A stretch of 64,000 nt of DNA from Neobacillus sp. DY30 (lineage in GTDB: Bacteria > Bacillota > Bacilli > Bacillales > Cytobacillaceae): positions 5,772,001-5,836,000 of the forward strand of contig NZ_CP126093.1 of assembly GCF_030123065.1 (NCBI RefSeq), in the 5' to 3' direction. A program made the position numbers and the translations under genes. The notes under the pieces were generated by a model. That model did not search any database. It had not been told where the DNA came from and saw only the letters and a program-made list of their open reading frames with translations. This document shows positions 1 to 64,000 of the stretch, piece after piece (positions within the stretch are counted from its first letter, which is position 1; every line of letters starts with the position of its first letter).

Positions 1-1096
1 TTTTACCTTCTGGATGCATTTTAGCAAAATTAGCTGCACCGACAGGATCATAGGCATAAATATCTGCACCTTGTTCTAATAATAATGGTACATTTTCAAG
101 GGATGCTGCTTCTCTTAAATCGTCAGTACCTGGTTTGAATGTTAATCCTAGTACTGCTACTTTTAGACCATTAAAGGTGATAAGTCGCTTACTGGCTTTT
201 TTGTATAATAATGTTTTTTGTTCTTTATTCACATCAATGGCAGCCTTAACTGTTTTAAGTTCATAGCCTTGCTGTCTAGCAATATACTCTAGTGCCTTTG
301 TATCCTTAGGGAAACATGAACCACCATAACCAATGCCAGCATTTAAGAACTTACTTCCGATACGTTCGTCAAAACTCATTCCGCGAGCAACATCCTGGAT
401 ATCCGCTCCGACTAATTCACAAAGATTTGCAATATCATTCATATAAGAAATCTTAAGAGCAAGGAAATCATTAGAAGCATACTTAATCATTTCTGCTGAT
501 CTTCTATTGACTGAAACAATAGGCAAATGAAATGGTTCATAAATATTCATTAATAATTTTTCCGCCCATTTACTTTCTGTACCTATAATAATTCTATCAG
601 CATGCAATGTATCCTTTACCGCTGAACCTTGTGCTAGGAATTCCGGGTTTGAAGCCACTTCTACTTTCACATCATTGATTAAAAAGTCTTGAATAAATTG
701 CTCTACTTTATCATTCGTTCCAATCGGAACTGTCGATTTTACAACGACTAGGCAATCTTTTTCTACTGATTCAGCAATTTGCCTTGCTACAGTTGCAATA
801 TAAGAAAGATTAGCGGATCCATCTGGCTGTTCAGGAGTACCCACTCCAATAAATATTGCATCTGCATTTTTATATGCATTCTTATAATCAGTAGTATAAT
901 CAATTCTTCCATCTGCGAAATTTTTCTGCATCAACTCTTCTAAACCATCTTCATATATTGGGGATACGCCTGATTTCATTATATTTACTTTTTTTTCATC
1001 AATATCAACACAGGTTACTTGATGACCAACTTCTGCAAAACATACGCCTGCAACTAAACCTACATAGCCTGTTCCTGCGACCGCTATTTTATACAT
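1..1096 (-). CDS. ugd: UDP-glucose 6-dehydrogenase, 3' end cut by window edge
   Basis: Oxidises UDP-glucose to UDP-glucuronate, a precursor for acidic surface polysaccharides, in the cytoplasm. Translating the minus strand from ATG at 1094-1096 gives a Rossmann start (MYKIAVAGTGYVGL), the STVPIGT and NPEFLAQG blocks, and the catalytic-cysteine block GGSCFPKD near residue 255. The frame stays open for about 365 codons to the window edge; relatives are usually about 440 residues, so only the last part is missing. AAGGA lies upstream of the ATG. It is the last visible gene of the exopolysaccharide operon and fits with GalU at 10977, which supplies UDP-glucose. WecC at 33303 is a different member of the same superfamily. 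Family assignment is sure; pathway role is inference. Confidence 0.93.
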   Translation of the reverse strand, partial: MYKIAVAGTGYVGLVAGVCFAEVGHQVTCVDIDEKKVNIMKSGVSPIYEDGLEELMQKNFADGRIDYTTDYKNAYKNADAIFIGVGTPEQPDGSANLSYIATVARQIAESVEKDCLVVVKSTVPIGTNDKVEQFIQDFLINDVKVEVASNPEFLAQGSAVKDTLHADRIIIGTESKWAEKLLMNIYEPFHLPIVSVNRRSAEMIKYASNDFLALKISYMNDIANLCELVGADIQDVARGMSFDERIGSKFLNAGIGYGGSCFPKDTKALEYIARQQGYELKTVKAAIDVNKEQKTLLYKKASKRLITFNGLKVAVLGLTFKPGTDDLREAASLENVPLLLEQGADIYAYDPVGAANFAKMHPEGK

Positions 1097-1173
1097 TAAC
1101 ATACATCCTTTATGGTTTTATATGAAATATTTTTCTGTTTGATTTAATACTTTACTCCTATTTATCATGTATA

Positions 1174-2709
1174 CTACAACCTATTAACCTTTTTATTCTT
1201 TTTTATTTTACCCTTTATGGCATTAATAATTATGTTTACATCATCTATTCTCATTAGAAGAATGATAACCAAATATGAAATAGAACCAACTACTATAGAA
1301 ATAAACAGTGAAATGTTTTGACTAACAAGTATTATTAACAAGTCAAAACATAATTTGGAGGTTAATCCCATAATTAAAGAAGAAAATGTTATTTTCAAAA
1401 TTGACTTACTAACATTTTTTAATTTTAGAGGGCCTATCTTAATACGTAGTGAAATAAACAATAATATAGCAGTAAATATTGCAGAAATACTAGTAGCCAG
1501 AGCTAATCCACCTACACCTAAATGTTTTGATAGGATTATATTAAGAATAATATTCAAAATGACTCCAATTACTGCATTGATCATAGGCGTTTTGGTGTCT
1601 TGCAATGAATAGAATGCATTAGATAAAATTTCTCTAAAGCCCACACCAATCATTCCTAGTGAGTAAAAAAATAAAACATTAGATGTCATTAATGTTGCCT
1701 TTGAATCAAATGCCCCTCTTCCAAAAAGTAGTTGTACAATTGGTTCAGCAAAGATTAATGTTCCCACAGTAGCCGGTATTAATAATAAGCTAACCCCAGT
1801 TAAAGATTCAGTAAGTTTTCCTTTTAGACCTTTTATATTTTTATTTGCAGCCATTTTAGATATCATAGGATACATTACTGTAGTAATAGAAGTAACAAAT
1901 ATACCCAGAATAAAAAAGTTAAGTCTATTGGCATAGTTTAAGGCAGATATTCCACCTAATTCTAATTGAGAAGCAATCGTCCGATCAATAAGTGTATTAA
2001 TTTGATTAACAGATGTTCCTAAGATAACTGGTAAAGCTAAAATTATCATTTTCTTTAAATACTTATCTTTTAGCGATGTAGTAAATTTATGTTTATAACC
2101 ACTTTTAATGGCAAATGGAATCAATAATAGTAATTCCAATGCCATAGCAATTACTATTCCAACTGGAAGAAATTGTTCTCCCAAGGTACCGCTAATTACT
2201 ATAAAAGCCACAATAGCAAAATTAAAAGGTATACCTAATAACGCCGGTATATTAAATTTACCTTTAATTTGTAAGTATCTAGTAAGTATAAAGACAATCC
2301 CTGAGAAAAATATGCCAAGTACACTTATTCTTGTAAACTTTACAGCTAACTTTAATGTTTCACCCTCAAAACCTGATGCAAATATTTTAACAATATTTAC
2401 CGTTTGGGTTAAGGTAAGGAAAATAATTACAGCACAAATCAGAATAACTAAATTAATCATATTACTAGTAAATCGATTAGCTACTGCAATTCCCTTTTGT
2501 TTTTCTATTTCAACATACATAGGGATATAGCTTGTTGCTATTCCAGCTCCTATAAATGCAAAAATGGTCCCTGGAATGGTTAACGAGATTAAGTATGCAT
2601 CACTAATCATTGAAGTTCCATAAAAATATGATAATGCAATTTCTCTACCAAATCCAAAAAATTTAGATATCACTGCTAATATCATTAGCACTAATGCAGT
2701 TTTTCTCAT
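1174..2709 (-). CDS. MurJ/MviN-type lipid-linked oligosaccharide flippase (Wzx role)
   Basis: About 511 residues, almost entirely hydrophobic with roughly 14 membrane helices, and the MviN/MurJ hallmark of an N-terminal MRKTALVLM followed by FGFGREIALSYFYG. MurJ proteins flip undecaprenyl-linked precursors across the membrane. Placed directly after the pyruvyl transferase and before ugd, it most likely flips the repeat unit of this operon instead of serving as the housekeeping lipid II flippase. I chose ATG at 2709 over GTG at 2718 because a GGTGG-like site sits just upstream of the ATG. Use of a MurJ-type protein instead of a classical RfbX/Wzx flippase is seen in other Bacillus eps-like loci. 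The substrate is inferred from context only. Confidence 0.85.
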   Translation of the reverse strand: MRKTALVLMILAVISKFFGFGREIALSYFYGTSMISDAYLISLTIPGTIFAFIGAGIATSYIPMYVEIEKQKGIAVANRFTSNMINLVILICAVIIFLTLTQTVNIVKIFASGFEGETLKLAVKFTRISVLGIFFSGIVFILTRYLQIKGKFNIPALLGIPFNFAIVAFIVISGTLGEQFLPVGIVIAMALELLLLIPFAIKSGYKHKFTTSLKDKYLKKMIILALPVILGTSVNQINTLIDRTIASQLELGGISALNYANRLNFFILGIFVTSITTVMYPMISKMAANKNIKGLKGKLTESLTGVSLLLIPATVGTLIFAEPIVQLLFGRGAFDSKATLMTSNVLFFYSLGMIGVGFREILSNAFYSLQDTKTPMINAVIGVILNIILNIILSKHLGVGGLALATSISAIFTAILLFISLRIKIGPLKLKNVSKSILKITFSSLIMGLTSKLCFDLLIILVSQNISLFISIVVGSISYLVIILLMRIDDVNIIINAIKGKIKKNKKVNRL

Positions 2710-2725
2710 ACCATCCACCGTTTAA

Positions 2726-3817
2726 TCAAATTAATTTTTCAATATCCTTTAATTCTGAAATCATAATATCTTTAAATACATCAGGACTTTTTATATCTGG
2801 AATAGAATATTGGCTTTGTATTATATCAAAACTTTGTAAATTTGTAGAAGTATTATTTATATTGAATCTAAAATTATGATTTATTGTATTTAAAAATTCC
2901 GTGCATTTAGGATGGTATTCAACAAGCATAAACGGTATCTCTAACGCATAAGCCAATATACCTGAATGTAATCTGACTCCAAATACGAAATCACAATTAT
3001 TCATTTCATTAATCATTTCTTCGGTGTTATTTGTATAATCAACGATTCTTGTTTTAACCCTATTATTAAAATAATTGCTAAACTGCTTTGTTATTTTAAG
3101 ATCACCGATTTTAGAGCTTCCATTAAATACAATAAAAACAAATTCTTCAATATTATTATATTTTTTAAGAATCTCATTTAAAAATTGTTTAATTGCCTCT
3201 TCACGTAATTGTTCATTTTTTAAATCTTTTCCATTATAACTTTCATAACGGCATAAACTAATTGCAATTTTTATTTTGTCGGACTTTCTCTTTTGATCCT
3301 TCAATTTTGGATAAACCTCTTTAATTAAAATTGCATTATCAAAACAAAAGCTGCTTTTAACTTCCATTTCATCAGCAATTTGTACTGAAGAATAATCTCT
3401 TACTGAGTTAAATTTAAACTTGTTTAATAGGTCTCTTGTTAAATCATAATCATTTCTACTATCAAATGGTCCTATTGAAGTACCAATTGCACCAGTCTTT
3501 TTGTACAAAAAAGGTATTTTTCTTAAATAAAATTTTAAATCTTTATACCCTGAACCTCCGCCAGAAAAAAGAGATCCACCAAAGTAAATTATCCTATGAA
3601 CAAAAAGGCATACTACAAGTTCAACGCCTCTTCTTAAAAGTTCATTTTTTATCTCTATCCTTTTTGTCCCTTTAGAAATAATCGGTAAATCTTTTCCAAT
3701 TATAATTGGTGTGCAATTATTCCATAAATTATTACATATCCATTCTGCTGTTACAGCAAAGATGTCATCACCAAGGTTCTTATATCCGTAGTAACCTTTA
3801 AAATATATTTTCTTCAT
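2726..3817 (-). CDS. Polysaccharide pyruvyl transferase family protein
   Basis: 363 residues of the CsaB/WcaK/EpsO-type family, which transfers pyruvate from phosphoenolpyruvate to sugars as ketals and gives the polymer negative charge. The N-terminal GYYGYKNLGDD motif (residues 8-18) is the typical start of the family, and the C-terminal half has FGVRLHSGILAYALEIP, the RxH motif region. Start ATG has AAGGAG eight bases upstream. It lies between a GT2 gene and the flippase, so it probably decorates the repeat unit before export. The acceptor sugar cannot be read from sequence. Confidence 0.87.
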   Translation of the reverse strand: MKKIYFKGYYGYKNLGDDIFAVTAEWICNNLWNNCTPIIIGKDLPIISKGTKRIEIKNELLRRGVELVVCLFVHRIIYFGGSLFSGGGSGYKDLKFYLRKIPFLYKKTGAIGTSIGPFDSRNDYDLTRDLLNKFKFNSVRDYSSVQIADEMEVKSSFCFDNAILIKEVYPKLKDQKRKSDKIKIAISLCRYESYNGKDLKNEQLREEAIKQFLNEILKKYNNIEEFVFIVFNGSSKIGDLKITKQFSNYFNNRVKTRIVDYTNNTEEMINEMNNCDFVFGVRLHSGILAYALEIPFMLVEYHPKCTEFLNTINHNFRFNINNTSTNLQSFDIIQSQYSIPDIKSPDVFKDIMISELKDIEKLI

Positions 3818-3944
3818 TTTTTACTCCTTCTGATCTGTAAATAGTTCAAAACCTTACTCTAAAAGATAATAGAGTATTGATATGTTTATATACATCACTT
3901 GTTGTTTTGGTGAATACAAGACCTTTTGGCATTTTTATACTTTA

Positions 3945-4967
3945 TTAATTTGCTTGTTTAATTGTCCGAAGTTTTGTAACAATAAGTTTTAAATAGCTTA
4001 ATAATTTTAATTTGTTTTTCATAATTAAAAAAATAGGGAGTTTTCTTAGTAATGAAAGACTTCTAAACGAAGTACTATAAGCTTCATAGAAGAAAGAATC
4101 TGATTGTATTTCTTTGAGCACATTGACAAATTCTTTTTCTCGTCCCCTTATGTTTGCTTGGGAATAAAGAGCAATTCCACTTACATTTTTCAATGTTCTT
4201 ATAGATAGTTCATTGATATACTTTTCGGTATTCATATCCCACTTAGAAAGATACCCCTTTTTTGCAATTGTTATTAATTTAAACCCATTATAAACATTAG
4301 GTTGAAACTTCCTAGTCATACTAGTCTTTATTATTCTATAATTATATAAAATTTCATCAATATACTTTATCTTTTTTGCATTTGTTAGAGGTTCTAAAGT
4401 AAACAATACATCATCTCCCATCGAAATTGGAGGATAGTGTCGAACTTTATTATTATCAAAGCATTTAGTTTTTATAGCTTTAGTCCATAAATTATTTAGA
4501 CTAGAATCTGTTATGAATTTTTCATATACTATTTTTTTATTACTATCTTCAAATATCGTTCCATCTTTAAATAATTTTTCACTTTGAAAAACACCGCCAT
4601 TTTCAATAAAGTTTTCAGCTCTATAAATAATAATATCTGGTTCATCAATAAGTATATGTTTTTTTAATTGTTCAAGTGTGTATTCCTTTAATGTATCATC
4701 AGCATCTAAAAAAACCACATAGTCCCCTAAAGCATTATCAACACCTTTTATCCTTGCATGGAAAGAACCTGAATTTTCTTGATGTATTACCATTATCCTT
4801 TTATCTGTTGCGGCATAATTATCAGCTATATCACCACAATCATCATTAGAACCATCATTTACAATGATTAGTTGGAAATCTCCTTCCGTTTGTTTTAATA
4901 CAGATTCAATACAATTACCAATATATTTTTCAGAATTATACATTGGAACTACTATACTAAACAGCAT
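3945..4967 (-). CDS. Glycosyltransferase family 2
   Basis: 340 residues with a GT-A fold N-terminus: FSIVVPMYNSEKYIGNCIES, IVNDGS at residues 35-40 and the metal-binding DADD at 88-91. Adds one sugar from a nucleotide donor to the undecaprenyl-linked repeat unit on the cytoplasmic side. The C-terminal 120 residues are basic and may touch the membrane. AAGGGGAG precedes ATG. It is separated by 127 bp from the pyruvyl transferase and by 172 bp from the polymerase; I see no clear promoter in either gap. Sugar specificity is unknown. Confidence 0.9.
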   Translation of the reverse strand: MLFSIVVPMYNSEKYIGNCIESVLKQTEGDFQLIIVNDGSNDDCGDIADNYAATDKRIMVIHQENSGSFHARIKGVDNALGDYVVFLDADDTLKEYTLEQLKKHILIDEPDIIIYRAENFIENGGVFQSEKLFKDGTIFEDSNKKIVYEKFITDSSLNNLWTKAIKTKCFDNNKVRHYPPISMGDDVLFTLEPLTNAKKIKYIDEILYNYRIIKTSMTRKFQPNVYNGFKLITIAKKGYLSKWDMNTEKYINELSIRTLKNVSGIALYSQANIRGREKEFVNVLKEIQSDSFFYEAYSTSFRSLSLLRKLPIFLIMKNKLKLLSYLKLIVTKLRTIKQAN

Positions 4968-5139
4968 TATTTTACTCCCCTTATAATTTCATAGTATTCA
5001 TTTGCCCTAAATCTCTAAAAACGTAATATAAATTTATTTTCTTTTTATAAAATTCATGTACATCCGTCGGAATTAGGTAATTGTTATTGGTTTTCTCAAA
5101 AGCAGGAATCAAAAGTACAAAGGTATTAAACTTTAGTAA

Positions 5140-6225
5140 TCAATAAAGCAATTTGAGAGGTTCATATAATGAGTAAGTTCCAAAATACACAAACAACAAA
5201 ATGCTAATAATTATGCAAATAATAATCCAAATAAATTGGAATCGAGATTCCATTTTTATTGCAGGATAATATAACAATATTGGAATTAGGAACCAGGCAT
5301 ATGAAGCTAACCTATCTGAAAAACCAATGAAACCAAACAGTACGTAAATAATACTAAATGATAAATAAGCCTTTAATAGCCATTCAAAAATTTTATCATT
5401 CATTAAAAATCTATTACGAAAGTACAAGCCCCAAACAATCCAAATAGAAGTAAAGATAAGAAAATCAATCCGATTAACTGACCCGTATATAGAAACAACA
5501 GATTCAGAAGAATAGCTTATTACAGAATCCCCTAATCTTCCACCAAATAAAACAGCAATATTTGTCATTAGCTTTTGGTTAATACCAGTGATTAATAATA
5601 TGGAACTAATTACAAAAACGATACAAAGATTTTTTATTGAAATATTAAACCTTTTAACAATAAACAAGATTCCTGCAATAGATGCAGAAACATGAAATGA
5701 TAATGTTATAATAAAAAATATGAATGCTTTCTTATAGTAATTGTCTGCCAAATAAACTATCATGAACATCAAGAAGCATATTGCAAAACCTTGACGTAAC
5801 ACATTTGAGAATAGATTATAAATTGGAAATAAACTTATATATCCAAACAGTATCAAAGGCAATGACTTAAATGATATATTTTTTTTCAATGCAGATACTA
5901 TAATTATCCACATGATTATAGATGTAATTAATATGAAGAATGTCTTAGATGTATTGACTTTAGATAGCATCCACTGATAGGTCACAAACCCCGGTTCCCA
6001 ACGTACACTTGATAGTGCAGCATACCAGGAAAGTGAACTACTAGCTTCGAAAACTCCCAAATAACGTACCATATCAATTCTCAATGGCATTAGGAGTACA
6101 ACAATTATCATAAGGCTGATAATCATTATTATTACAAGATTTGTAAAGTAATTATTTCGTCTTGACTTTTTTGATTCTAGTTGACTTAAACCAACAAAGA
6201 ATGCAACTAAATAGTAATATATCAC
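5140..6225 (-). CDS. EpsG-like polysaccharide polymerase (Wzy role)
   Basis: 361 residues with about ten predicted membrane helices and the EpsG-family pattern: a short N-terminal helix, RIDMVRYLGVFE, then WEPGFVTYQWMLSKV in the first outside loop. EpsG/Wzy proteins polymerise lipid-linked repeat units on the outer face of the membrane. It is the only polymerase candidate in this locus, next to the flippase-bearing half. The start is a GTG with a weak AAGGG upstream. Wzy proteins diverge quickly, so the family call rests on topology plus the conserved loop and on context. Confidence 0.82.
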   Translation of the reverse strand: MIYYYLVAFFVGLSQLESKKSRRNNYFTNLVIIMIISLMIIVVLLMPLRIDMVRYLGVFEASSSLSWYAALSSVRWEPGFVTYQWMLSKVNTSKTFFILITSIIMWIIIVSALKKNISFKSLPLILFGYISLFPIYNLFSNVLRQGFAICFLMFMIVYLADNYYKKAFIFFIITLSFHVSASIAGILFIVKRFNISIKNLCIVFVISSILLITGINQKLMTNIAVLFGGRLGDSVISYSSESVVSIYGSVNRIDFLIFTSIWIVWGLYFRNRFLMNDKIFEWLLKAYLSFSIIYVLFGFIGFSDRLASYAWFLIPILLYYPAIKMESRFQFIWIIICIIISILLFVYFGTYSLYEPLKLLY

Positions 6226-6423
6226 TTAATTCAACCCTTACTTTATTATCTGTAAATTTATATGAGTTCCATTCGATGTACTTTTCATTTTCAAGGGTTC
6301 TTGGTACCATAGATATATACAGGTTTACATAACTCTAATACCTTATAGAGTAATTTTTTTAAATCCAATGGTCTCAAAAGAAAATAGTGGATATAATCCT
6401 CAATTACATAACAATCTCCGTAA

Positions 6424-7320
6424 TTACCTTCTCTTTTCAGGTAATCCAAACTGCTCACCTAAAATAAAATCAAACTGATCGGGATCAAACTGAACATATC
6501 CAGTCCATGGATAAAATGTTAATTCCCCAAAATAAACCTTACCATTAACCCAATACAGATCTACACGAACAAAAGGAAAATCTTCAGCAAGTATATTAGC
6601 AACTCTCAACATTTCATCAAGTCCATCCGGTCTTGAGGCACTGTCACCAAAGTTAGGGTAATCTGTATTTACGTCAATAAAATTCCACTCAGTATCATAA
6701 ATATTTCTTTTATGATCAATGTGCCTATCAACATCAAATACAATGTATTTTGCCTTTCCGTTAAAACAAATAAATTTATAATCATTAATTCCATCAAAAG
6801 AATTACTTTCATCTTCTAAATATTCTTCAACTATTATTTTTGGTACTATATCTTTATAAGACCACTCACGGCCTACCGAAAAATTATCTCGGTCCATCCA
6901 GTCATTTAGGGAATGTTTCACTATATCTAGTTGCAACTGTGATTTATCCTTGCACAAAATGTTTGTACCACTACCATTTGTAGTTTTAATAACAAACTTT
7001 TGAGGCAATATGTCTAAATTAATTTCATCAGTACTATTATAGGATGCATATAACTTATTTAATATTCCTTCCAGTCCTTTTGATTTTATATAATCACGCA
7101 CCTCGTATTTATCTGCGCATTTTGTCATAAGAGGTGTCCTATAGTAAATTTTGTACCACTGAAGCTTTTCAGTCCAACGTTGGGGATTTTTTATATTTAG
7201 TTTCCTACCCATTTTCATTTTATATTGTAACTTTAACATCCAAGGATCTGGGATAAACCGCAAATAATGTAATAGTTTAAATCTCATCTCTTTATTCTTA
7301 ATAATTTTCCTATAATCCAA
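6424..7320 (-). CDS. TupA-like ATP-grasp protein
   Basis: 298 residues matching the TupA-like ATP-grasp family: an N-terminal NPQRWTEKLQWYKIYYRTPLM block, KFVIKTTNGSGTNILCKDK as a nucleotide loop, a central VEEYLEDE segment, and a C-terminal FVRVDLYWVNGKVYFGELTFYPW with probable metal and ATP ligands. ATP-grasp enzymes join carboxylates to amines or other nucleophiles; TupA of Bacillus halodurans is linked to teichuronopeptide synthesis. Here it may add an amino acid or peptide to a uronic acid of the polymer, which is inference. TTG start, GAGGTG upstream, overlapping the preceding GT4 gene by 11 bp, so the two are probably translationally coupled. Confidence 0.83.
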   Translation of the reverse strand: MDYRKIIKNKEMRFKLLHYLRFIPDPWMLKLQYKMKMGRKLNIKNPQRWTEKLQWYKIYYRTPLMTKCADKYEVRDYIKSKGLEGILNKLYASYNSTDEINLDILPQKFVIKTTNGSGTNILCKDKSQLQLDIVKHSLNDWMDRDNFSVGREWSYKDIVPKIIVEEYLEDESNSFDGINDYKFICFNGKAKYIVFDVDRHIDHKRNIYDTEWNFIDVNTDYPNFGDSASRPDGLDEMLRVANILAEDFPFVRVDLYWVNGKVYFGELTFYPWTGYVQFDPDQFDFILGEQFGLPEKRR

Positions 7321-8416
7321 ACTCAGTCACCTCTATGTTTTCTATCTGCTCAAGATAATTATCAACTACAATCTTTCTATCAAACTCTTTCTCTACTTTT
7401 TTTCTCCCTGCCAACCCCATCTGTTTTTTATATCCATAGCTTAATTGGAGGAATTTCTCTATTTTCTGAATTAAATCTTCACTATCCTCTTGGTTAATAA
7501 CGTACCCATTTACCCCATCATCAACAATTTCTCTACAACCGCTCCGATTTGTAGTTATAATTGGTCTACCACAAGCAGCACTTTCTAGTAATACATTTGA
7601 CATTCCTTCAGGATAATACGTAGGATGGATCGTACAATGTGAGATTTTGTGAAATTCCCTAACATCACTTTGCTTGCCATGATATTTGATAATGCCTTTG
7701 TCTTGCATATCCTTCAGTTTTTCTTCGTATGTATCCTCACAAAAACCTACAATGTTAAATACTGTATTTGGATACTTTCTCTTAATGAAAGTAGCCGCAT
7801 CTAAGTATTGATCAATACCTTTTTCTTTCATTACGCGAGATATAAATAAGAAATTAATAGATTTTTCCAAAGGATAATCCAATAAAGAATAATGGTTAAG
7901 ATTCACACCAGATCCGGGTATTATTTTATGTTTACCATTAACAATCTTCTTTTTAATAAACAATTCTTCATTCTCTTTATTTTGAAAAAATACACACTTT
8001 GCCTTTTTTAATGATATTCTGTATAAAAGCATAGTTATTTTTTGTAAATAACCGCCATTTTCAACCGCAGTTCCTAACCCTGTAATATTTGCTATGCAAG
8101 TAACATTACTCATTCTACAAGCCAAACCACCGTAGACATTAGGTTTAATCGTATATGTTAAAACCACATTGGGCTTAATACTACTAATAATCCTTTTATA
8201 ATTCATTAACAACTTAAAGTCAGTAATTGGGTTTGTCCCCCTCCTGCTTACTGGTGTGTCAATGAATTTACAGCCCAAACTTTTTAATTTCGGTACATAC
8301 TCATCATTAGGTAATGAAATATAAACTTCATTATTGTTATTAATTAGTTCTTCTATTAATTCCTTTCTAAAATTATATAAACCCATACCAAAATTAGCTA
8401 AAATTAATATCTTCAT
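7310..8416 (-). CDS. Glycosyltransferase family 4 (EpsD/PglA-like)
   Basis: 368 residues with a GT-B fold. The N-terminal half begins MKILILANFGMGLYNFRKEL and has TYTIKPNVYGGLACRM; the C-terminal half has FISRVMKEKGIDQYL, the donor-binding HPTYYPEGMSNVLLESAACGRP and the EX7E motif. This pattern resembles PglA/EpsD-type enzymes that add the second sugar to undecaprenyl-PP-bacillosamine. The gene follows EpsM/PglD by three bases, which fits that role. The exact donor sugar (GalNAc, GlcNAc or other) cannot be told. Confidence 0.88.
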   Translation of the reverse strand: MKILILANFGMGLYNFRKELIEELINNNNEVYISLPNDEYVPKLKSLGCKFIDTPVSRRGTNPITDFKLLMNYKRIISSIKPNVVLTYTIKPNVYGGLACRMSNVTCIANITGLGTAVENGGYLQKITMLLYRISLKKAKCVFFQNKENEELFIKKKIVNGKHKIIPGSGVNLNHYSLLDYPLEKSINFLFISRVMKEKGIDQYLDAATFIKRKYPNTVFNIVGFCEDTYEEKLKDMQDKGIIKYHGKQSDVREFHKISHCTIHPTYYPEGMSNVLLESAACGRPIITTNRSGCREIVDDGVNGYVINQEDSEDLIQKIEKFLQLSYGYKKQMGLAGRKKVEKEFDRKIVVDNYLEQIENIEVTEFGL

Positions 8417-8419
8417 ACT

Positions 8420-9037
8420 TTATACTCTCCTCACCGGAACTCCTACATAGGTTCCAGGTTCCGTTAAATCCTTGACTACGACAGCACCTGCTCCAACTTT
8501 ACAATCACTTGTGATGTTTAAATTATTACTTACTAAACTACCCACGCCTAACCAAGACCCTTTTCCCACTTTTACCGTCCCTGCTAAATGCACACCAGGT
8601 GATAAATGAACAAAATCCTCAATCATATTATCATGGTCTATCGTAGTACCCGTATTAATAATGCATCCTCTTCCTATTGTAGTACAACAGTTAACAACCG
8701 CACCGGCCATGATTACTGTTCCACTTCCTATCTTAACTTGTTCACCAATAACTGTTTTTGGATGTACCAGCACAGGAATACTAGCTCCCAATGTTTCAAG
8801 CCTCAATTGTATCTTTTCCCTAATAGAATTATTGCCAATACCCACAATAATATCGCAGGAATCTAGATGTTTAGAAACATCCTCTGAGGACCCAATAACA
8901 TCTAATCCCATAATTGATTTAATGCTTTCATTATCATCTAGAAATGCAATAATCTTCCATATATTCATCCTCATTGCGATGTCAGCAATAACCTTCCCAT
9001 GTCCGCTGGCACCGATTATGATAAGTTTTTCTCTCAT
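8420..9037 (-). CDS. epsM: Sugar O/N-acetyltransferase, PglD/EpsM (NeuD) family
   Basis: 205 residues. Residues 1-75 form the small Rossmann-like PglD N-domain (KLIIIGASGHGKVIADIA), followed by left-handed beta-helix hexapeptide repeats ending GAGAVVVKDLTEPGTYVGVPVR. The base histidine seen in PglD is present in the TIDHDNMIEDFVHLSPGVHLAG stretch. It would acetylate the 4-amino group of UDP-4-amino sugar to give UDP-di-N-acetyl-bacillosamine, using acetyl-CoA. Its neighbours are the phosphoglycosyl transferase, the aminotransferase and, further up, the dehydratase, so the complete pathway is clustered. Assignment to PglD/EpsM is firm; the sugar is inferred. Confidence 0.9.
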   Translation of the reverse strand: MREKLIIIGASGHGKVIADIAMRMNIWKIIAFLDDNESIKSIMGLDVIGSSEDVSKHLDSCDIIVGIGNNSIREKIQLRLETLGASIPVLVHPKTVIGEQVKIGSGTVIMAGAVVNCCTTIGRGCIINTGTTIDHDNMIEDFVHLSPGVHLAGTVKVGKGSWLGVGSLVSNNLNITSDCKVGAGAVVVKDLTEPGTYVGVPVRRV

Positions 9038-9045
9038 ATCTCTAA

Positions 9046-9678
9046 TTACTCCTTTGAACTGCCTCTAAAAGGTTCAATCGTTGCTGCGGTTTCTGAGTTA
9101 ATACCTTCTCTTACAAAAACCTTTTTAACTGTCATAATAATAATTTTCCAATCACTAATAAAACTTACATTGTCTACATACTCTACATCGAGGTTAAACT
9201 TATCTTCCCAACTGATCGCATTCCTACCGTTTACCTGCGCCAAACCAGATAAACCTGGCCTTACTTCATGGCGTCGTTTTTGATGATGATTATAAAGAGG
9301 TAAATACTGTACCAATAACGGTCTCGGTCCTATGATAGACATATCACCTTTTAAAATATTCAAAAGTTCAGGAAGTTCATCCAAGGAAGTTGAACGTAGT
9401 GTTTTTCCAAATTTCGTAAGTCTCGCACTATCTGGAAGTAACTCTCCGTTTTTATCTCGCTTATCAGTCATTGTTCGAAATTTAAACATCATAAAAACTT
9501 TTTCATTTAATCCTGGTCTTTTTTGTTTAAACAACACTGGGCTACCAAGCTGAACTCTTACTAGAATAGCAACTATCAAAAGAACAGGACTGAGAATTAT
9601 AATAGCAATCAAAGATAATATGAAATCCATAGGCCTTTTTACTAATCTTCTATAGATGCCACTTTTAGAATTTGTCAT
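9046..9678 (-). CDS. epsL: Initiating phosphoglycosyl transferase, EpsL/PglC-like
   Basis: 210 residues of the monotopic bacterial sugar-transferase family. The membrane-embedded N-terminal helix (about residues 12-40) is followed by PVLFKQKRPG, the catalytic Asp-Glu in SLDELPELLN, GDMSIIGPRPL and RHEVRPGLSGLAQVNGRN. It transfers a sugar phosphate, probably di-N-acetyl-bacillosamine phosphate, onto undecaprenyl phosphate to start the repeat unit. I chose ATG at 9678 because it overlaps the stop of the aminotransferase gene (TAATG), a classic coupling junction; the GTG 12 bases upstream has a poorly placed ribosome site. The short length without the extra membrane domains of WbaP fits PglC/EpsL. 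Confidence 0.91.
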   Translation of the reverse strand: MTNSKSGIYRRLVKRPMDFILSLIAIIILSPVLLIVAILVRVQLGSPVLFKQKRPGLNEKVFMMFKFRTMTDKRDKNGELLPDSARLTKFGKTLRSTSLDELPELLNILKGDMSIIGPRPLLVQYLPLYNHHQKRRHEVRPGLSGLAQVNGRNAISWEDKFNLDVEYVDNVSFISDWKIIIMTVKKVFVREGINSETAATIEPFRGSSKE

Positions 9679-10805
9679 TACTTTAACCACAATCCTTTAA
9701 TAATCTCTACAACCCTCGCCAAATCACTATCTGTCATCTTTGTATCAGACGGCAAACAAACACCATTCTCGAATAGATTTTCAGAAACATTTGTCCCGAC
9801 AAAATCATATTTCTTAAAAAAAGGTTGCTTGTGCATTGGCTTCCAAATAGGCCTTGACTCGATATTTTCCTTTTCAAGAACTTCCATAATGTCTAATGGT
9901 CTAACTTTTCCACTCAAAGTCATTGAACTCAACCAATAATTAGGTTCATTCCATTCATTACTTGGCATAAACTCAATACCTTCAAGTCCACCTAGTTCTC
10001 TTTTGTAATATTCAAAAATATAATTCTTCTTCTTTACTCTATTATCTAACACCTTAAGCTGCCCTCTTCCAATCCCAGCAACAATATTACTCATTCGGTA
10101 ATTGAATCCTAATTCGCTATGTTGGTAATGTCTTGCAGCATCCCTAGATTGGGTAGCCCAAAATCTTGTTTTCTCAATTTTCTCTTCATTATCAGAAACC
10201 AGCATACCGCCACCTGATGTGGTGATGATTTTATTCCCGTTAAAAGAGAAAATCCCAAAATCACCAAAAGTACCAGTATGTTTTCCTTTATAGTAAGTAC
10301 CTAAAGACTCGGCAGCATCCTCTATTAAAACAGCATTATACTTTTTACAAATTTCTACTATTTTATCCATATCAGCAGATAATCCATAAAGGTGAACTAC
10401 AATCACTGCTTTAACATTTGGATATTTCTCAAAAGCTTCCTCTAACGCTTTGGGACACATATTCCATGTCTCATAATCACTATCTATAAAAACCGGAATA
10501 GCATTTTGATAAATAATTGGATTTGCAGTAGCTGAGAATGTTAGAGTTGGACAGAAGACAATATCTCCTTTTCCAACTCCTGCAGCTTTTAATGCTAAAT
10601 GAATCGCAGCTGTTCCGGAAGATAATGCTGCCGCAGATTTTGAACCAACTTTAGACGCCAATTCCTGTTCAAACTGATTTACATTTTCTCCAAGCGGTGC
10701 AATCCAGTTGGTATCAAAAGCTTCCTTTACATATTGCATTTCATAACCTTCATCACTCATATGTGGTGATGAGAGAAATATTCTCTCTCCCATTGTCAAA
10801 GACAT
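9678..10805 (-). CDS. epsN: PLP-dependent sugar aminotransferase, EpsN/PglE (DegT/DnrJ) family
   Basis: 375 residues of the DegT/DnrJ/EryC1/StrS family. It shows the N-terminal FLSSPHMSDEGYEMQYVKEAF, the ALSSGTAAIHLAL cofactor-phosphate loop, VIVVHLYGLSADM with the cofactor-ring contacts, the EDAAESLG block and the Schiff-base lysine in FSFNGNKIITTSGGGML. It would aminate the 4-keto sugar made by EpsC. The first ATG at 10803-10805 has GGAAGG immediately adjacent, so the ATG at 10791-10793 (starting MGERIFLS) or the TTG between them is an equally likely start. Its 3' end is coupled to epsL. Confidence 0.92.
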   Translation of the reverse strand: MSLTMGERIFLSSPHMSDEGYEMQYVKEAFDTNWIAPLGENVNQFEQELASKVGSKSAAALSSGTAAIHLALKAAGVGKGDIVFCPTLTFSATANPIIYQNAIPVFIDSDYETWNMCPKALEEAFEKYPNVKAVIVVHLYGLSADMDKIVEICKKYNAVLIEDAAESLGTYYKGKHTGTFGDFGIFSFNGNKIITTSGGGMLVSDNEEKIEKTRFWATQSRDAARHYQHSELGFNYRMSNIVAGIGRGQLKVLDNRVKKKNYIFEYYKRELGGLEGIEFMPSNEWNEPNYWLSSMTLSGKVRPLDIMEVLEKENIESRPIWKPMHKQPFFKKYDFVGTNVSENLFENGVCLPSDTKMTDSDLARVVEIIKGLWLK

Positions 10806-10917
10806 CCTTCCATGTTAAGTTAAATAATGTATAATAATTTTAGTCACTTAGGACTTAATTGGAATCTTCATATTCTATTGTCCAACTAACTCTTAATTAA
10901 CCAACCTAAAGGACAAT

Positions 10918-10958
10918 AACCCCTGCCTATTTTAATAAGGACATGACATTGACAGGGG
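10918..10958 (-). terminator. Possible weak terminator after galU
   Basis: Inverted arms CCCCTG and CAGGGG are separated by 27 bases and followed on the minus strand by a broken T-run. The gap between galU and epsN is 171 bp, the longest in this part of the operon, so partial termination or a new promoter here is possible. The long loop makes this weak. Confidence 0.3.
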
Positions 10959-10976
10959 CTTATATAAGTAAAATTC

Positions 10977-11858
10977 TTATTTCACTTTAATATCATCCAT
11001 AAGCTCCTCAAGATAAGTAAGCAATTCCGTTCTTAACTCTGGATTATGCAAAGCAAACTCAATCGTTGTCTTCACAAACCCAATTTTCTCTCCCACATCA
11101 TACCTTTTACCCTCAAAATCATAAGCAAACACTCTCTGAATCTGATTCAACTTCTGAATTGCATCCGTCAATTGTATCTCACCACCAGCCCCAGTCTGTT
11201 GTTTATCCAGGAACATAAAAATTTCAGGTGTCAGAATGTATCTTCCCATAATCGCAAGATTTGAAGGAACAGTTCCCGGCGCAGGTTTTTCAACAAAGTT
11301 ATCCACCTGATATCTGCGGCCATCTTGAAGTGATGGTTCAACAATTCCGTAACGATGAGTCTCGTTATCAGGAACAATCTGTACTCCAATTATGGAAGAA
11401 TGAGTTTCTTCATATATATTCATTAATTGTCTTAAGCAAGGTGTTTCACTTTGAACAATATCATCACCCAAGAGGACCGCAAACGGTTCATCACCGATAA
11501 AGTTTCTAGCACACCAAACCGCATGGCCTAACCCTTTTGGTTCCTTTTGACGTATATAATGGATATCCGCAAGATTCGTTGAGTAACGAACTTTGTCCAA
11601 CAAATCTAACTTTCCTTTTTCCATCAGATTCTGTTCAAGCTCTGAAGCAAAATCAAAATGGTCCTCGATGGCACGTTTTCCTTTACCAGTCACAATAATA
11701 ATGTCTTCAATTCCTGATGCAACTGCTTCTTCAACAATGTATTGAATGGTTGGCTTATCAACGATAGGAAGCATTTCTTTTGGTTGGGCTTTCGTTGCAG
11801 GAAGGAATCTTGTTCCCAATCCTGCAGCAGGAATGATCGCTTTCCGTACTTTTTTCAT
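10977..11858 (-). CDS. galU: UTP-glucose-1-phosphate uridylyltransferase
   Basis: 293 residues. The N-terminal [27 protein letters not shown] is the diagnostic nucleotide-binding signature of GalU, followed by [14 protein letters not shown] and [10 protein letters not shown] with the metal-binding aspartates. It makes UDP-glucose from UTP and glucose-1-phosphate, feeding ugd at the end of the same operon (UDP-glucuronate) and glucose-using transferases. GGTGG sits upstream of ATG. A galU copy inside an EPS operon is commonly an extra, locus-dedicated copy; whether another exists cannot be seen here. Confidence 0.96.
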
Positions 11859-11912
11859 ATAAATTCCACCTTCAGTAACTTTATTATCAAACTAAAAATA
11901 TTACAATTATCC

Positions 11913-13739
11913 CTATTCTGCCGTAGTCAAAATAGGAGAACAATCAAACTTATTATTAGCCACAGCAATCAACGTATCATGCATTTCAACTTCAGGCATT
12001 TCTAATAGACCGCTTATTAACTTACCTAGCACCTCTGCTTGAAGTACATTCGCCTTCCCAATATGAATTTTAGGAAAAATACTTTCCGGATGCATCTCAT
12101 TTTCATTCAGTAACTCTTCATACATCTTCTCTCCAGGTCGAAGTCCTGTAAAATGTATCCCGATTTCTTCTATATTATAGCCAGAAAGCTTAATCACATT
12201 TTTTGCTAAGTCAACAATCTTAACAGGCTCACCCATATCAAGAACAAACACCTCACCACCGCGAGCCAAAGATCCAGCTTGAATTACAAGACGGGAAGCT
12301 TCAGGTATGGTCATGAAATATCGTGTCATATCCTGATGAGTAACCGTAACTGGTCCGCCAGCTTGAATTTGTTTTTTAAACAATGGAATAACACTGCCAC
12401 GGCTACCAAGTACATTTCCAAATCGAACCGCTACAAATTTGGTATTGCTGTGTTCCGCTAAACTTTGAATTATCATCTCTGCAAAACGTTTCGTTGCTCC
12501 CATTACGTTCGGAGGATTAACTGCTTTATCCGAAGAAATTAATACAAATGTACTAACACCAAAAGTATCTGCGGCTTCTGCTACGTTCTTTGTACCAAAC
12601 ACATTGTTCTTAACCGCTTCTCGAGGATTATATTCCATCAGTGGTACATGCTTATGTGCCGCCGCATGATACACTACAAATGGTCGATGTTGCTCCATTA
12701 CATCAAACATCCTTGCTCGATCCTGAATATCCCCAATCACTGGAACAATCTCAATTTTATCTTGATATTGTTTTTTGAGTTCCATATCAATTTGGTAGAT
12801 GCTGTTTTCGCCATGGCCGACCAACACAATTTTTCTAGGATTAAACTTACATATTTGTCTGCAAATTTCAGATCCAATTGATCCACCTGCGCCAGTTACT
12901 AACACCGTCTTGCCAGATACATATTCTGAAATACTATCAATATCCAACTCGACGGGATCTCTACCTAATAAATCCTCAACCTGAACTTCACGGAATTGAT
13001 TGACTGAAATCTTACCCGTCATTAAATCCTCTAACTTAGGTATGATTTGTGTTTTTGCATTTGTTTTTGAACATTCCTCAAAAATACGATGTAACTCACT
13101 TTGTTTCAAGGATGGAATCGCAATCACAATATTTTCAATTTGATATTTTTCAACCGTTTGTGCAATACTATCTGAGTTTCCTACAACCGGTATTCCAAGG
13201 ATATCAAGTTTGAATTTCTTTGGGTCATCATCAATAAATGCGACAGGCTTGAGGTCGATATCATGGTTGGTAAGTAGCTGTCTTGCTACCATCGTTCCAC
13301 CTGAACCCGCACCAATGATCAATGTTTTTTTGATATCCTTTTGCTTATTCATGATGTTGTCTCGAAACATCCTCCACGAAAACCTAGAACCCCCGATTAA
13401 TATCACATGAAGCATCCAGGTAATCATCAATGCTCTTACATATGTGTGATTAAAAACCATTAATTGCATCGCTGAAGTTACTAAAATCGAAAAGGTAACA
13501 GCTTTAACGATTGCAATTAGTTCACCGACACTCGCATATTGCCAAGCCTTATTGTAAAGATGATAAAAGGAAGCAAATAAATGATGGCAAACTAGTAGGG
13601 TAATCGCAGTAACAGTAACCATTTGAACATCAAAGGTGATTTTCGTAGGATCTATAGTCCAATAGCTTATGTAAATTGCTGTTAACACAATAATGGAATC
13701 CAATAAAGCAAGTGTCGTTAATCTTTTTTTATACGTCAC
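11913..13739 (-). CDS. epsC: UDP-GlcNAc 4,6-dehydratase, EpsC/PglF/CapD type
   Basis: 608 residues. Four N-terminal membrane helices (residues about 8-110) anchor the protein; a first Rossmann-like domain starts GAGSGGTMVARQLL, and the catalytic short-chain dehydrogenase domain starts VLVTGAGGSIGSEI near residue 285. The active-site stretch LISSDKAVNPPNVMGATKR carries the Asp-Lys and Met seen in PglF-type enzymes in place of the usual Tyr. It makes the UDP-4-keto-6-deoxy sugar used by EpsN and EpsM. GTG start with GGGGG upstream. Directly upstream lie the EAR-like RNA and a terminator, the same relative location as EAR before epsC in B. subtilis. Confidence 0.94.
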   Translation of the reverse strand: MTYKKRLTTLALLDSIIVLTAIYISYWTIDPTKITFDVQMVTVTAITLLVCHHLFASFYHLYNKAWQYASVGELIAIVKAVTFSILVTSAMQLMVFNHTYVRALMITWMLHVILIGGSRFSWRMFRDNIMNKQKDIKKTLIIGAGSGGTMVARQLLTNHDIDLKPVAFIDDDPKKFKLDILGIPVVGNSDSIAQTVEKYQIENIVIAIPSLKQSELHRIFEECSKTNAKTQIIPKLEDLMTGKISVNQFREVQVEDLLGRDPVELDIDSISEYVSGKTVLVTGAGGSIGSEICRQICKFNPRKIVLVGHGENSIYQIDMELKKQYQDKIEIVPVIGDIQDRARMFDVMEQHRPFVVYHAAAHKHVPLMEYNPREAVKNNVFGTKNVAEAADTFGVSTFVLISSDKAVNPPNVMGATKRFAEMIIQSLAEHSNTKFVAVRFGNVLGSRGSVIPLFKKQIQAGGPVTVTHQDMTRYFMTIPEASRLVIQAGSLARGGEVFVLDMGEPVKIVDLAKNVIKLSGYNIEEIGIHFTGLRPGEKMYEELLNENEMHPESIFPKIHIGKANVLQAEVLGKLISGLLEMPEVEMHDTLIAVANNKFDCSPILTTAE

Positions 13740-13787
13740 CTAAATCATTCCCCCTTTATTTCTTTATTTAATTAAAGTAAAATTTTT

Positions 13788-13854
13788 GACAAAAAAATAT
13801 AAATATCTAATGGAAACTCAGTTGAAACATCATCTGGCCTTTCATTAGATATTT
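13788..13854 (-). terminator. Intrinsic terminator between EAR-like RNA and epsC
   Basis: Perfect 12-bp arms AAATATCTAATG (minus strand, 13843-13854) and CATTAGATATTT (13801-13812) enclose a 30-base loop that can add GAAA/TTTC pairs. A run of seven T follows on the minus strand. It sits inside the operon, before epsC, so transcription of the biosynthetic genes should need read-through. A near copy of the same stem lies at 46174-46235. Confidence 0.8.
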
Positions 13855-13874
13855 ATTATTATTACTTTTTTATT

Positions 13875-14030
13875 TACCATAAGGCCTTTAACCTTGCCTC
13901 ACATCATGCTATTGACGACAAGCGTCTAAGGAATAAAGAGAAGATTTCTCTCCCTTCCCACAGCATAATCGAGTGCCCCCATGGATAACGGACAGATGAG
14001 CCTCGCCGCTTCAGACGCCAGCCTGATTAG
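13875..14030 (-). ncRNA. EAR (eps-associated RNA / epsC RNA) candidate
   Basis: The 235-bp region between the ywqE stop and the terminator has no ORF but clear structure on the minus strand. GCGTCT (14013-14018) pairs with AGACGC (13922-13927), closing about 100 bases. A hairpin AGAGAA-ATC-TTCTCT sits inside (13937-13951). ATTATGCT (13962-13969) can pair with AGCATGAT (13903-13910), crossing the first helix as a pseudoknot. In B. subtilis the EAR element lies within the eps operon just before epsC and promotes processive antitermination. Position, size and pseudoknot match; I cannot align it to the family model, so the name is an informed inference. Confidence 0.62.
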
Positions 14031-14044
14031 AAGTATTTACGTGA

Positions 14045-14809
14045 TTAAAACAGATTAAATAGCTTTTTCCTTTTTATTCTCTCCGGGTCCTCTTTATACA
14101 CATGCTTTCCTTCAATAATGAGAGCTGCATTTTCTTCAAAGTAGTAAAGCATCTCGTTCCCATACCATTTTTGAATGTTGCCATAGGCTTCTCTCATTTT
14201 AAAGCCACGGCTTGTGATGTTATGAGCATCTGACGCAATAAGGTGGGTTAGATTTGCTTCAATTAATTGCAGCGAGAAATTTTTAATTTTTTTCCCAAAG
14301 TCCCCACAAACACTAGCGGCTGTCACTTGAGTCAGTGCACCTTTTTTAACAAGTTGGTAGAGAAGTTCAGGTCGTTCAATGATTTCCTGATTCCGTTCTG
14401 GATGTACTATTACTGGAATTAGTCCACTCATCTGCAAATCATAAAACAACTTTTCCGTATACCTTGGCACATGTTTCGATGGTAATTCTACTAATAGATA
14501 TGGTGTATGGTTAACTGATAGAATCTGTCCTGCCTCATAACCTTCTACCATTTCACCATGAATCCGCACTTCCTGCCCTGGTACAATCTCTAACTCTATC
14601 TTTTCTTCAAGTAAAGCCTTGTTTAAAAGTTCGACCTTTTCCAATATAGATTTCTTGGGGTTTTCATAGGAGTTATTCAAATGATGTGGTGTTGCCACTA
14701 TTGTATGTATCCCTTGCTCAACAGCTTTCCTTGCCATGTTAAGAGAATCAGAAAGAGATTGTGCGCCATCATCGACACCAGGCAGTATATGACAATGTAC
14801 ATCAATCAT
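14045..14809 (-). CDS. ywqE: Tyrosine-protein phosphatase, YwqE/CpsB (PHP) family
   Basis: 254 residues of the PHP-type metal-dependent phosphotyrosine phosphatases. Metal ligands are visible in MIDVHCHILPGVDDGA (residues 1-16), ATPHH, IVHPERN and ASDAHN. It removes phosphate from the tyrosine cluster of the partner kinase (14912) and so tunes polymer synthesis. It is last of the three-gene regulatory head of the operon. The ATG start has only a modest GGAA upstream. The 102-bp gap to the kinase gene is unusually long for this pair. Confidence 0.94.
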   Translation of the reverse strand: MIDVHCHILPGVDDGAQSLSDSLNMARKAVEQGIHTIVATPHHLNNSYENPKKSILEKVELLNKALLEEKIELEIVPGQEVRIHGEMVEGYEAGQILSVNHTPYLLVELPSKHVPRYTEKLFYDLQMSGLIPVIVHPERNQEIIERPELLYQLVKKGALTQVTAASVCGDFGKKIKNFSLQLIEANLTHLIASDAHNITSRGFKMREAYGNIQKWYGNEMLYYFEENAALIIEGKHVYKEDPERIKRKKLFNLF

Positions 14810-14911
14810 GGCAGCACGTTCCTTTCCAGTTATTTGTTAATTTTCTCCGACAATATTCATGGTACCATCGTCGAATACTTAGGTAAAGGGGGGTATTTTG
14901 TCGAATTTTAG

Positions 14912-15616
14912 TTATTTCGTACCATAATAATAGTAATAGTCATTATCTTTCATTTCTTTATGGTTTAATACCACACCAACCAACTTGCTTTGGGCATTCG
15001 CCAGTAATTCCTTCGCCTTTTTCGCTTGGTCAATTTCTGTTTTTCCGCTATATACAACCATTATTGATCCATCAACTTTATTAGCGAGTATTTGCGGATC
15101 CGCTACCGCTAATAATGGCGGTGTATCGAATAAGACATAATCAAATTGTTCTTTTGCTTCTTCCATAAATTGCTCCATTGACTTTGAGCTAAGCAGCTCT
15201 GCGGGATTCGGTGGAATCGGGCCGCTTGTTAAGATATATAAATCTTTTTCTTCTGTCTCAAGAACTGAGTTCGCAAGTGTAGCTTGTTTCGTCAGCACGG
15301 TGGTGAAACCAAATAGATTATTGACACCGAACGTCCGATGAACCGTAGGCTTACGAAGGTCGGCATCTACTAGCAACACTTTCTTACCTAGCTGAGAAAA
15401 AACCACTGCTAGGTTTGCCGCTGTTGTCGACTTTCCTTCCCCAGGACCAGAGGACGTTACCATAATCGTATTAAGTTCCTCATCTACAGCGGAGTACTGG
15501 ATATTTGTCCGAATCGTTTTGTATTGCTCTGAAATCGGTGACTTTGGGTCAAGTGCTGCAATTAACTTCCGACTTGGATCAGTTGATTTAAATTTCTTTT
15601 TTCTCTTAAACACCAT
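14912..15616 (-). CDS. ywqD: BY-family tyrosine kinase, YwqD/EpsB/CpsD type
   Basis: 234 residues, a MinD-like P-loop kinase. Walker A is SGPGEGKSTTAANLA, Walker A' is VLLVDADLRKPT, Walker B is YVLFDTPPLLAV, and the autophosphorylated tyrosine cluster is the C-terminal DYYYYYGTK. It needs the cytoplasmic tail of the membrane modulator encoded just upstream (15606-16358), whose gene it overlaps by 11 bp. I chose the ATG at 15616 (MVFKRKKK) with GAGGTG six bases upstream over the GTG nine bases earlier. Phosphorylation state controls chain length or polymerisation in the family. Confidence 0.94.
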   Translation of the reverse strand: MVFKRKKKFKSTDPSRKLIAALDPKSPISEQYKTIRTNIQYSAVDEELNTIMVTSSGPGEGKSTTAANLAVVFSQLGKKVLLVDADLRKPTVHRTFGVNNLFGFTTVLTKQATLANSVLETEEKDLYILTSGPIPPNPAELLSSKSMEQFMEEAKEQFDYVLFDTPPLLAVADPQILANKVDGSIMVVYSGKTEIDQAKKAKELLANAQSKLVGVVLNHKEMKDNDYYYYYGTK

Positions 15617-16358
15617 ACGTATCACCTCTTCCTGTTGACCTAGAACCTGCTGCTTTACGTAGTTTTAACTCCTCCATCTTTTGATCATCAATTTGAGCAA
15701 TAACGCCTAAAATAGGAAGTTCAAGGATTTTTTCAATATCCTGTTCGTTTTTAATCGTGTTGTCAAAGTACTCGAGTAAAAAAGCTAGTCCAACAGCTGC
15801 CATTAAGCCGACTACAAGAGCAATCGCAACATTTAATAATGGCTGTGGTTTAATCGGTGCTTGGTTTTCGGAAACCGTTGCTGGTGCAAAAATCTTAACA
15901 TTATCAACATTCATAAGATTGACAATTTCACTTTGGAACACTTCTACTGTTTTATTTGCAATATCCGCAGCCATATTTGGATCTGGGTCTTGTACTGACA
16001 CATTGACTACCTGTGAGTCCTTTTCACTGCCAACCGTAATTTTTCCTTTAAGTTGTTCTGCCGTCATATCAAGATCAAGTTGGGTAATTACCTTATCCAG
16101 AATAGGAGAACTTTTTATGATGACATTATAGGTGTTAATTAATTGTAGATTGGTTTGAACTTCACTAGGACTATAAATTGTTGGCTCATTCTTTGCCTGA
16201 TTTACGAGTATTTGTGTCGAAGCTTGATAAATTGGGGTTAGAAAAAAGTAACTAATGACTCCGCTGACTAATCCAGCTGTCATGGTAATGAGTATGATCA
16301 TAACGAGCCGTTTTTTTAACGTCGTTAGTAACTCTTTTAAACTAATTGTTTCTTCCAT
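15606..16358 (-). CDS. ywqC: Wzz-type chain-length / kinase modulator, YwqC/EpsA
   Basis: 250 residues. It has the Wzz topology: a cytoplasmic start (MEETISLKELL), a first membrane helix at about 18-40, an extracellular region containing YQASTQILVNQA, a proline-rich NQAPIKPQPLLN before the second helix (about 178-200), and a basic tail that activates the kinase. It is the first gene of the operon, with GGGAGG upstream of ATG and a good promoter 70 bp further up. Confidence 0.92.
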   Translation of the reverse strand: MEETISLKELLTTLKKRLVMIILITMTAGLVSGVISYFFLTPIYQASTQILVNQAKNEPTIYSPSEVQTNLQLINTYNVIIKSSPILDKVITQLDLDMTAEQLKGKITVGSEKDSQVVNVSVQDPDPNMAADIANKTVEVFQSEIVNLMNVDNVKIFAPATVSENQAPIKPQPLLNVAIALVVGLMAAVGLAFLLEYFDNTIKNEQDIEKILELPILGVIAQIDDQKMEELKLRKAAGSRSTGRGDTYGV

Positions 16359-16430
16359 AATATCCTCCCTGTTACTTATTGCCTATTTCATTTTCAGTAT
16401 GGTTCGCCTTTTTTTTACAAAACAAAGAGT

Positions 16431-16464
16431 ATTATATCATGAAACAATGTCGATATTTGTCGTT
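16431..16464 (-). promoter_or_regulatory. Likely operon promoter with two 0A-box-like sites
   Basis: On the minus strand TGATATAAT (-10 TATAAT at 16431-16436, extended by TG) lies about 70 bp before the ywqC start. Where the -35 should be, the plus strand reads AATGTCGAT (16446-16454) and ATTTGTCGTT (16455-16464), two tandem near-matches to the Spo0A box TTTGTCGAA. A poor -35 with boxes in its place is the layout of activator-dependent promoters. The -10 is clear; the identity of the activator is inference. Confidence 0.5.
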
Positions 16465-16555
16465 TTATGAAGAACGATGAATATTTATTTTATTTTTTAG
16501 ATTCCATTTTAACTATTTGCTTTGGGGTAATTAGCTGTCACGGATTTGACATATT

Positions 16556-16604
16556 TTGTATGAATTTGTAAATTATGTAACCAATTGTAACATAATTATT
16601 GTAA
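16556..16604. promoter_or_regulatory. Phased TGTA repeats upstream of the EPS promoter
   Basis: Five GTA triplets in TTGTA/ATGTAA contexts begin at 16558, 16568, 16577, 16587 and 16601, nearly one helical turn apart. They lie between the LytTR regulator gene and the operon promoter. Such phasing suits a protein binding one face of the DNA, for example the neighbouring LytTR regulators, but no consensus match can be proven. The rest of this 379-bp gap shows nothing else beyond the terminator at 16688. Confidence 0.4.
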
Positions 16605-16687
16605 AAAAGTGCAGGATTTTCAAAATTGGTATATATTACACTTAATCAGAAAATCTGAGAAAATAGAGGTTTTGTTATTTTTTACAG

Positions 16688-16729
16688 TACAAAATAAAGA
16701 GATTTCCTCCATAACAGGGAAATCCCTCT
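16688..16729 (-). terminator. Terminator after the first LytTR regulator gene
   Basis: Arms GGAAAT/ATTTCC and AGAG/CTCT form a bulged hairpin immediately after the stop at 16738, followed on the minus strand by TTTATTTTGT. It insulates the regulator gene from the EPS promoter. Confidence 0.6.
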
Positions 16730-16737
16730 ACATGCAC

Positions 16738-17463
16738 TTATAGACCTAATAATCGGTGAACCACTTGTATTTTCAATTTCGAAATATTGGCCTTTTTATC
16801 TGGAACATTGAATTCAGCTATATAGGTTTCACCAAAGGGTTTAATCTTTACGATTTTCCTTAAATTCACTAAATAGGATCGATGCGTCTTGAAAAAGTAC
16901 TTTGGGAGTCTATCTTCCATTTCCTGCAGCGACTCAACGCTTTCGTAGCGGTCCTTGTCTGTATGAACAATCAATTTTCTGCCTTCTTTTTCAATATAAA
17001 GAATATCTTCGATTAAAATATAAACGAAGGTATGATTTGACTTGATGGCCAGCTTATTTTTTATAACAGGGTTCGCTTTTGTCAGCCCCTGTAATTGGAG
17101 TGCTTGTTTCGCTTTTTCCAAGGCGATAAATAAGCGGACCTTCTCAATTGGTTTCACAATATAATCGGTTGCTGAAATATTGAAAGCTTCAACAGCAAAT
17201 TCTTCACAACCTGTTGTAAAGATTACTTGAAGAGAAGGAAGCATTTCTTTACAACTTTTCGCTGCCTCTACCCCATTTAATAAGGGCATTTGTATATCCA
17301 CTAACACGATATTAGGCTTTTCCTTCATGACCACTTCGATGAGTTCTTTGCCAGTAGAAGCTTGTCCAACTATCTTATATTCAGATAATAACTCAATAAA
17401 ATAGGAGAGGAGGGTTCTAGAAGACACGTCATCATCCGAAATTACTACTTTTAATTCTTCCAT
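16738..17463 (-). CDS. LytTR-family response regulator A
   Basis: 241 residues. The receiver domain spans about 1-120 with acidic DDD near the start, the phosphoacceptor Asp in IVLVDIQMPLLNG and the Lys in DYIVKPIEK. The LytTR DNA-binding domain spans about 140-241 (IEDILYIEKEGRKL, FKTHRSYLVNLRKIVKI). It binds DNA direct repeats in the family. ATG at 17463 is preferred over TTG at 17466; GGGAGGGG precedes it. It resembles regulator B (20053-20787) closely, including KPIEK/KPIER and HRSYLVNL/HRSYIINL. Located directly upstream of the EPS operon, it is a good candidate controller of it. Confidence 0.93.
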   Translation of the reverse strand: MEELKVVISDDDVSSRTLLSYFIELLSEYKIVGQASTGKELIEVVMKEKPNIVLVDIQMPLLNGVEAAKSCKEMLPSLQVIFTTGCEEFAVEAFNISATDYIVKPIEKVRLFIALEKAKQALQLQGLTKANPVIKNKLAIKSNHTFVYILIEDILYIEKEGRKLIVHTDKDRYESVESLQEMEDRLPKYFFKTHRSYLVNLRKIVKIKPFGETYIAEFNVPDKKANISKLKIQVVHRLLGL

Positions 17464-17733
17464 CAAACCCCTCCCTTATACCGAAGTTACCTTTTATTGT
17501 AAACACTTCATCGGGAATCGATACAAATGATTAAGAAACCATTTTATGTTTAAAATGAACTAGTATTTATACCTATCTATCTTATCTTTTCTCTTTCATC
17601 GAGTCCATTCGACAAAGACCATGATAGGGGCTTAAAACGGCACTTTAGCTACTGCCGGGGACCGTCTGTGTCATCAAAAGGACTTTTCACGACAAAAATT
17701 CCAAATTTCTAACATTTACATAGAGCCATTTGG

Positions 17734-19818
17734 CTAGGCTAAATGTTTTATGATCGCATTTATAACGCTGGGAACATCGAATGGTTTTGTGATATATTCC
17801 TTAAATCCCTTTGCCAGGGTACGGCCGATGTCCTCCTGCATGGCATTCGCACTCAGCGCTATAACCGGAATATCCGCCGATTTTGGATTGGATTTCAGCC
17901 TTTCAAATACTTCCACACCATTCATATCAGGAAGTTGCAAATCCAATAAGATCAAATCTATCTTTTGGTTCCCCGCTGTCTGGATACCTTCCGATCCCGA
18001 ACTGGCCGTAAGTAATTTCATTCCCTTTATGTTCCCAAGAATTCCAGCTACTAATTGTTGATTGGAAAGGTGATCTTCTATATAGAGAATGTTATACTCC
18101 TTGTGTTCTGGTAAGAGCATTTCATTTTTTTCTAGCGACACGGGGTGGTTCGTTTCATGCTTTTGCATCATCGGGAAGCTAACCCAGAAATCACTACCCA
18201 CTCCTGGCTGGCTCTCTACTCCAAGCCTGCCACCCATTAGGATTGTAAGTTGTTTAACAAGGGGAAGGCCAATCCCCGTCCCTTCTACGAATGGATTTTC
18301 AAGGCGGTAAAACGGTTCAAAAATTTCCGTTTGCGCTTCAGGCGGAATCCCTATTCCTGTATCTCGTACATGAATCGTCAGCAGGTCATCCTTGGATTCA
18401 CAGCTAATAATGATTTCCCCATTTTCCCGATTATACTTAATACCATTATCTAGTAGGTTCAACAGGATCTGTCTGAGTTTCATTTGATCAGCATAAACAA
18501 AAGCATTTTCACATACGTTCCGCTCTTTCATTATTGTAATCCCTTTGACATCTGCAGCTGGGCTTACTAAATTGATACATTCATCGATTACACTCGCTAT
18601 TTTTATGTTTTCAAATGATAGTTTTAGTTTTCCCGATTCTATTCTCGAAAGATCTAATACTTCATTAATTAAGCTCAACAGATGCCTTCCACCTTTTAAT
18701 ATTTCCTTAACGAAGGTACGTTGCTTCTCAGTAAGTGTTTCCTGGAGCTCAAGCAATTGTGAAAAGCCAAGAATTGCATTCAGCGGTGTCCTCAGTTCAT
18801 GACTCATATTGGCTAAAAAAGCCGATTTAGCCTTATTCGCTTTCACTGCTTCTTCTTTTGCCCTTAGTACTCCTGTTTCCATCGCTTTTCGCTCGGTAAT
18901 ATCTTCAAAGACCCATAAATACCCCTTTAGTTCTTCATCCATATAAAAAGGAAAATAGCTTCTTTGAATCAATTGGTCATTGCTCATTTGGACTTCATCC
19001 ACCACAGGCATATTATTCGCTAAAATAACTTTTACTTTTTCCCGCTCTTCCTCACTATATTTATACGATGGCTGATAGTATTTGGAAGCAGGTTGCCCGA
19101 TTAAGTTCTGTCTTGACTCGTTAATTCTAAATAACTCTAAGCATGGTCGATTTACGGCGACAATCTTTCGATCCGTATTGATAACAATGACCCCTATTGG
19201 AATACTATCAATGATCGTTCTCATCAACGCATTCGACTCTCTTAGTTTAATTTCGGTTTCTTTTTGCTTCGTAATATCCATCATCGTCACTAAAACTTGG
19301 GGGACGTCTGTAGAATCACATGGTTCAAGAAGCTTTGTATTTAAAGATATCCATCTTGTTTTTCCATTGCTTTTCATGCCTATGACTCTGCCTGTTATCG
19401 ATTCTCCCGTTTTTAAGGTAATCGCGACTGGATAATCTTCTAATGCTAAAGGATTTCCTTCGTTATCTACGAAAGGAAAGTTTGGTTCCAAAATGTTCAA
19501 CTTTTCATGAAATGTCTCGCGATCCAAATTAAACATTTTATAGGCATTTTCGTTCAACGCTATTTTCTTGTGATCCGCCCCATAAAGAATGACACCCTCG
19601 GGCATTACACTTAGAATATTCTTATACCGTTTTTCGCTATTTTCTATTATTTCTTTTGCTCTTTTTAACGCTGAAATATCATCACTCGATTCAATGAGAG
19701 GAATATTATTACGCTCTCTGTATGCATCCAACAAATTATTCATTTTGTAGATTTTATAGCACGCAGCACTTAAGGCAATTATCAATAAAAAGATAATCGT
19801 TATAGCAAAAGGTCCCAC
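17734..19818 (-). CDS. Hybrid sensor histidine kinase with two PAS domains and a receiver
   Basis: About 694 residues from a GTG at 19818, which has AAGGGGGG nine bases upstream; an ATG 78 bp further up lacks such a site. Order: one N-terminal membrane helix (AITIIFLLIIALSAACY), a short coiled stretch, PAS 1 (ILSVMPEGVILYG), PAS 2 (IIDSIPIGVIVINT), HisKA with the phosphoacceptor in NMSHELRTPLNAILGF, HATPase with NLLDNGIKYN, DTGIGIP and GTGIGLPL, and a C-terminal receiver with LILLDLQLPDMNG. There is no large extracellular sensor, so the signal is likely cytoplasmic or in the membrane. It sits between two LytTR regulators, its probable partners. No terminator with a strong T-run follows. Confidence 0.92.
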   Translation of the reverse strand: MGPFAITIIFLLIIALSAACYKIYKMNNLLDAYRERNNIPLIESSDDISALKRAKEIIENSEKRYKNILSVMPEGVILYGADHKKIALNENAYKMFNLDRETFHEKLNILEPNFPFVDNEGNPLALEDYPVAITLKTGESITGRVIGMKSNGKTRWISLNTKLLEPCDSTDVPQVLVTMMDITKQKETEIKLRESNALMRTIIDSIPIGVIVINTDRKIVAVNRPCLELFRINESRQNLIGQPASKYYQPSYKYSEEEREKVKVILANNMPVVDEVQMSNDQLIQRSYFPFYMDEELKGYLWVFEDITERKAMETGVLRAKEEAVKANKAKSAFLANMSHELRTPLNAILGFSQLLELQETLTEKQRTFVKEILKGGRHLLSLINEVLDLSRIESGKLKLSFENIKIASVIDECINLVSPAADVKGITIMKERNVCENAFVYADQMKLRQILLNLLDNGIKYNRENGEIIISCESKDDLLTIHVRDTGIGIPPEAQTEIFEPFYRLENPFVEGTGIGLPLVKQLTILMGGRLGVESQPGVGSDFWVSFPMMQKHETNHPVSLEKNEMLLPEHKEYNILYIEDHLSNQQLVAGILGNIKGMKLLTASSGSEGIQTAGNQKIDLILLDLQLPDMNGVEVFERLKSNPKSADIPVIALSANAMQEDIGRTLAKGFKEYITKPFDVPSVINAIIKHLA

Positions 19819-20000
19819 CTTTGATTTCCCCCCTTCTAAATTCCTCCGCCATCTTATAGACTTACTATTCCCAAAACAAATGATGATAGTTGCCAAATAC
19901 AGCTACTTTTCCTTTTCACACCATTTATTCTGTATGTTAAACACCTTAATGCAGCAAACAATTAGATACATTATTATACCTATTAGAACAATCTATCCAA

Positions 20001-20043
20001 AATAAAAAGACTACCAAGGAAAATAAACCCTCCCTGGTAGTCT
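20001..20043 (-). terminator. Terminator after LytTR regulator B
   Basis: AGACTACCA and TGGTAGTCT form a nine-pair stem plus GG/CC, followed on the minus strand by TTTTTATTTT. It ends the regulator B transcript ten bases after its stop. Confidence 0.8.
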
Positions 20044-20052
20044 CTCTTTTTT

Positions 20053-20787
20053 CTAGATTGAGATTCTTTCTCTTAGTTCATTAATTCTCAATTTAGAAAT
20101 ACCGGCATGTTTGTCAAAATCCTTAAAATAGGCAATAAAGGTTTCGTTCTGCTGCTTAATTTGAGTAATCTTCTGTAAATTAATGATATAAGAACGGTGA
20201 GAATGGAAAAAGGTCTCATCAAGTTGGGTTCCTATCCTAGCAATGGTTTCGTTCGTTTCATACACTTCTGTATCGGTATAAATCAGGCACTTTTTCCCGG
20301 ACTTTTCAATAAAGTAAATCTCGCACATCGGGATAAATAGCGTACAATGTGTATCTCTTAATGCTAGAACATCCTTATTCACTTTCGGTAAGCTGCTTTC
20401 CTTTTTGCCTTGTTCAAGGTCAATGAGGTTTTTCGCTTTATTCAGCGCTTGGAGTAAACGTGTTCTTTCTATCGGTTTGACAAGATAATCAACAGCTGCA
20501 ATTTCAAAAGCCTCCACTGCAAATTCATCAAATCCAGTAATAAAAATAACCTTCACCTTCGGACAAAATGACAGGCATTCCCTTATTGCCTTTACCCCAT
20601 TTTTCTTTGGCATTTTAATATCTGTCAGGACAAGATCCGGCTTTTTTACCATCGCCTGCTCCACCAGTTCCTCGCCGCTCTCGCACTGCCCGACCAGCTG
20701 AAAATCTGGCAGGTCGCTGATGAAATATTTCATCATCTCGAGTGAAGCTAGATGATCATCTGCTACTAACACTTTAATTGGATTCAT
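20053..20787 (-). CDS. LytTR-family response regulator B
   Basis: 244 residues: receiver domain with DDHLASLEMMKYF, phosphoacceptor Asp in LVLTDIKMPKKNG and Lys in DYLVKPIERTR; LytTR domain with MCEIYFIEKSGKKCL and FFHSHRSYIINLQKITQI. GGAGG lies upstream of ATG. It is a paralogue of regulator A and forms its own transcript, ended by the terminator at 20001. Its divergent neighbour on the plus strand is the SGNH-like gene, so it may control that promoter, itself, or the EPS operon. Confidence 0.93.
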   Translation of the reverse strand: MNPIKVLVADDHLASLEMMKYFISDLPDFQLVGQCESGEELVEQAMVKKPDLVLTDIKMPKKNGVKAIRECLSFCPKVKVIFITGFDEFAVEAFEIAAVDYLVKPIERTRLLQALNKAKNLIDLEQGKKESSLPKVNKDVLALRDTHCTLFIPMCEIYFIEKSGKKCLIYTDTEVYETNETIARIGTQLDETFFHSHRSYIINLQKITQIKQQNETFIAYFKDFDKHAGISKLRINELRERISI

Positions 20788-20984
20788 TCGGAAATTCCTC
20801 CGTTAATTACGTAAATCAGAGCGGTAACTTTCTCGCTCTTTCATACTTATAATCATAGCAAATTTCTCTTTCCACTTTTGAAGAAACCCTAATATTTAAT
20901 AAAATATACCTGTTTTTTTTGCGAATTTTGTAAAAAAACGCAGACTTTTTGAGGATGTATTCATTTAAACGGCTGATAGTTTGC

Positions 20985-20990
20985 TATAAT
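20985..20990 (+). promoter_or_regulatory. -10 element of the SGNH-like gene
   Basis: TATAAT lies 35 bp before the start codon, with no good -35 at 17 bp. The 238-bp divergent region also holds a poly-T and poly-A rich stretch (20905-20940) with no obvious hairpin. Confidence 0.45.
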
Positions 20991-21025
20991 GATAGGAAGA
21001 TTCTATTAAGTTTGGGGGAATATGG

Positions 21026-21793
21026 ATGAAGTGTTTACTCACATGCCTTTGGGGATTCGTATGTTTAAGTGTGCTTGTGTATGGTCATATCCACTGGAAT
21101 AAGGAGACAGCCGCCAATGCAGTTGCAACGACACAAGGGGTCGAACAGCAGGAGTCAGAGGAGTCCAATGAAGTCACCTTTGATCAATACTTGGCCCTTG
21201 CAGCAAATTGGCCCGAAACGGCTAAGCAGTCATTTAAGCAAGCCTTGGAAAGTGAGCAGCCCTTTAAAATCCTCTTTGTCGGGACAACCGCAAATCAATG
21301 GGAGGCAGAGGTCACTCAACGATTAACAGAAAGTTATGGAAGTGAACATATTACTACAGCTATACATACATACGATCAAACATCTAAGGATATAGTCTCA
21401 GAAAATAAGCAACTAGAGTTGGCAGCGGAGAAAGCACAGCTCGTGGTCATTGAGCCGTTTTTACTGAACGATAACGGCAAAGTAAAAATTGATGGTACCT
21501 TAGCCAATCTAACAAAGATTATAGAAGATGTGAAGCTTAGCAACCCAGACACTGCCTTCATCATTCAGCCTTCTTACCCGATCTACCTTCCTAAGTATTA
21601 TTCAACACAGGTGGAAGCGCTAAAGGCATATGCGGAAGAAAACAATTTGACTTATCTAGATCACTGGACAGCTTGGCCCGCAACGGACAATCCAGAAATT
21701 AAAAATTATTTAAATGAGGATCAAAGCAGTCCCAACGAAAATGGTTATCAAGCATGGGGGCAGTTTCTAGTTCAATATTTTGTAAATAAATAA
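21026..21793 (+). CDS. SGNH/GDSL-hydrolase-like secreted or anchored protein
   Basis: 255 residues. A hydrophobic N-terminal helix (residues 3-21) suggests a signal anchor; residues 25-55 are acidic. The core resembles SGNH hydrolases found beside Bacillus polysaccharide loci: KILFVGTTANQW in the place of block I, VVIEPFLLNDNG in the middle and SSPNENGYQAWGQF at the end. The usual catalytic GDS is replaced by GTT and the usual D-x-x-H before PN-x-x-GY reads D-Q-S-S, so the active site looks altered or lost. It has its own promoter and terminator. SGNH proteins here often remove or add acetyl groups on surface glycans; with these changes the activity is doubtful. Confidence 0.72.
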   Translation: MKCLLTCLWGFVCLSVLVYGHIHWNKETAANAVATTQGVEQQESEESNEVTFDQYLALAANWPETAKQSFKQALESEQPFKILFVGTTANQWEAEVTQRLTESYGSEHITTAIHTYDQTSKDIVSENKQLELAAEKAQLVVIEPFLLNDNGKVKIDGTLANLTKIIEDVKLSNPDTAFIIQPSYPIYLPKYYSTQVEALKAYAEENNLTYLDHWTAWPATDNPEIKNYLNEDQSSPNENGYQAWGQFLVQYFVNK

Positions 21794-21826
21794 GGAAGAC
21801 TGGCGTTTTTCGCTAGTCTTCCTTAT
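21792..21826 (+). terminator. Terminator of the SGNH-like gene
   Basis: Arms AAGGAAGACTGGCG and CGCTAGTCTTCCTT (14 pairs with one G-T) enclose TTTTT, followed by an AT-rich tail. It starts at the stop codon, and could also serve the convergent small gene at 21835. Confidence 0.82.
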
Positions 21827-21834
21827 TCTATATA

Positions 21835-21984
21835 TTAACTAATAATATTTTTTAGATCACTTTTTAGTTCCGCCAGTATTTTTTCAAGTGTCATTTCGTT
21901 TTCTGTTAGACCTCTTTCGTAAGCCTTCTTCACAATCATAGAGAAATCGACTTGTTTCGAGCTGCCGCCCTTTGCCTTAGTCAT
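21835..21984 (-). CDS. Small hypothetical protein (49 aa)
   Basis: A 49-codon ORF with an ATG at 21984 and AGGGGGG upstream; an in-frame TTG at 21993 is closer to that site and may be the true start. The product is charged and mainly helical (MTKAKGGSSKQVDF, then a heptad-like segment ending ELKSDLKNIIS). No family recognised. It converges with the SGNH-like gene and shares its terminator. Confidence 0.5.
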   Translation of the reverse strand: MTKAKGGSSKQVDFSMIVKKAYERGLTENEMTLEKILAELKSDLKNIIS

Positions 21985-22235
21985 CTCTTTCAAATATCCC
22001 CCCTCTAATTTTTCTTATTATTTAAGTATTTTAATAAATTACTAGTCAAATGTAAATACATTTCCATTCCAAATTTGTGGAAAAAGGGTGTAATTTACAG
22101 AATATTGTAGAAAGGTGCCTTATTAAAGTATCATTATTCCATATTTTATCCACAACTTACATCTATCTATTTTACTGTTTTTTTGGTATTCTATCTGTTG
22201 TGGTCAAAATTTGTAAAATTTTCGGAGGAAAAACG

Positions 22236-23177
22236 ATGAGATCAAAAGATAAAAAGAGTAATAAATGGTTAAAAGTTACTGGTATTATACTCCTTGTTCT
22301 TATCATTGGAGTTGGAGCTTATGCTTTTACTGTATATAATTCACTAAAAAATGCCGTTGACACTATGCATGAACCGATTGAACGCAAGCAGTCTGAAAAG
22401 CGTCCAAAACCTGTAGAATTAGTTGAAAAAGATCCATTCTCCGTCTTATTACTTGGCGTTGATTCCAAGGGTGATAAAGGGCGTACCGATACGATTATGG
22501 TACTAACCGTTAATCCGAATACAAATTCTGCAAAATTGCTGAGCATACCACGTGATACACGTACAGAGATTATTGGCAAAGGCTATCAGGATAAAATCAA
22601 TCATGCCCACGCTTTTGGCGGCGTTGAAATGGCGATGGATACCGTAGAAAACTTCCTTGATATCCCGATTGATTATTATATGAAGGTAAATATGGAAGGG
22701 TTTAAGGATATAGTCGATGCAGTTGGAGGCGTAACAGTTAACAATACACTCGACTTCTCTTACCAAGGCATTCACTTCCCAGTAGGTCAAATCACTTTAA
22801 GCGGAGAGGAAGCATTACCATTCGTTAGAATGCGTAAAGAAGACCCTCAAGGAGACTTTGGCCGTAATACAAGACAGCGCCAGGTTATCCAGGCAGTTAT
22901 TAAAGAAGGGGCAAGCCTTTCAAGCTTAACTAACTTCCCTGAAATCTTCAGTGCGATTGGAACCAATATTAAAACGAACTTAACCTTCGATCAAATGGTT
23001 GATATCCAAAAGAACTATAAAACAGTTGGAAATAACGTTGAACAGATGAAAATTACCGGACAAGGCACCAAGATTGAGGGTATTTACTATCTACAAATAC
23101 CAGAAGATGAAAAGCTGCGTGTTCAAACTGAGTTGAAAGCACAACTTGAATTAGATCAAGCAACAGTACAAAACTGA
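22236..23177 (+). CDS. LytR-CpsA-Psr (LCP) family polymer ligase
   Basis: 313 residues from ATG at 22236, which has GGAGG seven bases upstream; the upstream in-frame extension lacks such a site. A basic start (MRSKDKKSNKW), one membrane helix (about 11-31), then the LCP domain: LLLGVDSKGDKGRTDTIM, LLSIPRDTRTEI and INHAHAFGG, containing the conserved Arg and Asp that bind the polyprenyl pyrophosphate. LCP enzymes move undecaprenyl-linked glycopolymers onto peptidoglycan outside the membrane. Between the two polysaccharide loci, it is the natural candidate to anchor one or both polymers. Stop is followed at once by a terminator. Confidence 0.93.
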   Translation: MRSKDKKSNKWLKVTGIILLVLIIGVGAYAFTVYNSLKNAVDTMHEPIERKQSEKRPKPVELVEKDPFSVLLLGVDSKGDKGRTDTIMVLTVNPNTNSAKLLSIPRDTRTEIIGKGYQDKINHAHAFGGVEMAMDTVENFLDIPIDYYMKVNMEGFKDIVDAVGGVTVNNTLDFSYQGIHFPVGQITLSGEEALPFVRMRKEDPQGDFGRNTRQRQVIQAVIKEGASLSSLTNFPEIFSAIGTNIKTNLTFDQMVDIQKNYKTVGNNVEQMKITGQGTKIEGIYYLQIPEDEKLRVQTELKAQLELDQATVQN

Positions 23178-23204
23178 TTGGGGACTTTCCCAATCAGTTT
23201 TTTT
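23174..23204 (+). terminator. Terminator of the LCP gene
   Basis: CTGATTGGG-GACTTT-CCCAATCAG followed by seven T. The left arm overlaps the stop codon. Confidence 0.9.
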
Positions 23205-23206
23205 GT

Positions 23207-23485
23207 TTAGGATACCATCTTTTTATTTAGTTGAATTTCAATGTCGTATAGGGCGTTTTTAAAGTCTTCTCTCAGCCAATGATAGGTTTTTGTCTGTTTG
23301 AATTCCTTCATACAGCTTTTCAAACTTTCCTCTATTTCCATAGTTGTCTCTAGCCTTGCCCTGCCCACCGTACTAGGGATTGTTGCAAGAAACTCCCTTA
23401 GGAGGCCGTTATCGTAATTAGAAAGAACCTCTAAAGAAATAGAAATGGCTGATTTGAAGCTTAAAAGATCTTTCACGTATAACAT
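23207..23485 (-). CDS. Hypothetical 92-residue helical protein
   Basis: ATG at 23485 with AAAAGGGG upstream; the TTG codons just before it are less likely. The product (MLYVKDLLSFKSAIS...) is charged, helix-rich and soluble, with no signal sequence and no recognised domain. It is convergent with the LCP gene and ends two bases after its terminator. Function unknown. Confidence 0.55.
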   Translation of the reverse strand: MLYVKDLLSFKSAISISLEVLSNYDNGLLREFLATIPSTVGRARLETTMEIEESLKSCMKEFKQTKTYHWLREDFKNALYDIEIQLNKKMVS

Positions 23486-23573
23486 TAACAACAACCCCTT
23501 TTCATCTTATTTTATTTATTATTTCATATCCTTATTAAATAATCTGTTGAAATATGGTTATTGCCCTCTAATA

Positions 23574-23841
23574 TTATTGTCGAATACTTTTGAGATATAA
23601 ATCAGATTTTGTCCTTTTAATAATTTTTAAAGAAGGCCATAGTATAAGTAATGCAAGCTGATTTTATTACTTCTGCTGGGTCTAGTAGTAAACCTAAACG
23701 ATACCTAAAAACCATGATATTGTTTAATTTGCTGGTTATTGTTATTACAAAAGGAAGCGGTTACTTTAACCATTCTATATTGGGTTATATTTCCTACTTT
23801 GCCGTTTTTCAAACATATATATAGTATTTATATGGTATAAT
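23574..23841 (+). promoter_or_regulatory. Region upstream of the DUF6270 gene: 0A-like box and extended -10
   Basis: In this 434-bp gap TGGTATAAT (-10 at 23836-23841) gives an extended -10 about 80 bp before the DUF6270 start. TATTGTCGAATAC at 23574-23586 matches the Spo0A box core TGTCGAA, but lies closer to the start of the minus-strand gene at 23485. The remainder shows nothing. Confidence 0.4.
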
Positions 23842-23919
23842 AGCCAAGTTAATAGTTAGAACCTAATTAATTTTAAATACTTTATAAATAACACTAATAG
23901 AATTGAGGGTTTTTACATT

Positions 23920-24684
23920 ATGAACATTGGGATATTTGGTGGCTGTGTTTCTAGAGATATCTTTAGATTATTTCCAGAAAGAGATCATGTTCAGCATTAT
24001 TCTGCAAGGACATCATTAATAAGCCAGTTTTCTGAGCCTACGAAAGTAGATCTAAATGATATTAACCTTTCATCCGCTTTCCAAAAAAGAATTGTAGCTG
24101 CTGATTTTAATAAAACACTTAAAAAGGATTTAGAGAGTTTGGATGTGGATTTCTTTATTATTGACTTCTTAGTAGAAAGAATTAGTTTATTAGCTAATGG
24201 TAATAAATATATTACCCGTTCCAAAGAACTAAGCAATTCTGGCATTTTGAACAATAAGAAATATCGACTTGGTAAAGTTGTTAACCGTAAAGCGGATGAT
24301 ATGGTACTCCTTCATGAATGGTTTAATGCATGTGACCAATTTATTGCATCTCTTCAGAAAAATTTCAAACCAAATCAAATTATTTTAAATGAAGTATATT
24401 TAACCGAGCAGTATAGAGAGCAATCAGAGATTAAAAACTTTGACGAAAAGCAAACTGAAGGTATCCGGGAAACAAATTCTTTGTTGAAAATGTATTATTC
24501 ATACTTTAAAGCGAGATATCCTAGTATCAACTGCATTCAGATTTCGAAGGAAAACAATGTAGGGGATTTAAATCATCAATGGGGTCTTAGTCCTATGCAC
24601 TTTGTTGATGACTATTATCTCGAGGCAAGACAACAATTGAACAAGATTTATCAAGAAAATCAAGTTCAAACAACAACTTTATAA
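23920..24684 (+). CDS. DUF6270-type protein
   Basis: 254 residues beginning MNIGIFGGCVSRDIFRLF, the typical start of the DUF6270 proteins found in capsule and teichoic-acid regions of Firmicutes; the last part has SPMHFVDDYYLEARQQL, an SGNH-like ending with an H and D. No signal peptide. I would guess a cytoplasmic sugar-modifying or esterase-like fold, but no function is established. Its own promoter and terminator make it a single-gene transcript between the LCP gene and the glucosaminidase. Confidence 0.7.
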   Translation: MNIGIFGGCVSRDIFRLFPERDHVQHYSARTSLISQFSEPTKVDLNDINLSSAFQKRIVAADFNKTLKKDLESLDVDFFIIDFLVERISLLANGNKYITRSKELSNSGILNNKKYRLGKVVNRKADDMVLLHEWFNACDQFIASLQKNFKPNQIILNEVYLTEQYREQSEIKNFDEKQTEGIRETNSLLKMYYSYFKARYPSINCIQISKENNVGDLNHQWGLSPMHFVDDYYLEARQQLNKIYQENQVQTTTL

Positions 24685-24689
24685 CAATC

Positions 24690-24727
24690 AAAAAACCGGC
24701 ATAGTGATGTATCTAGCCGGTTTTTTT
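24690..24727. terminator. Bidirectional terminator
   Basis: AAAAACCGGC ... GCCGGTTTTTTT forms a stem with A- and T-runs on both sides, so it can end both the DUF6270 gene and the convergent glucosaminidase gene. Confidence 0.85.
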
Positions 24728-24734
24728 AATCTGT

Positions 24735-27143
24735 TTAATTGTACTTTGGAACATCGTAATAAAGCGTATAATTATCTAGCATCTGATATATATTATAAAT
24801 ACTACTTACTTGCTTATAAGCCCAGCTAATATCTGTCGCATATTGATGCCAAGGTGCTATTGGATTCCATCTCATTTTATAAAGGGTATCCTGTTGAAAA
24901 GTAGTATTATAGATATAGTCTTCGCTAATAAATTTTGCTCCACCTATAATGGCTGCCTCAGGGGTAAACCATCCGTTATCATACGCGGTTTGTGCACCAC
25001 ATGTTAATGGACAAGCATCTACCGCCCCGTAACCATACATATTGTACACTGTCTTACCGTTAACTTCGATTCCATTGGCCAACTTAGATGTCCCATTACC
25101 TGTTTCTAAGAGTGCGTGCGCTATCAAGTAAACCTCATTAACGTTATATTTCTTAGCAGCGTCAACGAACGCTTGACCTTTTCCAGCCAAGATTCCTTTC
25201 CCATTCAGAATCTTATCATTAACCTCAGCAGCATTTAACTGTGCTGATTGTGAAAGTTTAAGGAACTGGAAATAATCTTTGGTATTATCTATTGAAAAAT
25301 TGCTAGGATCTAAATAAGATTTGACATCTTCTTGTTTAGCATTCTGCCAAGTTACTCTTACTTCTACCCAATCACCTATTTTTCCGATAACTAGCACACT
25401 ATTGCCACTATTTAATTTTTGAACAATCTCACTATCTATTGAAGGTGCTGTTCTTAAGTTAACACCATTCCCTGTAATTACCTGTCTGGCCATGTCTACA
25501 AATTCAGCTGACACATATCTTCGCTCATTACGATACATATCTGTTTGGGGACTTCTAGTCATTTGTATGTCCAGCATACTATTTAGGGACAAACCATAAT
25601 TTGTATACATTAGTTGAGGCCCAACTTTAGTTTTTATCGCCGTACCTATCCAGCCATACATTTGATTAAGCTTCAAATTAGCGGCCCTGACATTTTCATA
25701 TCCAATAATATCTTCAATAACAATTTGATATTGTTCTAGTCTATTACCTGTTGCTTGATAAGTAGCTGAAAGGTTATTATTCTTAAAGAATTCCTGCCCT
25801 TTTTTTACCAATGTCATTCCAAGCACAGGCTTTGAAATGACCCTATAACCTGCATATCCAATAAGCCCAGTTGGCTTATAGGTTATTGACCAGTTATTAT
25901 TGATAAAGAACCTGCGTCCTTTATTCACATGCTCTAATCCTAAAACCGGATTTGAAATAATTTGGTATCTTTCATATCCAGATTGACCTGTAGGCTTATA
26001 GGTTACTGACCAATTATTGCTTTTGAAGAAATTTCTTCCTTTGTTAACCAAATCTAATCCTAACACTGGATCTGAAATGACTTGATATCTTTCATATCCA
26101 GTTTGACCAGTTGCTTGATACGTTACAGACCAGTTATTATTTTTGAAGAAGTTTCTCCCCTTATTTACTAGGTCTGTTCCTAAAACGGGTACAGATTTAA
26201 TCTGGTATCTGTCATACCCTACTCTTCCTGTATCCTTGTATGTTATAGACCAATTATTACTTTTAAAAAAGTCTCGGCCAATATTGACTTGCTTTATTCC
26301 TAATACAGGTTCAGAGATGATTTGATACCTATTATTCCCTATAAAAACATAGCTTCCCTTTATTCCTGTAGCTTTTTCGAACTGTTGAAGAATATTTTGG
26401 GTAGCCGCTTCACCAGAGAACCCGCCGCTGACTAGTTGATAGTAACTCTGGGGTGTTCCTAAGCCTATATAAAAAGCGCCGATTCCAGTTTCTCTTTTAA
26501 ACTGCTCCATTATCTCAATAGTCCTAGCTTGGCCGGAAAACCCTCCACTAATGATTTGATAGTAGTTTAACTTTTCTCCTAAACCAACATAACTAGCATT
26601 AATCCCAGTGGAATTCTTAAATTGCTCTAATATTTGTTTAGCTGTGGTTTCTCCGTTAAAACCACCACTAATGATTTGATAATAGTCTAGTTTTTCTCCG
26701 ATACCAACATAATTACCCGTTATCCCGGTTTCAGTTTCTAATGCTTGGAGGATCTGTTTAACTGTTTCTTCCCCTGAGAAACCTCCCGTTATTAGTTGAT
26801 AATAGAGTAGTTTATCACCTAAACCAACATAATAAGCAGGAATACCAGTACTAGTTGTAAATTGGTTAAGGACATTTTTCGCATGACCTTGATCGAATAT
26901 TTCACTAGACTGAATTTGATAATACTCTTCATATGTTCCTGTAGGTTGATATTTCCCTGTCCATTCTGTTTCACTATGAAGCTTATTAAGTGCAGCATTT
27001 GCTTGTATTTCTCCACTAAATTTCCCTGTATAGAGCTTATAGGTAGATAAATCTATATAAGCGTCTGTGGTCTTAGGAAATAGTAGGAAAAAAAGCAAAG
27101 AAACACAAATTATCTTTACTATATTATAGGACTTTTTTCTCAT
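24735..27143 (-). CDS. Secreted N-acetylglucosaminidase with two families of repeats and SH3b
   Basis: 802 residues from ATG at 27143 (GGGAGG upstream). A signal peptide ends near TTDAY. Then come about seven repeats of 38-40 residues around YYQIISGGFSGE...TGI..YVGLG, then six of about 40 residues around YERYQIISNPVLG...NNNWSVTY. A bacterial SH3-like domain (VNLRTAPSIDSEIVQ) follows, then a C-terminal glucosaminidase domain with the catalytic Glu in LIAHALLETGNGTSKLA and YNMYGYGAVD. It cleaves peptidoglycan glycan strands; the repeats probably bind the wall. It is divergent in layout from LytD but similar in job. The repeats are near-identical in DNA, so copy number may vary. Confidence 0.88.
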   Translation of the reverse strand: MRKKSYNIVKIICVSLLFFLLFPKTTDAYIDLSTYKLYTGKFSGEIQANAALNKLHSETEWTGKYQPTGTYEEYYQIQSSEIFDQGHAKNVLNQFTTSTGIPAYYVGLGDKLLYYQLITGGFSGEETVKQILQALETETGITGNYVGIGEKLDYYQIISGGFNGETTAKQILEQFKNSTGINASYVGLGEKLNYYQIISGGFSGQARTIEIMEQFKRETGIGAFYIGLGTPQSYYQLVSGGFSGEAATQNILQQFEKATGIKGSYVFIGNNRYQIISEPVLGIKQVNIGRDFFKSNNWSITYKDTGRVGYDRYQIKSVPVLGTDLVNKGRNFFKNNNWSVTYQATGQTGYERYQVISDPVLGLDLVNKGRNFFKSNNWSVTYKPTGQSGYERYQIISNPVLGLEHVNKGRRFFINNNWSITYKPTGLIGYAGYRVISKPVLGMTLVKKGQEFFKNNNLSATYQATGNRLEQYQIVIEDIIGYENVRAANLKLNQMYGWIGTAIKTKVGPQLMYTNYGLSLNSMLDIQMTRSPQTDMYRNERRYVSAEFVDMARQVITGNGVNLRTAPSIDSEIVQKLNSGNSVLVIGKIGDWVEVRVTWQNAKQEDVKSYLDPSNFSIDNTKDYFQFLKLSQSAQLNAAEVNDKILNGKGILAGKGQAFVDAAKKYNVNEVYLIAHALLETGNGTSKLANGIEVNGKTVYNMYGYGAVDACPLTCGAQTAYDNGWFTPEAAIIGGAKFISEDYIYNTTFQQDTLYKMRWNPIAPWHQYATDISWAYKQVSSIYNIYQMLDNYTLYYDVPKYN

Positions 27144-27235
27144 TATTTTCCTCCCTTCTATATAACAATCTATAATAATATTATATAAAAGCAGGAAAAC
27201 AAGCAACCAAATTTAGACAATTTTCTTCAATTCTC

Positions 27236-28639
27236 TTACTCTTGTTGTTTTATAACTCTATTATCTTTCACTGTAAAATCTTGTAAATTTTCTGTTTTCC
27301 CTTTAATAAACGGTCCTTTTAAACCCTCTATACTATTACCAGAAGCGTTAATGGTCCCTTTATATGAATCTAGTAACATAATAAATCCTTCTAGGGAACT
27401 TTTATTTATGCTTTTATAGGAGTTATTTAAAATATTCACATGATTACCAAGAGAAACGGCTATGAAACTTCTGCTAAAACCTTCGTGTACATTATTCTCA
27501 ACAGTAATGTTTGTACCCCTCGTTAAGAATCCATAGCTAAAATTTTTCACATAATTGTTCTTAAATGTTATATGATCGGCAGTTGAATGTGTTCCGAAAC
27601 CACTATTTCCACTAGCAAGAACACCATCTTTATACCCATAGGCTATTGAATTTGCAACTGTTCCAAATCGTGAAGGTGTATCACCAGAAAAGTCTACACC
27701 CCGTCGTACTCTAGCAAATGAACTGTTTGTGATCAATGTTCCTCTGCCGCCCCAATCCTGTATACCATATCCGGAAGTAATATCTTTTGTTGTACCTAGG
27801 TTAATCTTCACATTACTCACGACAGAGTTGTAGGTGTTTTTCAGTTGTATTCCAAGAAGCTTTGAATTTGTTACGGATACATTATTGATTTTTGCATCGA
27901 TGGTATAATTCACCTTTATCATTACCGTTTTTAATGGAGTAGGATGCATAAACGATACATGGCTTAATTCTAGAGATATTTGGGGATAAATTTTAGCCTC
28001 GACACTTTCATCTTTTCCTACATTGTACTTTCCATTGGTATTGCTATCTAAATAGACTTTCTTACCTTCAACTTTTTTTACCCTATGCAATTCACCCTTT
28101 TTTAGATAGCCTCTATTATCCCAAAACCAAAGTTTAGATGAGACTAAATGAATCAAGTCACCCGGCTCTATTCCCTTCGTATCATTTAACTCAACGTAAG
28201 GTTGATCATAGGCTATTTTTTTTGATACAAACGTAGATATATTTTCTACATTGTTAATTAGAATAGCACTCTCACTACTTTTTTGAATGATCATAGCCGG
28301 CCTGTCACTATCCTCACTTTTAATGGTGATTGTATGACTGCTTTCCAAAGGTTGATCTATGATATATCTTGCCCCCGCTTTTAGAAGAAGGGTATCACTA
28401 TGATCAATCGCCTTTTGAAGAGAGTTTGTATCTGGTTTGTTATCAAACCCATTTGCACCAAAATCCTCTGGTCTATGTTGAGATAATTCAGTTATTTCGG
28501 ATTCCCTTAAATCTTTACTCTCAACCGGGTGGTCCTCATACTTTAATGTGGGAATTTTCTCTTCTGATGTAAAATAAGAGACGACAATTGTTACAATAAA
28601 AAGCAAGATTACTATTATTGCATTACTCTTGATCTTCAT
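27236..28639 (-). CDS. Secreted right-handed beta-helix protein (pectate-lyase-like fold)
   Basis: 467 residues. An N-terminal hydrophobic helix (residues 7-22) acts as signal or anchor. RPEDFGANGFDNKPDTNSLQ is the familiar start of phage-tailspike and pectin-lyase-like folds, and the remainder has parallel beta-helix turns rich in N-x-S/T-V and NN ladders (ITNSSFARVRRGVDFSG, ITVENNVHEG). Enzymes of this fold cut or epimerise acidic polysaccharides; no catalytic set can be assigned. It follows the Asp2-like esterase and may act on the exported uronate polymer. Confidence 0.77.
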   Translation of the reverse strand: MKIKSNAIIVILLFIVTIVVSYFTSEEKIPTLKYEDHPVESKDLRESEITELSQHRPEDFGANGFDNKPDTNSLQKAIDHSDTLLLKAGARYIIDQPLESSHTITIKSEDSDRPAMIIQKSSESAILINNVENISTFVSKKIAYDQPYVELNDTKGIEPGDLIHLVSSKLWFWDNRGYLKKGELHRVKKVEGKKVYLDSNTNGKYNVGKDESVEAKIYPQISLELSHVSFMHPTPLKTVMIKVNYTIDAKINNVSVTNSKLLGIQLKNTYNSVVSNVKINLGTTKDITSGYGIQDWGGRGTLITNSSFARVRRGVDFSGDTPSRFGTVANSIAYGYKDGVLASGNSGFGTHSTADHITFKNNYVKNFSYGFLTRGTNITVENNVHEGFSRSFIAVSLGNHVNILNNSYKSINKSSLEGFIMLLDSYKGTINASGNSIEGLKGPFIKGKTENLQDFTVKDNRVIKQQE

Positions 28640-28709
28640 GGAAACTCTCCCTTTCTTATATTAGTGGATGATGAATGGAGAGGACTTCATATCCACTATG
28701 ACTCACCTC

Positions 28710-29735
28710 TTAAACTACAATTGGATTTGCACCAATTTTTACAATTCCCTTCTCATTTCGTACGTATATCCTAACCCGGTAATTCCCCGCTTCTCTAATT
28801 TGTACCTTGCAGGTGTTTGCTCTACTATAATGTACCTTTTCAAAAGGATCATTTTCATTCCCTTTAAAGAAATAATAGGCATATCTGACCGATGAATCAT
28901 TTTTTAAAGAGTCTGAAATCCTGCAGCTAACTTTTAACTCATTTCCTTCTTGTTCTAACAGAGCTTCTGAAACAGCTATCTTCCCCGTAATTCTGGATAA
29001 TTGGTTCAGTAAAAAAGGTGTATAGTATGTACCGATTAGTCCATGATCCGAGTATTCTTGTATATCTAAGTTAAAAGGGATTCTAGACTTCTTCAGATTT
29101 TCAATAAAAGGTTTTCCATAATTAATAAAATGATGATCACCAGAACCGCCATGGATATTATATTCTGTATTTTTCCTCGGATTAAAAAAGATTTTGTCAT
29201 AAAACCGGTTTAAGAATCGTCGATCATTTTCTTCATTGCCGCCCGTTATTAACTTTAATACTGTATCTCGGGTGTATTTATTTAGCCAAAGGTAGTCGCC
29301 AACTTTTGTTTGCATTCCTCCAGCAATTACATGACCTAAGCTGTATTTCATTCCAAAATACAAAGCAGCGGTGCCGCCTTTACTTGAGCCAATCGTAATC
29401 ACATTTGACATCGGAATTCGCATCCGATTTGCTATATAATTAATTAAGGCCATAACGGTTACTTCATAATCTAGAGATTTATTTTTCCCAAGATAATAAC
29501 ATGGGTGATCCTCGTAACTATCTAAGATATAAAGTTGGTGGCAATTAAAGTTTTTCAACTGTTTCACATAGTTATATCTAGCTGGCTCACCTGTAGATTC
29601 TTTCCCATTGAAGCCTGAAAATCCAATAATTAAGTGATTACATTCTTCTGTTGAAAGGGATAAATAATATTTAATGGGTATCGCACCATTAAAGACCTTT
29701 TCATTCTCTTTAATCATTTCCGAAATTGAAGACAA
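28710..29735 (-). CDS. Asp2-like alpha/beta hydrolase with C-terminal Y_Y_Y-like module
   Basis: 341 residues. Residues 20-255 form an alpha/beta hydrolase like the accessory-Sec protein Asp2, with nucleophile elbow GSSKGG (Ser118), GDHHF (Asp200) and SDHG (His231) as a plausible triad. Residues 260-341 are a beta-rich module with VRYAYYFFKG and NYRVRIYVRNEKG. No signal peptide. Asp2 acts in O-acetylation of glycoprotein sugars; here an esterase or acyltransferase for the polysaccharide is likely. The hydrolase domain and the tail are both repeated in the heparinase fusion at 34599, and the tail also in 29773. TTG start after GGGTGGG. A relation to XcbB/CpsF capsule proteins is another option. 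Confidence 0.75.
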   Translation of the reverse strand: MSSISEMIKENEKVFNGAIPIKYYLSLSTEECNHLIIGFSGFNGKESTGEPARYNYVKQLKNFNCHQLYILDSYEDHPCYYLGKNKSLDYEVTVMALINYIANRMRIPMSNVITIGSSKGGTAALYFGMKYSLGHVIAGGMQTKVGDYLWLNKYTRDTVLKLITGGNEENDRRFLNRFYDKIFFNPRKNTEYNIHGGSGDHHFINYGKPFIENLKKSRIPFNLDIQEYSDHGLIGTYYTPFLLNQLSRITGKIAVSEALLEQEGNELKVSCRISDSLKNDSSVRYAYYFFKGNENDPFEKVHYSRANTCKVQIREAGNYRVRIYVRNEKGIVKIGANPIVV

Positions 29736-29772
29736 ATTGACCCACCCTTTGTTTCTCTTAATTTAATGTTTC

Positions 29773-30777
29773 TTATTTAAAATACCCCTTATATTTCTCT
29801 ATATCTGTACTGATAACTCTTGCCGGTACACCAGCAACAACGCAATTGTCAGGTACATCTTTAGTCACAACAGCATTCGCACCAATGATTACGTTGTTAC
29901 CAATTCTTCCGCCAATACATTTAGCCCCAGGTGAAATAAAAACATTATCTCCTATGATAGGCGTTTCACCGCGTGAACCAATGGTTACATTTTGTCCAAT
30001 TACGCAATTTTTTCCTATTCTTGCTTTCGTATGTATGACAACTCCAATTCCTCCATATCCAAATCTAGTTCCTTCTCCTAACTCAGCGGTATAAGGCACA
30101 ACTGAACTAAAACGGAAATGGATAAAGCGCTTAATTAGCTTTGCCCCGGATAGCAACCCATTTGAGTAACAGTATTTTGCAATTTCGTAAAGCTCTAACA
30201 AACTTAATTCAAACATTGTTTTAGTCACTAAATTATCTGGTACAAAAATGGAAGTAAAGATATCAGATTGATCATTTATTCTTTCGTTTTTAGGATCTAC
30301 ATAAACAATCTTTAAATGATCTAACCTTTCGGCATATGCAGGTTCAATAATTTTTACATTAAAAAATGATTGTCCCCATTTCTCCATGTCATCATCAATA
30401 AAAAAAGAAACCTTATATTTTGTTTCCAGGATTGCTTTAACCGCAGCAGCTAATCTTGAAACCCCGTAAATAGCCACCTCTGGTTTACCAATAGGAGAAG
30501 CTTTGTCCTTAAAACCATTAAATGTGATTTTTTCACTCGTGTTGATAATTTTATTATTTTGTTTATCTTTAATAAAAACTCGCACAGAGTAAATCCCTTT
30601 ATCCTGAAGGTTAAATAAGATACTCGGATTGTCTGAATAAGCGACCTTTTCAATAATTTCTTGATCCTTGTATAGATAGAATGCATACTTTAATTGCTCA
30701 CCAATTGCCTTACATTCAACCTTTAGCTGAAAAAAGTTCACCAATTTTGTAATGAATTTTTCTACATTAATGGCCAT
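29773..30777 (-). CDS. Hexapeptide acetyltransferase with N-terminal Y_Y_Y-like module
   Basis: 334 residues. Residues 10-90 carry the beta module seen in its neighbours (LKYAFYLYKDQE, YSVRVFIKDKQ). Residues 95-175 look like a PglD-type Rossmann start (EVAIYGVSRLAAAVKAIL, SFFIDDDMEKWG). Residues 225-334 are a serine-acetyltransferase-like left-handed helix (GIGVVIHTKARIGKNCVIGQNVTIGSR, catalytic-type His, ending DVPDNCVVAGVPARVI). It would O- or N-acetylate a sugar with acetyl-CoA. It is followed within 40 bp by the Asp2-like gene, and both may modify the same polymer. A separate transcript from the ABC exporter, because a terminator lies upstream. Confidence 0.83.
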   Translation of the reverse strand: MAINVEKFITKLVNFFQLKVECKAIGEQLKYAFYLYKDQEIIEKVAYSDNPSILFNLQDKGIYSVRVFIKDKQNNKIINTSEKITFNGFKDKASPIGKPEVAIYGVSRLAAAVKAILETKYKVSFFIDDDMEKWGQSFFNVKIIEPAYAERLDHLKIVYVDPKNERINDQSDIFTSIFVPDNLVTKTMFELSLLELYEIAKYCYSNGLLSGAKLIKRFIHFRFSSVVPYTAELGEGTRFGYGGIGVVIHTKARIGKNCVIGQNVTIGSRGETPIIGDNVFISPGAKCIGGRIGNNVIIGANAVVTKDVPDNCVVAGVPARVISTDIEKYKGYFK

Positions 30778-30819
30778 CCCATAACACCTCTTACAGTAAT
30801 CTCACAATCTTTGGCAATA

Positions 30820-30854
30820 CACAAAATATCCACCTATTCAAGGTGGGGTATTTT
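30820..30854 (-). terminator. Terminator of the second polysaccharide operon (after tagH)
   Basis: AAAATACCCCACC and GGTGGATATTTT pair across TTGAATA, then TATTTTGTGT on the minus strand. The stem overlaps the tagH stop codon. Confidence 0.65.
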
Positions 30855-32487
30855 ATCGTTCTTCTATTATTATTGATCTTTCACTTTTATTTATAATAAT
30901 TTTATTGTTATCTGTATTTATAAGAGAATAATTTTCCTCTTCATCTATTAATGAAGCATTCTGAACTACTTCCATAAAATCTTCTGATTCGATATCAATA
31001 TTGTTTATTATAATTGCGTCAGCTACTCCATTTTCAATTCGATATTGAATATCGCCGCCGCTAAACTCGAGTAAAGTTATCATTGAGCTTACTTCAACTA
31101 CACCACTTAACCCATTAAGGTTATTCTTTATAACCTCTTCTTCTGAGCCAATATAGGATAGATAAAATTGATAAGCATTTTTAAAAGAGTTTGGAGCAAT
31201 GGATAACATATCATTCATGGTAATATCGTTATCACTAACTTCAGAGTCCATTAATTTAATATTACCCTCCTGTGTGTATCCTATCACTCCATCCTCCAAT
31301 TTAACTTTATATAAATCATCACTTTGTTCTAAGACATAGACCTTTTCAGAAAACGACAAGTTACGAATTGGGCTTTTTTTTTCAACTTTTTCATAAACAT
31401 CTGAGCCATTCTTTATGACAAGGCCATCACTGTTTATGATTGTTTTTTTATTTGAGGAATCAGCCGCTGATTGTTCTTTACCAGTGACCTTTTCCTTACT
31501 TCCAATAGCTTCAGCCGTTTTTTCATCACTCGTAACCCCATTATTAATTAATAAAAATGCATTAATAATAAAGAAGATAAATAAAGCCCCAAGCAGAAGA
31601 TTTTTCTTTTCCTTTACCTCCGGCACCTTTGACTTACGTAAGGATCGGCTTCTTGAAAGTTCTTGATTGTTTCCTGTAGAAGGATCATTTTCTTCGTTCA
31701 CTAATTGCTTTGCCATCATTTCATTTTTATATCTTCTCTGTTCCTTAGGACTAAGCCCCTTATGCCAGGAAATGTAATCTTTATAATCTTTAATCACTTT
31801 ACCGATTCTTCCGAAATCTTGTACTTTTCCATGATGTAACCAAATAACCTTATCGCAAAATGAACGAACTTGCGAAATGGAATGACTAATAAAGAAAATG
31901 GTCTTTCCCTGCTGTTTAAACTCTTCCATCTTCGCTAAACACTTTTCATAAAATGTTTCATCTCCAACGGATAGTGCCTCGTCAATAATCAGGACATCCG
32001 GATCTGTATGAACCGAAATAGCAAATCCTAAACGTGAACGCATTCCACTTGAATAGTTTTTTACAGGTTGATTAATAAAATCGCCTATATCAGCAAATTC
32101 AATAATTTTAGGTGTGATTTCTTTTATTTCTTCTTTTTTTAATCCATGCATTAAACATTTAATTTCAATATTTTCCATGCCGGTTAAATTATTATTTAAT
32201 CCTGCTGAAATAGCAATAAGAGATGTTTCGCCATTAATAGTGATTTTCCCAGATGTAGGCGGTAAAACTTGTGCTAACAAATTGGACAGTGTTGACTTAC
32301 CAGAACCGTTCACACCAATAATTCCAATTGTCTCACCTTCATATACCTCAAACGATACATTTTTAAGTGCATAGAAGGTTTTATTCTTTCGTTTTGTTGT
32401 TTTAAATAGATCTAACAACTTATCAAATTTCCCCTCATAAAGGGTATAGCTTTTTGAAACATTTTCAAATTTCACTTTTGGCTTCAT
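30853..32487 (-). CDS. tagH: Polysaccharide/teichoic acid ABC exporter, ATP-binding protein with extracellular tail
   Basis: 544 residues. The ABC domain (1-245) has GVNGSGKST (Walker A), YSSGMRSRLGFA (signature) and DVLIIDEALS (Walker B). A linker precedes one membrane helix (NLLLGALFIFFIINAFLL, about 295-312), followed by an outside tail with an SH3-like part (VYEKVEKKSPIRNLSF...YKVKLEDGVIGYT) and an acidic end. This architecture, ATPase plus helix plus external SH3-like tail, is that of B. subtilis TagH, not of Wzt. Works with TagG (32503) to flip the completed lipid-linked polymer. GGAGG precedes ATG. Confidence 0.9.
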   Translation of the reverse strand: MKPKVKFENVSKSYTLYEGKFDKLLDLFKTTKRKNKTFYALKNVSFEVYEGETIGIIGVNGSGKSTLSNLLAQVLPPTSGKITINGETSLIAISAGLNNNLTGMENIEIKCLMHGLKKEEIKEITPKIIEFADIGDFINQPVKNYSSGMRSRLGFAISVHTDPDVLIIDEALSVGDETFYEKCLAKMEEFKQQGKTIFFISHSISQVRSFCDKVIWLHHGKVQDFGRIGKVIKDYKDYISWHKGLSPKEQRRYKNEMMAKQLVNEENDPSTGNNQELSRSRSLRKSKVPEVKEKKNLLLGALFIFFIINAFLLINNGVTSDEKTAEAIGSKEKVTGKEQSAADSSNKKTIINSDGLVIKNGSDVYEKVEKKSPIRNLSFSEKVYVLEQSDDLYKVKLEDGVIGYTQEGNIKLMDSEVSDNDITMNDMLSIAPNSFKNAYQFYLSYIGSEEEVIKNNLNGLSGVVEVSSMITLLEFSGGDIQYRIENGVADAIIINNIDIESEDFMEVVQNASLIDEEENYSLINTDNNKIIINKSERSIIIEER

Positions 32488-32502
32488 AATATAAGCCTCC
32501 GA

Positions 32503-33306
32503 TTAAATGTAGTCTACAAATTTATTTCGAAATTTAATATGCATATATGAACCCAAAAAGAGCAGTAGTAAAGTAAGACTCCAGAAATAAGAAGTATACT
32601 TAATATCTATAAAAAACCAACCTTGTCCAAGAAATGTATTTCTAAATCCTTGTATTAAGTAGAAAACGGGATTTAATTTTAATATATTTATATAGATAGT
32701 TGGCAGGTTATCCATTTTCCATACAATCGGTAATAGATAGAACATCATTCTCATTGCCGACTGAATAATCATCTGAAAGTCTCTAATAATAATTGAAATT
32801 GTTGAAAATAAGAGTGATGTAGCAAATAAAAAAGTAAATAAACAAAATAAATAATAAGGAAGCTGCAGTAAGTAAATTCCAGAATTTATATTATTAATAA
32901 ACAGTAATATGACTAATACTATCATCATAACCAGAAAATTAAAGCCATTGGTTACTAAGTTAACCGAAGGCAATATACTTACTGGGAATTTCATCTTTGA
33001 GACTAAGCTAATTCTTGAGTAAATACTATTGGAGCCTTGCATCATCGTAGGACCTATAAAAAACCATGGGATTAATCCTACTAAAAGCCAAATCAGAAAA
33101 GGAGTGTCCCCAACCGGAGACCCCTTCCTGATTCCAAAACCAAACACAAACCAATATAAAGCCACTTGGATAGCAGGATTTAAAAATTGCCATAGCCACC
33201 CTAAGTAGTGTAACTGGTATTTTCCTTTTATATCATAAATAGCTAATCGGAAAATAAGGTGAACATTTTTCAATTGTTCATTTAGGACTTGTAAAACAAA
33301 TCTCAT
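32503..33306 (-). CDS. tagG: Polysaccharide/teichoic acid ABC exporter permease
   Basis: 267 residues with six membrane helices and the ABC-2 export features: an amphipathic start, DIKGKYQLHYLGWLWQFLNPAIQ, the PFLIWLLVGLIPWFF segment and SMKFPVSILP-like loop. Its ATG overlaps the wecC stop (ATGA), so the two are translated together. With tagH, it exports a finished polymer, in contrast to the Wzy pathway of the first locus. Confidence 0.92.
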   Translation of the reverse strand: MRFVLQVLNEQLKNVHLIFRLAIYDIKGKYQLHYLGWLWQFLNPAIQVALYWFVFGFGIRKGSPVGDTPFLIWLLVGLIPWFFIGPTMMQGSNSIYSRISLVSKMKFPVSILPSVNLVTNGFNFLVMMIVLVILLFINNINSGIYLLQLPYYLFCLFTFLFATSLLFSTISIIIRDFQMIIQSAMRMMFYLLPIVWKMDNLPTIYINILKLNPVFYLIQGFRNTFLGQGWFFIDIKYTSYFWSLTLLLLFLGSYMHIKFRNKFVDYI

Positions 33307-34580
33307 ATAGTAATTGCTTCCTTCTTAGTCGCTTTATAAAGGTTTCCAAAGTTGTAGTATTCTACTTCAGTAGGAATCATGCCGACTACATTTTTAGTAT
33401 CAAAGATTCTCTTATGAGCCATGCCATTAAGTTCTTCTGGTTTGATTTCTTTAAACTCATTATGGTCTGTAAGAACAACAATTAGATCTGAAGCATGAAC
33501 TGCATCATTAATGTTTTCAATAACAAAGTCTTCCTCAACATGTGGGTCGTACGCACGAACGTTGTACTTTCCTTGTACTTGTAGCATTTGATAGATTTCC
33601 ATCGCTGGACTCTCGCGAATATCGTCAACATTACCCTTATATGTTAAACCAAATAGAGTAACATTCTTTCCTTCTACTGATTCCATTAATCTATCAATAT
33701 TTTCTATTACATACTCAGGCATAGAAGTATTGATAGTCCTTGCTAGATTAATTAATTGTGCTTGTTCTGGCGCTTTTGCTACGATGAAATATGGGTCAAC
33801 AGCTAAACAGTGACCGCCAACACCTGGCCCTGGTGTGTGAAGATTTACACGCGGGTGCTTATTAGCCATCTCAATTACATCAAGAGCATTAATCTCTAAC
33901 TCGTTACATACTTTTGTAAGTTCATTCGCCAATGCAATGTTTACATCACGGAATGTGTTTTCCATTAACTTAGACATTTCTGCTGTTTTCGCATTTGTCT
34001 TAATGATTTCGCCCTTAACAAACGTGCTATAAACCATTGCACCCGCTTCAGTACACTCAGGTGTAATTCCGCCTACAATACGGTTGTTATAGATTAATTC
34101 GTGAAGAATTTGACCCGGAAGTACTCTTTCAGGACAGTGAACTAAGAAAATATCCTTACCCACTACAAAGCCAGCTTCTTCTACTAACGGCTTAACATGG
34201 TCATCCATACTTCTTGGTCCAATTGTTGATTCTACGATTAAGACATTCCCCTTCTGTACATATGGAAGTGCTGCTTTCACACCGCTTAATACATAGGTTA
34301 AATCACAAGATTTATATAAATCATCATTATTGGGAGTAGGAACTGCAATAATAAATGCATCTGCAGCTTCTGGAGTTAGGGAAGCCTTAAACTTTCCGCT
34401 CTCAATTACTTCTGTAAGTGCCTCTTGTAAGCCAGGCTCTTCAATATGAATTTTGCCACTATTTAAAGATTCGATTACCGCTGGTTTAACATCTACACCT
34501 ACAACCTCTACACCGTGTTTTGCGAACATAATTGAAGTTGGTAATCCTATATAACCTAAGCCAATCGTTACTAGTTTCAT
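33303..34580 (-). CDS. wecC: UDP-N-acetyl-D-mannosamine dehydrogenase
   Basis: 425 residues of the UDP-sugar dehydrogenase superfamily, WecC subgroup: MKLVTIGLGYIGLPTSIMFA, AVPTPNNDD, VESTIGPRS, CPERVLPGQ and the catalytic cysteine in GPGVGGHCLAVDPYF; the C-terminal domain has LTYKGNVDDIRESPA. It oxidises UDP-ManNAc to UDP-ManNAc-uronate. The supplier is WecB at 42328 in the same operon. The GPGVGGHC form separates it from the ugd at 1, which has GGSCFPKD. Confidence 0.92.
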   Translation of the reverse strand: MKLVTIGLGYIGLPTSIMFAKHGVEVVGVDVKPAVIESLNSGKIHIEEPGLQEALTEVIESGKFKASLTPEAADAFIIAVPTPNNDDLYKSCDLTYVLSGVKAALPYVQKGNVLIVESTIGPRSMDDHVKPLVEEAGFVVGKDIFLVHCPERVLPGQILHELIYNNRIVGGITPECTEAGAMVYSTFVKGEIIKTNAKTAEMSKLMENTFRDVNIALANELTKVCNELEINALDVIEMANKHPRVNLHTPGPGVGGHCLAVDPYFIVAKAPEQAQLINLARTINTSMPEYVIENIDRLMESVEGKNVTLFGLTYKGNVDDIRESPAMEIYQMLQVQGKYNVRAYDPHVEEDFVIENINDAVHASDLIVVLTDHNEFKEIKPEELNGMAHKRIFDTKNVVGMIPTEVEYYNFGNLYKATKKEAITI

Positions 34581-34598
34581 TTCTCTACCATCCTTTTA

Positions 34599-37304
34599 TT
34601 AGTTTATTGTGATCTTTGTTGTATTCATAGCTGTTTGGGCTCCGAACTGGTCTCTTACATAAACCCTGGCAAAATATACGCCGCTTGAATCAACATTGTG
34701 TTCCAATTTTGACTCACTTGTATAAGAGTACTTTTTCAATACTTCATTATCTTTATAGATATAAAAGGCATATTTAAGTCCTGATCCACTAACTACAGAT
34801 TCTACCTTAATTTTCCTGCCATCCGCTGAGATAGGTAATTTAATAATTTTTAAGACACTTTGTTGTGGAAGCACATCTGTCTTCCCATCTAACTCAATAC
34901 CAAGTATTTCTTTTGCTTTTCCTAATAGATAATAAGGGAAGTAGACTTTTAACTCTTCATGGTTAACCCCTTCTGAAACCTTTAAATCTACTTTAAAACC
35001 TCTATCTTTCAAAACGTTATATAATGGCATAACATGATTTTGATAGTGATGGTCATTTTTCCCTACGAAAATATGGAGGTTCGGAGAAAATTCCGATGGC
35101 TGATTAATAACCTTAAAGAGAAGGTCATCTAAATACAAGCAATCTGCCTCTTCCGTACCGCCTGCAATGTACTGTGCTATATTTGGATGGTTCGCCTCTT
35201 TTAGCAAGAAAGATCCCATCTTACTTTGTGGTGCACCAGCTATAACATTACCAAAATAGTATTTTATACCATAATAAAGTGCCGTATATCCACCTTTAGA
35301 AGACCCCATTGTGGTTACATTTTCAGCATTTATTTTATTTTGTCTCATAATATAGTGAATTAATGAAACAACAGAGGTTTCTATACTATAGTCTCTATTT
35401 TTCCCTAAATAATAGGATCCTTGGTCACCAAAGTCATCCAAGATAAATAGCTTATTAGCAGGTATGTCCTTTAATGTGCTCATATAATTATATAAATAAC
35501 TATATCTAGTTCCAAGTGCTGAAAACACCACAAACAACTGGTCTTTGTGTTTCTCCGATGCAGCTGGTTCAAAATGATATCGAACACTTCTAAGAGACTT
35601 AAATTCCTTTTCTAAAGCAAAAGGCGCTTTATCACGTTTCGGTATTTTGAAATCTGTTAATCTAAACTCAGTGGTACAACTAACATTTTCCCCGCTTAAA
35701 TCCACTTCTATTGTTGTCAGCATTTCCTTTGCTTCCATTTTCGGAAACTTCCACCCTAATACAATTGGCAATGTTTGCCCCTTAACCGTTCTAATAGAAA
35801 AAGGAGCGTTTGCGGAAACCTCTATTTCCATCACCTTTTCATCATTTCGGAACAGCTCTATCATTCGATCACGAAGATGTACTTGTACATCTGGCGCAAC
35901 ATGCCATAACAGCTTATATGCATGTTTCTTATCTGACATTATTTCATCATTAACAAAAATGGAATTATTGCTGCGTTGATATTTTACATTCCGTTGATGT
36001 TCAACATTCTCGAAACGCTTATTGACTCCCGTTACTTCGCTTATATCCTCAGAAACGTTATAGTCTGAGAAGTAAACACTATCGAATTTACCGTCGGTAC
36101 GAGGCAGTCCCTTGCCATCGACAATGAGCGTATTATGGGCAAAGGAAGAGTACGCATATTTTGTATATGGATCTTGATAGTTATAACCATTTGGTCCTGC
36201 CTCAGTAATAATTTCACCGCCGGAATAAATCGTAAGGTTTAAATCATCACTATGTTTATGATAATTTGCATTATAGGCAGCAGAAAACAGCACATATGTC
36301 GCCTTTTCCTTTTTCATCCAATCATCGCGGAAAATCGCATATCCTGCTTCTGGGAATACCTTCACATTCTCATTCGGTGCTTTACCAGTTTTACCTGATG
36401 AGACCGCAAATCTATACGTTTCACTTGTATATAACGAACCGTAACTGCTAGCGTTAACAGGTATTGACTCCGTATCACACATAGGAGGAAATTTACCATC
36501 CGGACGGATAATATAAGTTGAATATTCCTCAGATTTATCAAATAACCTTACAAAATCCTCGCTAATCCTTGGATCAATTTCTTCCATCCACGAAACTAAC
36601 TTCTTTATATTTAGTGCCACCATCATATGATAGTTCGGCGATTGTTCTTTATGAACTCCATCTTCCGTGAAAACACTAAAAAAGTATTCCTTTAATCTAT
36701 TTACAGCTAGATTAATATAACGCTTGCTAAGAGTGTTCTTGCCATTATCGAAGTAAAATCCAAACAGTAAAAGAGAAATATCTTGAAACATCCCATGGTT
36801 GGTATTAGTTGCATGAAAATGCTCCTCACTCAACAGTCCGGCTGTTTCCCACATTCTTGTTTCAATCTTTTCTCTGTCACTTTCAGTGATAAAGTTCCAC
36901 GCATATATATAAAACTTTAATAAGTATTGTAAACGAAGTGCCGTTGTTTCGTCGTGATAGGCCATCGTACCTTTATTGAGTTGGTATGAATGTTTCCCCA
37001 GCCAATCACTTATTAACTCCATACCTTTGTTTATATATTTCAAATCAAGCGTTTCTTTATAGGCGTCAGTTAAACAGCCTAGAAAGGTAAATCCATGAAT
37101 CAACCTTTCAAAACTTCTTGAACGATTATCATTCCAGTCAATCAATTTAGAGAACTTTACTACTCCAAATGGAGGTAAGGTATAAGAATTTTTATCTACT
37201 ATATTATTTGCAGCTAGTAGATAATCCTTATTTCTACTCTTCGGCAAAGCCCCTAGAATGGCATCTAGCCTGTCCGTACTTAAATTAGAAGGATTAAATA
37301 TCAT
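34599..37304 (-). CDS. Heparinase II/III-like lyase fused to Asp2-like hydrolase and Y_Y_Y-like module
   Basis: About 901 residues from ATG at 37304, chosen because a GGGGGGG run lies nine bases upstream. Residues 1-310 are the alpha/alpha toroid of heparinase II/III enzymes (ATNTNHG, QSPNYHMMVA), 330-560 the beta-sandwich (NYHKHSDDLNLTIYSGGEIITEAG), both with catalytic-type His/Tyr. Residues 600-810 repeat the Asp2-like hydrolase of 28710: GSSKGG near 665, NDHHY and VNHEEL. The tail (about 825-901) is the YAFYIYKDNE/YFARVYVRDQFG module. No signal peptide is visible, so it would act in the cytoplasm, odd for a lyase. It lies between wecC and a GT4, suggesting proof-reading or modification of the uronate polymer. 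Confidence 0.8.
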   Translation of the reverse strand: MIFNPSNLSTDRLDAILGALPKSRNKDYLLAANNIVDKNSYTLPPFGVVKFSKLIDWNDNRSRSFERLIHGFTFLGCLTDAYKETLDLKYINKGMELISDWLGKHSYQLNKGTMAYHDETTALRLQYLLKFYIYAWNFITESDREKIETRMWETAGLLSEEHFHATNTNHGMFQDISLLLFGFYFDNGKNTLSKRYINLAVNRLKEYFFSVFTEDGVHKEQSPNYHMMVALNIKKLVSWMEEIDPRISEDFVRLFDKSEEYSTYIIRPDGKFPPMCDTESIPVNASSYGSLYTSETYRFAVSSGKTGKAPNENVKVFPEAGYAIFRDDWMKKEKATYVLFSAAYNANYHKHSDDLNLTIYSGGEIITEAGPNGYNYQDPYTKYAYSSFAHNTLIVDGKGLPRTDGKFDSVYFSDYNVSEDISEVTGVNKRFENVEHQRNVKYQRSNNSIFVNDEIMSDKKHAYKLLWHVAPDVQVHLRDRMIELFRNDEKVMEIEVSANAPFSIRTVKGQTLPIVLGWKFPKMEAKEMLTTIEVDLSGENVSCTTEFRLTDFKIPKRDKAPFALEKEFKSLRSVRYHFEPAASEKHKDQLFVVFSALGTRYSYLYNYMSTLKDIPANKLFILDDFGDQGSYYLGKNRDYSIETSVVSLIHYIMRQNKINAENVTTMGSSKGGYTALYYGIKYYFGNVIAGAPQSKMGSFLLKEANHPNIAQYIAGGTEEADCLYLDDLLFKVINQPSEFSPNLHIFVGKNDHHYQNHVMPLYNVLKDRGFKVDLKVSEGVNHEELKVYFPYYLLGKAKEILGIELDGKTDVLPQQSVLKIIKLPISADGRKIKVESVVSGSGLKYAFYIYKDNEVLKKYSYTSESKLEHNVDSSGVYFARVYVRDQFGAQTAMNTTKITIN

Positions 37305-37377
37305 TTTAGTTTTCCCCCCCTCGACTCTTCCCATTTTACTATGTTATTTTTATTTTTAAATGTAAAATAATTACCAT

Positions 37378-38370
37378 CTAATTGGATAGGATTTCTTCCA
37401 CAAGGTCTACCCACTGTTTCCCTACCGTTTCAATATCGAATCGCTTAACGTAATTTTTCGCATCCTGCCGTAGTTTCTCTGTAGATTCCATCTTATTAAC
37501 TTCCTGTATACGATTAACAAATCCATTGATATCTTCATACAAATACTCTTGATTATAAATGGTCTCACTTCCATCCCATTTAAGGATTAATGGAATAGCA
37601 CCTGAAGCCATTCCTTCACTTGGTGCTAAATGGAAGCTTTCAAAATCACTTGTAGATAGAACAAATCCAATTTTTTGAAGCCATTCATCTACATCGCCGT
37701 ATCCGTCAAAACTAACAGCGTCTTTCCACCGAGCTTCTTCGATTCTCTTGAACTGTTCCTCGTAGTATTCTCGTTGTTCTTCCTTGTTCCATAACCATGG
37801 ATACTCTTGTGGTAATTTTCCTTTAATAAACAATTTGTATCGCTTATCTGAAGCCCATAGCTCTTCTAAAACATTTAAGGCTAGATCGAGTCTTTTCATT
37901 TTTGGAGCAATTCCAATGATTCCTAAATGGTAATCCGCATCTGTTTTGGGCTTGTCCAATTTCGAAGCGTCCAACACATTGTAAATCATTCTGGTCTTTT
38001 CCCGTGGTAATTTGAAAACACGGTAAAATTCTTCATAAACATATGGTGAAATGGCAATGATTGCATCAATATTCTCAATCGTGAATTGACGGGGGTATGC
38101 AGTATCTAATTCCTGTCTATGCATACGGACAATTAATTTTTGATGCGGTCGTTTGTGGGAGGAATACCAAACAGCGTTCCCTAAGCCCCACTCACAGATA
38201 ATTAAATCAGCCCAATCAAGGCATTCTTTACTGTACTTCTCATCATGAACGTTATGACCTGTCCAGTTATCTAAGCGAATTTCAAACTTATTGGTTTTTT
38301 CTAGATAATCAATGATCAAGTTCACGAATTTTAAGTCATGTCCGGCAATAACCATCTTTACTTTACTCAT
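37378..38370 (-). CDS. Glycosyltransferase family 4
   Basis: 330 residues with a GT-B fold: MVIAGHDLKFVNLIIDYLE, IAISPYVYEEFYRVF in the middle, a donor-site stretch STSDFESFHLAPSEGMASGAIPLILKWDGSE with the EX7E-like motif. Likely adds a sugar in the second polymer. It is preceded at 12 bp by the large glycosyltransferase gene and lies in the same operon. Acceptor and donor unknown. Confidence 0.86.
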   Translation of the reverse strand: MSKVKMVIAGHDLKFVNLIIDYLEKTNKFEIRLDNWTGHNVHDEKYSKECLDWADLIICEWGLGNAVWYSSHKRPHQKLIVRMHRQELDTAYPRQFTIENIDAIIAISPYVYEEFYRVFKLPREKTRMIYNVLDASKLDKPKTDADYHLGIIGIAPKMKRLDLALNVLEELWASDKRYKLFIKGKLPQEYPWLWNKEEQREYYEEQFKRIEEARWKDAVSFDGYGDVDEWLQKIGFVLSTSDFESFHLAPSEGMASGAIPLILKWDGSETIYNQEYLYEDINGFVNRIQEVNKMESTEKLRQDAKNYVKRFDIETVGKQWVDLVEEILSN

Positions 38371-38382
38371 TTATATCAAGCC

Positions 38383-41300
38383 TCATATTTCTATTTGTTT
38401 TAAGATTTTATTATTTAACTGCTCGCCTTGGTTACCGTCAAAAGCATTAGCCAGATAGTTAAATTTATCATTACTATACAATTGTCTTCCGAACTTTAAA
38501 TAAGAAGTATACTCGGTACCATTTTCCAGCTTACTAAGCACATCCAGCAGCGATTCTTTTGAGAATACTTCCGTTTTAACGACAGTAGAAGCTGGTTGTA
38601 ATGATGTGACAAATTCATATTCAGCATTGGCATTCTGTTCTATTACTGCCTTATTCTCATATTTATAATGTGCACTTTTTCCAATGAAATCACTATCCGT
38701 AAAGGTAGTTGCTAACATTAAATCCAATAGGTAATTACTTCCATAAAAATCATTTTTATTAAAATAAGTGATGTATGGACTATCAATCCATTCCAGGATA
38801 TTTTGATATTTATGCATATAGCTTCGAATAAACGTTTTAACTGATTTCGTATTATATTTTTGGAATAGCTCAAGATAACCATCAAACGTATCTACTAATA
38901 GATAAAGTTCTTTATGTTCATATTTCTGGTTTTCGAATTGCTGAAGTACCCTATAAAATTCATCTTTTGAGTGGATAAGTGCTAGTACCGTAACTTTAGG
39001 CAGTTCATAATAGACAGGAATTCCAGCAATTTCACAAATGTATTTTAATCTTTCTGTATATGTGTGTTTGCTTAAAACGTCTCGAATTCCTATCATTGAC
39101 TTTTGTCTATACACCTCATCATTTGTAAGCAATTCTTTGAAGGCTTTATCAATTTCTTCCTCATTCTCTGAAATGTAGACCAAATCACCAAAAATTTCTT
39201 CGATACCTTTCGCATACGTACTTACAACAGGTGTACCAGAAGCTAACCCTTCAAATACCCTGCGTGAGAACATCGTAGGAGAATCTTTAACCGTATTCAC
39301 ATTGATCATGACTTTGTAGCCTTTATAAGCTTTATCAATCTCATAATACTTGAGACTTCCCTTGATATTCTCTTCAAGTCTTTCTGGGAATCGATGATTA
39401 GGCATTAAACCTTTTAAGTTCTTTTCAAAGTTACGATCATAAATGTCTAAACCGTACTTAGCCGCATAATCTAAAACCCTGTCCATGTCCCTTGCACGTT
39501 CTTCATGGTGACGATAATAAGAGCCAGCAAAACAAGCTTTATTTTCCCGTTCTTCGACAATCTTTATTGGATTATGAATCGCAGGTTGTGCTGCAAATGG
39601 AAGTGCATATACTTGCTCATGACCCGCTTGTTCTTTGTAGCTTGGGACCATTCTCTCGTCTGTTGTAAAAATATAATCAAATTTAATCGCAGTTTTAATA
39701 AAACGATTAAAGTGCACCGGATCTTCTTTATTCCAGAATACCGTTGGAACGTTGTTCTCGTTACACCATTTTATCAAACTAAACAATGACTTCATGTTAT
39801 CTTCACCATAATAGCCAACGAGTTTGTTCCAGCTGCCGTTGTTCCCTACCCACGCAGACTCAACCATTAACAAATCTGGTTTATTGCTGGTTAAGATTTC
39901 TAACCAGTTATCTGGTGTAAAGGTGATTAATTCACACTCTTTTGCATATGAGGCTGTTGTGAATTCATCAAAAATAACGGCCATTTTTAGTTTCTTTAAC
40001 GGCTTTGGATTTACTAATTTAAGTTCATATGGCTCACGATTATCTATAAATTCAGTCCGATCAGTGTCTGGATAGACCAGCATTTCCTTCAGGTCAAATT
40101 CTTCAATTGTTACGGTTCCTGCACCGCCAATTCTAAAGGCAATCCGGATATCTGTAGTATCAGGGTGGAATCTTAACGTGTTTGCCGTATTTAACCTGAG
40201 TTGATATACCTCTAACTTCTTCTCTCCGGCATACTCAACTACCATTGGAATAAATTGAACTCCTTCAGGTACTAGAACACGGAGGTTAAATTCATATACT
40301 GCGTCTTTATTTATCGGCAGCAGGTGCGAAACAGGCGGAGTCGCATAACTATTATTTTTCTCCTTATACGCTGCATAGGCACGCTTGTCTCCAGCAGCAG
40401 TTGATTCCACCACTAAACCTGTATTCTCTGTTTTTATGGTGATTAATTTGTTAGATGGGAACCAGCTTTCCTTGTTCAACTCTATCTTTAATTCATTTGT
40501 CGTCTCAATTTCTTTTTCATCTATATTAATTCGAATATTTTGGAATACACCTGTCCCATTCACTCTTATTATTGCTTTAATATCAGTAGTATCATCACTG
40601 AAACTAATGATGGATTGTTGATTAAATGGAACTTGTTTAATGTCTATTCTTCTGTCATTTTTGTAGCAAAGTATAAATAGCTCTAAATTAACATCTTCGA
40701 ACAGGTTAGCATATGGAAATATTTCATAATAATGCTTTGGTTTCGGGATTAATAAGGATTTTTTTGGAGCCTCATTAATATCAACATGTTCGATACAAGG
40801 TAAGTAGCGATATTGTTTTGCAGTCAGCAAGGATTCAAAGCAATGGAATTCATTGTGAACTAATATTTTATTATCCTTGTATAAGCCAAATAGGTTCTCT
40901 TTGTCTACATTAAACACATAATCATACTTTGGATAACTCGTTTCAGATGTGGTTATCCTATTTGAAAGCCAATAACCCACTCCTGATACCCCTATAGCAT
41001 TTAACTGGAAGTTTCCAGTTCCTTGTACTCTTAAAGCAATCCGCATATTCACTGCATCAGGATTTGGTAAAACTAACTTTTTACTATTTAGGTCAATTTG
41101 CTGGATTTCTATTTTTTCATTTTCGTTATTGTAGAAGATTAGGAAAAGCTTAACATCAAGCTGCAAGTCCTTTTCTCCTTCAAAAAGAACGGATAGCTTG
41201 TCGCCTTTCTTGACTTCAATAGGATTTTGAGGAGCGTTATTAAAATTTATGTTTGCTTCTCGATACGGGATATATAAATGACTTCCTTTTTCTAAATTAA

Positions 41301-41916
41301 TATAGAAGGAAGAATGTAAGCTTTCAAAAGTAATCTCTTTCGTATTAGGTGCATACCAATTGGAACCACTTAAGCGAAGAAACTTGCTGTTGCCTTTCTT
41401 AGTCGTTTCCCACACAGAGATATCTCCAATTTGAATAGTATCAATTGTAAAATTACCTGTCCCCATTACCTTGATAGCAAGCCTAATATTGTCAAAGTCA
41501 TTAGAAACGTGGATAGAAGTACCCTTATTAAGAGCAATCGTTTGATCTTCGATTCTGTTTCCATCCTTGTAAAATATAGCAATCATAGAAATAGCTATAT
41601 TTTCATCCTTCAATCCTTTAAAGAAAACCTGATACTCTTGATTGGGTTGTAAATTTAGGGGCTTTTCTGCTGGTGATAAAGAGAACTTTGTATTTTGCTC
41701 TCTAAATGAAAAGTAAGCATGTTGATTGCTTTCTAGTTCGGAATAAAACGTACTGGTTAAATGGTCGAATGTAACAGGAGCGTCTATCTGTTTATACCAG
41801 CCTGTATTTCCTATTTCTTCAACAGATTTTCTTTCAAACTGTGGATTATAGCCCTGATTCAACCATTTTCTAGTTCTATTTATTTGTTCTAGTTTATTTG
41901 ATATTCCATTACTCAT
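38383..41916 (-). CDS. 1177-residue glycosyltransferase with four N-terminal beta-sandwich repeats and CgeB-like domain
   Basis: Residues about 30-615 hold four repeats of 130-140 residues that each begin with a W/Y-rich strand and end with a line like IRIAFRIGGAGTVTIEEFDL or MRIALRVQGTGNFQLNAIGV; they resemble carbohydrate-binding sandwiches. Residues 640-965 are a CgeB/YkvP-type GT-B transferase (MVESAWVGNNGSWNKL, FTTDERMVPSYKEQ, FSRRVFEGLASGTPVVSTYAKGIEEIF). Residues 970-1177 look like a shortened GT2-like domain (VTVLALIHSKDEFYRVLQQF). No signal peptide or membrane helix. AAAGGAG precedes ATG. Probably builds and holds a long chain for export by TagGH. Similar repeated modules are not found elsewhere in this window. 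Confidence 0.75.
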   Translation of the reverse strand: MSNGISNKLEQINRTRKWLNQGYNPQFERKSVEEIGNTGWYKQIDAPVTFDHLTSTFYSELESNQHAYFSFREQNTKFSLSPAEKPLNLQPNQEYQVFFKGLKDENIAISMIAIFYKDGNRIEDQTIALNKGTSIHVSNDFDNIRLAIKVMGTGNFTIDTIQIGDISVWETTKKGNSKFLRLSGSNWYAPNTKEITFESLHSSFYINLEKGSHLYIPYREANINFNNAPQNPIEVKKGDKLSVLFEGEKDLQLDVKLFLIFYNNENEKIEIQQIDLNSKKLVLPNPDAVNMRIALRVQGTGNFQLNAIGVSGVGYWLSNRITTSETSYPKYDYVFNVDKENLFGLYKDNKILVHNEFHCFESLLTAKQYRYLPCIEHVDINEAPKKSLLIPKPKHYYEIFPYANLFEDVNLELFILCYKNDRRIDIKQVPFNQQSIISFSDDTTDIKAIIRVNGTGVFQNIRINIDEKEIETTNELKIELNKESWFPSNKLITIKTENTGLVVESTAAGDKRAYAAYKEKNNSYATPPVSHLLPINKDAVYEFNLRVLVPEGVQFIPMVVEYAGEKKLEVYQLRLNTANTLRFHPDTTDIRIAFRIGGAGTVTIEEFDLKEMLVYPDTDRTEFIDNREPYELKLVNPKPLKKLKMAVIFDEFTTASYAKECELITFTPDNWLEILTSNKPDLLMVESAWVGNNGSWNKLVGYYGEDNMKSLFSLIKWCNENNVPTVFWNKEDPVHFNRFIKTAIKFDYIFTTDERMVPSYKEQAGHEQVYALPFAAQPAIHNPIKIVEERENKACFAGSYYRHHEERARDMDRVLDYAAKYGLDIYDRNFEKNLKGLMPNHRFPERLEENIKGSLKYYEIDKAYKGYKVMINVNTVKDSPTMFSRRVFEGLASGTPVVSTYAKGIEEIFGDLVYISENEEEIDKAFKELLTNDEVYRQKSMIGIRDVLSKHTYTERLKYICEIAGIPVYYELPKVTVLALIHSKDEFYRVLQQFENQKYEHKELYLLVDTFDGYLELFQKYNTKSVKTFIRSYMHKYQNILEWIDSPYITYFNKNDFYGSNYLLDLMLATTFTDSDFIGKSAHYKYENKAVIEQNANAEYEFVTSLQPASTVVKTEVFSKESLLDVLSKLENGTEYTSYLKFGRQLYSNDKFNYLANAFDGNQGEQLNNKILKQIEI

Positions 41917-41943
41917 ATTTGATATACTCCTTTTACATTACCG

Positions 41944-42198
41944 TTATTTCTTTAGCTTTTTCCTAAGACCCCAGTATTTCACTGTTACTTTTCCAAGAAA
42001 CGAATTTCTTATGGAGTTATATCTTTTTTCTAAATCGCCGTATTTTTTTTCAAGCTTAAGGTAATCGTTCAATTCTGTTTCACGCATATCTAATTGTAAC
42101 TTTAGTTCTTTTTTTAATAATTCTATTTCCTTTTGAAGTATTTTCGTCTGGATTTCTGCAGCTTGATGTTCTTGATTTAAATCCTCTCTCGCACTCAT
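41944..42198 (-). CDS. Small coiled-coil protein (84 aa)
   Basis: From ATG at 42198 with GGGCGGG upstream; an in-frame earlier start at 42249 would add a poorly supported leader. Residues 5-65 are a strongly charged coiled coil (ILQKEIELLKKELKLQLD, LEKKYGDLEKRYNSI) followed by a basic tail ending KYWGLRKKLKK. No catalytic motif. Being in the operon directly before the 1177-residue transferase, it may be a molecular ruler, clamp or membrane tether for it, as coiled coils are in some ABC-dependent O-antigen chain terminators. That is inference. Confidence 0.65.
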   Translation of the reverse strand: MSAREDLNQEHQAAEIQTKILQKEIELLKKELKLQLDMRETELNDYLKLEKKYGDLEKRYNSIRNSFLGKVTVKYWGLRKKLKK

Positions 42199-42327
42199 AA
42201 TTACCCGCCCTTTAAACAAAATTATTACCTGCCCAATACAGTTGGGCAATCAAGGGTAGTTTGTAATTATAACCAATCTCTCCACTTGATTTTGCCCTTT
42301 GGGTTTATTAATTATTATCAAATATTA

Positions 42328-43473
42328 TTAACCATTGAAATCAGCTGGCTTTTCGCTTATTTTTCCAAAATGGTAGAGAATTGCTTCTACAATTCTTCTC
42401 GAAGCCTGTCCGTCACCATATGGGTTTGAGGCCTTCGCCATTGCGTCATGTGCTGATTTATCGGACAATAATTCATCTGCTAAACCGAAGATATTTTCCT
42501 CGTCCGTTCCAGCCAGCTTCAATGTACCTGCTTGAACGCCTTCTGGACGCTCGGTTGTATCTCTTAAGACTAAAACAGGAACTCCTAAAGATGGAGCCTC
42601 CTCTTGGACGCCGCCAGAATCGGTTAGGATTAAGTGAGCCCTGGACGCGAAGTTATGGAAATCAATGACATCTAGCGGTTCAATCAGATGGATTCGACTA
42701 TTATCACCGAGAATTCTGCTGGCAATTTCCCGAACCACTGGATTCATATGAACAGGATAGACCACCTGAATATCATCGTGTTTCTCCACTAGTCTACTTA
42801 TTGCACGAAACATATTTTCCATTGGTTTTCCCGTATTTTCACGGCGATGGGCTGTCATTAATACCAATCTGTTATTTCCTAACTTTTTGAATATAGGGTG
42901 ATCATAATTTGCTTTAACTGTCGTTTTTAAGGCATCAATAGCTGTATTACCGGTAACAAATATATCCTTTTCCTTTTTATTCTCTACCAAGAGGTTTTGT
43001 TTCGATTGATTAGTAGGTGAAAAGTGAAGGTCTGCTAGAACTCCTGTCAGCTGACGGTTCATTTCTTCTGGATATGGTGAGTACTTATTTCCTGTTCTTA
43101 GACCTGCCTCGACATGTCCAATTGGAATTTGATTATAAAGAGCAGCTAAGCTTGCCACAAATGTTGTTGTGGTGTCTCCATGGACTAATACAATATCAGG
43201 TTTTACATCTTGTAATACTTGATTTAAACCCTCTAGACTCCTTGTAGTAACATCAATTAAGGTCTGCCTGTCTTTCATAATGTTTAGATCATAATCTGGT
43301 GTGATTTCGAAAATAGTTAATACCTGATCCAACATTTGTCGATGTTGCGCTGTAACGGTAACAATTGATTGAATGTGTTCATGGTTCTTTTCTAACTCCT
43401 TCACAAGCGGAGCCATTTTTATCGCTTCTGGTCGTGTTCCAAATACCGTCATTACCTTTAATTGATTACTCAT
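42328..43473 (-). CDS. wecB: UDP-N-acetylglucosamine 2-epimerase (non-hydrolysing)
   Basis: 381 residues from ATG at 43473, with GGAGG five bases upstream. Diagnostic blocks: VMTVFGTRPEAIKMAPL, VLVHGDTTTTFVASLAAL, GHVEAGLRTG, MTAHRRENTG and LTDSGGVQEEAPSLGVPVLV. Interconverts UDP-GlcNAc and UDP-ManNAc. With WecC it gives UDP-ManNAc-uronate, the basis for calling the second locus a ManNAcA-type polymer. MnaA of B. subtilis is the same family and serves teichoic acid linkage units, so a wider role is possible. Confidence 0.95.
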   Translation of the reverse strand: MSNQLKVMTVFGTRPEAIKMAPLVKELEKNHEHIQSIVTVTAQHRQMLDQVLTIFEITPDYDLNIMKDRQTLIDVTTRSLEGLNQVLQDVKPDIVLVHGDTTTTFVASLAALYNQIPIGHVEAGLRTGNKYSPYPEEMNRQLTGVLADLHFSPTNQSKQNLLVENKKEKDIFVTGNTAIDALKTTVKANYDHPIFKKLGNNRLVLMTAHRRENTGKPMENMFRAISRLVEKHDDIQVVYPVHMNPVVREIASRILGDNSRIHLIEPLDVIDFHNFASRAHLILTDSGGVQEEAPSLGVPVLVLRDTTERPEGVQAGTLKLAGTDEENIFGLADELLSDKSAHDAMAKASNPYGDGQASRRIVEAILYHFGKISEKPADFNG

Positions 43474-43501
43474 AGAAACCTCCAAATTGTTAATAAAGCT
43501 T

Positions 43502-44797
43502 TTAAAGTGGTGCACTTTTATAATAAATATTTAAGAAAATGTTTTTTTCATTGTCCCAGTTGTATTTTTGACTGGCTTTAATTGACTTTATCTTCATCTC
43601 TTCATACTCTTTATGATTTTCTAATAACCAATTCGCCCCATTGGCTATTGAAATAGGATCATGTGAATCAACCGTTACTCCTGTTTCATCCCCCTCAACC
43701 ACTCTTTGAATCTCTGGAAAACTACAGGCTACCACAGGCACGCCAGCCATCATGTATTCAAACAGCTTGTTTGAGGAAGCTGAGTAGTGGTTGAAACAAA
43801 CATTATTTAGCACCTGAAATCCTATATAACCATTTCTCGTGTATTTTGGCAGGTCACCTACAGGTACCTTCGGATGGAATTTCACCTTATCCTCAAGCCC
43901 CATCTCCTTGACCATATTTTGTAATTCTTTTTTAATTTTCCCTTCACCAATTAGGACCAAAACTCCCTCTTTAAAATAAGGGACTGCCTTTATTAATTTA
44001 TCTAAACCGCGGCCTGTTTGAATTCCACCTTGGTATAAAAGAATCTTTTCATTTCTCGGAATGTTTAAGATCTCATGTAAATCGACTTTTTCTTGATGAT
44101 TTACTGTTTGTTGTTTGAATGGATAGTTGTGCACAACATGCGGATAAAAACCATATAAGTCTTCGTTGTATTTTGCTCTTGTATTATTTTCAACGATCAT
44201 TTCGTCAATTTTCTTTATTAAAAATGCTTCCAGCTTCCCATGGATTGGACTATTATATCCCGTACGACTGGTTTGAACTTCATGGGAATCGTAAATTAGT
44301 TTTTTCGGCTTTAAGCGCCACTTTGCACTAATATAGCCTTGAGGCAGGGTATTTAAATCATTAGAATGATAAATATCATAATTGCCTGAATACCCTTTTA
44401 GGATCATTCTTAGGATCAAGCTGCCACGGACCCATACTACATTTAATTTTGTTTTCAATAAAAAGAATACCAAAAAAGTCAATGGGATAATTACCAGTGG
44501 CACTAAATAGGCCAAAACTGCCCATAAAATCACGCCAAAAGTTCCAAACAATTTATTCTGTTTGGAGAAACGGTAAGCCTTTTGCAATAGTTCAAGTAAA
44601 ACAGGATATCTTCTAAGTCGATATACTTTAAATCGTTCATTTCTTTGTTCTAACATTGGCAGGTTCGGATCTTTTGGATCATGTATACAAATAAGGTCAA
44701 CATCATAACCAGCCTCTGATAAAGCTGTACACTCTCTTAACACCCTGGCATCATTTGTGAAATGATTCCATACAAACATCCCTACTCTTTTAGACAT
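43502..44797 (-). CDS. Glycosyltransferase family 4 with membrane-associated hairpin
   Basis: 431 residues. GT-B fold: FVWNHFTNDARVLRECTALSEAGYDV at the start, LYQGGIQTGRGLDKLIKA and SSNKLFEYMMAGVPVVACSFPEI in the donor half. Between residues 80 and 125 it has a long hydrophobic stretch (LFGTFGVILWAVLAYLVPLVII and more) that probably dips into the membrane, consistent with a lipid-linked acceptor. AAAGGAGG precedes ATG. Second gene of the operon. Sugar unknown. Confidence 0.87.
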   Translation of the reverse strand: MSKRVGMFVWNHFTNDARVLRECTALSEAGYDVDLICIHDPKDPNLPMLEQRNERFKVYRLRRYPVLLELLQKAYRFSKQNKLFGTFGVILWAVLAYLVPLVIIPLTFLVFFLLKTKLNVVWVRGSLILRMILKGYSGNYDIYHSNDLNTLPQGYISAKWRLKPKKLIYDSHEVQTSRTGYNSPIHGKLEAFLIKKIDEMIVENNTRAKYNEDLYGFYPHVVHNYPFKQQTVNHQEKVDLHEILNIPRNEKILLYQGGIQTGRGLDKLIKAVPYFKEGVLVLIGEGKIKKELQNMVKEMGLEDKVKFHPKVPVGDLPKYTRNGYIGFQVLNNVCFNHYSASSNKLFEYMMAGVPVVACSFPEIQRVVEGDETGVTVDSHDPISIANGANWLLENHKEYEEMKIKSIKASQKYNWDNEKNIFLNIYYKSAPL

Positions 44798-44820
44798 CGT
44801 AATCCTCCTTTCTTGTATTT

Positions 44821-46008
44821 CTAATTCATATACTCAACCAATTTCTTAATATTCGCTTCCCAGTTAAAATCCCTAAGTATTACTTTATGCTCTCGTTGAG
44901 ACATCTCTTCCCTCAGCTTTTTATCGTCTAATAATTTCTTAATAAGAGACACCATTTCCTGAGGATCATCCGAATTACTTGCAATCCCTACCCGCTCTTT
45001 TTCTACTATTTCCTTGGCGTATCCATCGATGACACCAACTATTGGTACTCCACAGGTCATATAATCAATAATTTTTCCTGGAAGGACTGTTTTAAAAACT
45101 TCCTTATCTTTTAGAGTAACCAAACCCAAGTCATGCTCCGTTATAATCTTAAAGCATTCTTTGCGCGTCAACGGTTTAATGATGGTTACATTTTTGTATT
45201 GTTTAATAGAGTTAAAAAGTTCATTTTTATTTACACCGTAGCCAATGATTGTCAAATTGATTCCCTGATTTTCTAGGAGGGGGACCAAGTTATTAATTAG
45301 CTCTGTGTTTTGAGCCAACCCTAAATTCCCTGCATAAATAATTCTAGGTATTTTGTTTTCTTTCTTATCATTAGAAGCAATCTCTTCTCTGACTGCTCCA
45401 TTTGGAATAAATAATATTTTCGACTTTGGTATATTAGCCTTTTTCTGAATATACTCTTCAAAACCCAAGCTGTTAATGATAATTTTATCTGATTTTTTAT
45501 AAAGGATTTTCTCCAGAACGCCAAAGAAGTTTAGTATAAAGGGATAGTTAAATACCCCAACGCCCTTTAAGGATTCAGGCCATAAATCCCTTATATCTAA
45601 GATAAAGTTACATTTGTATCTATATTTTGCGAATAAACCAACGAAACCAGTAAATATCGGCGGTGAGGTAACAAAGATATAATCATACTGTTGCTTATCT
45701 TTAACAATGAGGAAAAGAAATTTCAAGGCTACCTCTAAATAGTAAAATAAGCGGTTTAGAATACTGTTTGAATATTTTCTGTTGTTAATTTTGATTCTAA
45801 CAATGTTATCTTTTTCACAATTTAAGGACTCCTCATCCCAGAAATCTGCATTCTCATATATTTTCTTATTAGGATAAGAGGGTTCCGAAGTGAAGATCCT
45901 CACATCGAAATTTTCCTGTTTCAGTTGCATAAATAGGTGTTTAATGCGGTTCGCATGACTCCCTATTTCTGGATAAAAATGCTGTGATATGATCAATACT
46001 CGCTTCAC
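44821..46008 (-). CDS. Glycosyltransferase family 4 (WbuB-like)
   Basis: 395 residues: MKRVLIISQHFYPEIGSHANRIKHLFMQL at the start, FVTSPPIFTGFVGLFAK, LDIRDLWPESLKGVGV in the middle (the DxWP motif of WbuB-type enzymes), and YAGNLGLAQNTELINN in the donor half. A hydrophobic stretch around 85-110 may contact the membrane. First gene of the second operon; GTG start with GGTGG upstream. WbuB-like enzymes transfer N-acetyl-fucosamine or ManNAc-type sugars, so a role near the start of the repeat is plausible but unproven. Confidence 0.86.
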   Translation of the reverse strand: MKRVLIISQHFYPEIGSHANRIKHLFMQLKQENFDVRIFTSEPSYPNKKIYENADFWDEESLNCEKDNIVRIKINNRKYSNSILNRLFYYLEVALKFLFLIVKDKQQYDYIFVTSPPIFTGFVGLFAKYRYKCNFILDIRDLWPESLKGVGVFNYPFILNFFGVLEKILYKKSDKIIINSLGFEEYIQKKANIPKSKILFIPNGAVREEIASNDKKENKIPRIIYAGNLGLAQNTELINNLVPLLENQGINLTIIGYGVNKNELFNSIKQYKNVTIIKPLTRKECFKIITEHDLGLVTLKDKEVFKTVLPGKIIDYMTCGVPIVGVIDGYAKEIVEKERVGIASNSDDPQEMVSLIKKLLDDKKLREEMSQREHKVILRDFNWEANIKKLVEYMN

Positions 46009-46089
46009 TAACAGGTTACCACCTTTTACATATCATAATCGCTTTGCTTGTCACATTTTGTAAGTTAATGTAAAATTATCCTTTTTATC

Positions 46090-46118
46090 ATACTACAGCC
46101 TTGAAGTAAATTAAACAA
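46090..46118 (-). promoter_or_regulatory. Possible promoter just before the second operon
   Basis: On the minus strand TTGTTT and TAGTAT are 17 bases apart, 80-110 bp before the first GT4 start and downstream of the terminator at 46174. If real, it would bypass that terminator. Weak match. Confidence 0.3.
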
Positions 46119-46173
46119 GATCAATGGGCTGAAAGTGTATAGTTCAAACTATTTCGTTTTACAAAATAACTTA

Positions 46174-46235
46174 GTAAAAAAATAAATACCTAATAGAATT
46201 TACTAGGTTATGACACCTACTCACATTAGATATTT
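46174..46235 (-). terminator. Attenuator-like terminator in the leader of the second operon
   Basis: AAATATCTAATG (46224-46235 on the minus strand) pairs with CTATTAGGTATTT (46184-46196) across a 27-base loop, then TATTTTTTTAC. The arm sequence is the same as in the terminator before epsC (13788-13854). Since the gene upstream already has its own terminator at 46424, this one must act on a transcript beginning within the 464-bp gap. Confidence 0.65.
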
Positions 46236-46293
46236 TTCTATAATTTTATCGGTTTTAGCAGTTTCCTGACACCATAAAACTGATATAAATGGA

Positions 46294-46333
46294 TTGTCGA
46301 AACATTTAATCATTCATACAATAATCGACAAAA
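46294..46333. promoter_or_regulatory. Inverted pair of 0A-box-like sites upstream of the second operon
   Basis: TTGTCGAAAC (46294-46303) and TCGACAAAA (46325-46333) are opposite-facing near-matches to TTTGTCGAA, flanked by GGAT and ATCC so that they also form an imperfect inverted repeat. They lie upstream of the leader terminator. Spo0A is the obvious candidate in a Bacillus, but this is inference from a short motif. Confidence 0.4.
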
Positions 46334-46423
46334 TCCTAATAAGTTTATCACTTTTACTATTTGTGGTAAAGGCAAGATATTTGTTAAGAGACATAACAGC
46401 TTCTTAACTAGTTTTATTTTTTA

Positions 46424-46465
46424 TAAAAAAAAGGTGGAAAAGAGCGTTACTCCTCTTCCACCTTT
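46424..46465 (-). terminator. Terminator of the Ig-repeat surface protein gene
   Basis: AAAGGTGGAAGAG and CTCTTTTCCACCTTT pair eight bases after the stop and are followed by eight T on the minus strand. Confidence 0.9.
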
Positions 46466-46472
46466 ACATAAA

Positions 46473-49400
46473 TTATTGATTATAGATAAAGTTATATCCT
46501 CCACTAATTCTTTGATAAGTAATCTTGCCTGGTGATAATTTACTATATGCAATATACCAGTCACCCTTTACTAACACAGCTTGCACATCACGGCCTTCAA
46601 TTTGAAATAAACCTTTTCCTTTATCTGTGTATGGAATATTTAGAGCCTTTAAAGCATTCCAATTCACATATGCTCCATTATTAATCCTATAACCGCCTTG
46701 GGCAAAATCATTTCCATTTAATTGCACTTTTATAGGAGGCGTGATGATAAAGTTATATCCTCCACTAATTCTTTCATATCTAATCCCTGATGATAGATAA
46801 CTATATGGGATATACCAGTCTCCGTTTACCGAAACAGCCTGCACATTACGACCTTCAATAGCAAATAAACCTTTCCCTTTATCTGTAAATGGTGTATTTA
46901 GAATCTTCAAAGCATTCCAATTGACATAGGTACCATTATTAAACCTGTATCCGCCTTGTATAAAATCATTTCCATTCAACTGTACTCTAACAGGAGTTGT
47001 GTAGATAAAGTTATATCCACCGCTAAATCTTTCGTAAATGATTTTCCCTGGTGATAAGAGACTGTAAGGGATATACCAGTCTTTGTTTATTAACACAGCT
47101 TGCACATTGCGACCTTCAATTACAAATAAGCCATTCCCTTTATCTGTGTATGGAATGTTTAGAATTTTTAAGGCGTTCCAATTCACATGGGTCCCATTTT
47201 TATAGATATAACCACCTTGAGAGAAATCATTTCCATTTAATCGTACTTTTACAGGAGTAGTGTAGATAAAGTTATATCCACCACTAATTCTTTCGTAGAT
47301 GAGTCTCCCAGGTGATAATTCGTGCCAAGCGATATACCAATCTCCGTTAATTGATAATGCTTGAACGGTACGACCTTCAATTTCGAATACTCCATTACCT
47401 TTATTACTGTGTAGAATTTTTAATGCATCTAACGCCTTCCAATTTAAATGCGTATGGGAATTGGCAATATAACCTTCGGCAAAATCTACTCCATTTAGTT
47501 GTATTTTACGTGCTTGGTAACTTAGTGCTGTTTCTACCTCTGTGGTACTTTCATTTCCCGCCTCATCTTTAGCTATTACAGCGATAGTAGTACCTGAAGC
47601 TTGTGCTGCTATCGTAATACTAAACTTGCCTTCAGCATCCGCTTTACCGCTGCCGATTACTGTATCACCAATCTTTACTGTTACTTCTGCGTTTCCTTCT
47701 GTTATTCCATTTACTGAAGTTGTTTTGTCGGTAATGGCATCCACTATTGGAGCTGCTGGAGGTGTCTTATCAACCACCGTTACCGTTGTTACTTCACTAA
47801 CATTATCACCAGCATCTTTCGCCGAAACCGTAATCACTGTTCCAGCAGCTTGAACTGGTATGGCTATTGTAAAGTTCCCGCTTTCATCTGCTGTTCCTGA
47901 GTAGGTTTCTGAACCAATTGACACTGTAACACTTGCTCCGGCTTCTGTGGTTCCTGACACTGCTGTTGATTGGTCATTTACCTCCGTTACCACTGGGTTG
48001 GCTGGTGCTGTTTTATCTACCACGGTTACCCTTGTTTCCTCACTGACATTATCGGACGCGTCTTTTGCCGAAACTGTAATGACTGTTCCTTCACTTTGAA
48101 CCGGTATTGCTATTGTAAAGTTCCCGCTCTCATCTGCTGTTCCTGTGTATATCTCTGAACCTATTGATACTGTCACACTTGCTCCAGCCTCCGTCGTACC
48201 AGACACTTCTGTCGATTGATCACTTACCTCCGCTACTACAGGGTTCACTGGTGGTGTAGAATCTGCATTAGGGTCGCGGACTACGAATGATACATCATTA
48301 AAAAATGCTACAGACTGATTTCCTGACAAGTCTAACGCGTTAATAAAATCGATCGTAATAACTTCCCCGTCAGGAACATCTGTTGGAACAGTGATGGTAC
48401 CTATCCATTTCTGCAGGTTATTATCGTATGTTAAATTGATACTTTCATTTCCATTATAGTAGGCTGTTACATTTGCTACACCTGACTCTGCATCTTCAAC
48501 CATTGCAAATATGGTGACCTGTTCACCAATATTCACCTCTGTTTTATCGAGTTCAACAGCTGAAATGACTGGTCCAGTATAATCGCCTTCCAAATTAACA
48601 ACCGTAAAGCCGCCTTCTGCATCTCCAAAATTAAAATTAAATGATGGATCATAGGCAGCAACACTAACTTGATAGAAGCCTGGTGCCGTGGTTTCTTGTA
48701 CCACAAAACTTCCAGTCCATTGATCATTCTCTTCATTGTAATTCATTTCAACAAACTGAGATCCCTCTTGGCTGTAGAAAGTAGCAAATACCGAATCTAC
48801 TGCTACATTGTCCGTAACGTTAGCTGTAACAGTAACCGTTTCGCCTACTTTAACTTCTCCCTGTGTCACTTGAACATTTGAAATGACTGGAGCATCAAAG
48901 TCACCGTCATTGTTGATGACATCAAAGGCTGCAGGGTGTTCTTTATACCCGCTGTTTCCTGCTTTATCAGTCGAATGGATGACCACATTCCACACTCCTG
49001 ATTGGAAACCGGATTCGATGTTTAAGTCAGCCACCCATTCTCCCGTGTTTGGATCCAATGTCATGTGACGAAGATAAATATCATTCGGATGGTCAATATG
49101 TGAGAATTCCGCATAGACCGACCTTACACCCGATTTGTCATCACTGACTGGAACTGAAACCCTCACACTCTCTCCTGGAGCGGCTGTTTTTGGTGAAATG
49201 ACTGGCGTACCAATCGCTGGGCTTGTATAGTCACTAAGAGGATTGGTTAATACTAATTTCTCCTCTAGCGTTACCCAATCAAAGTTTCCAGCTTTGTCAA
49301 ACATATCGATATCGATATACCATGAACCCGGCTGATCGCTTTCGCTAAAAATATGGCTGCCTACCCACTCACCTGTAGCTTCATCTAATGTTAGAGGTAC

Positions 49401-50054
49401 ATAATGATACCCCGTGCTATCAGCTGTGTATATAGCAGCAAATACGGATGCTACTCCGTTCGCATCATTCACTTTTGTACGAATGGTAACCTCTTCATTT
49501 ACACCTACTGCTAGAGGTGTGATCGTTCTAGACTCTAACGTTGGTGCTTCAGCGTCCCCGCCATTTGGGTTCACTACTTGAACTTCAATCGGTTCCGCTG
49601 GCAGTGCATACGTGTAATTACCTGCTGCGTCGAATAAATCAAAATCTATTATCCAGGTACCTTCTAAGTCTAACTCCGTGATCGTATATGTACCTTTCCA
49701 TTCCCCTGTAGCTGTATCAAGTTCCAGTGGAAGGACTTTGTACCCAGTTCCATTTGGTAGATTTAAGTAGGCATCTACCGCTGCCACACCACTTAGATCA
49801 TCAGAAACCTGAGCCGTAATTGTAATTGTTTCTCCTACTGCCGCTGTAGTTGGATTGACCGTTGCACTTTCAAGAACGGGTCCGAATAAATCTTCTGCCA
49901 GCGCTCCAATAGAAGTAGAATCTACTGCAGCCTTTACTTGACTCTCTACTTTTATGGATTGCGGAATCACTGCTCCATTAGTCCCTGCCAAAGCACCTCC
50001 CGGAAGAGACAATGATAAGCACAAAACACTAATAACAATGGATTTTTTCCTCAA
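46473..50054 (-). CDS. Secreted 1193-residue surface protein with Ig-like and C-terminal wall-type repeats
   Basis: Signal peptide (residues 1-23, ending GGALAG). Residues 50-600 hold about five Ig-like repeats of 105-110 residues (DFDAPVISNVQVTQGEV-KVGETVTVTANVTD ... YQVSVAAYD). Residues 600-855 hold three near-identical 85-residue Ig-like repeats (TEAGASVTVSIGSE, DESGNFTIAIPVQ). Residues 860-1193 hold four and a half repeats of about 80 residues (KVRLNGNDFSQGGYI, NWNALKILN, GLFVIEGRNVQAV, DWYIPYSLLSPGK, YERISGGYNFIY). No LPXTG motif, so attachment is probably through the last repeats. TTG start, GGGAGGG six bases upstream. Likely a matrix or adhesin protein. DNA of the middle repeats is nearly identical, inviting recombination. 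Confidence 0.82.
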   Translation of the reverse strand: MRKKSIVISVLCLSLSLPGGALAGTNGAVIPQSIKVESQVKAAVDSTSIGALAEDLFGPVLESATVNPTTAAVGETITITAQVSDDLSGVAAVDAYLNLPNGTGYKVLPLELDTATGEWKGTYTITELDLEGTWIIDFDLFDAAGNYTYALPAEPIEVQVVNPNGGDAEAPTLESRTITPLAVGVNEEVTIRTKVNDANGVASVFAAIYTADSTGYHYVPLTLDEATGEWVGSHIFSESDQPGSWYIDIDMFDKAGNFDWVTLEEKLVLTNPLSDYTSPAIGTPVISPKTAAPGESVRVSVPVSDDKSGVRSVYAEFSHIDHPNDIYLRHMTLDPNTGEWVADLNIESGFQSGVWNVVIHSTDKAGNSGYKEHPAAFDVINNDGDFDAPVISNVQVTQGEVKVGETVTVTANVTDNVAVDSVFATFYSQEGSQFVEMNYNEENDQWTGSFVVQETTAPGFYQVSVAAYDPSFNFNFGDAEGGFTVVNLEGDYTGPVISAVELDKTEVNIGEQVTIFAMVEDAESGVANVTAYYNGNESINLTYDNNLQKWIGTITVPTDVPDGEVITIDFINALDLSGNQSVAFFNDVSFVVRDPNADSTPPVNPVVAEVSDQSTEVSGTTEAGASVTVSIGSEIYTGTADESGNFTIAIPVQSEGTVITVSAKDASDNVSEETRVTVVDKTAPANPVVTEVNDQSTAVSGTTEAGASVTVSIGSETYSGTADESGNFTIAIPVQAAGTVITVSAKDAGDNVSEVTTVTVVDKTPPAAPIVDAITDKTTSVNGITEGNAEVTVKIGDTVIGSGKADAEGKFSITIAAQASGTTIAVIAKDEAGNESTTEVETALSYQARKIQLNGVDFAEGYIANSHTHLNWKALDALKILHSNKGNGVFEIEGRTVQALSINGDWYIAWHELSPGRLIYERISGGYNFIYTTPVKVRLNGNDFSQGGYIYKNGTHVNWNALKILNIPYTDKGNGLFVIEGRNVQAVLINKDWYIPYSLLSPGKIIYERFSGGYNFIYTTPVRVQLNGNDFIQGGYRFNNGTYVNWNALKILNTPFTDKGKGLFAIEGRNVQAVSVNGDWYIPYSYLSSGIRYERISGGYNFIITPPIKVQLNGNDFAQGGYRINNGAYVNWNALKALNIPYTDKGKGLFQIEGRDVQAVLVKGDWYIAYSKLSPGKITYQRISGGYNFIYNQ

Positions 50055-50088
50055 ACATAACCCTCCCTATTATTAATTCTCTACTCAA
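50029..50088 (-). CDS. Possible 19-codon leader peptide overlapping the surface-protein start
   Basis: TTG at 50088 with a very strong GGAGGAGG five bases upstream opens a 19-codon frame (MSRELIIGRVMFEEKIHCY) that runs across the ribosome site and start of the large gene and stops 26 bases inside it. Could couple translation or be fortuitous. Confidence 0.3.
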   Translation of the reverse strand: MSRELIIGRVMFEEKIHCY

Positions 50089-50120
50089 AAATACCTCCTC
50101 CTTCGCTACTATGTATAGGA

Positions 50121-50211
50121 ATTATATCCTATTTTAGAACCCATGAATATACTATTGACATAATATTACATATATTTTGAATATAATAAATATTGCAACA
50201 ACAGTCGACAA
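50121..50211 (-). promoter_or_regulatory. -10 and 0A-like box upstream of the surface-protein gene
   Basis: GGATATAAT on the minus strand (-10 at 50121-50126) is 70 bp before the start codon; the -35 is poor. TTTGTCGAC (50203-50211, minus strand) matches the 0A-box core and lies about 85 bp upstream of the -10. Confidence 0.38.
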
Positions 50212-50215
50212 ACCC

Positions 50216-50259
50216 AAATAAAAAAGGCTGCCTCTCATACGATGTCGAGAGAGCAAACC
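50216..50259 (-). terminator. Terminator of the 175-residue lipo- or exported protein gene
   Basis: GGTTTGCTCTC and GAGAGGCAGCC pair with two mismatches, followed by TTTTTTATTT on the minus strand, ten bases after the stop. Confidence 0.7.
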
Positions 50260-50268
50260 TACTAAGCT

Positions 50269-50796
50269 CTAGGACAGTTTTTTCAATTCAGCAACCACTT
50301 TTTCAATACGTTTTTCTTTTTGAATTCGATACAATTCAACATATTCATCCGAGATATTATTGGTTAGATTCTTTGAAATAACCTCTTTTTGCATATTGGA
50401 AATGATACTATCGATCTGAGTCTTTGTACTTTCTTCATAATCATTATAAATAGCAAGATACTTACCTTCTAATCTTGTAACATCCTGATTTCTTTCTTTC
50501 TTCGCATTAAACTCTTTTTCCGCCTGTTTGATAAGTTCCACAAGCCTTTTATCAGCTAATTGATTCACTTTTTCCCATTGCGGATTATACATTCTCTTAA
50601 CCTCTTGAATGGTTTCTTCTTGTTTATTAGTCTGTGAATCTGAGAGATTTGTTTTATTTACCACCTGTTCTACTGCGACATTCTGACCAGAAGAATCTAC
50701 CGCTTTTTGGTCTTTTTTATCATGATTCACAACCAGTAATAGACTCGTTCCAGCTACAACTACGGCAAGCGCAGATCCAACCCAGTATTTTTTCAT
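50269..50796 (-). CDS. Exported helical protein of unknown function
   Basis: About 175 residues from ATG at 50796 (GGAG eight bases upstream; a GTG sits three codons earlier). One N-terminal hydrophobic segment (WVGSALAVVVAGTSLLLVV) without a lipobox, so a membrane anchor or signal. The rest is polar, then two long charged helices (VNQLADKRLVELIKQAEKEFNAKKERN). No known domain. It lies between two wall-related genes and may be a wall or spore-type exported protein. Function unknown. Confidence 0.65.
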   Translation of the reverse strand: MKKYWVGSALAVVVAGTSLLLVVNHDKKDQKAVDSSGQNVAVEQVVNKTNLSDSQTNKQEETIQEVKRMYNPQWEKVNQLADKRLVELIKQAEKEFNAKKERNQDVTRLEGKYLAIYNDYEESTKTQIDSIISNMQKEVISKNLTNNISDEYVELYRIQKEKRIEKVVAELKKLS

Positions 50797-51113
50797 TTTT
50801 TTCACTCCACTGTATGTATTTATAACGTTCTTTTTTAGGATTTGCGACTAGAAGCTTTGGAAAGTAGGAAAAATTGATGGTAGATATGTGTATCTAAGGT
50901 ACTATGCAAGTTAAATTTTCCCAATCATAATCTGAAAGCACACTTATTATATAGTAATTTTAACCCATTTTAGAACTACTTTATGCCTAGCCGCAACGAT
51001 TTTCGTCCTTCAAAAAATGACCATTTTCTTCTTTTACCTATACTTTCGTCATCTTTTTGCTAGAATTGGTCACTCTTTGCAATTTTATGTACTTCATTAG
51101 AGGAAATTCATGG

Positions 51114-51119
51114 TAGAAT
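51114..51119 (+). promoter_or_regulatory. Possible extended -10 of the LysM endopeptidase gene
   Basis: TGGTAGAAT 38 bp before the start codon; no good -35 at the standard distance. The 360-bp gap between 50796 and 51157 shows nothing else. Confidence 0.35.
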
Positions 51120-51156
51120 ATGTTTAAAATACCAGAATAATAGAGGTGATTCGTGG

Positions 51157-52392
51157 ATGAAGAAATTAATGGTTCGCGCAGTTTCGACTGCTGCCTTTCT
51201 TTCGACGGTTTATGCAGGGTCGGCGTATGCCAGTACCCATACTGTTGAAAAAGGAGATTCCCTATGGGAAATAGCAAAAAAATATCAAACTACTGTTTCA
51301 GAATTAAAAAGCTTGAATAACTTAACATCTGATTTTCTTCAGGTGAATCAAACATTGAAGGTTTCAGCTGTTCCAGAAATTAAGAAAACAACAGCAGCTA
51401 GTACTAGTACATCATCACCTTCTACTAGTAATTATGTTGTTAAGAGCGGTGATTACCTTGGCAAAATCGCTGGGCAATTTAACACGACGGTTCAAGAGTT
51501 GAAGTCACTTAATAGTTTGAAATCTGATATGATTTATGTTGGACAAACACTTAAGGTCTCAGGAAAGGTTGAGACAGCGCCTCCCGTTGCCGTTACACCG
51601 CCGCCAGCAGCCGTTTCATCCACTGCGGTTTACACGGTTGTAAGTGGGGATACCTTGAGTAAAATCGGTGTACAGTATAAAATGACTGTTCAAGAATTAA
51701 AACAGCTAAATGGCTTAAAGTCCGATATGATTTATGTAGGCCAGAAATTGAAGGTTTCGGGAAAGGCAAGTGTAACCACTCCGCCTCCAGCCCCTGCAAC
51801 ACCACCCGTTACGGCTCCTGTAACAACTCCTGTTGGACCTGCGAAAACGACTGAATACACAGTTAAAAGCGGCGATACATTAGGTGGTATTTCATCTAGT
51901 TATAAAATGACTGTCCAGGAATTAAGGAATCTTAACGGATTGAAATCCGATATGATTTACGTGGGGCAAAAACTGAAGGTTAGCGGTTCTGCACCGGAGG
52001 TAAAACCGACTGCAGCACCGAGCACTGCGTTCCAGACGGAACTTATTACTGTTGCAAAAAGCTTAATCGGTGTCCCTTACGTGTGGGCAGGCAGCTCCTT
52101 ATCTGGCTTTGACTGCAGCGGCTTCATTTATTATGCTGCCAATCAAGCCGGCTACAAAATCGGGCGCTATTCAGCAGAAGGCTACTATAGCCGTACCTAC
52201 TACGTTGATCAGCCACAACCGGGTGATTTAGTCTTTTTTGAAAATACATATAAAAAAGGAATCTCTCATCTAGGTATTTATCTTGGCAATAACGAGTTCA
52301 TCCATGCCGATGCAACGAAGGGTGTTACCATCTCAAACCTGTCCAACTCTTATTACAAAGCACACTTTGATGGGTTTAAGCGATTTTATTAA
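51157..52392 (+). CDS. LysM-NlpC/P60 peptidoglycan endopeptidase (LytE/LytF/CwlS-like)
   Basis: 411 residues. A signal peptide ends near AYAS. Four LysM domains follow at about 27-70, 90-133, 153-197 and 230-273, each with [16 protein letters not shown]-type starts and [17 protein letters not shown]-type ends, joined by Pro/Thr linkers. The C-terminal NlpC/P60 domain has the catalytic Cys in [15 protein letters not shown], His in ISHLGIYLG and a third residue in FIHADATKG. It cuts D-gamma-Glu-mDAP stem-peptide bonds, as LytE and LytF do. GAGGTG precedes ATG. The neighbouring repeats have similar DNA. Confidence 0.94.
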
Positions 52393-52407
52393 TTCAACGA
52401 TTTCATG

Positions 52408-52434
52408 AAAGCCAGACATTTTGTCTGGCTTTTT
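52408..52434 (+). terminator. Terminator of the LysM endopeptidase gene
   Basis: AAAGCCAGACA-TTT-TGTCTGGCTTT followed by T-run. The T-run ends 32 bp before the first GCAGRTA array, the same distance as seen for the arrays further on. Confidence 0.92.
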
Positions 52435-52465
52435 AGTATTGAGTTTTGGGGATTGAATTTGTTAG

Positions 52466-52555
52466 GCAGATAAACAAGGCTTATAGGCAGGTAAAATGGA
52501 ATCTATGCAGGTAAGCCGGCAATATCCGCAGGTAGAGTATTCATTTTGGCAGGTA
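52466..52555 (+). repeat. GCAGRTA array 1
   Basis: Five heptamers GCAGATA/GCAGGTA begin at 52466, 52487, 52507, 52528 and 52549: spacing 21, 20, 21, 21. The spaces are not conserved as a block, but are the same as in array 2 in many places. Non-coding: no ORF crosses it with a start. Confidence 0.9.
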
Positions 52556-52639
52556 GGTAATTAAAATGTACACTGGAATTTAGAATTTAAACTTATTATC
52601 GAGCTCAAAACCCAAATATAGAAATTAAATCATCTATAG

Positions 52640-52660
52640 CAGGCGGTATCCTGACTTTTT
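52640..52660 (+). repeat. Terminator-like hairpin preceding array 2
   Basis: CAGG-CGGTAT-CCTG then ACTTTTT. The T-run ends 33 bp before array 2. There is no gene upstream for it to end, so it seems to be copied with the array. Confidence 0.6.
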
Positions 52661-52692
52661 CAGTGGTGAGTTTGGTCCGCTGAATTTGGAAG

Positions 52693-52782
52693 GCAGGTAA
52701 ACATAGCATTTAGGCAGGTAAAATGGAATCTATGCAGGTAAGCCGGCAATATCCGCAGCTAGAGGATTCATTTTAGCAGGTA
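52693..52782 (+). repeat. GCAGRTA array 2
   Basis: Heptamers at 52693, 52714, 52734, 52755 (degenerate GCAGCTA) and 52776: spacing again 21, 20, 21, 21. The unit including flanks is 227-228 bp from the first and third arrays. Confidence 0.9.
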
Positions 52783-52867
52783 GGTAATTAAAATCTACAC
52801 TGGAATTTGGAATTTAAGCTTATTATCAAGCTTAAAACCCAAATATAGTAAATTAAATCATCTATAG

Positions 52868-52888
52868 CAGGCGCTAGCCTGACTTTTT
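52868..52888 (+). repeat. Terminator-like hairpin preceding array 3
   Basis: CAGGC-GCTA-GCCTG then ACTTTTT; the T-run ends 33 bp before array 3. The stem bases differ from the hairpin before array 2 while pairing is kept, suggesting compensating change. Confidence 0.6.
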
Positions 52889-52920
52889 CTGTGGTGTGTT
52901 TGGTCCGCTGAATTTGTTAG

Positions 52921-53010
52921 GCAGATAAACAAAGCATATAGGCAGATAAAATAGAATCTATGCAGGTAAGCAAACCAAATCCGCAGGTAGAGGATTCATT
53001 TTGGCAGATA
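52921..53010 (+). repeat. GCAGRTA array 3
   Basis: Heptamers at 52921, 52942, 52962, 52983 and 53004, spacing 21, 20, 21, 21, identical to arrays 1 and 2. Confidence 0.9.
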
Positions 53011-53103
53011 AGATAAAAGAGGTAAATAAAAACCACACTCGAATTCAGCCCATATGCCTAATTCCAAAACAGAATACCCATATAAAGGAAATTTAAGACC
53101 TTA

Positions 53104-53248
53104 GCCAGGCTGCCGCCTTGCTTTTTCAACTATATAAATCTGCCATCGAGATAAAATGACAGAAAGGGTGTGGTTTTTGCAGGTAAAAGGCTTAATTAGG
53201 CAGGTAAACAAACCAGATCTGCAGGTAGAGTAACACTTTTGGCAGATA
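53104..53248 (+). repeat. Hairpin and GCAGRTA array 4
   Basis: GCCAGGCTGCCGCCTTGC hairpin and CTTTTT (ending 53126) are followed after 32 bp by a decayed heptamer (GACAGAA at 53158) and intact ones at 53179, 53200, 53221 and 53242, each 21 bp apart. This array ends at the stop of the next gene (53255). Confidence 0.82.
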
Positions 53249-53254
53249 ACAAAG

Positions 53255-53878
53255 TTACTTTAACACCGGACCTTTCTTTTTAGTTCTCATCGGCTTCTTA
53301 TCACCCTTCTCCTTCGCATTCTTTTGTAACCACAGAAAGATGTCTGTGATCACTTTTGATAAGACAAGGATTACGATATAGCTTAGAAACAGGTGAAAGT
53401 AATTTGCCCATGAGTTGAACTTGAACAAATTATGCATGACAAGAATTGGTTTTAGGATGAACGAGAGACCCAAACTTAATAGCAATGTATAGAGGTAATA
53501 GTTTTTATTATGTTTATTCGTCCATTGGTACACTAATATGAACGATACCGGAACCAACGATGCGTCCAATCCGAGATTATGTGCGACAAAAGGTATCATC
53601 TTATAAGGAAACGACCAAAGTGCTTGAGTCGAACCAAAATCATCAAAATAGGCAAACCAAACATGTACGTTGAATCCATAGAAGCCAAGCTGGAGCGCCC
53701 GTTTCCAGTCCATAGCAAAATAAAGAATGATGAGCGGGGACAGAAACATAATAACGGTGAACCAAAATTGCCACGTATCCAAGGCAGAAAAATCATGCCA
53801 ATATTTCAGCCATTGTGCAGCTCCCTCTTGCTGTTCTTTTATTAATTTATTTAAGGCCTCTTTTTGTGCATCACTCAT
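53255..53878 (-). CDS. CBO0543-like integral membrane protein
   Basis: 207 residues. A soluble N-terminus of about 35 residues (MSDAQKEALNKLIKEQQEG), then five or six membrane helices with aromatic-rich loops (LQLGFYGFNVHVWFAYFDDFG, FPYKMIPFVAHNLG) and a basic tail (KKPMRTKKKG). It resembles the Bacillus/Clostridium CBO0543 family of unknown function, often near sporulation genes. Weak ribosome site. The stop lies six bases past the last GCAGRTA heptamer. Confidence 0.7.
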   Translation of the reverse strand: MSDAQKEALNKLIKEQQEGAAQWLKYWHDFSALDTWQFWFTVIMFLSPLIILYFAMDWKRALQLGFYGFNVHVWFAYFDDFGSTQALWSFPYKMIPFVAHNLGLDASLVPVSFILVYQWTNKHNKNYYLYTLLLSLGLSFILKPILVMHNLFKFNSWANYFHLFLSYIVILVLSKVITDIFLWLQKNAKEKGDKKPMRTKKKGPVLK

Positions 53879-54032
53879 TGGAATTCCCTGCCTTGGTCTT
53901 ATTTTTCATCTTAATTTACCCAAAACATTGGAAAATAAATGGATGCTTAAAAATCTTTTCTTAAGTAGTATATCGAACAGGAATTACGGCGATGAAAGTA
54001 GAAATGGTAACTAACTCGAGGAGGTTTGAAAT

Positions 54033-54338
54033 ATGGAGAAATTCGGGATTTACGGTAAGTTAATTGCAAAAGAAGGCGAACGGGAACAGCTGGAAGCGAT
54101 ACTATTAGAAGCTGCAGAATCATTGCAAAATCATGATGATTGCGAACTATATCTTGTAAGTGTGGCACCAGAGGATTCTAATGCGGTTTATGTTTATGAG
54201 GTGTGGAGCAGTGAGAATGCCCATCAAGCTTCATTATCATTGAAATCCACGCAAACATTAATACAGCGTGCGAAACCGATCCTTGCTGGGATGGAAAGGA
54301 TTTCGACGCTAGTTCCTAGAGGGGGTAAAGGAATATAG
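54033..54338 (+). CDS. Antibiotic biosynthesis monooxygenase-like (ABM) protein
   Basis: 101 residues of the dimeric ferredoxin-like ABM fold: FGIYGKLIAKEGEREQLEAILLEAA, DCELYLVSVAPEDSNAVYVYEVWSSENAHQASL. These small proteins are quinol monooxygenases or haem-degrading enzymes; no haem-binding His pattern stands out. GAGGAGG precedes ATG. Monocistronic. Confidence 0.86.
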   Translation: MEKFGIYGKLIAKEGEREQLEAILLEAAESLQNHDDCELYLVSVAPEDSNAVYVYEVWSSENAHQASLSLKSTQTLIQRAKPILAGMERISTLVPRGGKGI

Positions 54339-54491
54339 ACTATTCCTTTGCCTCTCGGATTGTCGAGGAAGATATTTTTCTCGGCATTTTTATATTTACA
54401 GCACACTGTATTGACCCGAGGATTTTCTGCCAGGCTTCGGGCACTCCAGCACCTCTGCATTGACCCAAATTCTTATCTTGTCGGGCTTCAG

Positions 54492-55151
54492 TCACTCGCC
54501 CTTTGCCTTTAGATTTAGCTGCTTCACCATCGCCGTGACCAGTGCACCCAATGGATTAATAACCATTTGAGAAGTTTCCTGCTCTACCTGCTGCGCCGCC
54601 CCAACCATCGATAACTGTGCAACAGAGACAGTCCTCCCCTGATAATTTTTCAAAGAATCAGCCACTTCTTTTTGGTACTCATCCTTTTTGCCGCTCATGA
54701 TTAATTCAAAGGTATTCTCGATGACCACAACCTCAATATCCAGCACTTTCTGCTTGGATTTTGCATATTGCTGAAGCCGGTTCATCGTTCCAGGTACGGT
54801 ATCCGGATTTGTAAACAATATTGTCTGAGGCTGATCAATCTCGCAAAGAACCTCGAAGTACGGTTCATCCATCTTGATGATTGGCACGTTGGCCGCAAGA
54901 TCTTCCAGTAGCGCAATATAGTTTGTACATGTAATAAGGACGGCGTCTACACCTGATTGTACAACCCACTCTACTTGTTCCTTCACTTTCCTTTGAGCAT
55001 TAGAATCAGTGAAACCCTCGTCATTCTTCACACGATACATGAGCCCCGGATCGACGAAATGACTTAACTCGACATCATAGGCCGAAAGCGCCATTTCTAT
55101 ATAATTAATATTTGAATAATGTGCATGCAGACAACCAATTTTTTTCTTCAA
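54492..55151 (-). CDS. Aspartate/glutamate racemase-like protein
   Basis: 219 residues. MKKKIGCLHAHYSNINYIEMAL, VDAVLITCTNYIALLEDLA (catalytic-type Cys in a TCTNY context) and SVAQLSMVGAAQQVE in place of the second cysteine region. The second catalytic Cys of true racemases appears missing, so it may be a related Asp/Glu-fold enzyme (hydantoin racemase, maleate isomerase or arylmalonate decarboxylase relative). TTG start with GAGGTATGAGG upstream. Substrate unknown. Confidence 0.68.
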   Translation of the reverse strand: MKKKIGCLHAHYSNINYIEMALSAYDVELSHFVDPGLMYRVKNDEGFTDSNAQRKVKEQVEWVVQSGVDAVLITCTNYIALLEDLAANVPIIKMDEPYFEVLCEIDQPQTILFTNPDTVPGTMNRLQQYAKSKQKVLDIEVVVIENTFELIMSGKKDEYQKEVADSLKNYQGRTVSVAQLSMVGAAQQVEQETSQMVINPLGALVTAMVKQLNLKAKGE

Positions 55152-55258
55152 GCCTCATACCTCTTTTTTTAAAATGAGTCATATATCCCGTTTCTGAAGC
55201 CAGGTACATAATTTTCATATGGGATGCCATGATAGTAAGACACAAAGGAGGTGCTTAT

Positions 55259-55594
55259 ATGAAAAAGCTTCTAATTTGTTTCTTATTACTATTTGGCTTT
55301 ACCTGTTCCTCTCTGCCTCAACTCGGCCATACTGCCTATGCCCAGCAAAAACCGATTCCTCCCTATGCTAAGTGGAGTAAAATCGCATTGGCTAAAACAA
55401 AAGAAAAGTATCCGAATGCCCAAATCATCGATTATCTTTATGTTGGCAGGCAAAATGGAACGCGTACCTCAACTGAGAAATTCAAATTATGGTTAAAAGA
55501 AAACGGTAAAGAATTCGGTGTTTATGTAGACATTGAATTTATCAAAGAAACGGAACAAGTTGTAAATATAACGTATACGGAAACGGCCAGATAA
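55259..55594 (+). CDS. DUF3889 secreted small protein (YqzG/YhdC-like)
   Basis: 111 residues from ATG at 55259, with AAAGGAGGTG upstream. A signal peptide ends near AYAQQ; the mature part has IPPYAKWSKIALAKTKEKYPNAQIIDYLYVGR and TEKFKLWLKENGKEFGVYVDIEF, the DUF3889 signature. Function unknown; a periplasm-like or wall-space protein found widely in Bacillus. Confidence 0.88.
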   Translation: MKKLLICFLLLFGFTCSSLPQLGHTAYAQQKPIPPYAKWSKIALAKTKEKYPNAQIIDYLYVGRQNGTRTSTEKFKLWLKENGKEFGVYVDIEFIKETEQVVNITYTETAR

Positions 55595-55621
55595 TGGCCT
55601 GCCAGGGGTCCATGACAGTTT

Positions 55622-56149
55622 TTATTTTTTGACAATGTAGTGTAATTCGGCAAACTGTTTATATCGTCGAACATCGACCAGTGTAAGTTTGCTCTCCTGG
55701 TCCCCTGGTACAAACATCGGAATACCCTTCCCGATGATGATGGGAGCTATTTGGATAATAAACTCATCCACCAGCTTTAGCAGCAGTTGAAGCACTTCGC
55801 CGCCGCCGACAATCCAAATCCGTTTGCCCTCCTGCTCCTTCAACGACTGTGTAAAACCTGCAATATCTTCATTAATAAACGTTACGTGTTCATCCGAACC
55901 AGTCACTGTCCGTGAAAAAACATAACAGGGCTTGCCCTCGTACGGGAATTTTTCAGGAGAAAGAATGGCGATTTGGTCGTACGTACTTCTTCCCATCAGG
56001 ATTGTGTCGATACTATCGTAAAATTCATGATAACCCGTTTCCTCTTCTCCCTCTGTCCCAAATAACCAATCCAATGAATGATTTTCACGTGCGAGGTAAC
56101 CGTCTAAACTGATTGCACCGTAAAAAACTAACTTGCTTTGTTTATTCAT
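55622..56149 (-). CDS. Dihydrofolate reductase / RibD C-terminal family protein (YyaP/YwjB-like)
   Basis: 175 residues: KLVFYGAISLDGYLARENHSLDWLFG, DTILMGRSTYDQIAIL, CYVFSRTV, IWIVGGGEVLQLLL and IAPIIIGKGIPMF, the pattern of the DHFR-like RibD C-terminal domain that binds NADPH. Not a housekeeping DHFR. GGGAGG before ATG. Role unknown; some relatives reduce pyrimidines or antibiotics. Confidence 0.87.
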   Translation of the reverse strand: MNKQSKLVFYGAISLDGYLARENHSLDWLFGTEGEEETGYHEFYDSIDTILMGRSTYDQIAILSPEKFPYEGKPCYVFSRTVTGSDEHVTFINEDIAGFTQSLKEQEGKRIWIVGGGEVLQLLLKLVDEFIIQIAPIIIGKGIPMFVPGDQESKLTLVDVRRYKQFAELHYIVKK

Positions 56150-56164
56150 ACTTCTGCCTCCCTA

Positions 56165-57763
56165 CTATTTTCGTTTCTCATGCATATACTTCATCCACTT
56201 TTTCTGTTTTAGGCTGCAAACATAGTATCCCACTAAAGCAATCGCAGTACCTCCAACAGATAAGTTCAAAATCAGTGAGTGAGAGGTATAAATACCCGCC
56301 AGGATTCCTATGATTCCAAGTACGGTTAACTGGAATAAATGCTTTTTATTATTTTCATAAATCATAAATTGGAATTGTCTTCGCTGCTCTAGTTCCTTTA
56401 TATCTTCGAACTTTTGTGGCGCTTGTAAAAATTCAGTAACAGAGTGAATCAGTTTAAACGCTGGCTGTGATTGAATCCATTTCCATAATAATGACCATTT
56501 ATTGTTTCCTTGTTTGTTCAGCCACTCGAGAAAAATCGGTTTTCCTAAATCGAGGAGCTCCGCCTCAGGGGCCAGATTGCGGATGATCCCTTCAATCGTA
56601 ACAAATGAGCGGCCTAAAAAGACAAATCTAGTCGGAACCTGAATGGGCAAAGCCTGAATGGTATCGTTCATTTCCTTCTTAAATGCCAATATATCCATTT
56701 GCTTTAACTGTTCTGGTTCGAATGAAACCAATTCTGCCAACAGTTTTTCAATCGTTCTTGAGTCCGCCTCTGGAAGTAAAAATCCTAGTTGGGCTAAGCA
56801 ATCCACCGCCTTCGAATAATTTTTTGAAAGAAAGCTTTCGATTAAGCCTTGAAAGTGGGCTGCGTCCTTTTTGCTGATTTCACCAATCATTCCAAAATCG
56901 AGCAAGATGATTTTCCCGTCCTTTGAGACGAGAACATTGCCTGGATGGGGATCGGCATGGAACTTCCCAGGCTCTAGCCATTGAGGAAGGAACACTTTCA
57001 TCAGCCTTTGAGCAAGCTCTTCACGTGTTACCGATAAGTGTTCCAACATCTCGTTATCCGTGAGCCGCATCCCCTCTACCCACTCCATTACCAGTACATT
57101 TGATGTGCTAAGTTCCGGATAAACCGATGGGATTTTTACCTCATCCATCTCCTTAAACCTTTCTTTAAAAAACAAGATTGTCTCAAGTTCCTTTGTATAA
57201 TCTAACTCTCGTTCGATCACTTGCTTTAGTTCCTGAAATAAGACTTTAAAGTTTATAAATCCTTTTGGAATCGGAACAAAGTGATCGGCAAACCAAATCA
57301 CAACCGCTAAAACCTTAAAATCCGTTTGAATAATGCTATCGATATACGGCCGCTTCACTTTGATTGCCACTTCTCTGCCATCCTTAAGCACACCTTTATA
57401 GACTTCTCCAATCGAAGCGGAGGCAATCGCTGTTTTTTCAATAGAAAGGAAATTTTCATGGTTAAGAATTTTCTCTATCTCACTCCAGTCAGAAGGAGGA
57501 ACTTTGTCGGTGAGGTCTTCAATTTGACTGATAAAAGCCTTCGGCAGCAAATCGCCACGTGTGCTCAAAATCTGCCCGACTTTAATCAATAAGCCTTCTA
57601 ATTCAAAAAGAGTATTGCGATACCGTGCCCCTATTTGCCCCCACAGTTTTTCCCACTCCTCCTTCGGTTTTCTGCGAATCTTGTACCAATAAATTTGAAT
57701 GAAAATGCCGAAAGCGAGCGAAAGCACTTTGGACATGCGCACCAGCTTATTTCTCTGTTTCAA
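56165..57763 (-). CDS. ABC1/AarF/UbiB-family atypical kinase
   Basis: About 532 residues from TTG at 57763, which has AAGGGGGG seven bases upstream. Kinase-like core: FIKVGQILSTRGDLLP-type KxGQ region, IASASIGEVYKGVLKDGREVAIKVKRP, DYTKELETI, FHADPHPGNVLV and IILLDFGMIGE. Two membrane helices close the C-terminus. UbiB-type proteins act in ubiquinone or menaquinone-linked lipid metabolism. It overlaps no gene, 13 bp after the hydrolase gene at 57777 in the same direction. Confidence 0.9.
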   Translation of the reverse strand: MKQRNKLVRMSKVLSLAFGIFIQIYWYKIRRKPKEEWEKLWGQIGARYRNTLFELEGLLIKVGQILSTRGDLLPKAFISQIEDLTDKVPPSDWSEIEKILNHENFLSIEKTAIASASIGEVYKGVLKDGREVAIKVKRPYIDSIIQTDFKVLAVVIWFADHFVPIPKGFINFKVLFQELKQVIERELDYTKELETILFFKERFKEMDEVKIPSVYPELSTSNVLVMEWVEGMRLTDNEMLEHLSVTREELAQRLMKVFLPQWLEPGKFHADPHPGNVLVSKDGKIILLDFGMIGEISKKDAAHFQGLIESFLSKNYSKAVDCLAQLGFLLPEADSRTIEKLLAELVSFEPEQLKQMDILAFKKEMNDTIQALPIQVPTRFVFLGRSFVTIEGIIRNLAPEAELLDLGKPIFLEWLNKQGNNKWSLLWKWIQSQPAFKLIHSVTEFLQAPQKFEDIKELEQRRQFQFMIYENNKKHLFQLTVLGIIGILAGIYTSHSLILNLSVGGTAIALVGYYVCSLKQKKWMKYMHEKRK

Positions 57764-57776
57764 CCAGATTCCCCCC

Positions 57777-58766
57777 TTAAAACGCATCTGCGACTAAATT
57801 ACTAAACTCCCTTAAATAATGAAGATAATTACTGCCTCCATAGTTATAGTGCTTGTTGTACATTTTTGCAACAACGACATTGTATTCTGGAATCACTAAT
57901 AGGGTTGGCCCGGTAACGCCTAGTATTTGATAGGACCCTTTAGGGACTCTTTCCCCCAGTTCGCTTTGTTTGGCCGGAGTACCTTGTACAAACCAGAACA
58001 GGCCGTTTTGCGGCAAATCTTTATTTTTATAAGAAGGATTTTGAACTTGAGTTGCTAGTTCAATTACTTGTTTTGGGACGATCTGCATTCCATTGTTCAA
58101 ATGAAGATTTCCCCATTGGGCAAACTCCCGGGCCGAAGAATGTAGATTGGATTCCATCCCGTTCTTTGTTAGTCCTATTTTATAGGAAGCCGTCTCTCCA
58201 GGGTCATCGACAACCTGAACCAATTTTTCATTTTGTTCCGTTTGCCACGCCGTTTCATTGAATCCCATTGACTTGAACACTCGGTCTTCGAGGAATTTGG
58301 GAAAACTTTTACCGTAAAGCCTGTTTACTAATTGTGTCATCATGATGATGTTAATCCCTCTGTACGCCCAATTCGTTCCAGGCTCAAACTCTCGAAAAAT
58401 CGTTCCGTCCTCCTGTTGATGCAAGCCGTGAGAATGGGTAACCAAATGCCTGATCGTGGTTTTCCCTAGCAGTTCCTGATCTATGTCTCGAAAATACTGA
58501 ACAGCAAGGTCATCTAAACTATTGATTTTACCTTCATACAAAGCATATGCGACCACTAAACCTAGATAACTTTTTCTTGCAGAAGCGACATTAAATTGCG
58601 AAGTTTCATCAATACGGCGGGAGTTTTTTGTGTTAGAATGATAGCCGCTGTAGTGCTCTAATATGACTTTGTTGTTTTTCATGATGACCAATGCCGCACC
58701 GCTGCTGTGATTTCGTTCTTTTATCTCTTCTATGTATGAAATTAATTTTTGAAAAATAACGGCCAC
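57777..58766 (-). CDS. Beta-lactamase-family serine hydrolase
   Basis: 329 residues of the class C-like serine hydrolase family: SxxK is Ser62-Ala-Arg-Lys65, LVTHSHGLHQQ in the middle and GTNWAYRGIN where the Tyr motif should be; Asn of the usual YxN is replaced by Gly. No signal peptide, so cytoplasmic esterase or peptidase. The GTG start has AAAGG only three bases away; no better start is in frame. Substrate unknown. Confidence 0.84.
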   Translation of the reverse strand: MAVIFQKLISYIEEIKERNHSSGAALVIMKNNKVILEHYSGYHSNTKNSRRIDETSQFNVASARKSYLGLVVAYALYEGKINSLDDLAVQYFRDIDQELLGKTTIRHLVTHSHGLHQQEDGTIFREFEPGTNWAYRGINIIMMTQLVNRLYGKSFPKFLEDRVFKSMGFNETAWQTEQNEKLVQVVDDPGETASYKIGLTKNGMESNLHSSAREFAQWGNLHLNNGMQIVPKQVIELATQVQNPSYKNKDLPQNGLFWFVQGTPAKQSELGERVPKGSYQILGVTGPTLLVIPEYNVVVAKMYNKHYNYGGSNYLHYLREFSNLVADAF

Positions 58767-58818
58767 ATACCTTTCTAGTGTTTTTTATTTGTGTGTAACA
58801 CTTTTCTACCTACTTGAA

Positions 58819-58888
58819 TATAATATATTAGACGCGAGGAAGCACCTGGCGTTACATGGACTGACTTTTTATAGTCAGCCTTTTTTTT
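58819..58888 (+). ncRNA. Possible short transcript with strong terminator
   Basis: TATAAT at 58819-58824 is followed within 60 bases by GGACTGACT-TTTTAT-AGTCAGCC and eight T (58858-58889). No gene lies upstream on this strand. It may be a short RNA or a remnant terminator. The hairpin is certain; the promoter lacks a -35. Confidence 0.35.
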
Positions 58889-58985
58889 CTGGTATTTCAT
58901 TATGTGTTCCAAATTCATAGTTTATATGCAGATTTTTTGTTTTACGTGGACATTAATGCTAAGACCTCCAGGCGAACGACCGGAT

Positions 58986-59137
58986 AAGGTCATTGAGATT
59001 GTTCTATTTCTGAGTGCAGAACGCTAATTTCCGAACTCTATTAGATGACCTTTTTAAGAAAAACCAACTTATGTGCCAAAATAAAAACTTATGTGCCGAA
59101 TCATAGTTTTATGTGCCGATTTGATAATTTACGTGCC
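58986..59137 (+). repeat. TTAYGTGCC array 1 with preceding hairpin
   Basis: AAGGTCAT (58986-58993) pairs with ATGACCTT (59045-59052), followed by TTTTT. Fourteen bases later nonamers TTATGTGCC or TTACGTGCC begin at 59069, 59089, 59109 and 59129, exactly 20 bp apart. Non-coding; contains GAGTGCAGAACGCTAAT, repeated in the next unit. Confidence 0.88.
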
Positions 59138-59194
59138 CAAATTGATATTTCCACAAAGGAAAAGCCAAAAAATCCAGCGAACGCCTGGATTAGA

Positions 59195-59339
59195 TTTAGA
59201 AAGCGGACATTTTGAGTGCGGAAAGCTAATCTAGTATTCTATTAAATGCCCTTTTTAAGCAAAGCCACTTTTATGTGCCAAAATAATAACTTACGTGCCG
59301 AATCATAGATTTACGTGCCGATTTTCAATTTTACGTGCC
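59195..59339 (+). repeat. TTAYGTGCC array 2 with preceding hairpin
   Basis: GGACATTT and AAATGCCC (one mismatch) flank GAGTGCGGAAAGCTAAT, then TTTTT. Fifteen bases later nonamers begin at 59271, 59291, 59311 and 59331, exactly 20 bp apart. The unit is 202 bp from array 1. Confidence 0.88.
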
Positions 59340-59438
59340 AAACCCAGCCAGTGTCTAAGCCAAGCCCTCACAAGGTTATAGCAGGATTTTCCTTTTTAGT
59401 ATCGAATTAAATGCTAGTGAATAAAAGGAGGTATACAT

Positions 59439-59900
59439 ATGAAACGTCGTCATGAGGTATTGTTCACCCAATTAGAAACCTATCGAAGCTATATTTTAAG
59501 CGTACTAGAAAATGTAACGGAAGACGAGGCGGAATTCATTCCTAACGGATTCAACAATAATATCCGCTGGAACCTTGGACATATTTATCTTGATCAATAC
59601 TTATGGATTCAGGCTGTGACGAAGGAAAAAGCGGAAGTTCCTGAATCCTTTCAGACTTGGTTCGGATACGGGACATCACCCGCTGACTTCACTTCGGATA
59701 CTCCTGAGTTGGACGAATTAAAGAAACTGCTCAAAGAACAACCTGCTCAAATCAAAGCACAGTACGGAGAACGACTTGAAGAGGAATTTCCACCAACCGA
59801 AATGGGCATGCACACCATTGAGCAAGTACTGATTCGAACCATTTTTCATGAAGGCATGCATTTACAAACGATTCTTGATTTGAAGAAATGTATGAAGTAA
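59439..59900 (+). CDS. DinB-family (YfiT/DinB_2) metalloprotein
   Basis: 153 residues of the four-helix DinB fold: the first metal His in RWNLGHIYLDQYLW and the last pair in RTIFHEGMHLQTILDL. Such proteins are thiol transferases or hydrolases with unproven roles in most Bacillus members. AAAGGAGG before ATG. Followed by the first copy of the 590-bp direct repeat. Confidence 0.9.
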   Translation: MKRRHEVLFTQLETYRSYILSVLENVTEDEAEFIPNGFNNNIRWNLGHIYLDQYLWIQAVTKEKAEVPESFQTWFGYGTSPADFTSDTPELDELKKLLKEQPAQIKAQYGERLEEEFPPTEMGMHTIEQVLIRTIFHEGMHLQTILDLKKCMK

Positions 59901-60012
59901 GCAGGAAAGAGGGACAGGTTCCGTGTCCTATCGCAAAAAACCCAAAATGCAATCGAAATTGTAGCCGAATTTGTACTGCCTTTTGTATCTTTTTTTTTGC
60001 AATTAAATATAT

Positions 60013-60039
60013 AATGGCTCAGTACCATACTGAGCCATT
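60013..60039. terminator. Perfect hairpin at the 3' end of the small membrane-peptide gene
   Basis: AATGGCTCAGTA-CCA-TACTGAGCCATT, twelve pairs and a three-base loop, 46 bp after the peptide stop on the minus strand. T-runs on either side are weak, so terminator is probable but not sure. Confidence 0.55.
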
Positions 60040-60084
60040 TTAAATATCCATTTTTTGTAACTTGTTAACTTTAAGTACATTACT

Positions 60085-60210
60085 TCACATTTTCTTTTTT
60101 GTGTTTTTTCGGTATTCTCTCGGTTTTCTCATTAGTGCCAATAATGCTATAACAAAACAAATCATTAGAATTATATTTAAGCTCCAACCGAAACTATCAA
60201 TATACTGCAT
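60085..60210 (-). CDS. 41-residue membrane peptide, copy 1
   Basis: ATG at 60210 with GAGGAGG eight bases upstream, the best ribosome site in the area. Product: MQYIDSFGWS, one hydrophobic helix (about 10-27, LNIILMICFVIALLALM) and a very basic tail (RKPREYRKNTKKKM). TTGATA and TTATCT 17 bp apart form a possible promoter about 90 bp upstream. The size, one helix and basic tail resemble type I toxin peptides such as TxpA/BsrG, but also many small Bacillus membrane proteins. The opposite-strand frame of 120 codons is a shadow. Confidence 0.6.
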   Translation of the reverse strand: MQYIDSFGWSLNIILMICFVIALLALMRKPREYRKNTKKKM

Positions 60211-60565
60211 TACCCTTCCTCCTCAGATATGTTTTGTTCACTTTAGCATGATTAATGTGCTTGTTGGTTGTTTTCTACAAAAGAAGATAAAACGTTACAA
60301 TTTTTTCTATCAAAATCCGTTTGCTGTAATTCCCATAATAAAACACCACCCTTCCACTATTACAAAATGTAGAGAAAGGATGGTGCATGGCTTTCATTAT
60401 CTATTTTCAACCAATGTAAGTTAATGCAGCAACACCAATGTTTTAGCTGCAGTTAGCATCCCATATTGAAGGAATGCTACCCTATAGTTTAAGTGAAAAA
60501 TTTTACAATCTTGCTTTAAATAAAGTTGTCTCTTTACTAACTCTTTAAATTTTCAACCTTTAGAC

Positions 60566-60811
60566 CTACCTTTTTTCGTAAATAAACTCAACACATATAT
60601 CACTACAAAATAACTCATCCAAGAATATTGTCACTATGAATATCGTTGACACGGAGGCAGGATAAATTACAACTGAAAGGACAACAGAAATTAGTGAGGA
60701 AATTAATATATTTTTAGAAGGAATGGGAAGGCAAAGTATATGCTTTTGCTGAAATACGCGTGAATGTGATAGAAAGGAGAATGGATTCTCATATTTTTGA
60801 TCGACCTCCAC
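60566..60811 (-). CDS. Hypothetical 81-residue membrane protein or fragment
   Basis: Starts at a GTG without a ribosome site. It encodes a polar start (VEVDQKYENPFSFLSHS) and two hydrophobic helices. The same frame is open upstream to the stop of the glycosyltransferase gene (reading LAVQLIKQITNRDF), so this looks like the remains of a longer protein, or the gene has a start I cannot see. Not recognised. Confidence 0.35.
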   Translation of the reverse strand: MEVDQKYENPFSFLSHSRVFQQKHILCLPIPSKNILISSLISVVLSVVIYPASVSTIFIVTIFLDELFCSDICVEFIYEKR

Positions 60812-60853
60812 AAAATCACGGTTAGTAATTTGCTTGATTAATTGAACCGCCAG

Positions 60854-61555
60854 TTATCGATTTTTCTTGTAAAAGTAATCATAGTCTGCATTTAACTTGT
60901 CCACCACGCTATCATTTCTATCCCCACAGTAATGTTTAATAATCGTTTCATCTGTAATTTTGGAACAACAACTATTCCACTTCCTATCAAGAGGTCCAAT
61001 ATATTTGCAATATTTTGTTGGATTGCACTCAACATCATGTGGTTGTGGATTATCATCTTTAAAAGTATATCCCATCAGATCCATTAACGCGGATTGTTCC
61101 CACCATACGTGATTAAGAAACTTGGTATTTTCCCAAATCTTATTTAGTATTTTCTTTGTTTTTCGTTTTCTTTTCAGAACCCATACACCCGTGTTTGGGA
61201 TATTTCCCCATTCTTGATAAACCAGGTACATTGGATATTCACCAATTAAGGAATCCCGAATATCAGGTTCTGGATTACAAATAATGGCATCACAATCTAC
61301 CCATATTACTGTGTCATAGAATTGAAGCATATGGTTTAAAAATATTATTTTATCCCAGGCTGGGGAACGTGAATCATCTAATCTTTGATCAACTAATTCT
61401 AATAAAAAATAATCCATCTGATGCAAGTGTGCATAATGAGACAATGTTTGGCCCATTATTTTTAGCATGTTTACATGTTTTGCGCCAATTGCCATACTAC
61501 AGATCACTGTTTCACTTTTCGGAGAAGATATATTTAATTTAATCTCAGGAATCAT
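60854..61555 (-). CDS. GT-A glycosyltransferase (galactosyl/mannosyl transferase-like, GMA12/MNN10 type)
   Basis: 233 residues: ETVICSMAIGAKHVNMLKIMGQTLSHYAHLHQMDYFLLE, SPAWDKIIFLNHMLQFYDTVIWVDCDAIICN with the metal-binding D-x-D, then GNIPNTGVWVLKRK and WWEQSALMDLMGY. This is the layout of GT34-type retaining transferases, unusual in Bacillus. GAGGTG before ATG. It sits alone between the two copies of the 590-bp repeat, far from the polysaccharide loci. Function unknown; horizontal gain possible. Confidence 0.75.
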   Translation of the reverse strand: MIPEIKLNISSPKSETVICSMAIGAKHVNMLKIMGQTLSHYAHLHQMDYFLLELVDQRLDDSRSPAWDKIIFLNHMLQFYDTVIWVDCDAIICNPEPDIRDSLIGEYPMYLVYQEWGNIPNTGVWVLKRKRKTKKILNKIWENTKFLNHVWWEQSALMDLMGYTFKDDNPQPHDVECNPTKYCKYIGPLDRKWNSCCSKITDETIIKHYCGDRNDSVVDKLNADYDYFYKKNR

Positions 61556-61785
61556 ATTATCACCTCGAACCTTTAAGATATTATATTACTATGTATATTC
61601 GATAAATAAGTATAGGCAATTAAAAGAGGATAATGGTAATAATATACCTATAATTAAACCCAAATACATGTACCGGAGGAGGAAAGAGGGACAGGTTCCA
61701 TGTCCTATCGCAAAAACCCCAAAATGCAATCGAAATTGTAGCCGAATTTGTACTGCCTTTCGTATTTTTTTCAATTAAATATAAG

Positions 61786-61810
61786 ATGGCTCAGTACCAT
61801 ACTGAGCCAT
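61786..61810. terminator. Hairpin of repeat copy 2
   Basis: ATGGCTCAGTA-CCA-TACTGAGCCAT, the counterpart of 60013-60039. The stem is fully conserved while the flanking T/A runs have changed. Confidence 0.5.
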
Positions 61811-61855
61811 TTTAAATATCCATTTTTATAACTTGTTAACTTTAAGTACATTACT

Positions 61856-61981
61856 TCACATTTTCCTTTTTGTGTTTTTTCGGTATTCTCTCGGTTTTCT
61901 CATTAGTGTCAATAATGCTATAACAAAACAAATCATTAGAATTATATTTAAGCTCCAACCGAAACTATCAATATACTGCAT
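61856..61981 (-). CDS. 41-residue membrane peptide, copy 2
   Basis: Same length and frame as copy 1, with ribosome site GAGGAGG. Two replacements are visible, Ala25 to Thr and Lys39 to Arg, both mild, so the reading frame appears kept by selection. The putative upstream -35 of copy 1 (TTGATA) reads TAGATA here, so expression may differ. Confidence 0.6.
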   Translation of the reverse strand: MQYIDSFGWSLNIILMICFVIALLTLMRKPREYRKNTKRKM

Positions 61982-62291
61982 TACCCTTCCTCCTCAGATA
62001 TGTTTTGTTCACTTTAGCATGATTAATGTGCTTGTTGGTTGTTTTCTACAAAAGAAGATAAAACGTTACAATTTTTTCTATCTAGATCCGTTTGTTGTAA
62101 TTCCCATAATAAAACACCATCCTTCCACTATTACAAAATGTAGAGAAAGGACGGTACTTGGCTTTCATTATTTATTTTCAATCAATGTAAGTTAATGTAG
62201 CAACACCAATGTTTTAGCTGCAATTACATCCCGTATTGAAGGAATGCATCCGATAGTTCAAGTATCCTTATCGAACTTCAATTACAAAAGC

Positions 62292-62717
62292 TTAACTCGA
62301 ACTTCCCTTTTCCCAACGTGCATTGACATCGGAAATATAAACACCTTTTCCTTTTGGTGCTATCAAAACATTATTCTTTAACGAAACGTCTTCCACTTTG
62401 TTATCATTAAGCCATCTATTTACTCCCAATGTATTTGCATTAGGTTCTTTTTCAAATTCTATTTTTAATTCGGATTCAGGTGATACAACAACAGGTTTAA
62501 GTTCTTGATGTTCAATAATACCTGGTGGAGAAATCATATCAACACACCTAGAGTTAATAAGTCCGTTCCAACAATATGAACCTTGTGCCACTTCTACTTT
62601 TTTACCTTCAACAGTTATGGTTGGTTTTGGTGGATTAGTATTAATTAATCCGATAATAAAGTAAATCCCCACTCCTAATAAAACTAACACTATTAAAGTA
62701 ATCAAAGACTTTTTCAT
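62292..62717 (-). CDS. Exported 141-residue protein of unknown function
   Basis: N-terminal membrane helix or signal (MKKSLITLIVLVLLGVGIYFIIG), then a beta-rich domain beginning PPKPTITVEGKKVEVAQGSYCW with two cysteines (CW...CV, around residues 49 and 58) that may form a disulphide outside. TAGGAG precedes ATG. The pattern 'V.G.KV...GSYCW' occurs in Bacillus proteins of unknown function. Position and orientation give no clue. Confidence 0.72.
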   Translation of the reverse strand: MKKSLITLIVLVLLGVGIYFIIGLINTNPPKPTITVEGKKVEVAQGSYCWNGLINSRCVDMISPPGIIEHQELKPVVVSPESELKIEFEKEPNANTLGVNRWLNDNKVEDVSLKNNVLIAPKGKGVYISDVNARWEKGSSS

Positions 62718-62842
62718 AAATTTCTCCTATATTTTTTTACACCCTTCTTCAACTCTACTCCCGTGTTAGTAAATGGATAAAATCATTTTATATTTGCCTT
62801 TTCATGCTGCTATCATAAATTTTCCACTTCAATAAAGGTCAA

Positions 62843-62877
62843 CAAAAAGAGGTGTTAATCCTTCTTGGATCAACGCC
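62843..62877 (-). terminator. Terminator of the secreted nuclease gene
   Basis: GGCGTTGATCC-AAGAA-GGATTAACACC (11 pairs with G-T pairs) followed by CTCTTTTTGTTG on the minus strand, about 90 bp after the stop. Confidence 0.75.
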
Positions 62878-62967
62878 CACCGTTACACCAATTCGCATAT
62901 TGTGATCAATCGTCCCACAAGAAAAAAATTCTTTCGTTCATTTATTTTGCTTCAAATAGCAAGCGGC

Positions 62968-63855
62968 TTATTCCCCTACCAGACCGTCCTTATCAGCATC
63001 GTGCATATAGGGGTATAACCAATGATCACTCGTAATTGGCAGACTGAAACCTGCTGCCTTTGCTTCTTTAATCGTCACCTGTCCATTACCGTTTGTATCA
63101 ACGTTAGAAATATCTCCGTTTGTGTTTGAACTAGTTGAAGCGGAAGGATTACTTCCTGTTAAACCGAGTGAGGCGTTTACTTCATCAGGGTTCACATTGT
63201 CAAATGTATCAACGATCTTGTTACCCATTAACGTATAGGTATACTGATAACTTGAAGGAATCTGCGTTTCCGTATTCGGATAGGTGATAATGGCTTCAAA
63301 ATGAGTGGCTCCACCTGCTTTACGGATTGCGTCTTCCATGTAAGCTTGATCACCATGTCGGTTGAGCGTACTATCTTGTGGGGTAATATTATAAGCATTC
63401 GATACCGCTCCGAGAGAATCAGCAATGATATGTCCTTCATCTAAAAGTTCACTTTCGACACCAGGAACCTTTGCCTCATCAGCGTAGTATCTGCCAGACG
63501 ATAATACCGGTTCGTTGGTGTCATCTTGCAGAATGATTTCGTCCGCAATGACACGTACAAGTTGCCCGTATTCATTCGTAAATGCCCAATATTCACGGTC
63601 CCCATAACCAATGTCAACGACAACATTAGGTTCACGTAATCCAGACAAATCACCACCATCCACTTCAATCCGTTTGTATCCTGAGAACATTTCATTATTT
63701 GGTTGTGGTAGTGGTTGTGTTTCCTCTAATGCGGGTTCATCAACAACCGGAGTATTCGTTTCTTTTTCTGTAATGGACACATCTTCTGCGTTGGTACAAC
63801 CAACAATAAAGAGTGCCGTTAAAAGTAAGATGAAATAGTTCACTTTCATTTCCAT
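62968..63855 (-). CDS. Lipoprotein DNA/RNA endonuclease with EF-hand-like tail
   Basis: 295 residues. Lipobox FIVGC with Cys near residue 20, then an acidic linker (to about 55). The nuclease core has SELLDEGHIIADSLGAVSNAYNITPQ, and NRHGDQAYMEDAIRKAGG, the NS_2-type non-specific endonuclease signature with His as base and Asn as metal ligand. A Ser/Asn linker leads to DTNGNGQVTIKEAKAAG and DADKDGLVGE, two Ca-binding loops of excalibur/EF-hand type. It would degrade extracellular nucleic acid at the cell surface with metal. GGAGA before ATG. Confidence 0.87.
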   Translation of the reverse strand: MEMKVNYFILLLTALFIVGCTNAEDVSITEKETNTPVVDEPALEETQPLPQPNNEMFSGYKRIEVDGGDLSGLREPNVVVDIGYGDREYWAFTNEYGQLVRVIADEIILQDDTNEPVLSSGRYYADEAKVPGVESELLDEGHIIADSLGAVSNAYNITPQDSTLNRHGDQAYMEDAIRKAGGATHFEAIITYPNTETQIPSSYQYTYTLMGNKIVDTFDNVNPDEVNASLGLTGSNPSASTSSNTNGDISNVDTNGNGQVTIKEAKAAGFSLPITSDHWLYPYMHDADKDGLVGE

Positions 63856-64000
63856 TCTACGACTCTCCTATAATAGTTTCATATTATTTGCTCTAAAAAT
63901 CTCGGAATGTCAACATAGATTAATGATTCATCTACGAATGCAAGAACTCATTTGTATATTTTAGTACAGTCGTACGAAGAATTCAAAACTAATAATTCCC

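Follow-up and report, generated by a model that had tools for sequence, protein, structure and literature searches.

Arrays of short words about two helical turns apart lie past gene ends in Neobacillus and may serve as protein-binding platforms

We analysed a window of 64,000 nucleotides from Neobacillus sp. DY30 (NZ_CP126093.1, positions 5,772,001 to 5,836,000), which lies on a single 6.14-Mb contig that starts with dnaA and dnaN. Behind a peptidoglycan hydrolase gene of this window, the heptamer GCAGRTA (GCAGATA or GCAGGTA) recurs at steps of 20 or 21 bp in four intergenic units. Genes were called with a home-made codon model and not taken from annotation. The features of the locus, in window coordinates, are the following.

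51157 to 52392, plus strand: gene for a peptidoglycan hydrolase with four LysM domains and an NlpC/P60 domain, upstream of the array (Pfam LysM, 1.1e-71; NLPC_P60, 9.7e-30)
52410 to 52434, plus strand: native intrinsic terminator of the LysM gene, hairpin AGCCAGACATTTTGTCTGGCT with a T-run, followed by unit 1 (from the sequence; hairpin score 29.5)
52466 to 52555, plus strand: unit 1, five GCAGRTA with gaps of 21, 20, 21 and 21 (starts 52466, 52487, 52507, 52528, 52549)
52640 to 52660, plus strand: hairpin of unit 2, CAGGCGGTATCCTG with a T-run, weak (from the sequence; score 13.5)
52693 to 52782, plus strand: unit 2, five sites, the fourth altered to GCAGCTA by one mismatch (starts 52693, 52714, 52734, 52755 for the altered site, 52776)
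52868 to 52888, plus strand: hairpin of unit 3, CAGGCGCTAGCCTG with a T-run (simple hairpin scan; score 17)
52921 to 53010, plus strand: unit 3, five GCAGRTA with gaps of 21, 20, 21 and 21 (starts 52921, 52942, 52962, 52983, 53004)
53103 to 53126, plus strand: hairpin of unit 4, AGCCAGGCTGCCGCCTTGCT with a T-run (from the sequence; score 19)
53158 to 53248, plus strand: unit 4, a decayed site GACAGAA at 53158 and then four GCAGRTA, all gaps 21 (starts 53179, 53200, 53221, 53242)
53255 to 53878, minus strand: convergent gene for a predicted protein of 207 amino acids with no confident family, UPF0542 being below the cut-off (gene call and profile search)

The first heptamer of unit 1 lies 34 bp past the end of the hairpin, and unit 4 ends 6 bp short of the convergent gene's stop codon. 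A recount on the sequence returned the heptamer positions and gaps that a sequence-only reading of this DNA had given for the four units, including the uniform 21-bp gaps of unit 4 and the decay of its first site, and a repeat finder confirmed the period of units 1 to 3 (227 and 228 bp). That reading had placed five copies of GCAGATA or GCAGGTA in every unit, which is correct for units 1 and 3 but not for unit 2 with its altered fourth site. It had also described a terminator-like hairpin in each unit; all four are present, but their strength is uneven, as the scores above indicate, and the simple hairpin scan of the window listed the hairpin of unit 3 and not those of units 1, 2 and 4. Unit 4 is likely an array in its own right, next to the convergent gene. 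At least three GCAGRTA are found at this gene in six of the ten other orthologous loci examined.

The window holds 13 GCAGRTA pairs, whereas 100 shuffles gave none. In the whole genome, pairs 19–22 bp apart number 111 for GCAGRTA and 2 for the reversed word, and triples with steps of 18–23 bp number 74 and 0, respectively. A chance origin of the arrays was rejected on the basis of these shuffles and reversed controls. The arrays lie at 13 places in the DY30 genome and are of two kinds. Class A is found at ten places, of which eight fall between 5.58 and 5.93 Mb. Its units of about 227–250 bp mostly contain five sites spaced 21, 20, 21 and 21, and a locus holds from one to five such units. In class B, four GCAGATA follow each other in one run at gaps of 20, 20 and 20; runs of this kind occur at 3.53, 4.20 and 5.45 Mb. 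Varied native terminators stand upstream of the first units, while most inner units share hairpins resembling AGCCAGGC. The array behind spoIID (G000:C1:5884201-5884698, L273) ends in a decaying unit with two of its five sites intact; this block is a natural series from intact to degraded.

Across the genus, GCAGRTA triples were found in 32 of 61 Neobacillus genomes. GCAGATA triples occur in 10 of 397 genomes of the order, DY30 included, and some of these order-wide matches (e.g. G180, G244 and G351) resemble plain tandem repeats. A wider contig scan returned at least 118 stretches in which true arrays are mixed with simple tandem repeats of unrelated phyla; 32 of these stretches, picked by organism name and by look, were used. 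A scan of viral sequences gave 81 stretches, and the one inspected, L185, is a run with near-identical spacers. The sequence-only reading had proposed a search of the genome and its relatives for at least three phased GCAGRTA, and had named two findings that would speak against its view: no other arrays, or a single recent tandem duplication whose spacing is kept by identity only. Neither was found. Arrays are present elsewhere, their occurrence at many loci excludes a single tandem duplication, and the point on identity is answered by the divergence of the spacers.

The arrays of the genus and the order were selected by their 20–21 bp steps, so their gap histogram is partly circular, and the unbiased tests of spacing are a de novo scan and a count with wider steps. 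In the de novo scan, 400 kb of the DY30 genome were searched for 6-mers with at least three different letters that recur at periods of 12–60 in at least four copies. This yielded 516 chains, and the 148 chains with spacers less than 70% alike gave 30 entries, all of them the GCAGRTA word at 20–22 bp; this result covers the 148 chains with unlike spacers out of the 516, and an array may count once per strand. The same scan gave no chain in a Markov control sequence, no entry in 200 kb of E. coli K-12, and one entry (six GTTATA in G107) when 20 genomes of the order were sampled for 330 kb in total. For the wider count, GCASRTA pairs were collected in the genome G014 with steps of 10–40 bp allowed. 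Among the 50 pairs listed (55 in all), 39 are at 20 or 21 bp by hand count, and the remaining 11 are spread over seven other spacings.

We then compared the letters of the heptamers with those around them, using 26 units of class A. At the six fixed positions of the heptamer, 0.8% of comparisons within a locus and 1.6% between loci show a difference, whereas the figures are 13.5% and 37.3% for the bases between the heptamers, and 39.6% and 55.2% for the stretch that lies 33 to 9 bp ahead of the first site. Because the 26 units had been found by their heptamers, the test was redone with units chosen on heptamers 1–3. In the resulting 25 units, heptamers 4 and 5 are intact in 44 of 50 cases, and in pairwise comparison their fixed positions differ by 3.2% as against 39.8% for the spacers. 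The mirror test, with units chosen on heptamers 3–5, was weaker (38 of 46 cases with heptamers 1 and 2 intact; differences of 20.8% at fixed positions and 42.8% in spacers), which may be due to units with a differing first gap. Spacing kept only by sequence identity is thus excluded, as the spacers diverge while the heptamers and their phase stay. The earlier proposal of selection on helical phase is supported by these intact words amid drifting spacers and by the de novo scan, which singles out 20–22 bp.

The heptamer itself is not the only word on this lattice. A second array is found in the window, between two divergent genes.

59070 to 59338, minus strand: array of the word GCACRTA in two units (59272 to 59338 and 59070 to 59136), each of four sites with gaps of 20, 20 and 20 (word search)
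59167 to 59191, minus strand: terminator-like hairpin AATCCAGGCGTTCGCTGGATT with a T-run between the two GCACRTA units (from the sequence; score 20.5)

An apparent decayed third GCACRTA unit lies at about 58880–58960. Triples of GCACRTA occur in 13 of the 61 Neobacillus genomes, DY30 included, with none in the control. Two further words came from other genomes. A de novo scan of 200 kb of G007, a genome that has neither GCAGRTA nor GCACRTA triples, gave five entries, one of which is GTAGAATT in four copies at 21, 21 and 21 bp after a gene and a strong terminator; the others are a run of GCGGTTT every 21 bp, one CATCAT run and two arrays whose steps are 51–53 bp. The same scan of 200 kb of G037 gave no entry. 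The word GACAGTWA was first taken from a locus in G052. In the genus, these two words were searched for as pairs and GCAGRTA and GCACRTA as triples: GTAGAATT pairs are present in 18 of 61 genomes (control 0) and GACAGTWA pairs in 23 of 61 (4 control matches). By hand count, at least one of the four words is present in 51 of the 61 genomes, or in 48 without the three genomes that have a lone pair only, and none of the four in 10. At the level of the order, GACAGTWA triples were found in 12 of 397 genomes.

Orthologous loci revealed that one word may stand in for another. Behind the LysM gene, after the orthologous terminator, the arrays are of the GCAG word in G000 (DY30) and G008, and of the GCAC word in G049, G034 and G035. 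At the spoIID locus (TIGR02870), the GCAG word is found in G000 and Bacillus sp. HOT.CON.97 and the GCAC word in G008 and G049. The place and geometry of the array are kept between species while the letters change. This variation of the heptamer at constant spacing goes beyond what the sequence-only reading could have known. Since the word is swapped at the same gene end, the conserved feature must be the phased array and not its letters. Copy number changes as well. G034 and G035 are close relatives, with 87–97% identity over the larger flanking blocks. Behind the LysM gene, the GCAC array counts five sites in G034 and seven in G035, all intact, with changed spacers, and a three-unit GCAG block in G035 is missing from G034 at the same site.

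We next examined the position of the arrays relative to genes, using 96 GCAG and GCAC arrays that had been reduced by identical 90-bp keys only, so that some are orthologs of each other. Within 250 bp to the left, the closest gene shares the strand of the array in 66 of 79 cases (binomial p 1e-9, the arrays not being fully independent). By flanking genes, 37 of 86 arrays lie in convergent, 40 in codirectional and 9 in divergent regions. The base figures, counted over the 170 intergenic regions that measure 120 bp or more in 400 kb of the DY30 genome, are 28, 92 and 50, and against them convergent regions are enriched (p 8e-6) and divergent regions depleted (p 5e-4), in a comparison that sets one genome against arrays from many. 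This scarcity in divergent regions excludes the operator of a nearby promoter as a general role. The GTAGAATT and GACAGTWA arrays showed no clear gene orientation (left gene plus 10, minus 7, and plus 10, minus 8, respectively).

A strong terminator precedes 38 of 91 arrays on the same strand and 9 on the opposite strand. After the array, there are 4 on the same strand and 16 on the opposite strand (n = 91), and in random windows the figure is 11 of 480. The sequence-only reading had suggested a possible tie of the element to terminators and had asked whether the arrays follow them in one orientation. A single orientation past gene 3' ends is borne out for the GCAG and GCAC words, with the terminator lying between gene and array where one is found. 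The tie to terminators holds in that units carry their own, but the 38 of 91 is about equal to the base rate behind same-strand genes of the DY30 region (19 of 53), which points to an association with gene ends, the array lying past the terminator, and not with terminators as such. The arrays may therefore follow gene ends. A fixed spacer of 32–33 bp had been read between hairpin and first site. In the window this is nearly so, with 31–32 bp from T-run to first site, but in the 40 arrays with a strong terminator the first site stands anywhere between 9 and 90 bp past the hairpin; a fixed terminator distance fails as a general rule, and the spacer is a trait of one unit family.

Given the words, the lattice, the conservation of sites amid drift, the position of the GCAG and GCAC arrays, the word switching and the copy-number differences, we infer, tentatively and with somewhat less than even confidence, that the arrays are binding platforms for proteins at the ends of transcription units. 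One sequence-specific protein unit would sit on each heptamer. As sites 20–21 bp apart are separated by about two helical turns, neighbouring proteins would be lined up head to tail along the same face of the helix and could bind together. The likely use would be a nucleoprotein block that stops or absorbs polymerase escaping the terminator and that separates convergent or neighbouring genes; among possible uses, a block at the end of a transcription unit appears most likely because the GCAG and GCAC arrays lie past gene ends and are scarce in divergent regions. Different words would be read by related proteins of changed specificity, several per genome and presumably one for each word. The length of the block would change by single sites of 20–21 bp or by whole modules of tail, terminator and array. 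Counting against this reading are the terminator rate near the base level, the absence of a clear orientation for the GTAGAATT and GACAGTWA arrays, the position of the window's GCAC array between divergent genes, the weaker mirror test and the 10 genomes in which none of the four words appeared.

The strongest rival, which we regard as unlikely but serious, is a role in recombination or as a mobile element. The array blocks would be sites of DNA exchange or insertion, a non-autonomous element of array, tail and terminator would spread behind gene ends, the words and their phase would be needed by a recombinase or transposase, and tandem blocks would arise from recombination at the arrays. The structure of the multi-unit blocks is in line with this. 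Most are built as native terminator–array–(tail–terminator–array)n, also in other genomes, G013 having an unrelated hairpin: in 18 of 20 blocks no terminator scoring at least 18 lies within 170 bp past the last array, and 17 of the 20 continue there with sequence that is 0.53–0.74 alike to the inner tails, a range that overlaps that of the inner tails among themselves (0.63–1.00). Such a form fits unequal exchange at the arrays, so that the arrays could be recombination sites. The recurrence of similar class A units at many loci, the block present in G035 and absent from G034, and the placement of blocks where insertion should be nearly harmless also fit. Against it, the stretch past the last array is still 0.87–0.99 like the inner tails in L129, L336 and L346, and single arrays with unlike spacers stay in phase. 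No associated gene was found, and neither a terminal inverted repeat nor a target duplication was noticed on incidental inspection. The Mu-type transposase domain PF09299, the one domain family searched, has no match in the DY30 genome, which excludes a resident transposase of this kind, and among the 21 of 61 genomes that have it, 7 are of the 32 GCAG-positive and 14 of the 29 negative genomes (hand count), so there is no positive link.

That the arrays act as RNA seems improbable; in this view, the periodic sites would lie in 3' or read-through transcripts, where they would be bound by a regulatory protein or serve as a sponge. Units do contain terminators, and in some units the tails (e.g. 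L346, L270 and L296) have an early AGGTCATT or AGGTAA complementary to a stretch just before the terminator, as with AGGTCATT and its complement in L346; such stretches could possibly form a long-range stem. However, strong same-strand terminators follow far fewer arrays than they precede (4 as against 38 of 91), and base-exact spacing of 20 or 21 has no obvious role in single-stranded RNA. The RNA decoy that the sequence-only reading had listed thus becomes less likely, since terminators after the array are rare and a two-turn spacing would be a trait of double-stranded DNA. A search of window positions 52000–53500 gave no Rfam match up to E = 1, which leaves out a known structured RNA family.

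A functionless minisatellite that grows by slippage at about two helical turns has only a slight chance in our estimate. It could account for the site numbers that differ in close relatives (five and seven in G034 and G035), but slippage should not hold seven positions while the 13–14 between them drift to 26–43% identity, and the scarcity in divergent regions would be left unexplained. Least probable are relics of Tn7-like transposon ends with helically phased transposase sites: in VchCAST the ends have several TnsB sites whose spacing matters with the helical period, as far as described in PMC10201428, but there is no PF09299 match in the DY30 genome, no cargo was recognised between paired ends, and the independent sites are many. 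Within a block the units share orientation, and among the 13 DY30 loci a single pair of blocks has opposite orientations. Its members (5884k minus, 5890k plus) are separated by about 5.5 kb with the chromosomal spoIID gene between them, and no element was recognised.

Among known systems, plasmid iterons are direct repeats about two helical turns apart that are bound head to tail. The GCAGRTA arrays differ in that they are chromosomal, dispersed and beside ordinary genes; the genes next to 12 DY30 arrays are of mixed functions as judged by eye, and no rep or initiator gene was recognised by eye in the first 60 residues of the neighbours. REP and BIME elements are abundant intergenic repeats in composite structures that bind several proteins and have suggested roles in chromosome organisation and termination (PMC2817692). 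The arrays resemble them in being composite and intergenic, but REPs are palindromic and alternate in orientation, whereas the arrays consist of heptamers in the same direction on a two-turn lattice. Between 52390 and 53260 a repeat finder detected no palindromic unit, and the sole inverted repeat has its arms at 52805–52821 and 52828–52844, outside the heptamers. In pneumococcus, BOX elements are interspersed with tandem internal modules (boxB), and SPRITE elements are terminator-like and enriched near the 3' ends of convergent genes (PMC3049150). The multi-unit blocks hold terminators and the arrays are enriched at convergent sites, but single arrays are heptamers without a hairpin of their own, and the elements in that source are defined by secondary structure, with no phased array in the description given. 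The TAACTGA repeats of Beggiatoaceae are short, mostly intergenic heptamer repeats with many sets per genome and a proposed role in regulator binding; split sets are divided by a related 7-mer and most sets point at start codons (PMC4679880). We read them as contiguous from the description of split sets, and they differ from the GCAGRTA sites, which are 20–21 bp apart and at gene ends.

Searches of the full-text literature, including searches for the words themselves, found no description of such arrays; our claim of novelty is limited to the open-licence papers that were covered. In a broader form of the platform reading, which we put forward with more reserve still, the arrays would be a class of elements scattered over the chromosome that share a fixed two-turn lattice but differ in their words. 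Several families of DNA-binding proteins, each with a word of 7–8 bp of its own, would mark where transcription units end across Bacillales, and the word at a given gene could be swapped while the array stays. At its boldest, this would be a bacterial insulator or roadblock with dialects. If the arrays are platforms at gene ends, they would represent a layer of chromosome organisation in bacilli that our searches did not find described. They would also offer natural binding sites of several specificities that share one geometry, and the word swap at one gene end makes the function testable. Even as mobile elements they would be of a kind defined by helical phase and not by palindromes.

Several other periodic sequences were observed. 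The two G007 arrays with 51–53 bp steps, or about five helical turns (L386–L395, joined offsets 122598 and 151657), have the words GACAAA in seven and CTATTG in six copies, and their units look hairpin-like by eye. The GCGGTTT run of the same genome (L390:15535-15770) recurs every 21 bp in tandem units 146 bp apart, and the opposite strand of the unit in part reads GC[CT]GATAT, a word similar to GCAGATAT. In G107, of another genus of the family, the six GTTATA (L486:19865) have steps of 21–23 bp near a contig end and are possibly a fifth word. The window itself has long tandem repeats at 25853–26264, 46483–47413 and 47755–48257 with periods of 120, 261 and 246, respectively, the latter two within the large gene at 46473–50054.
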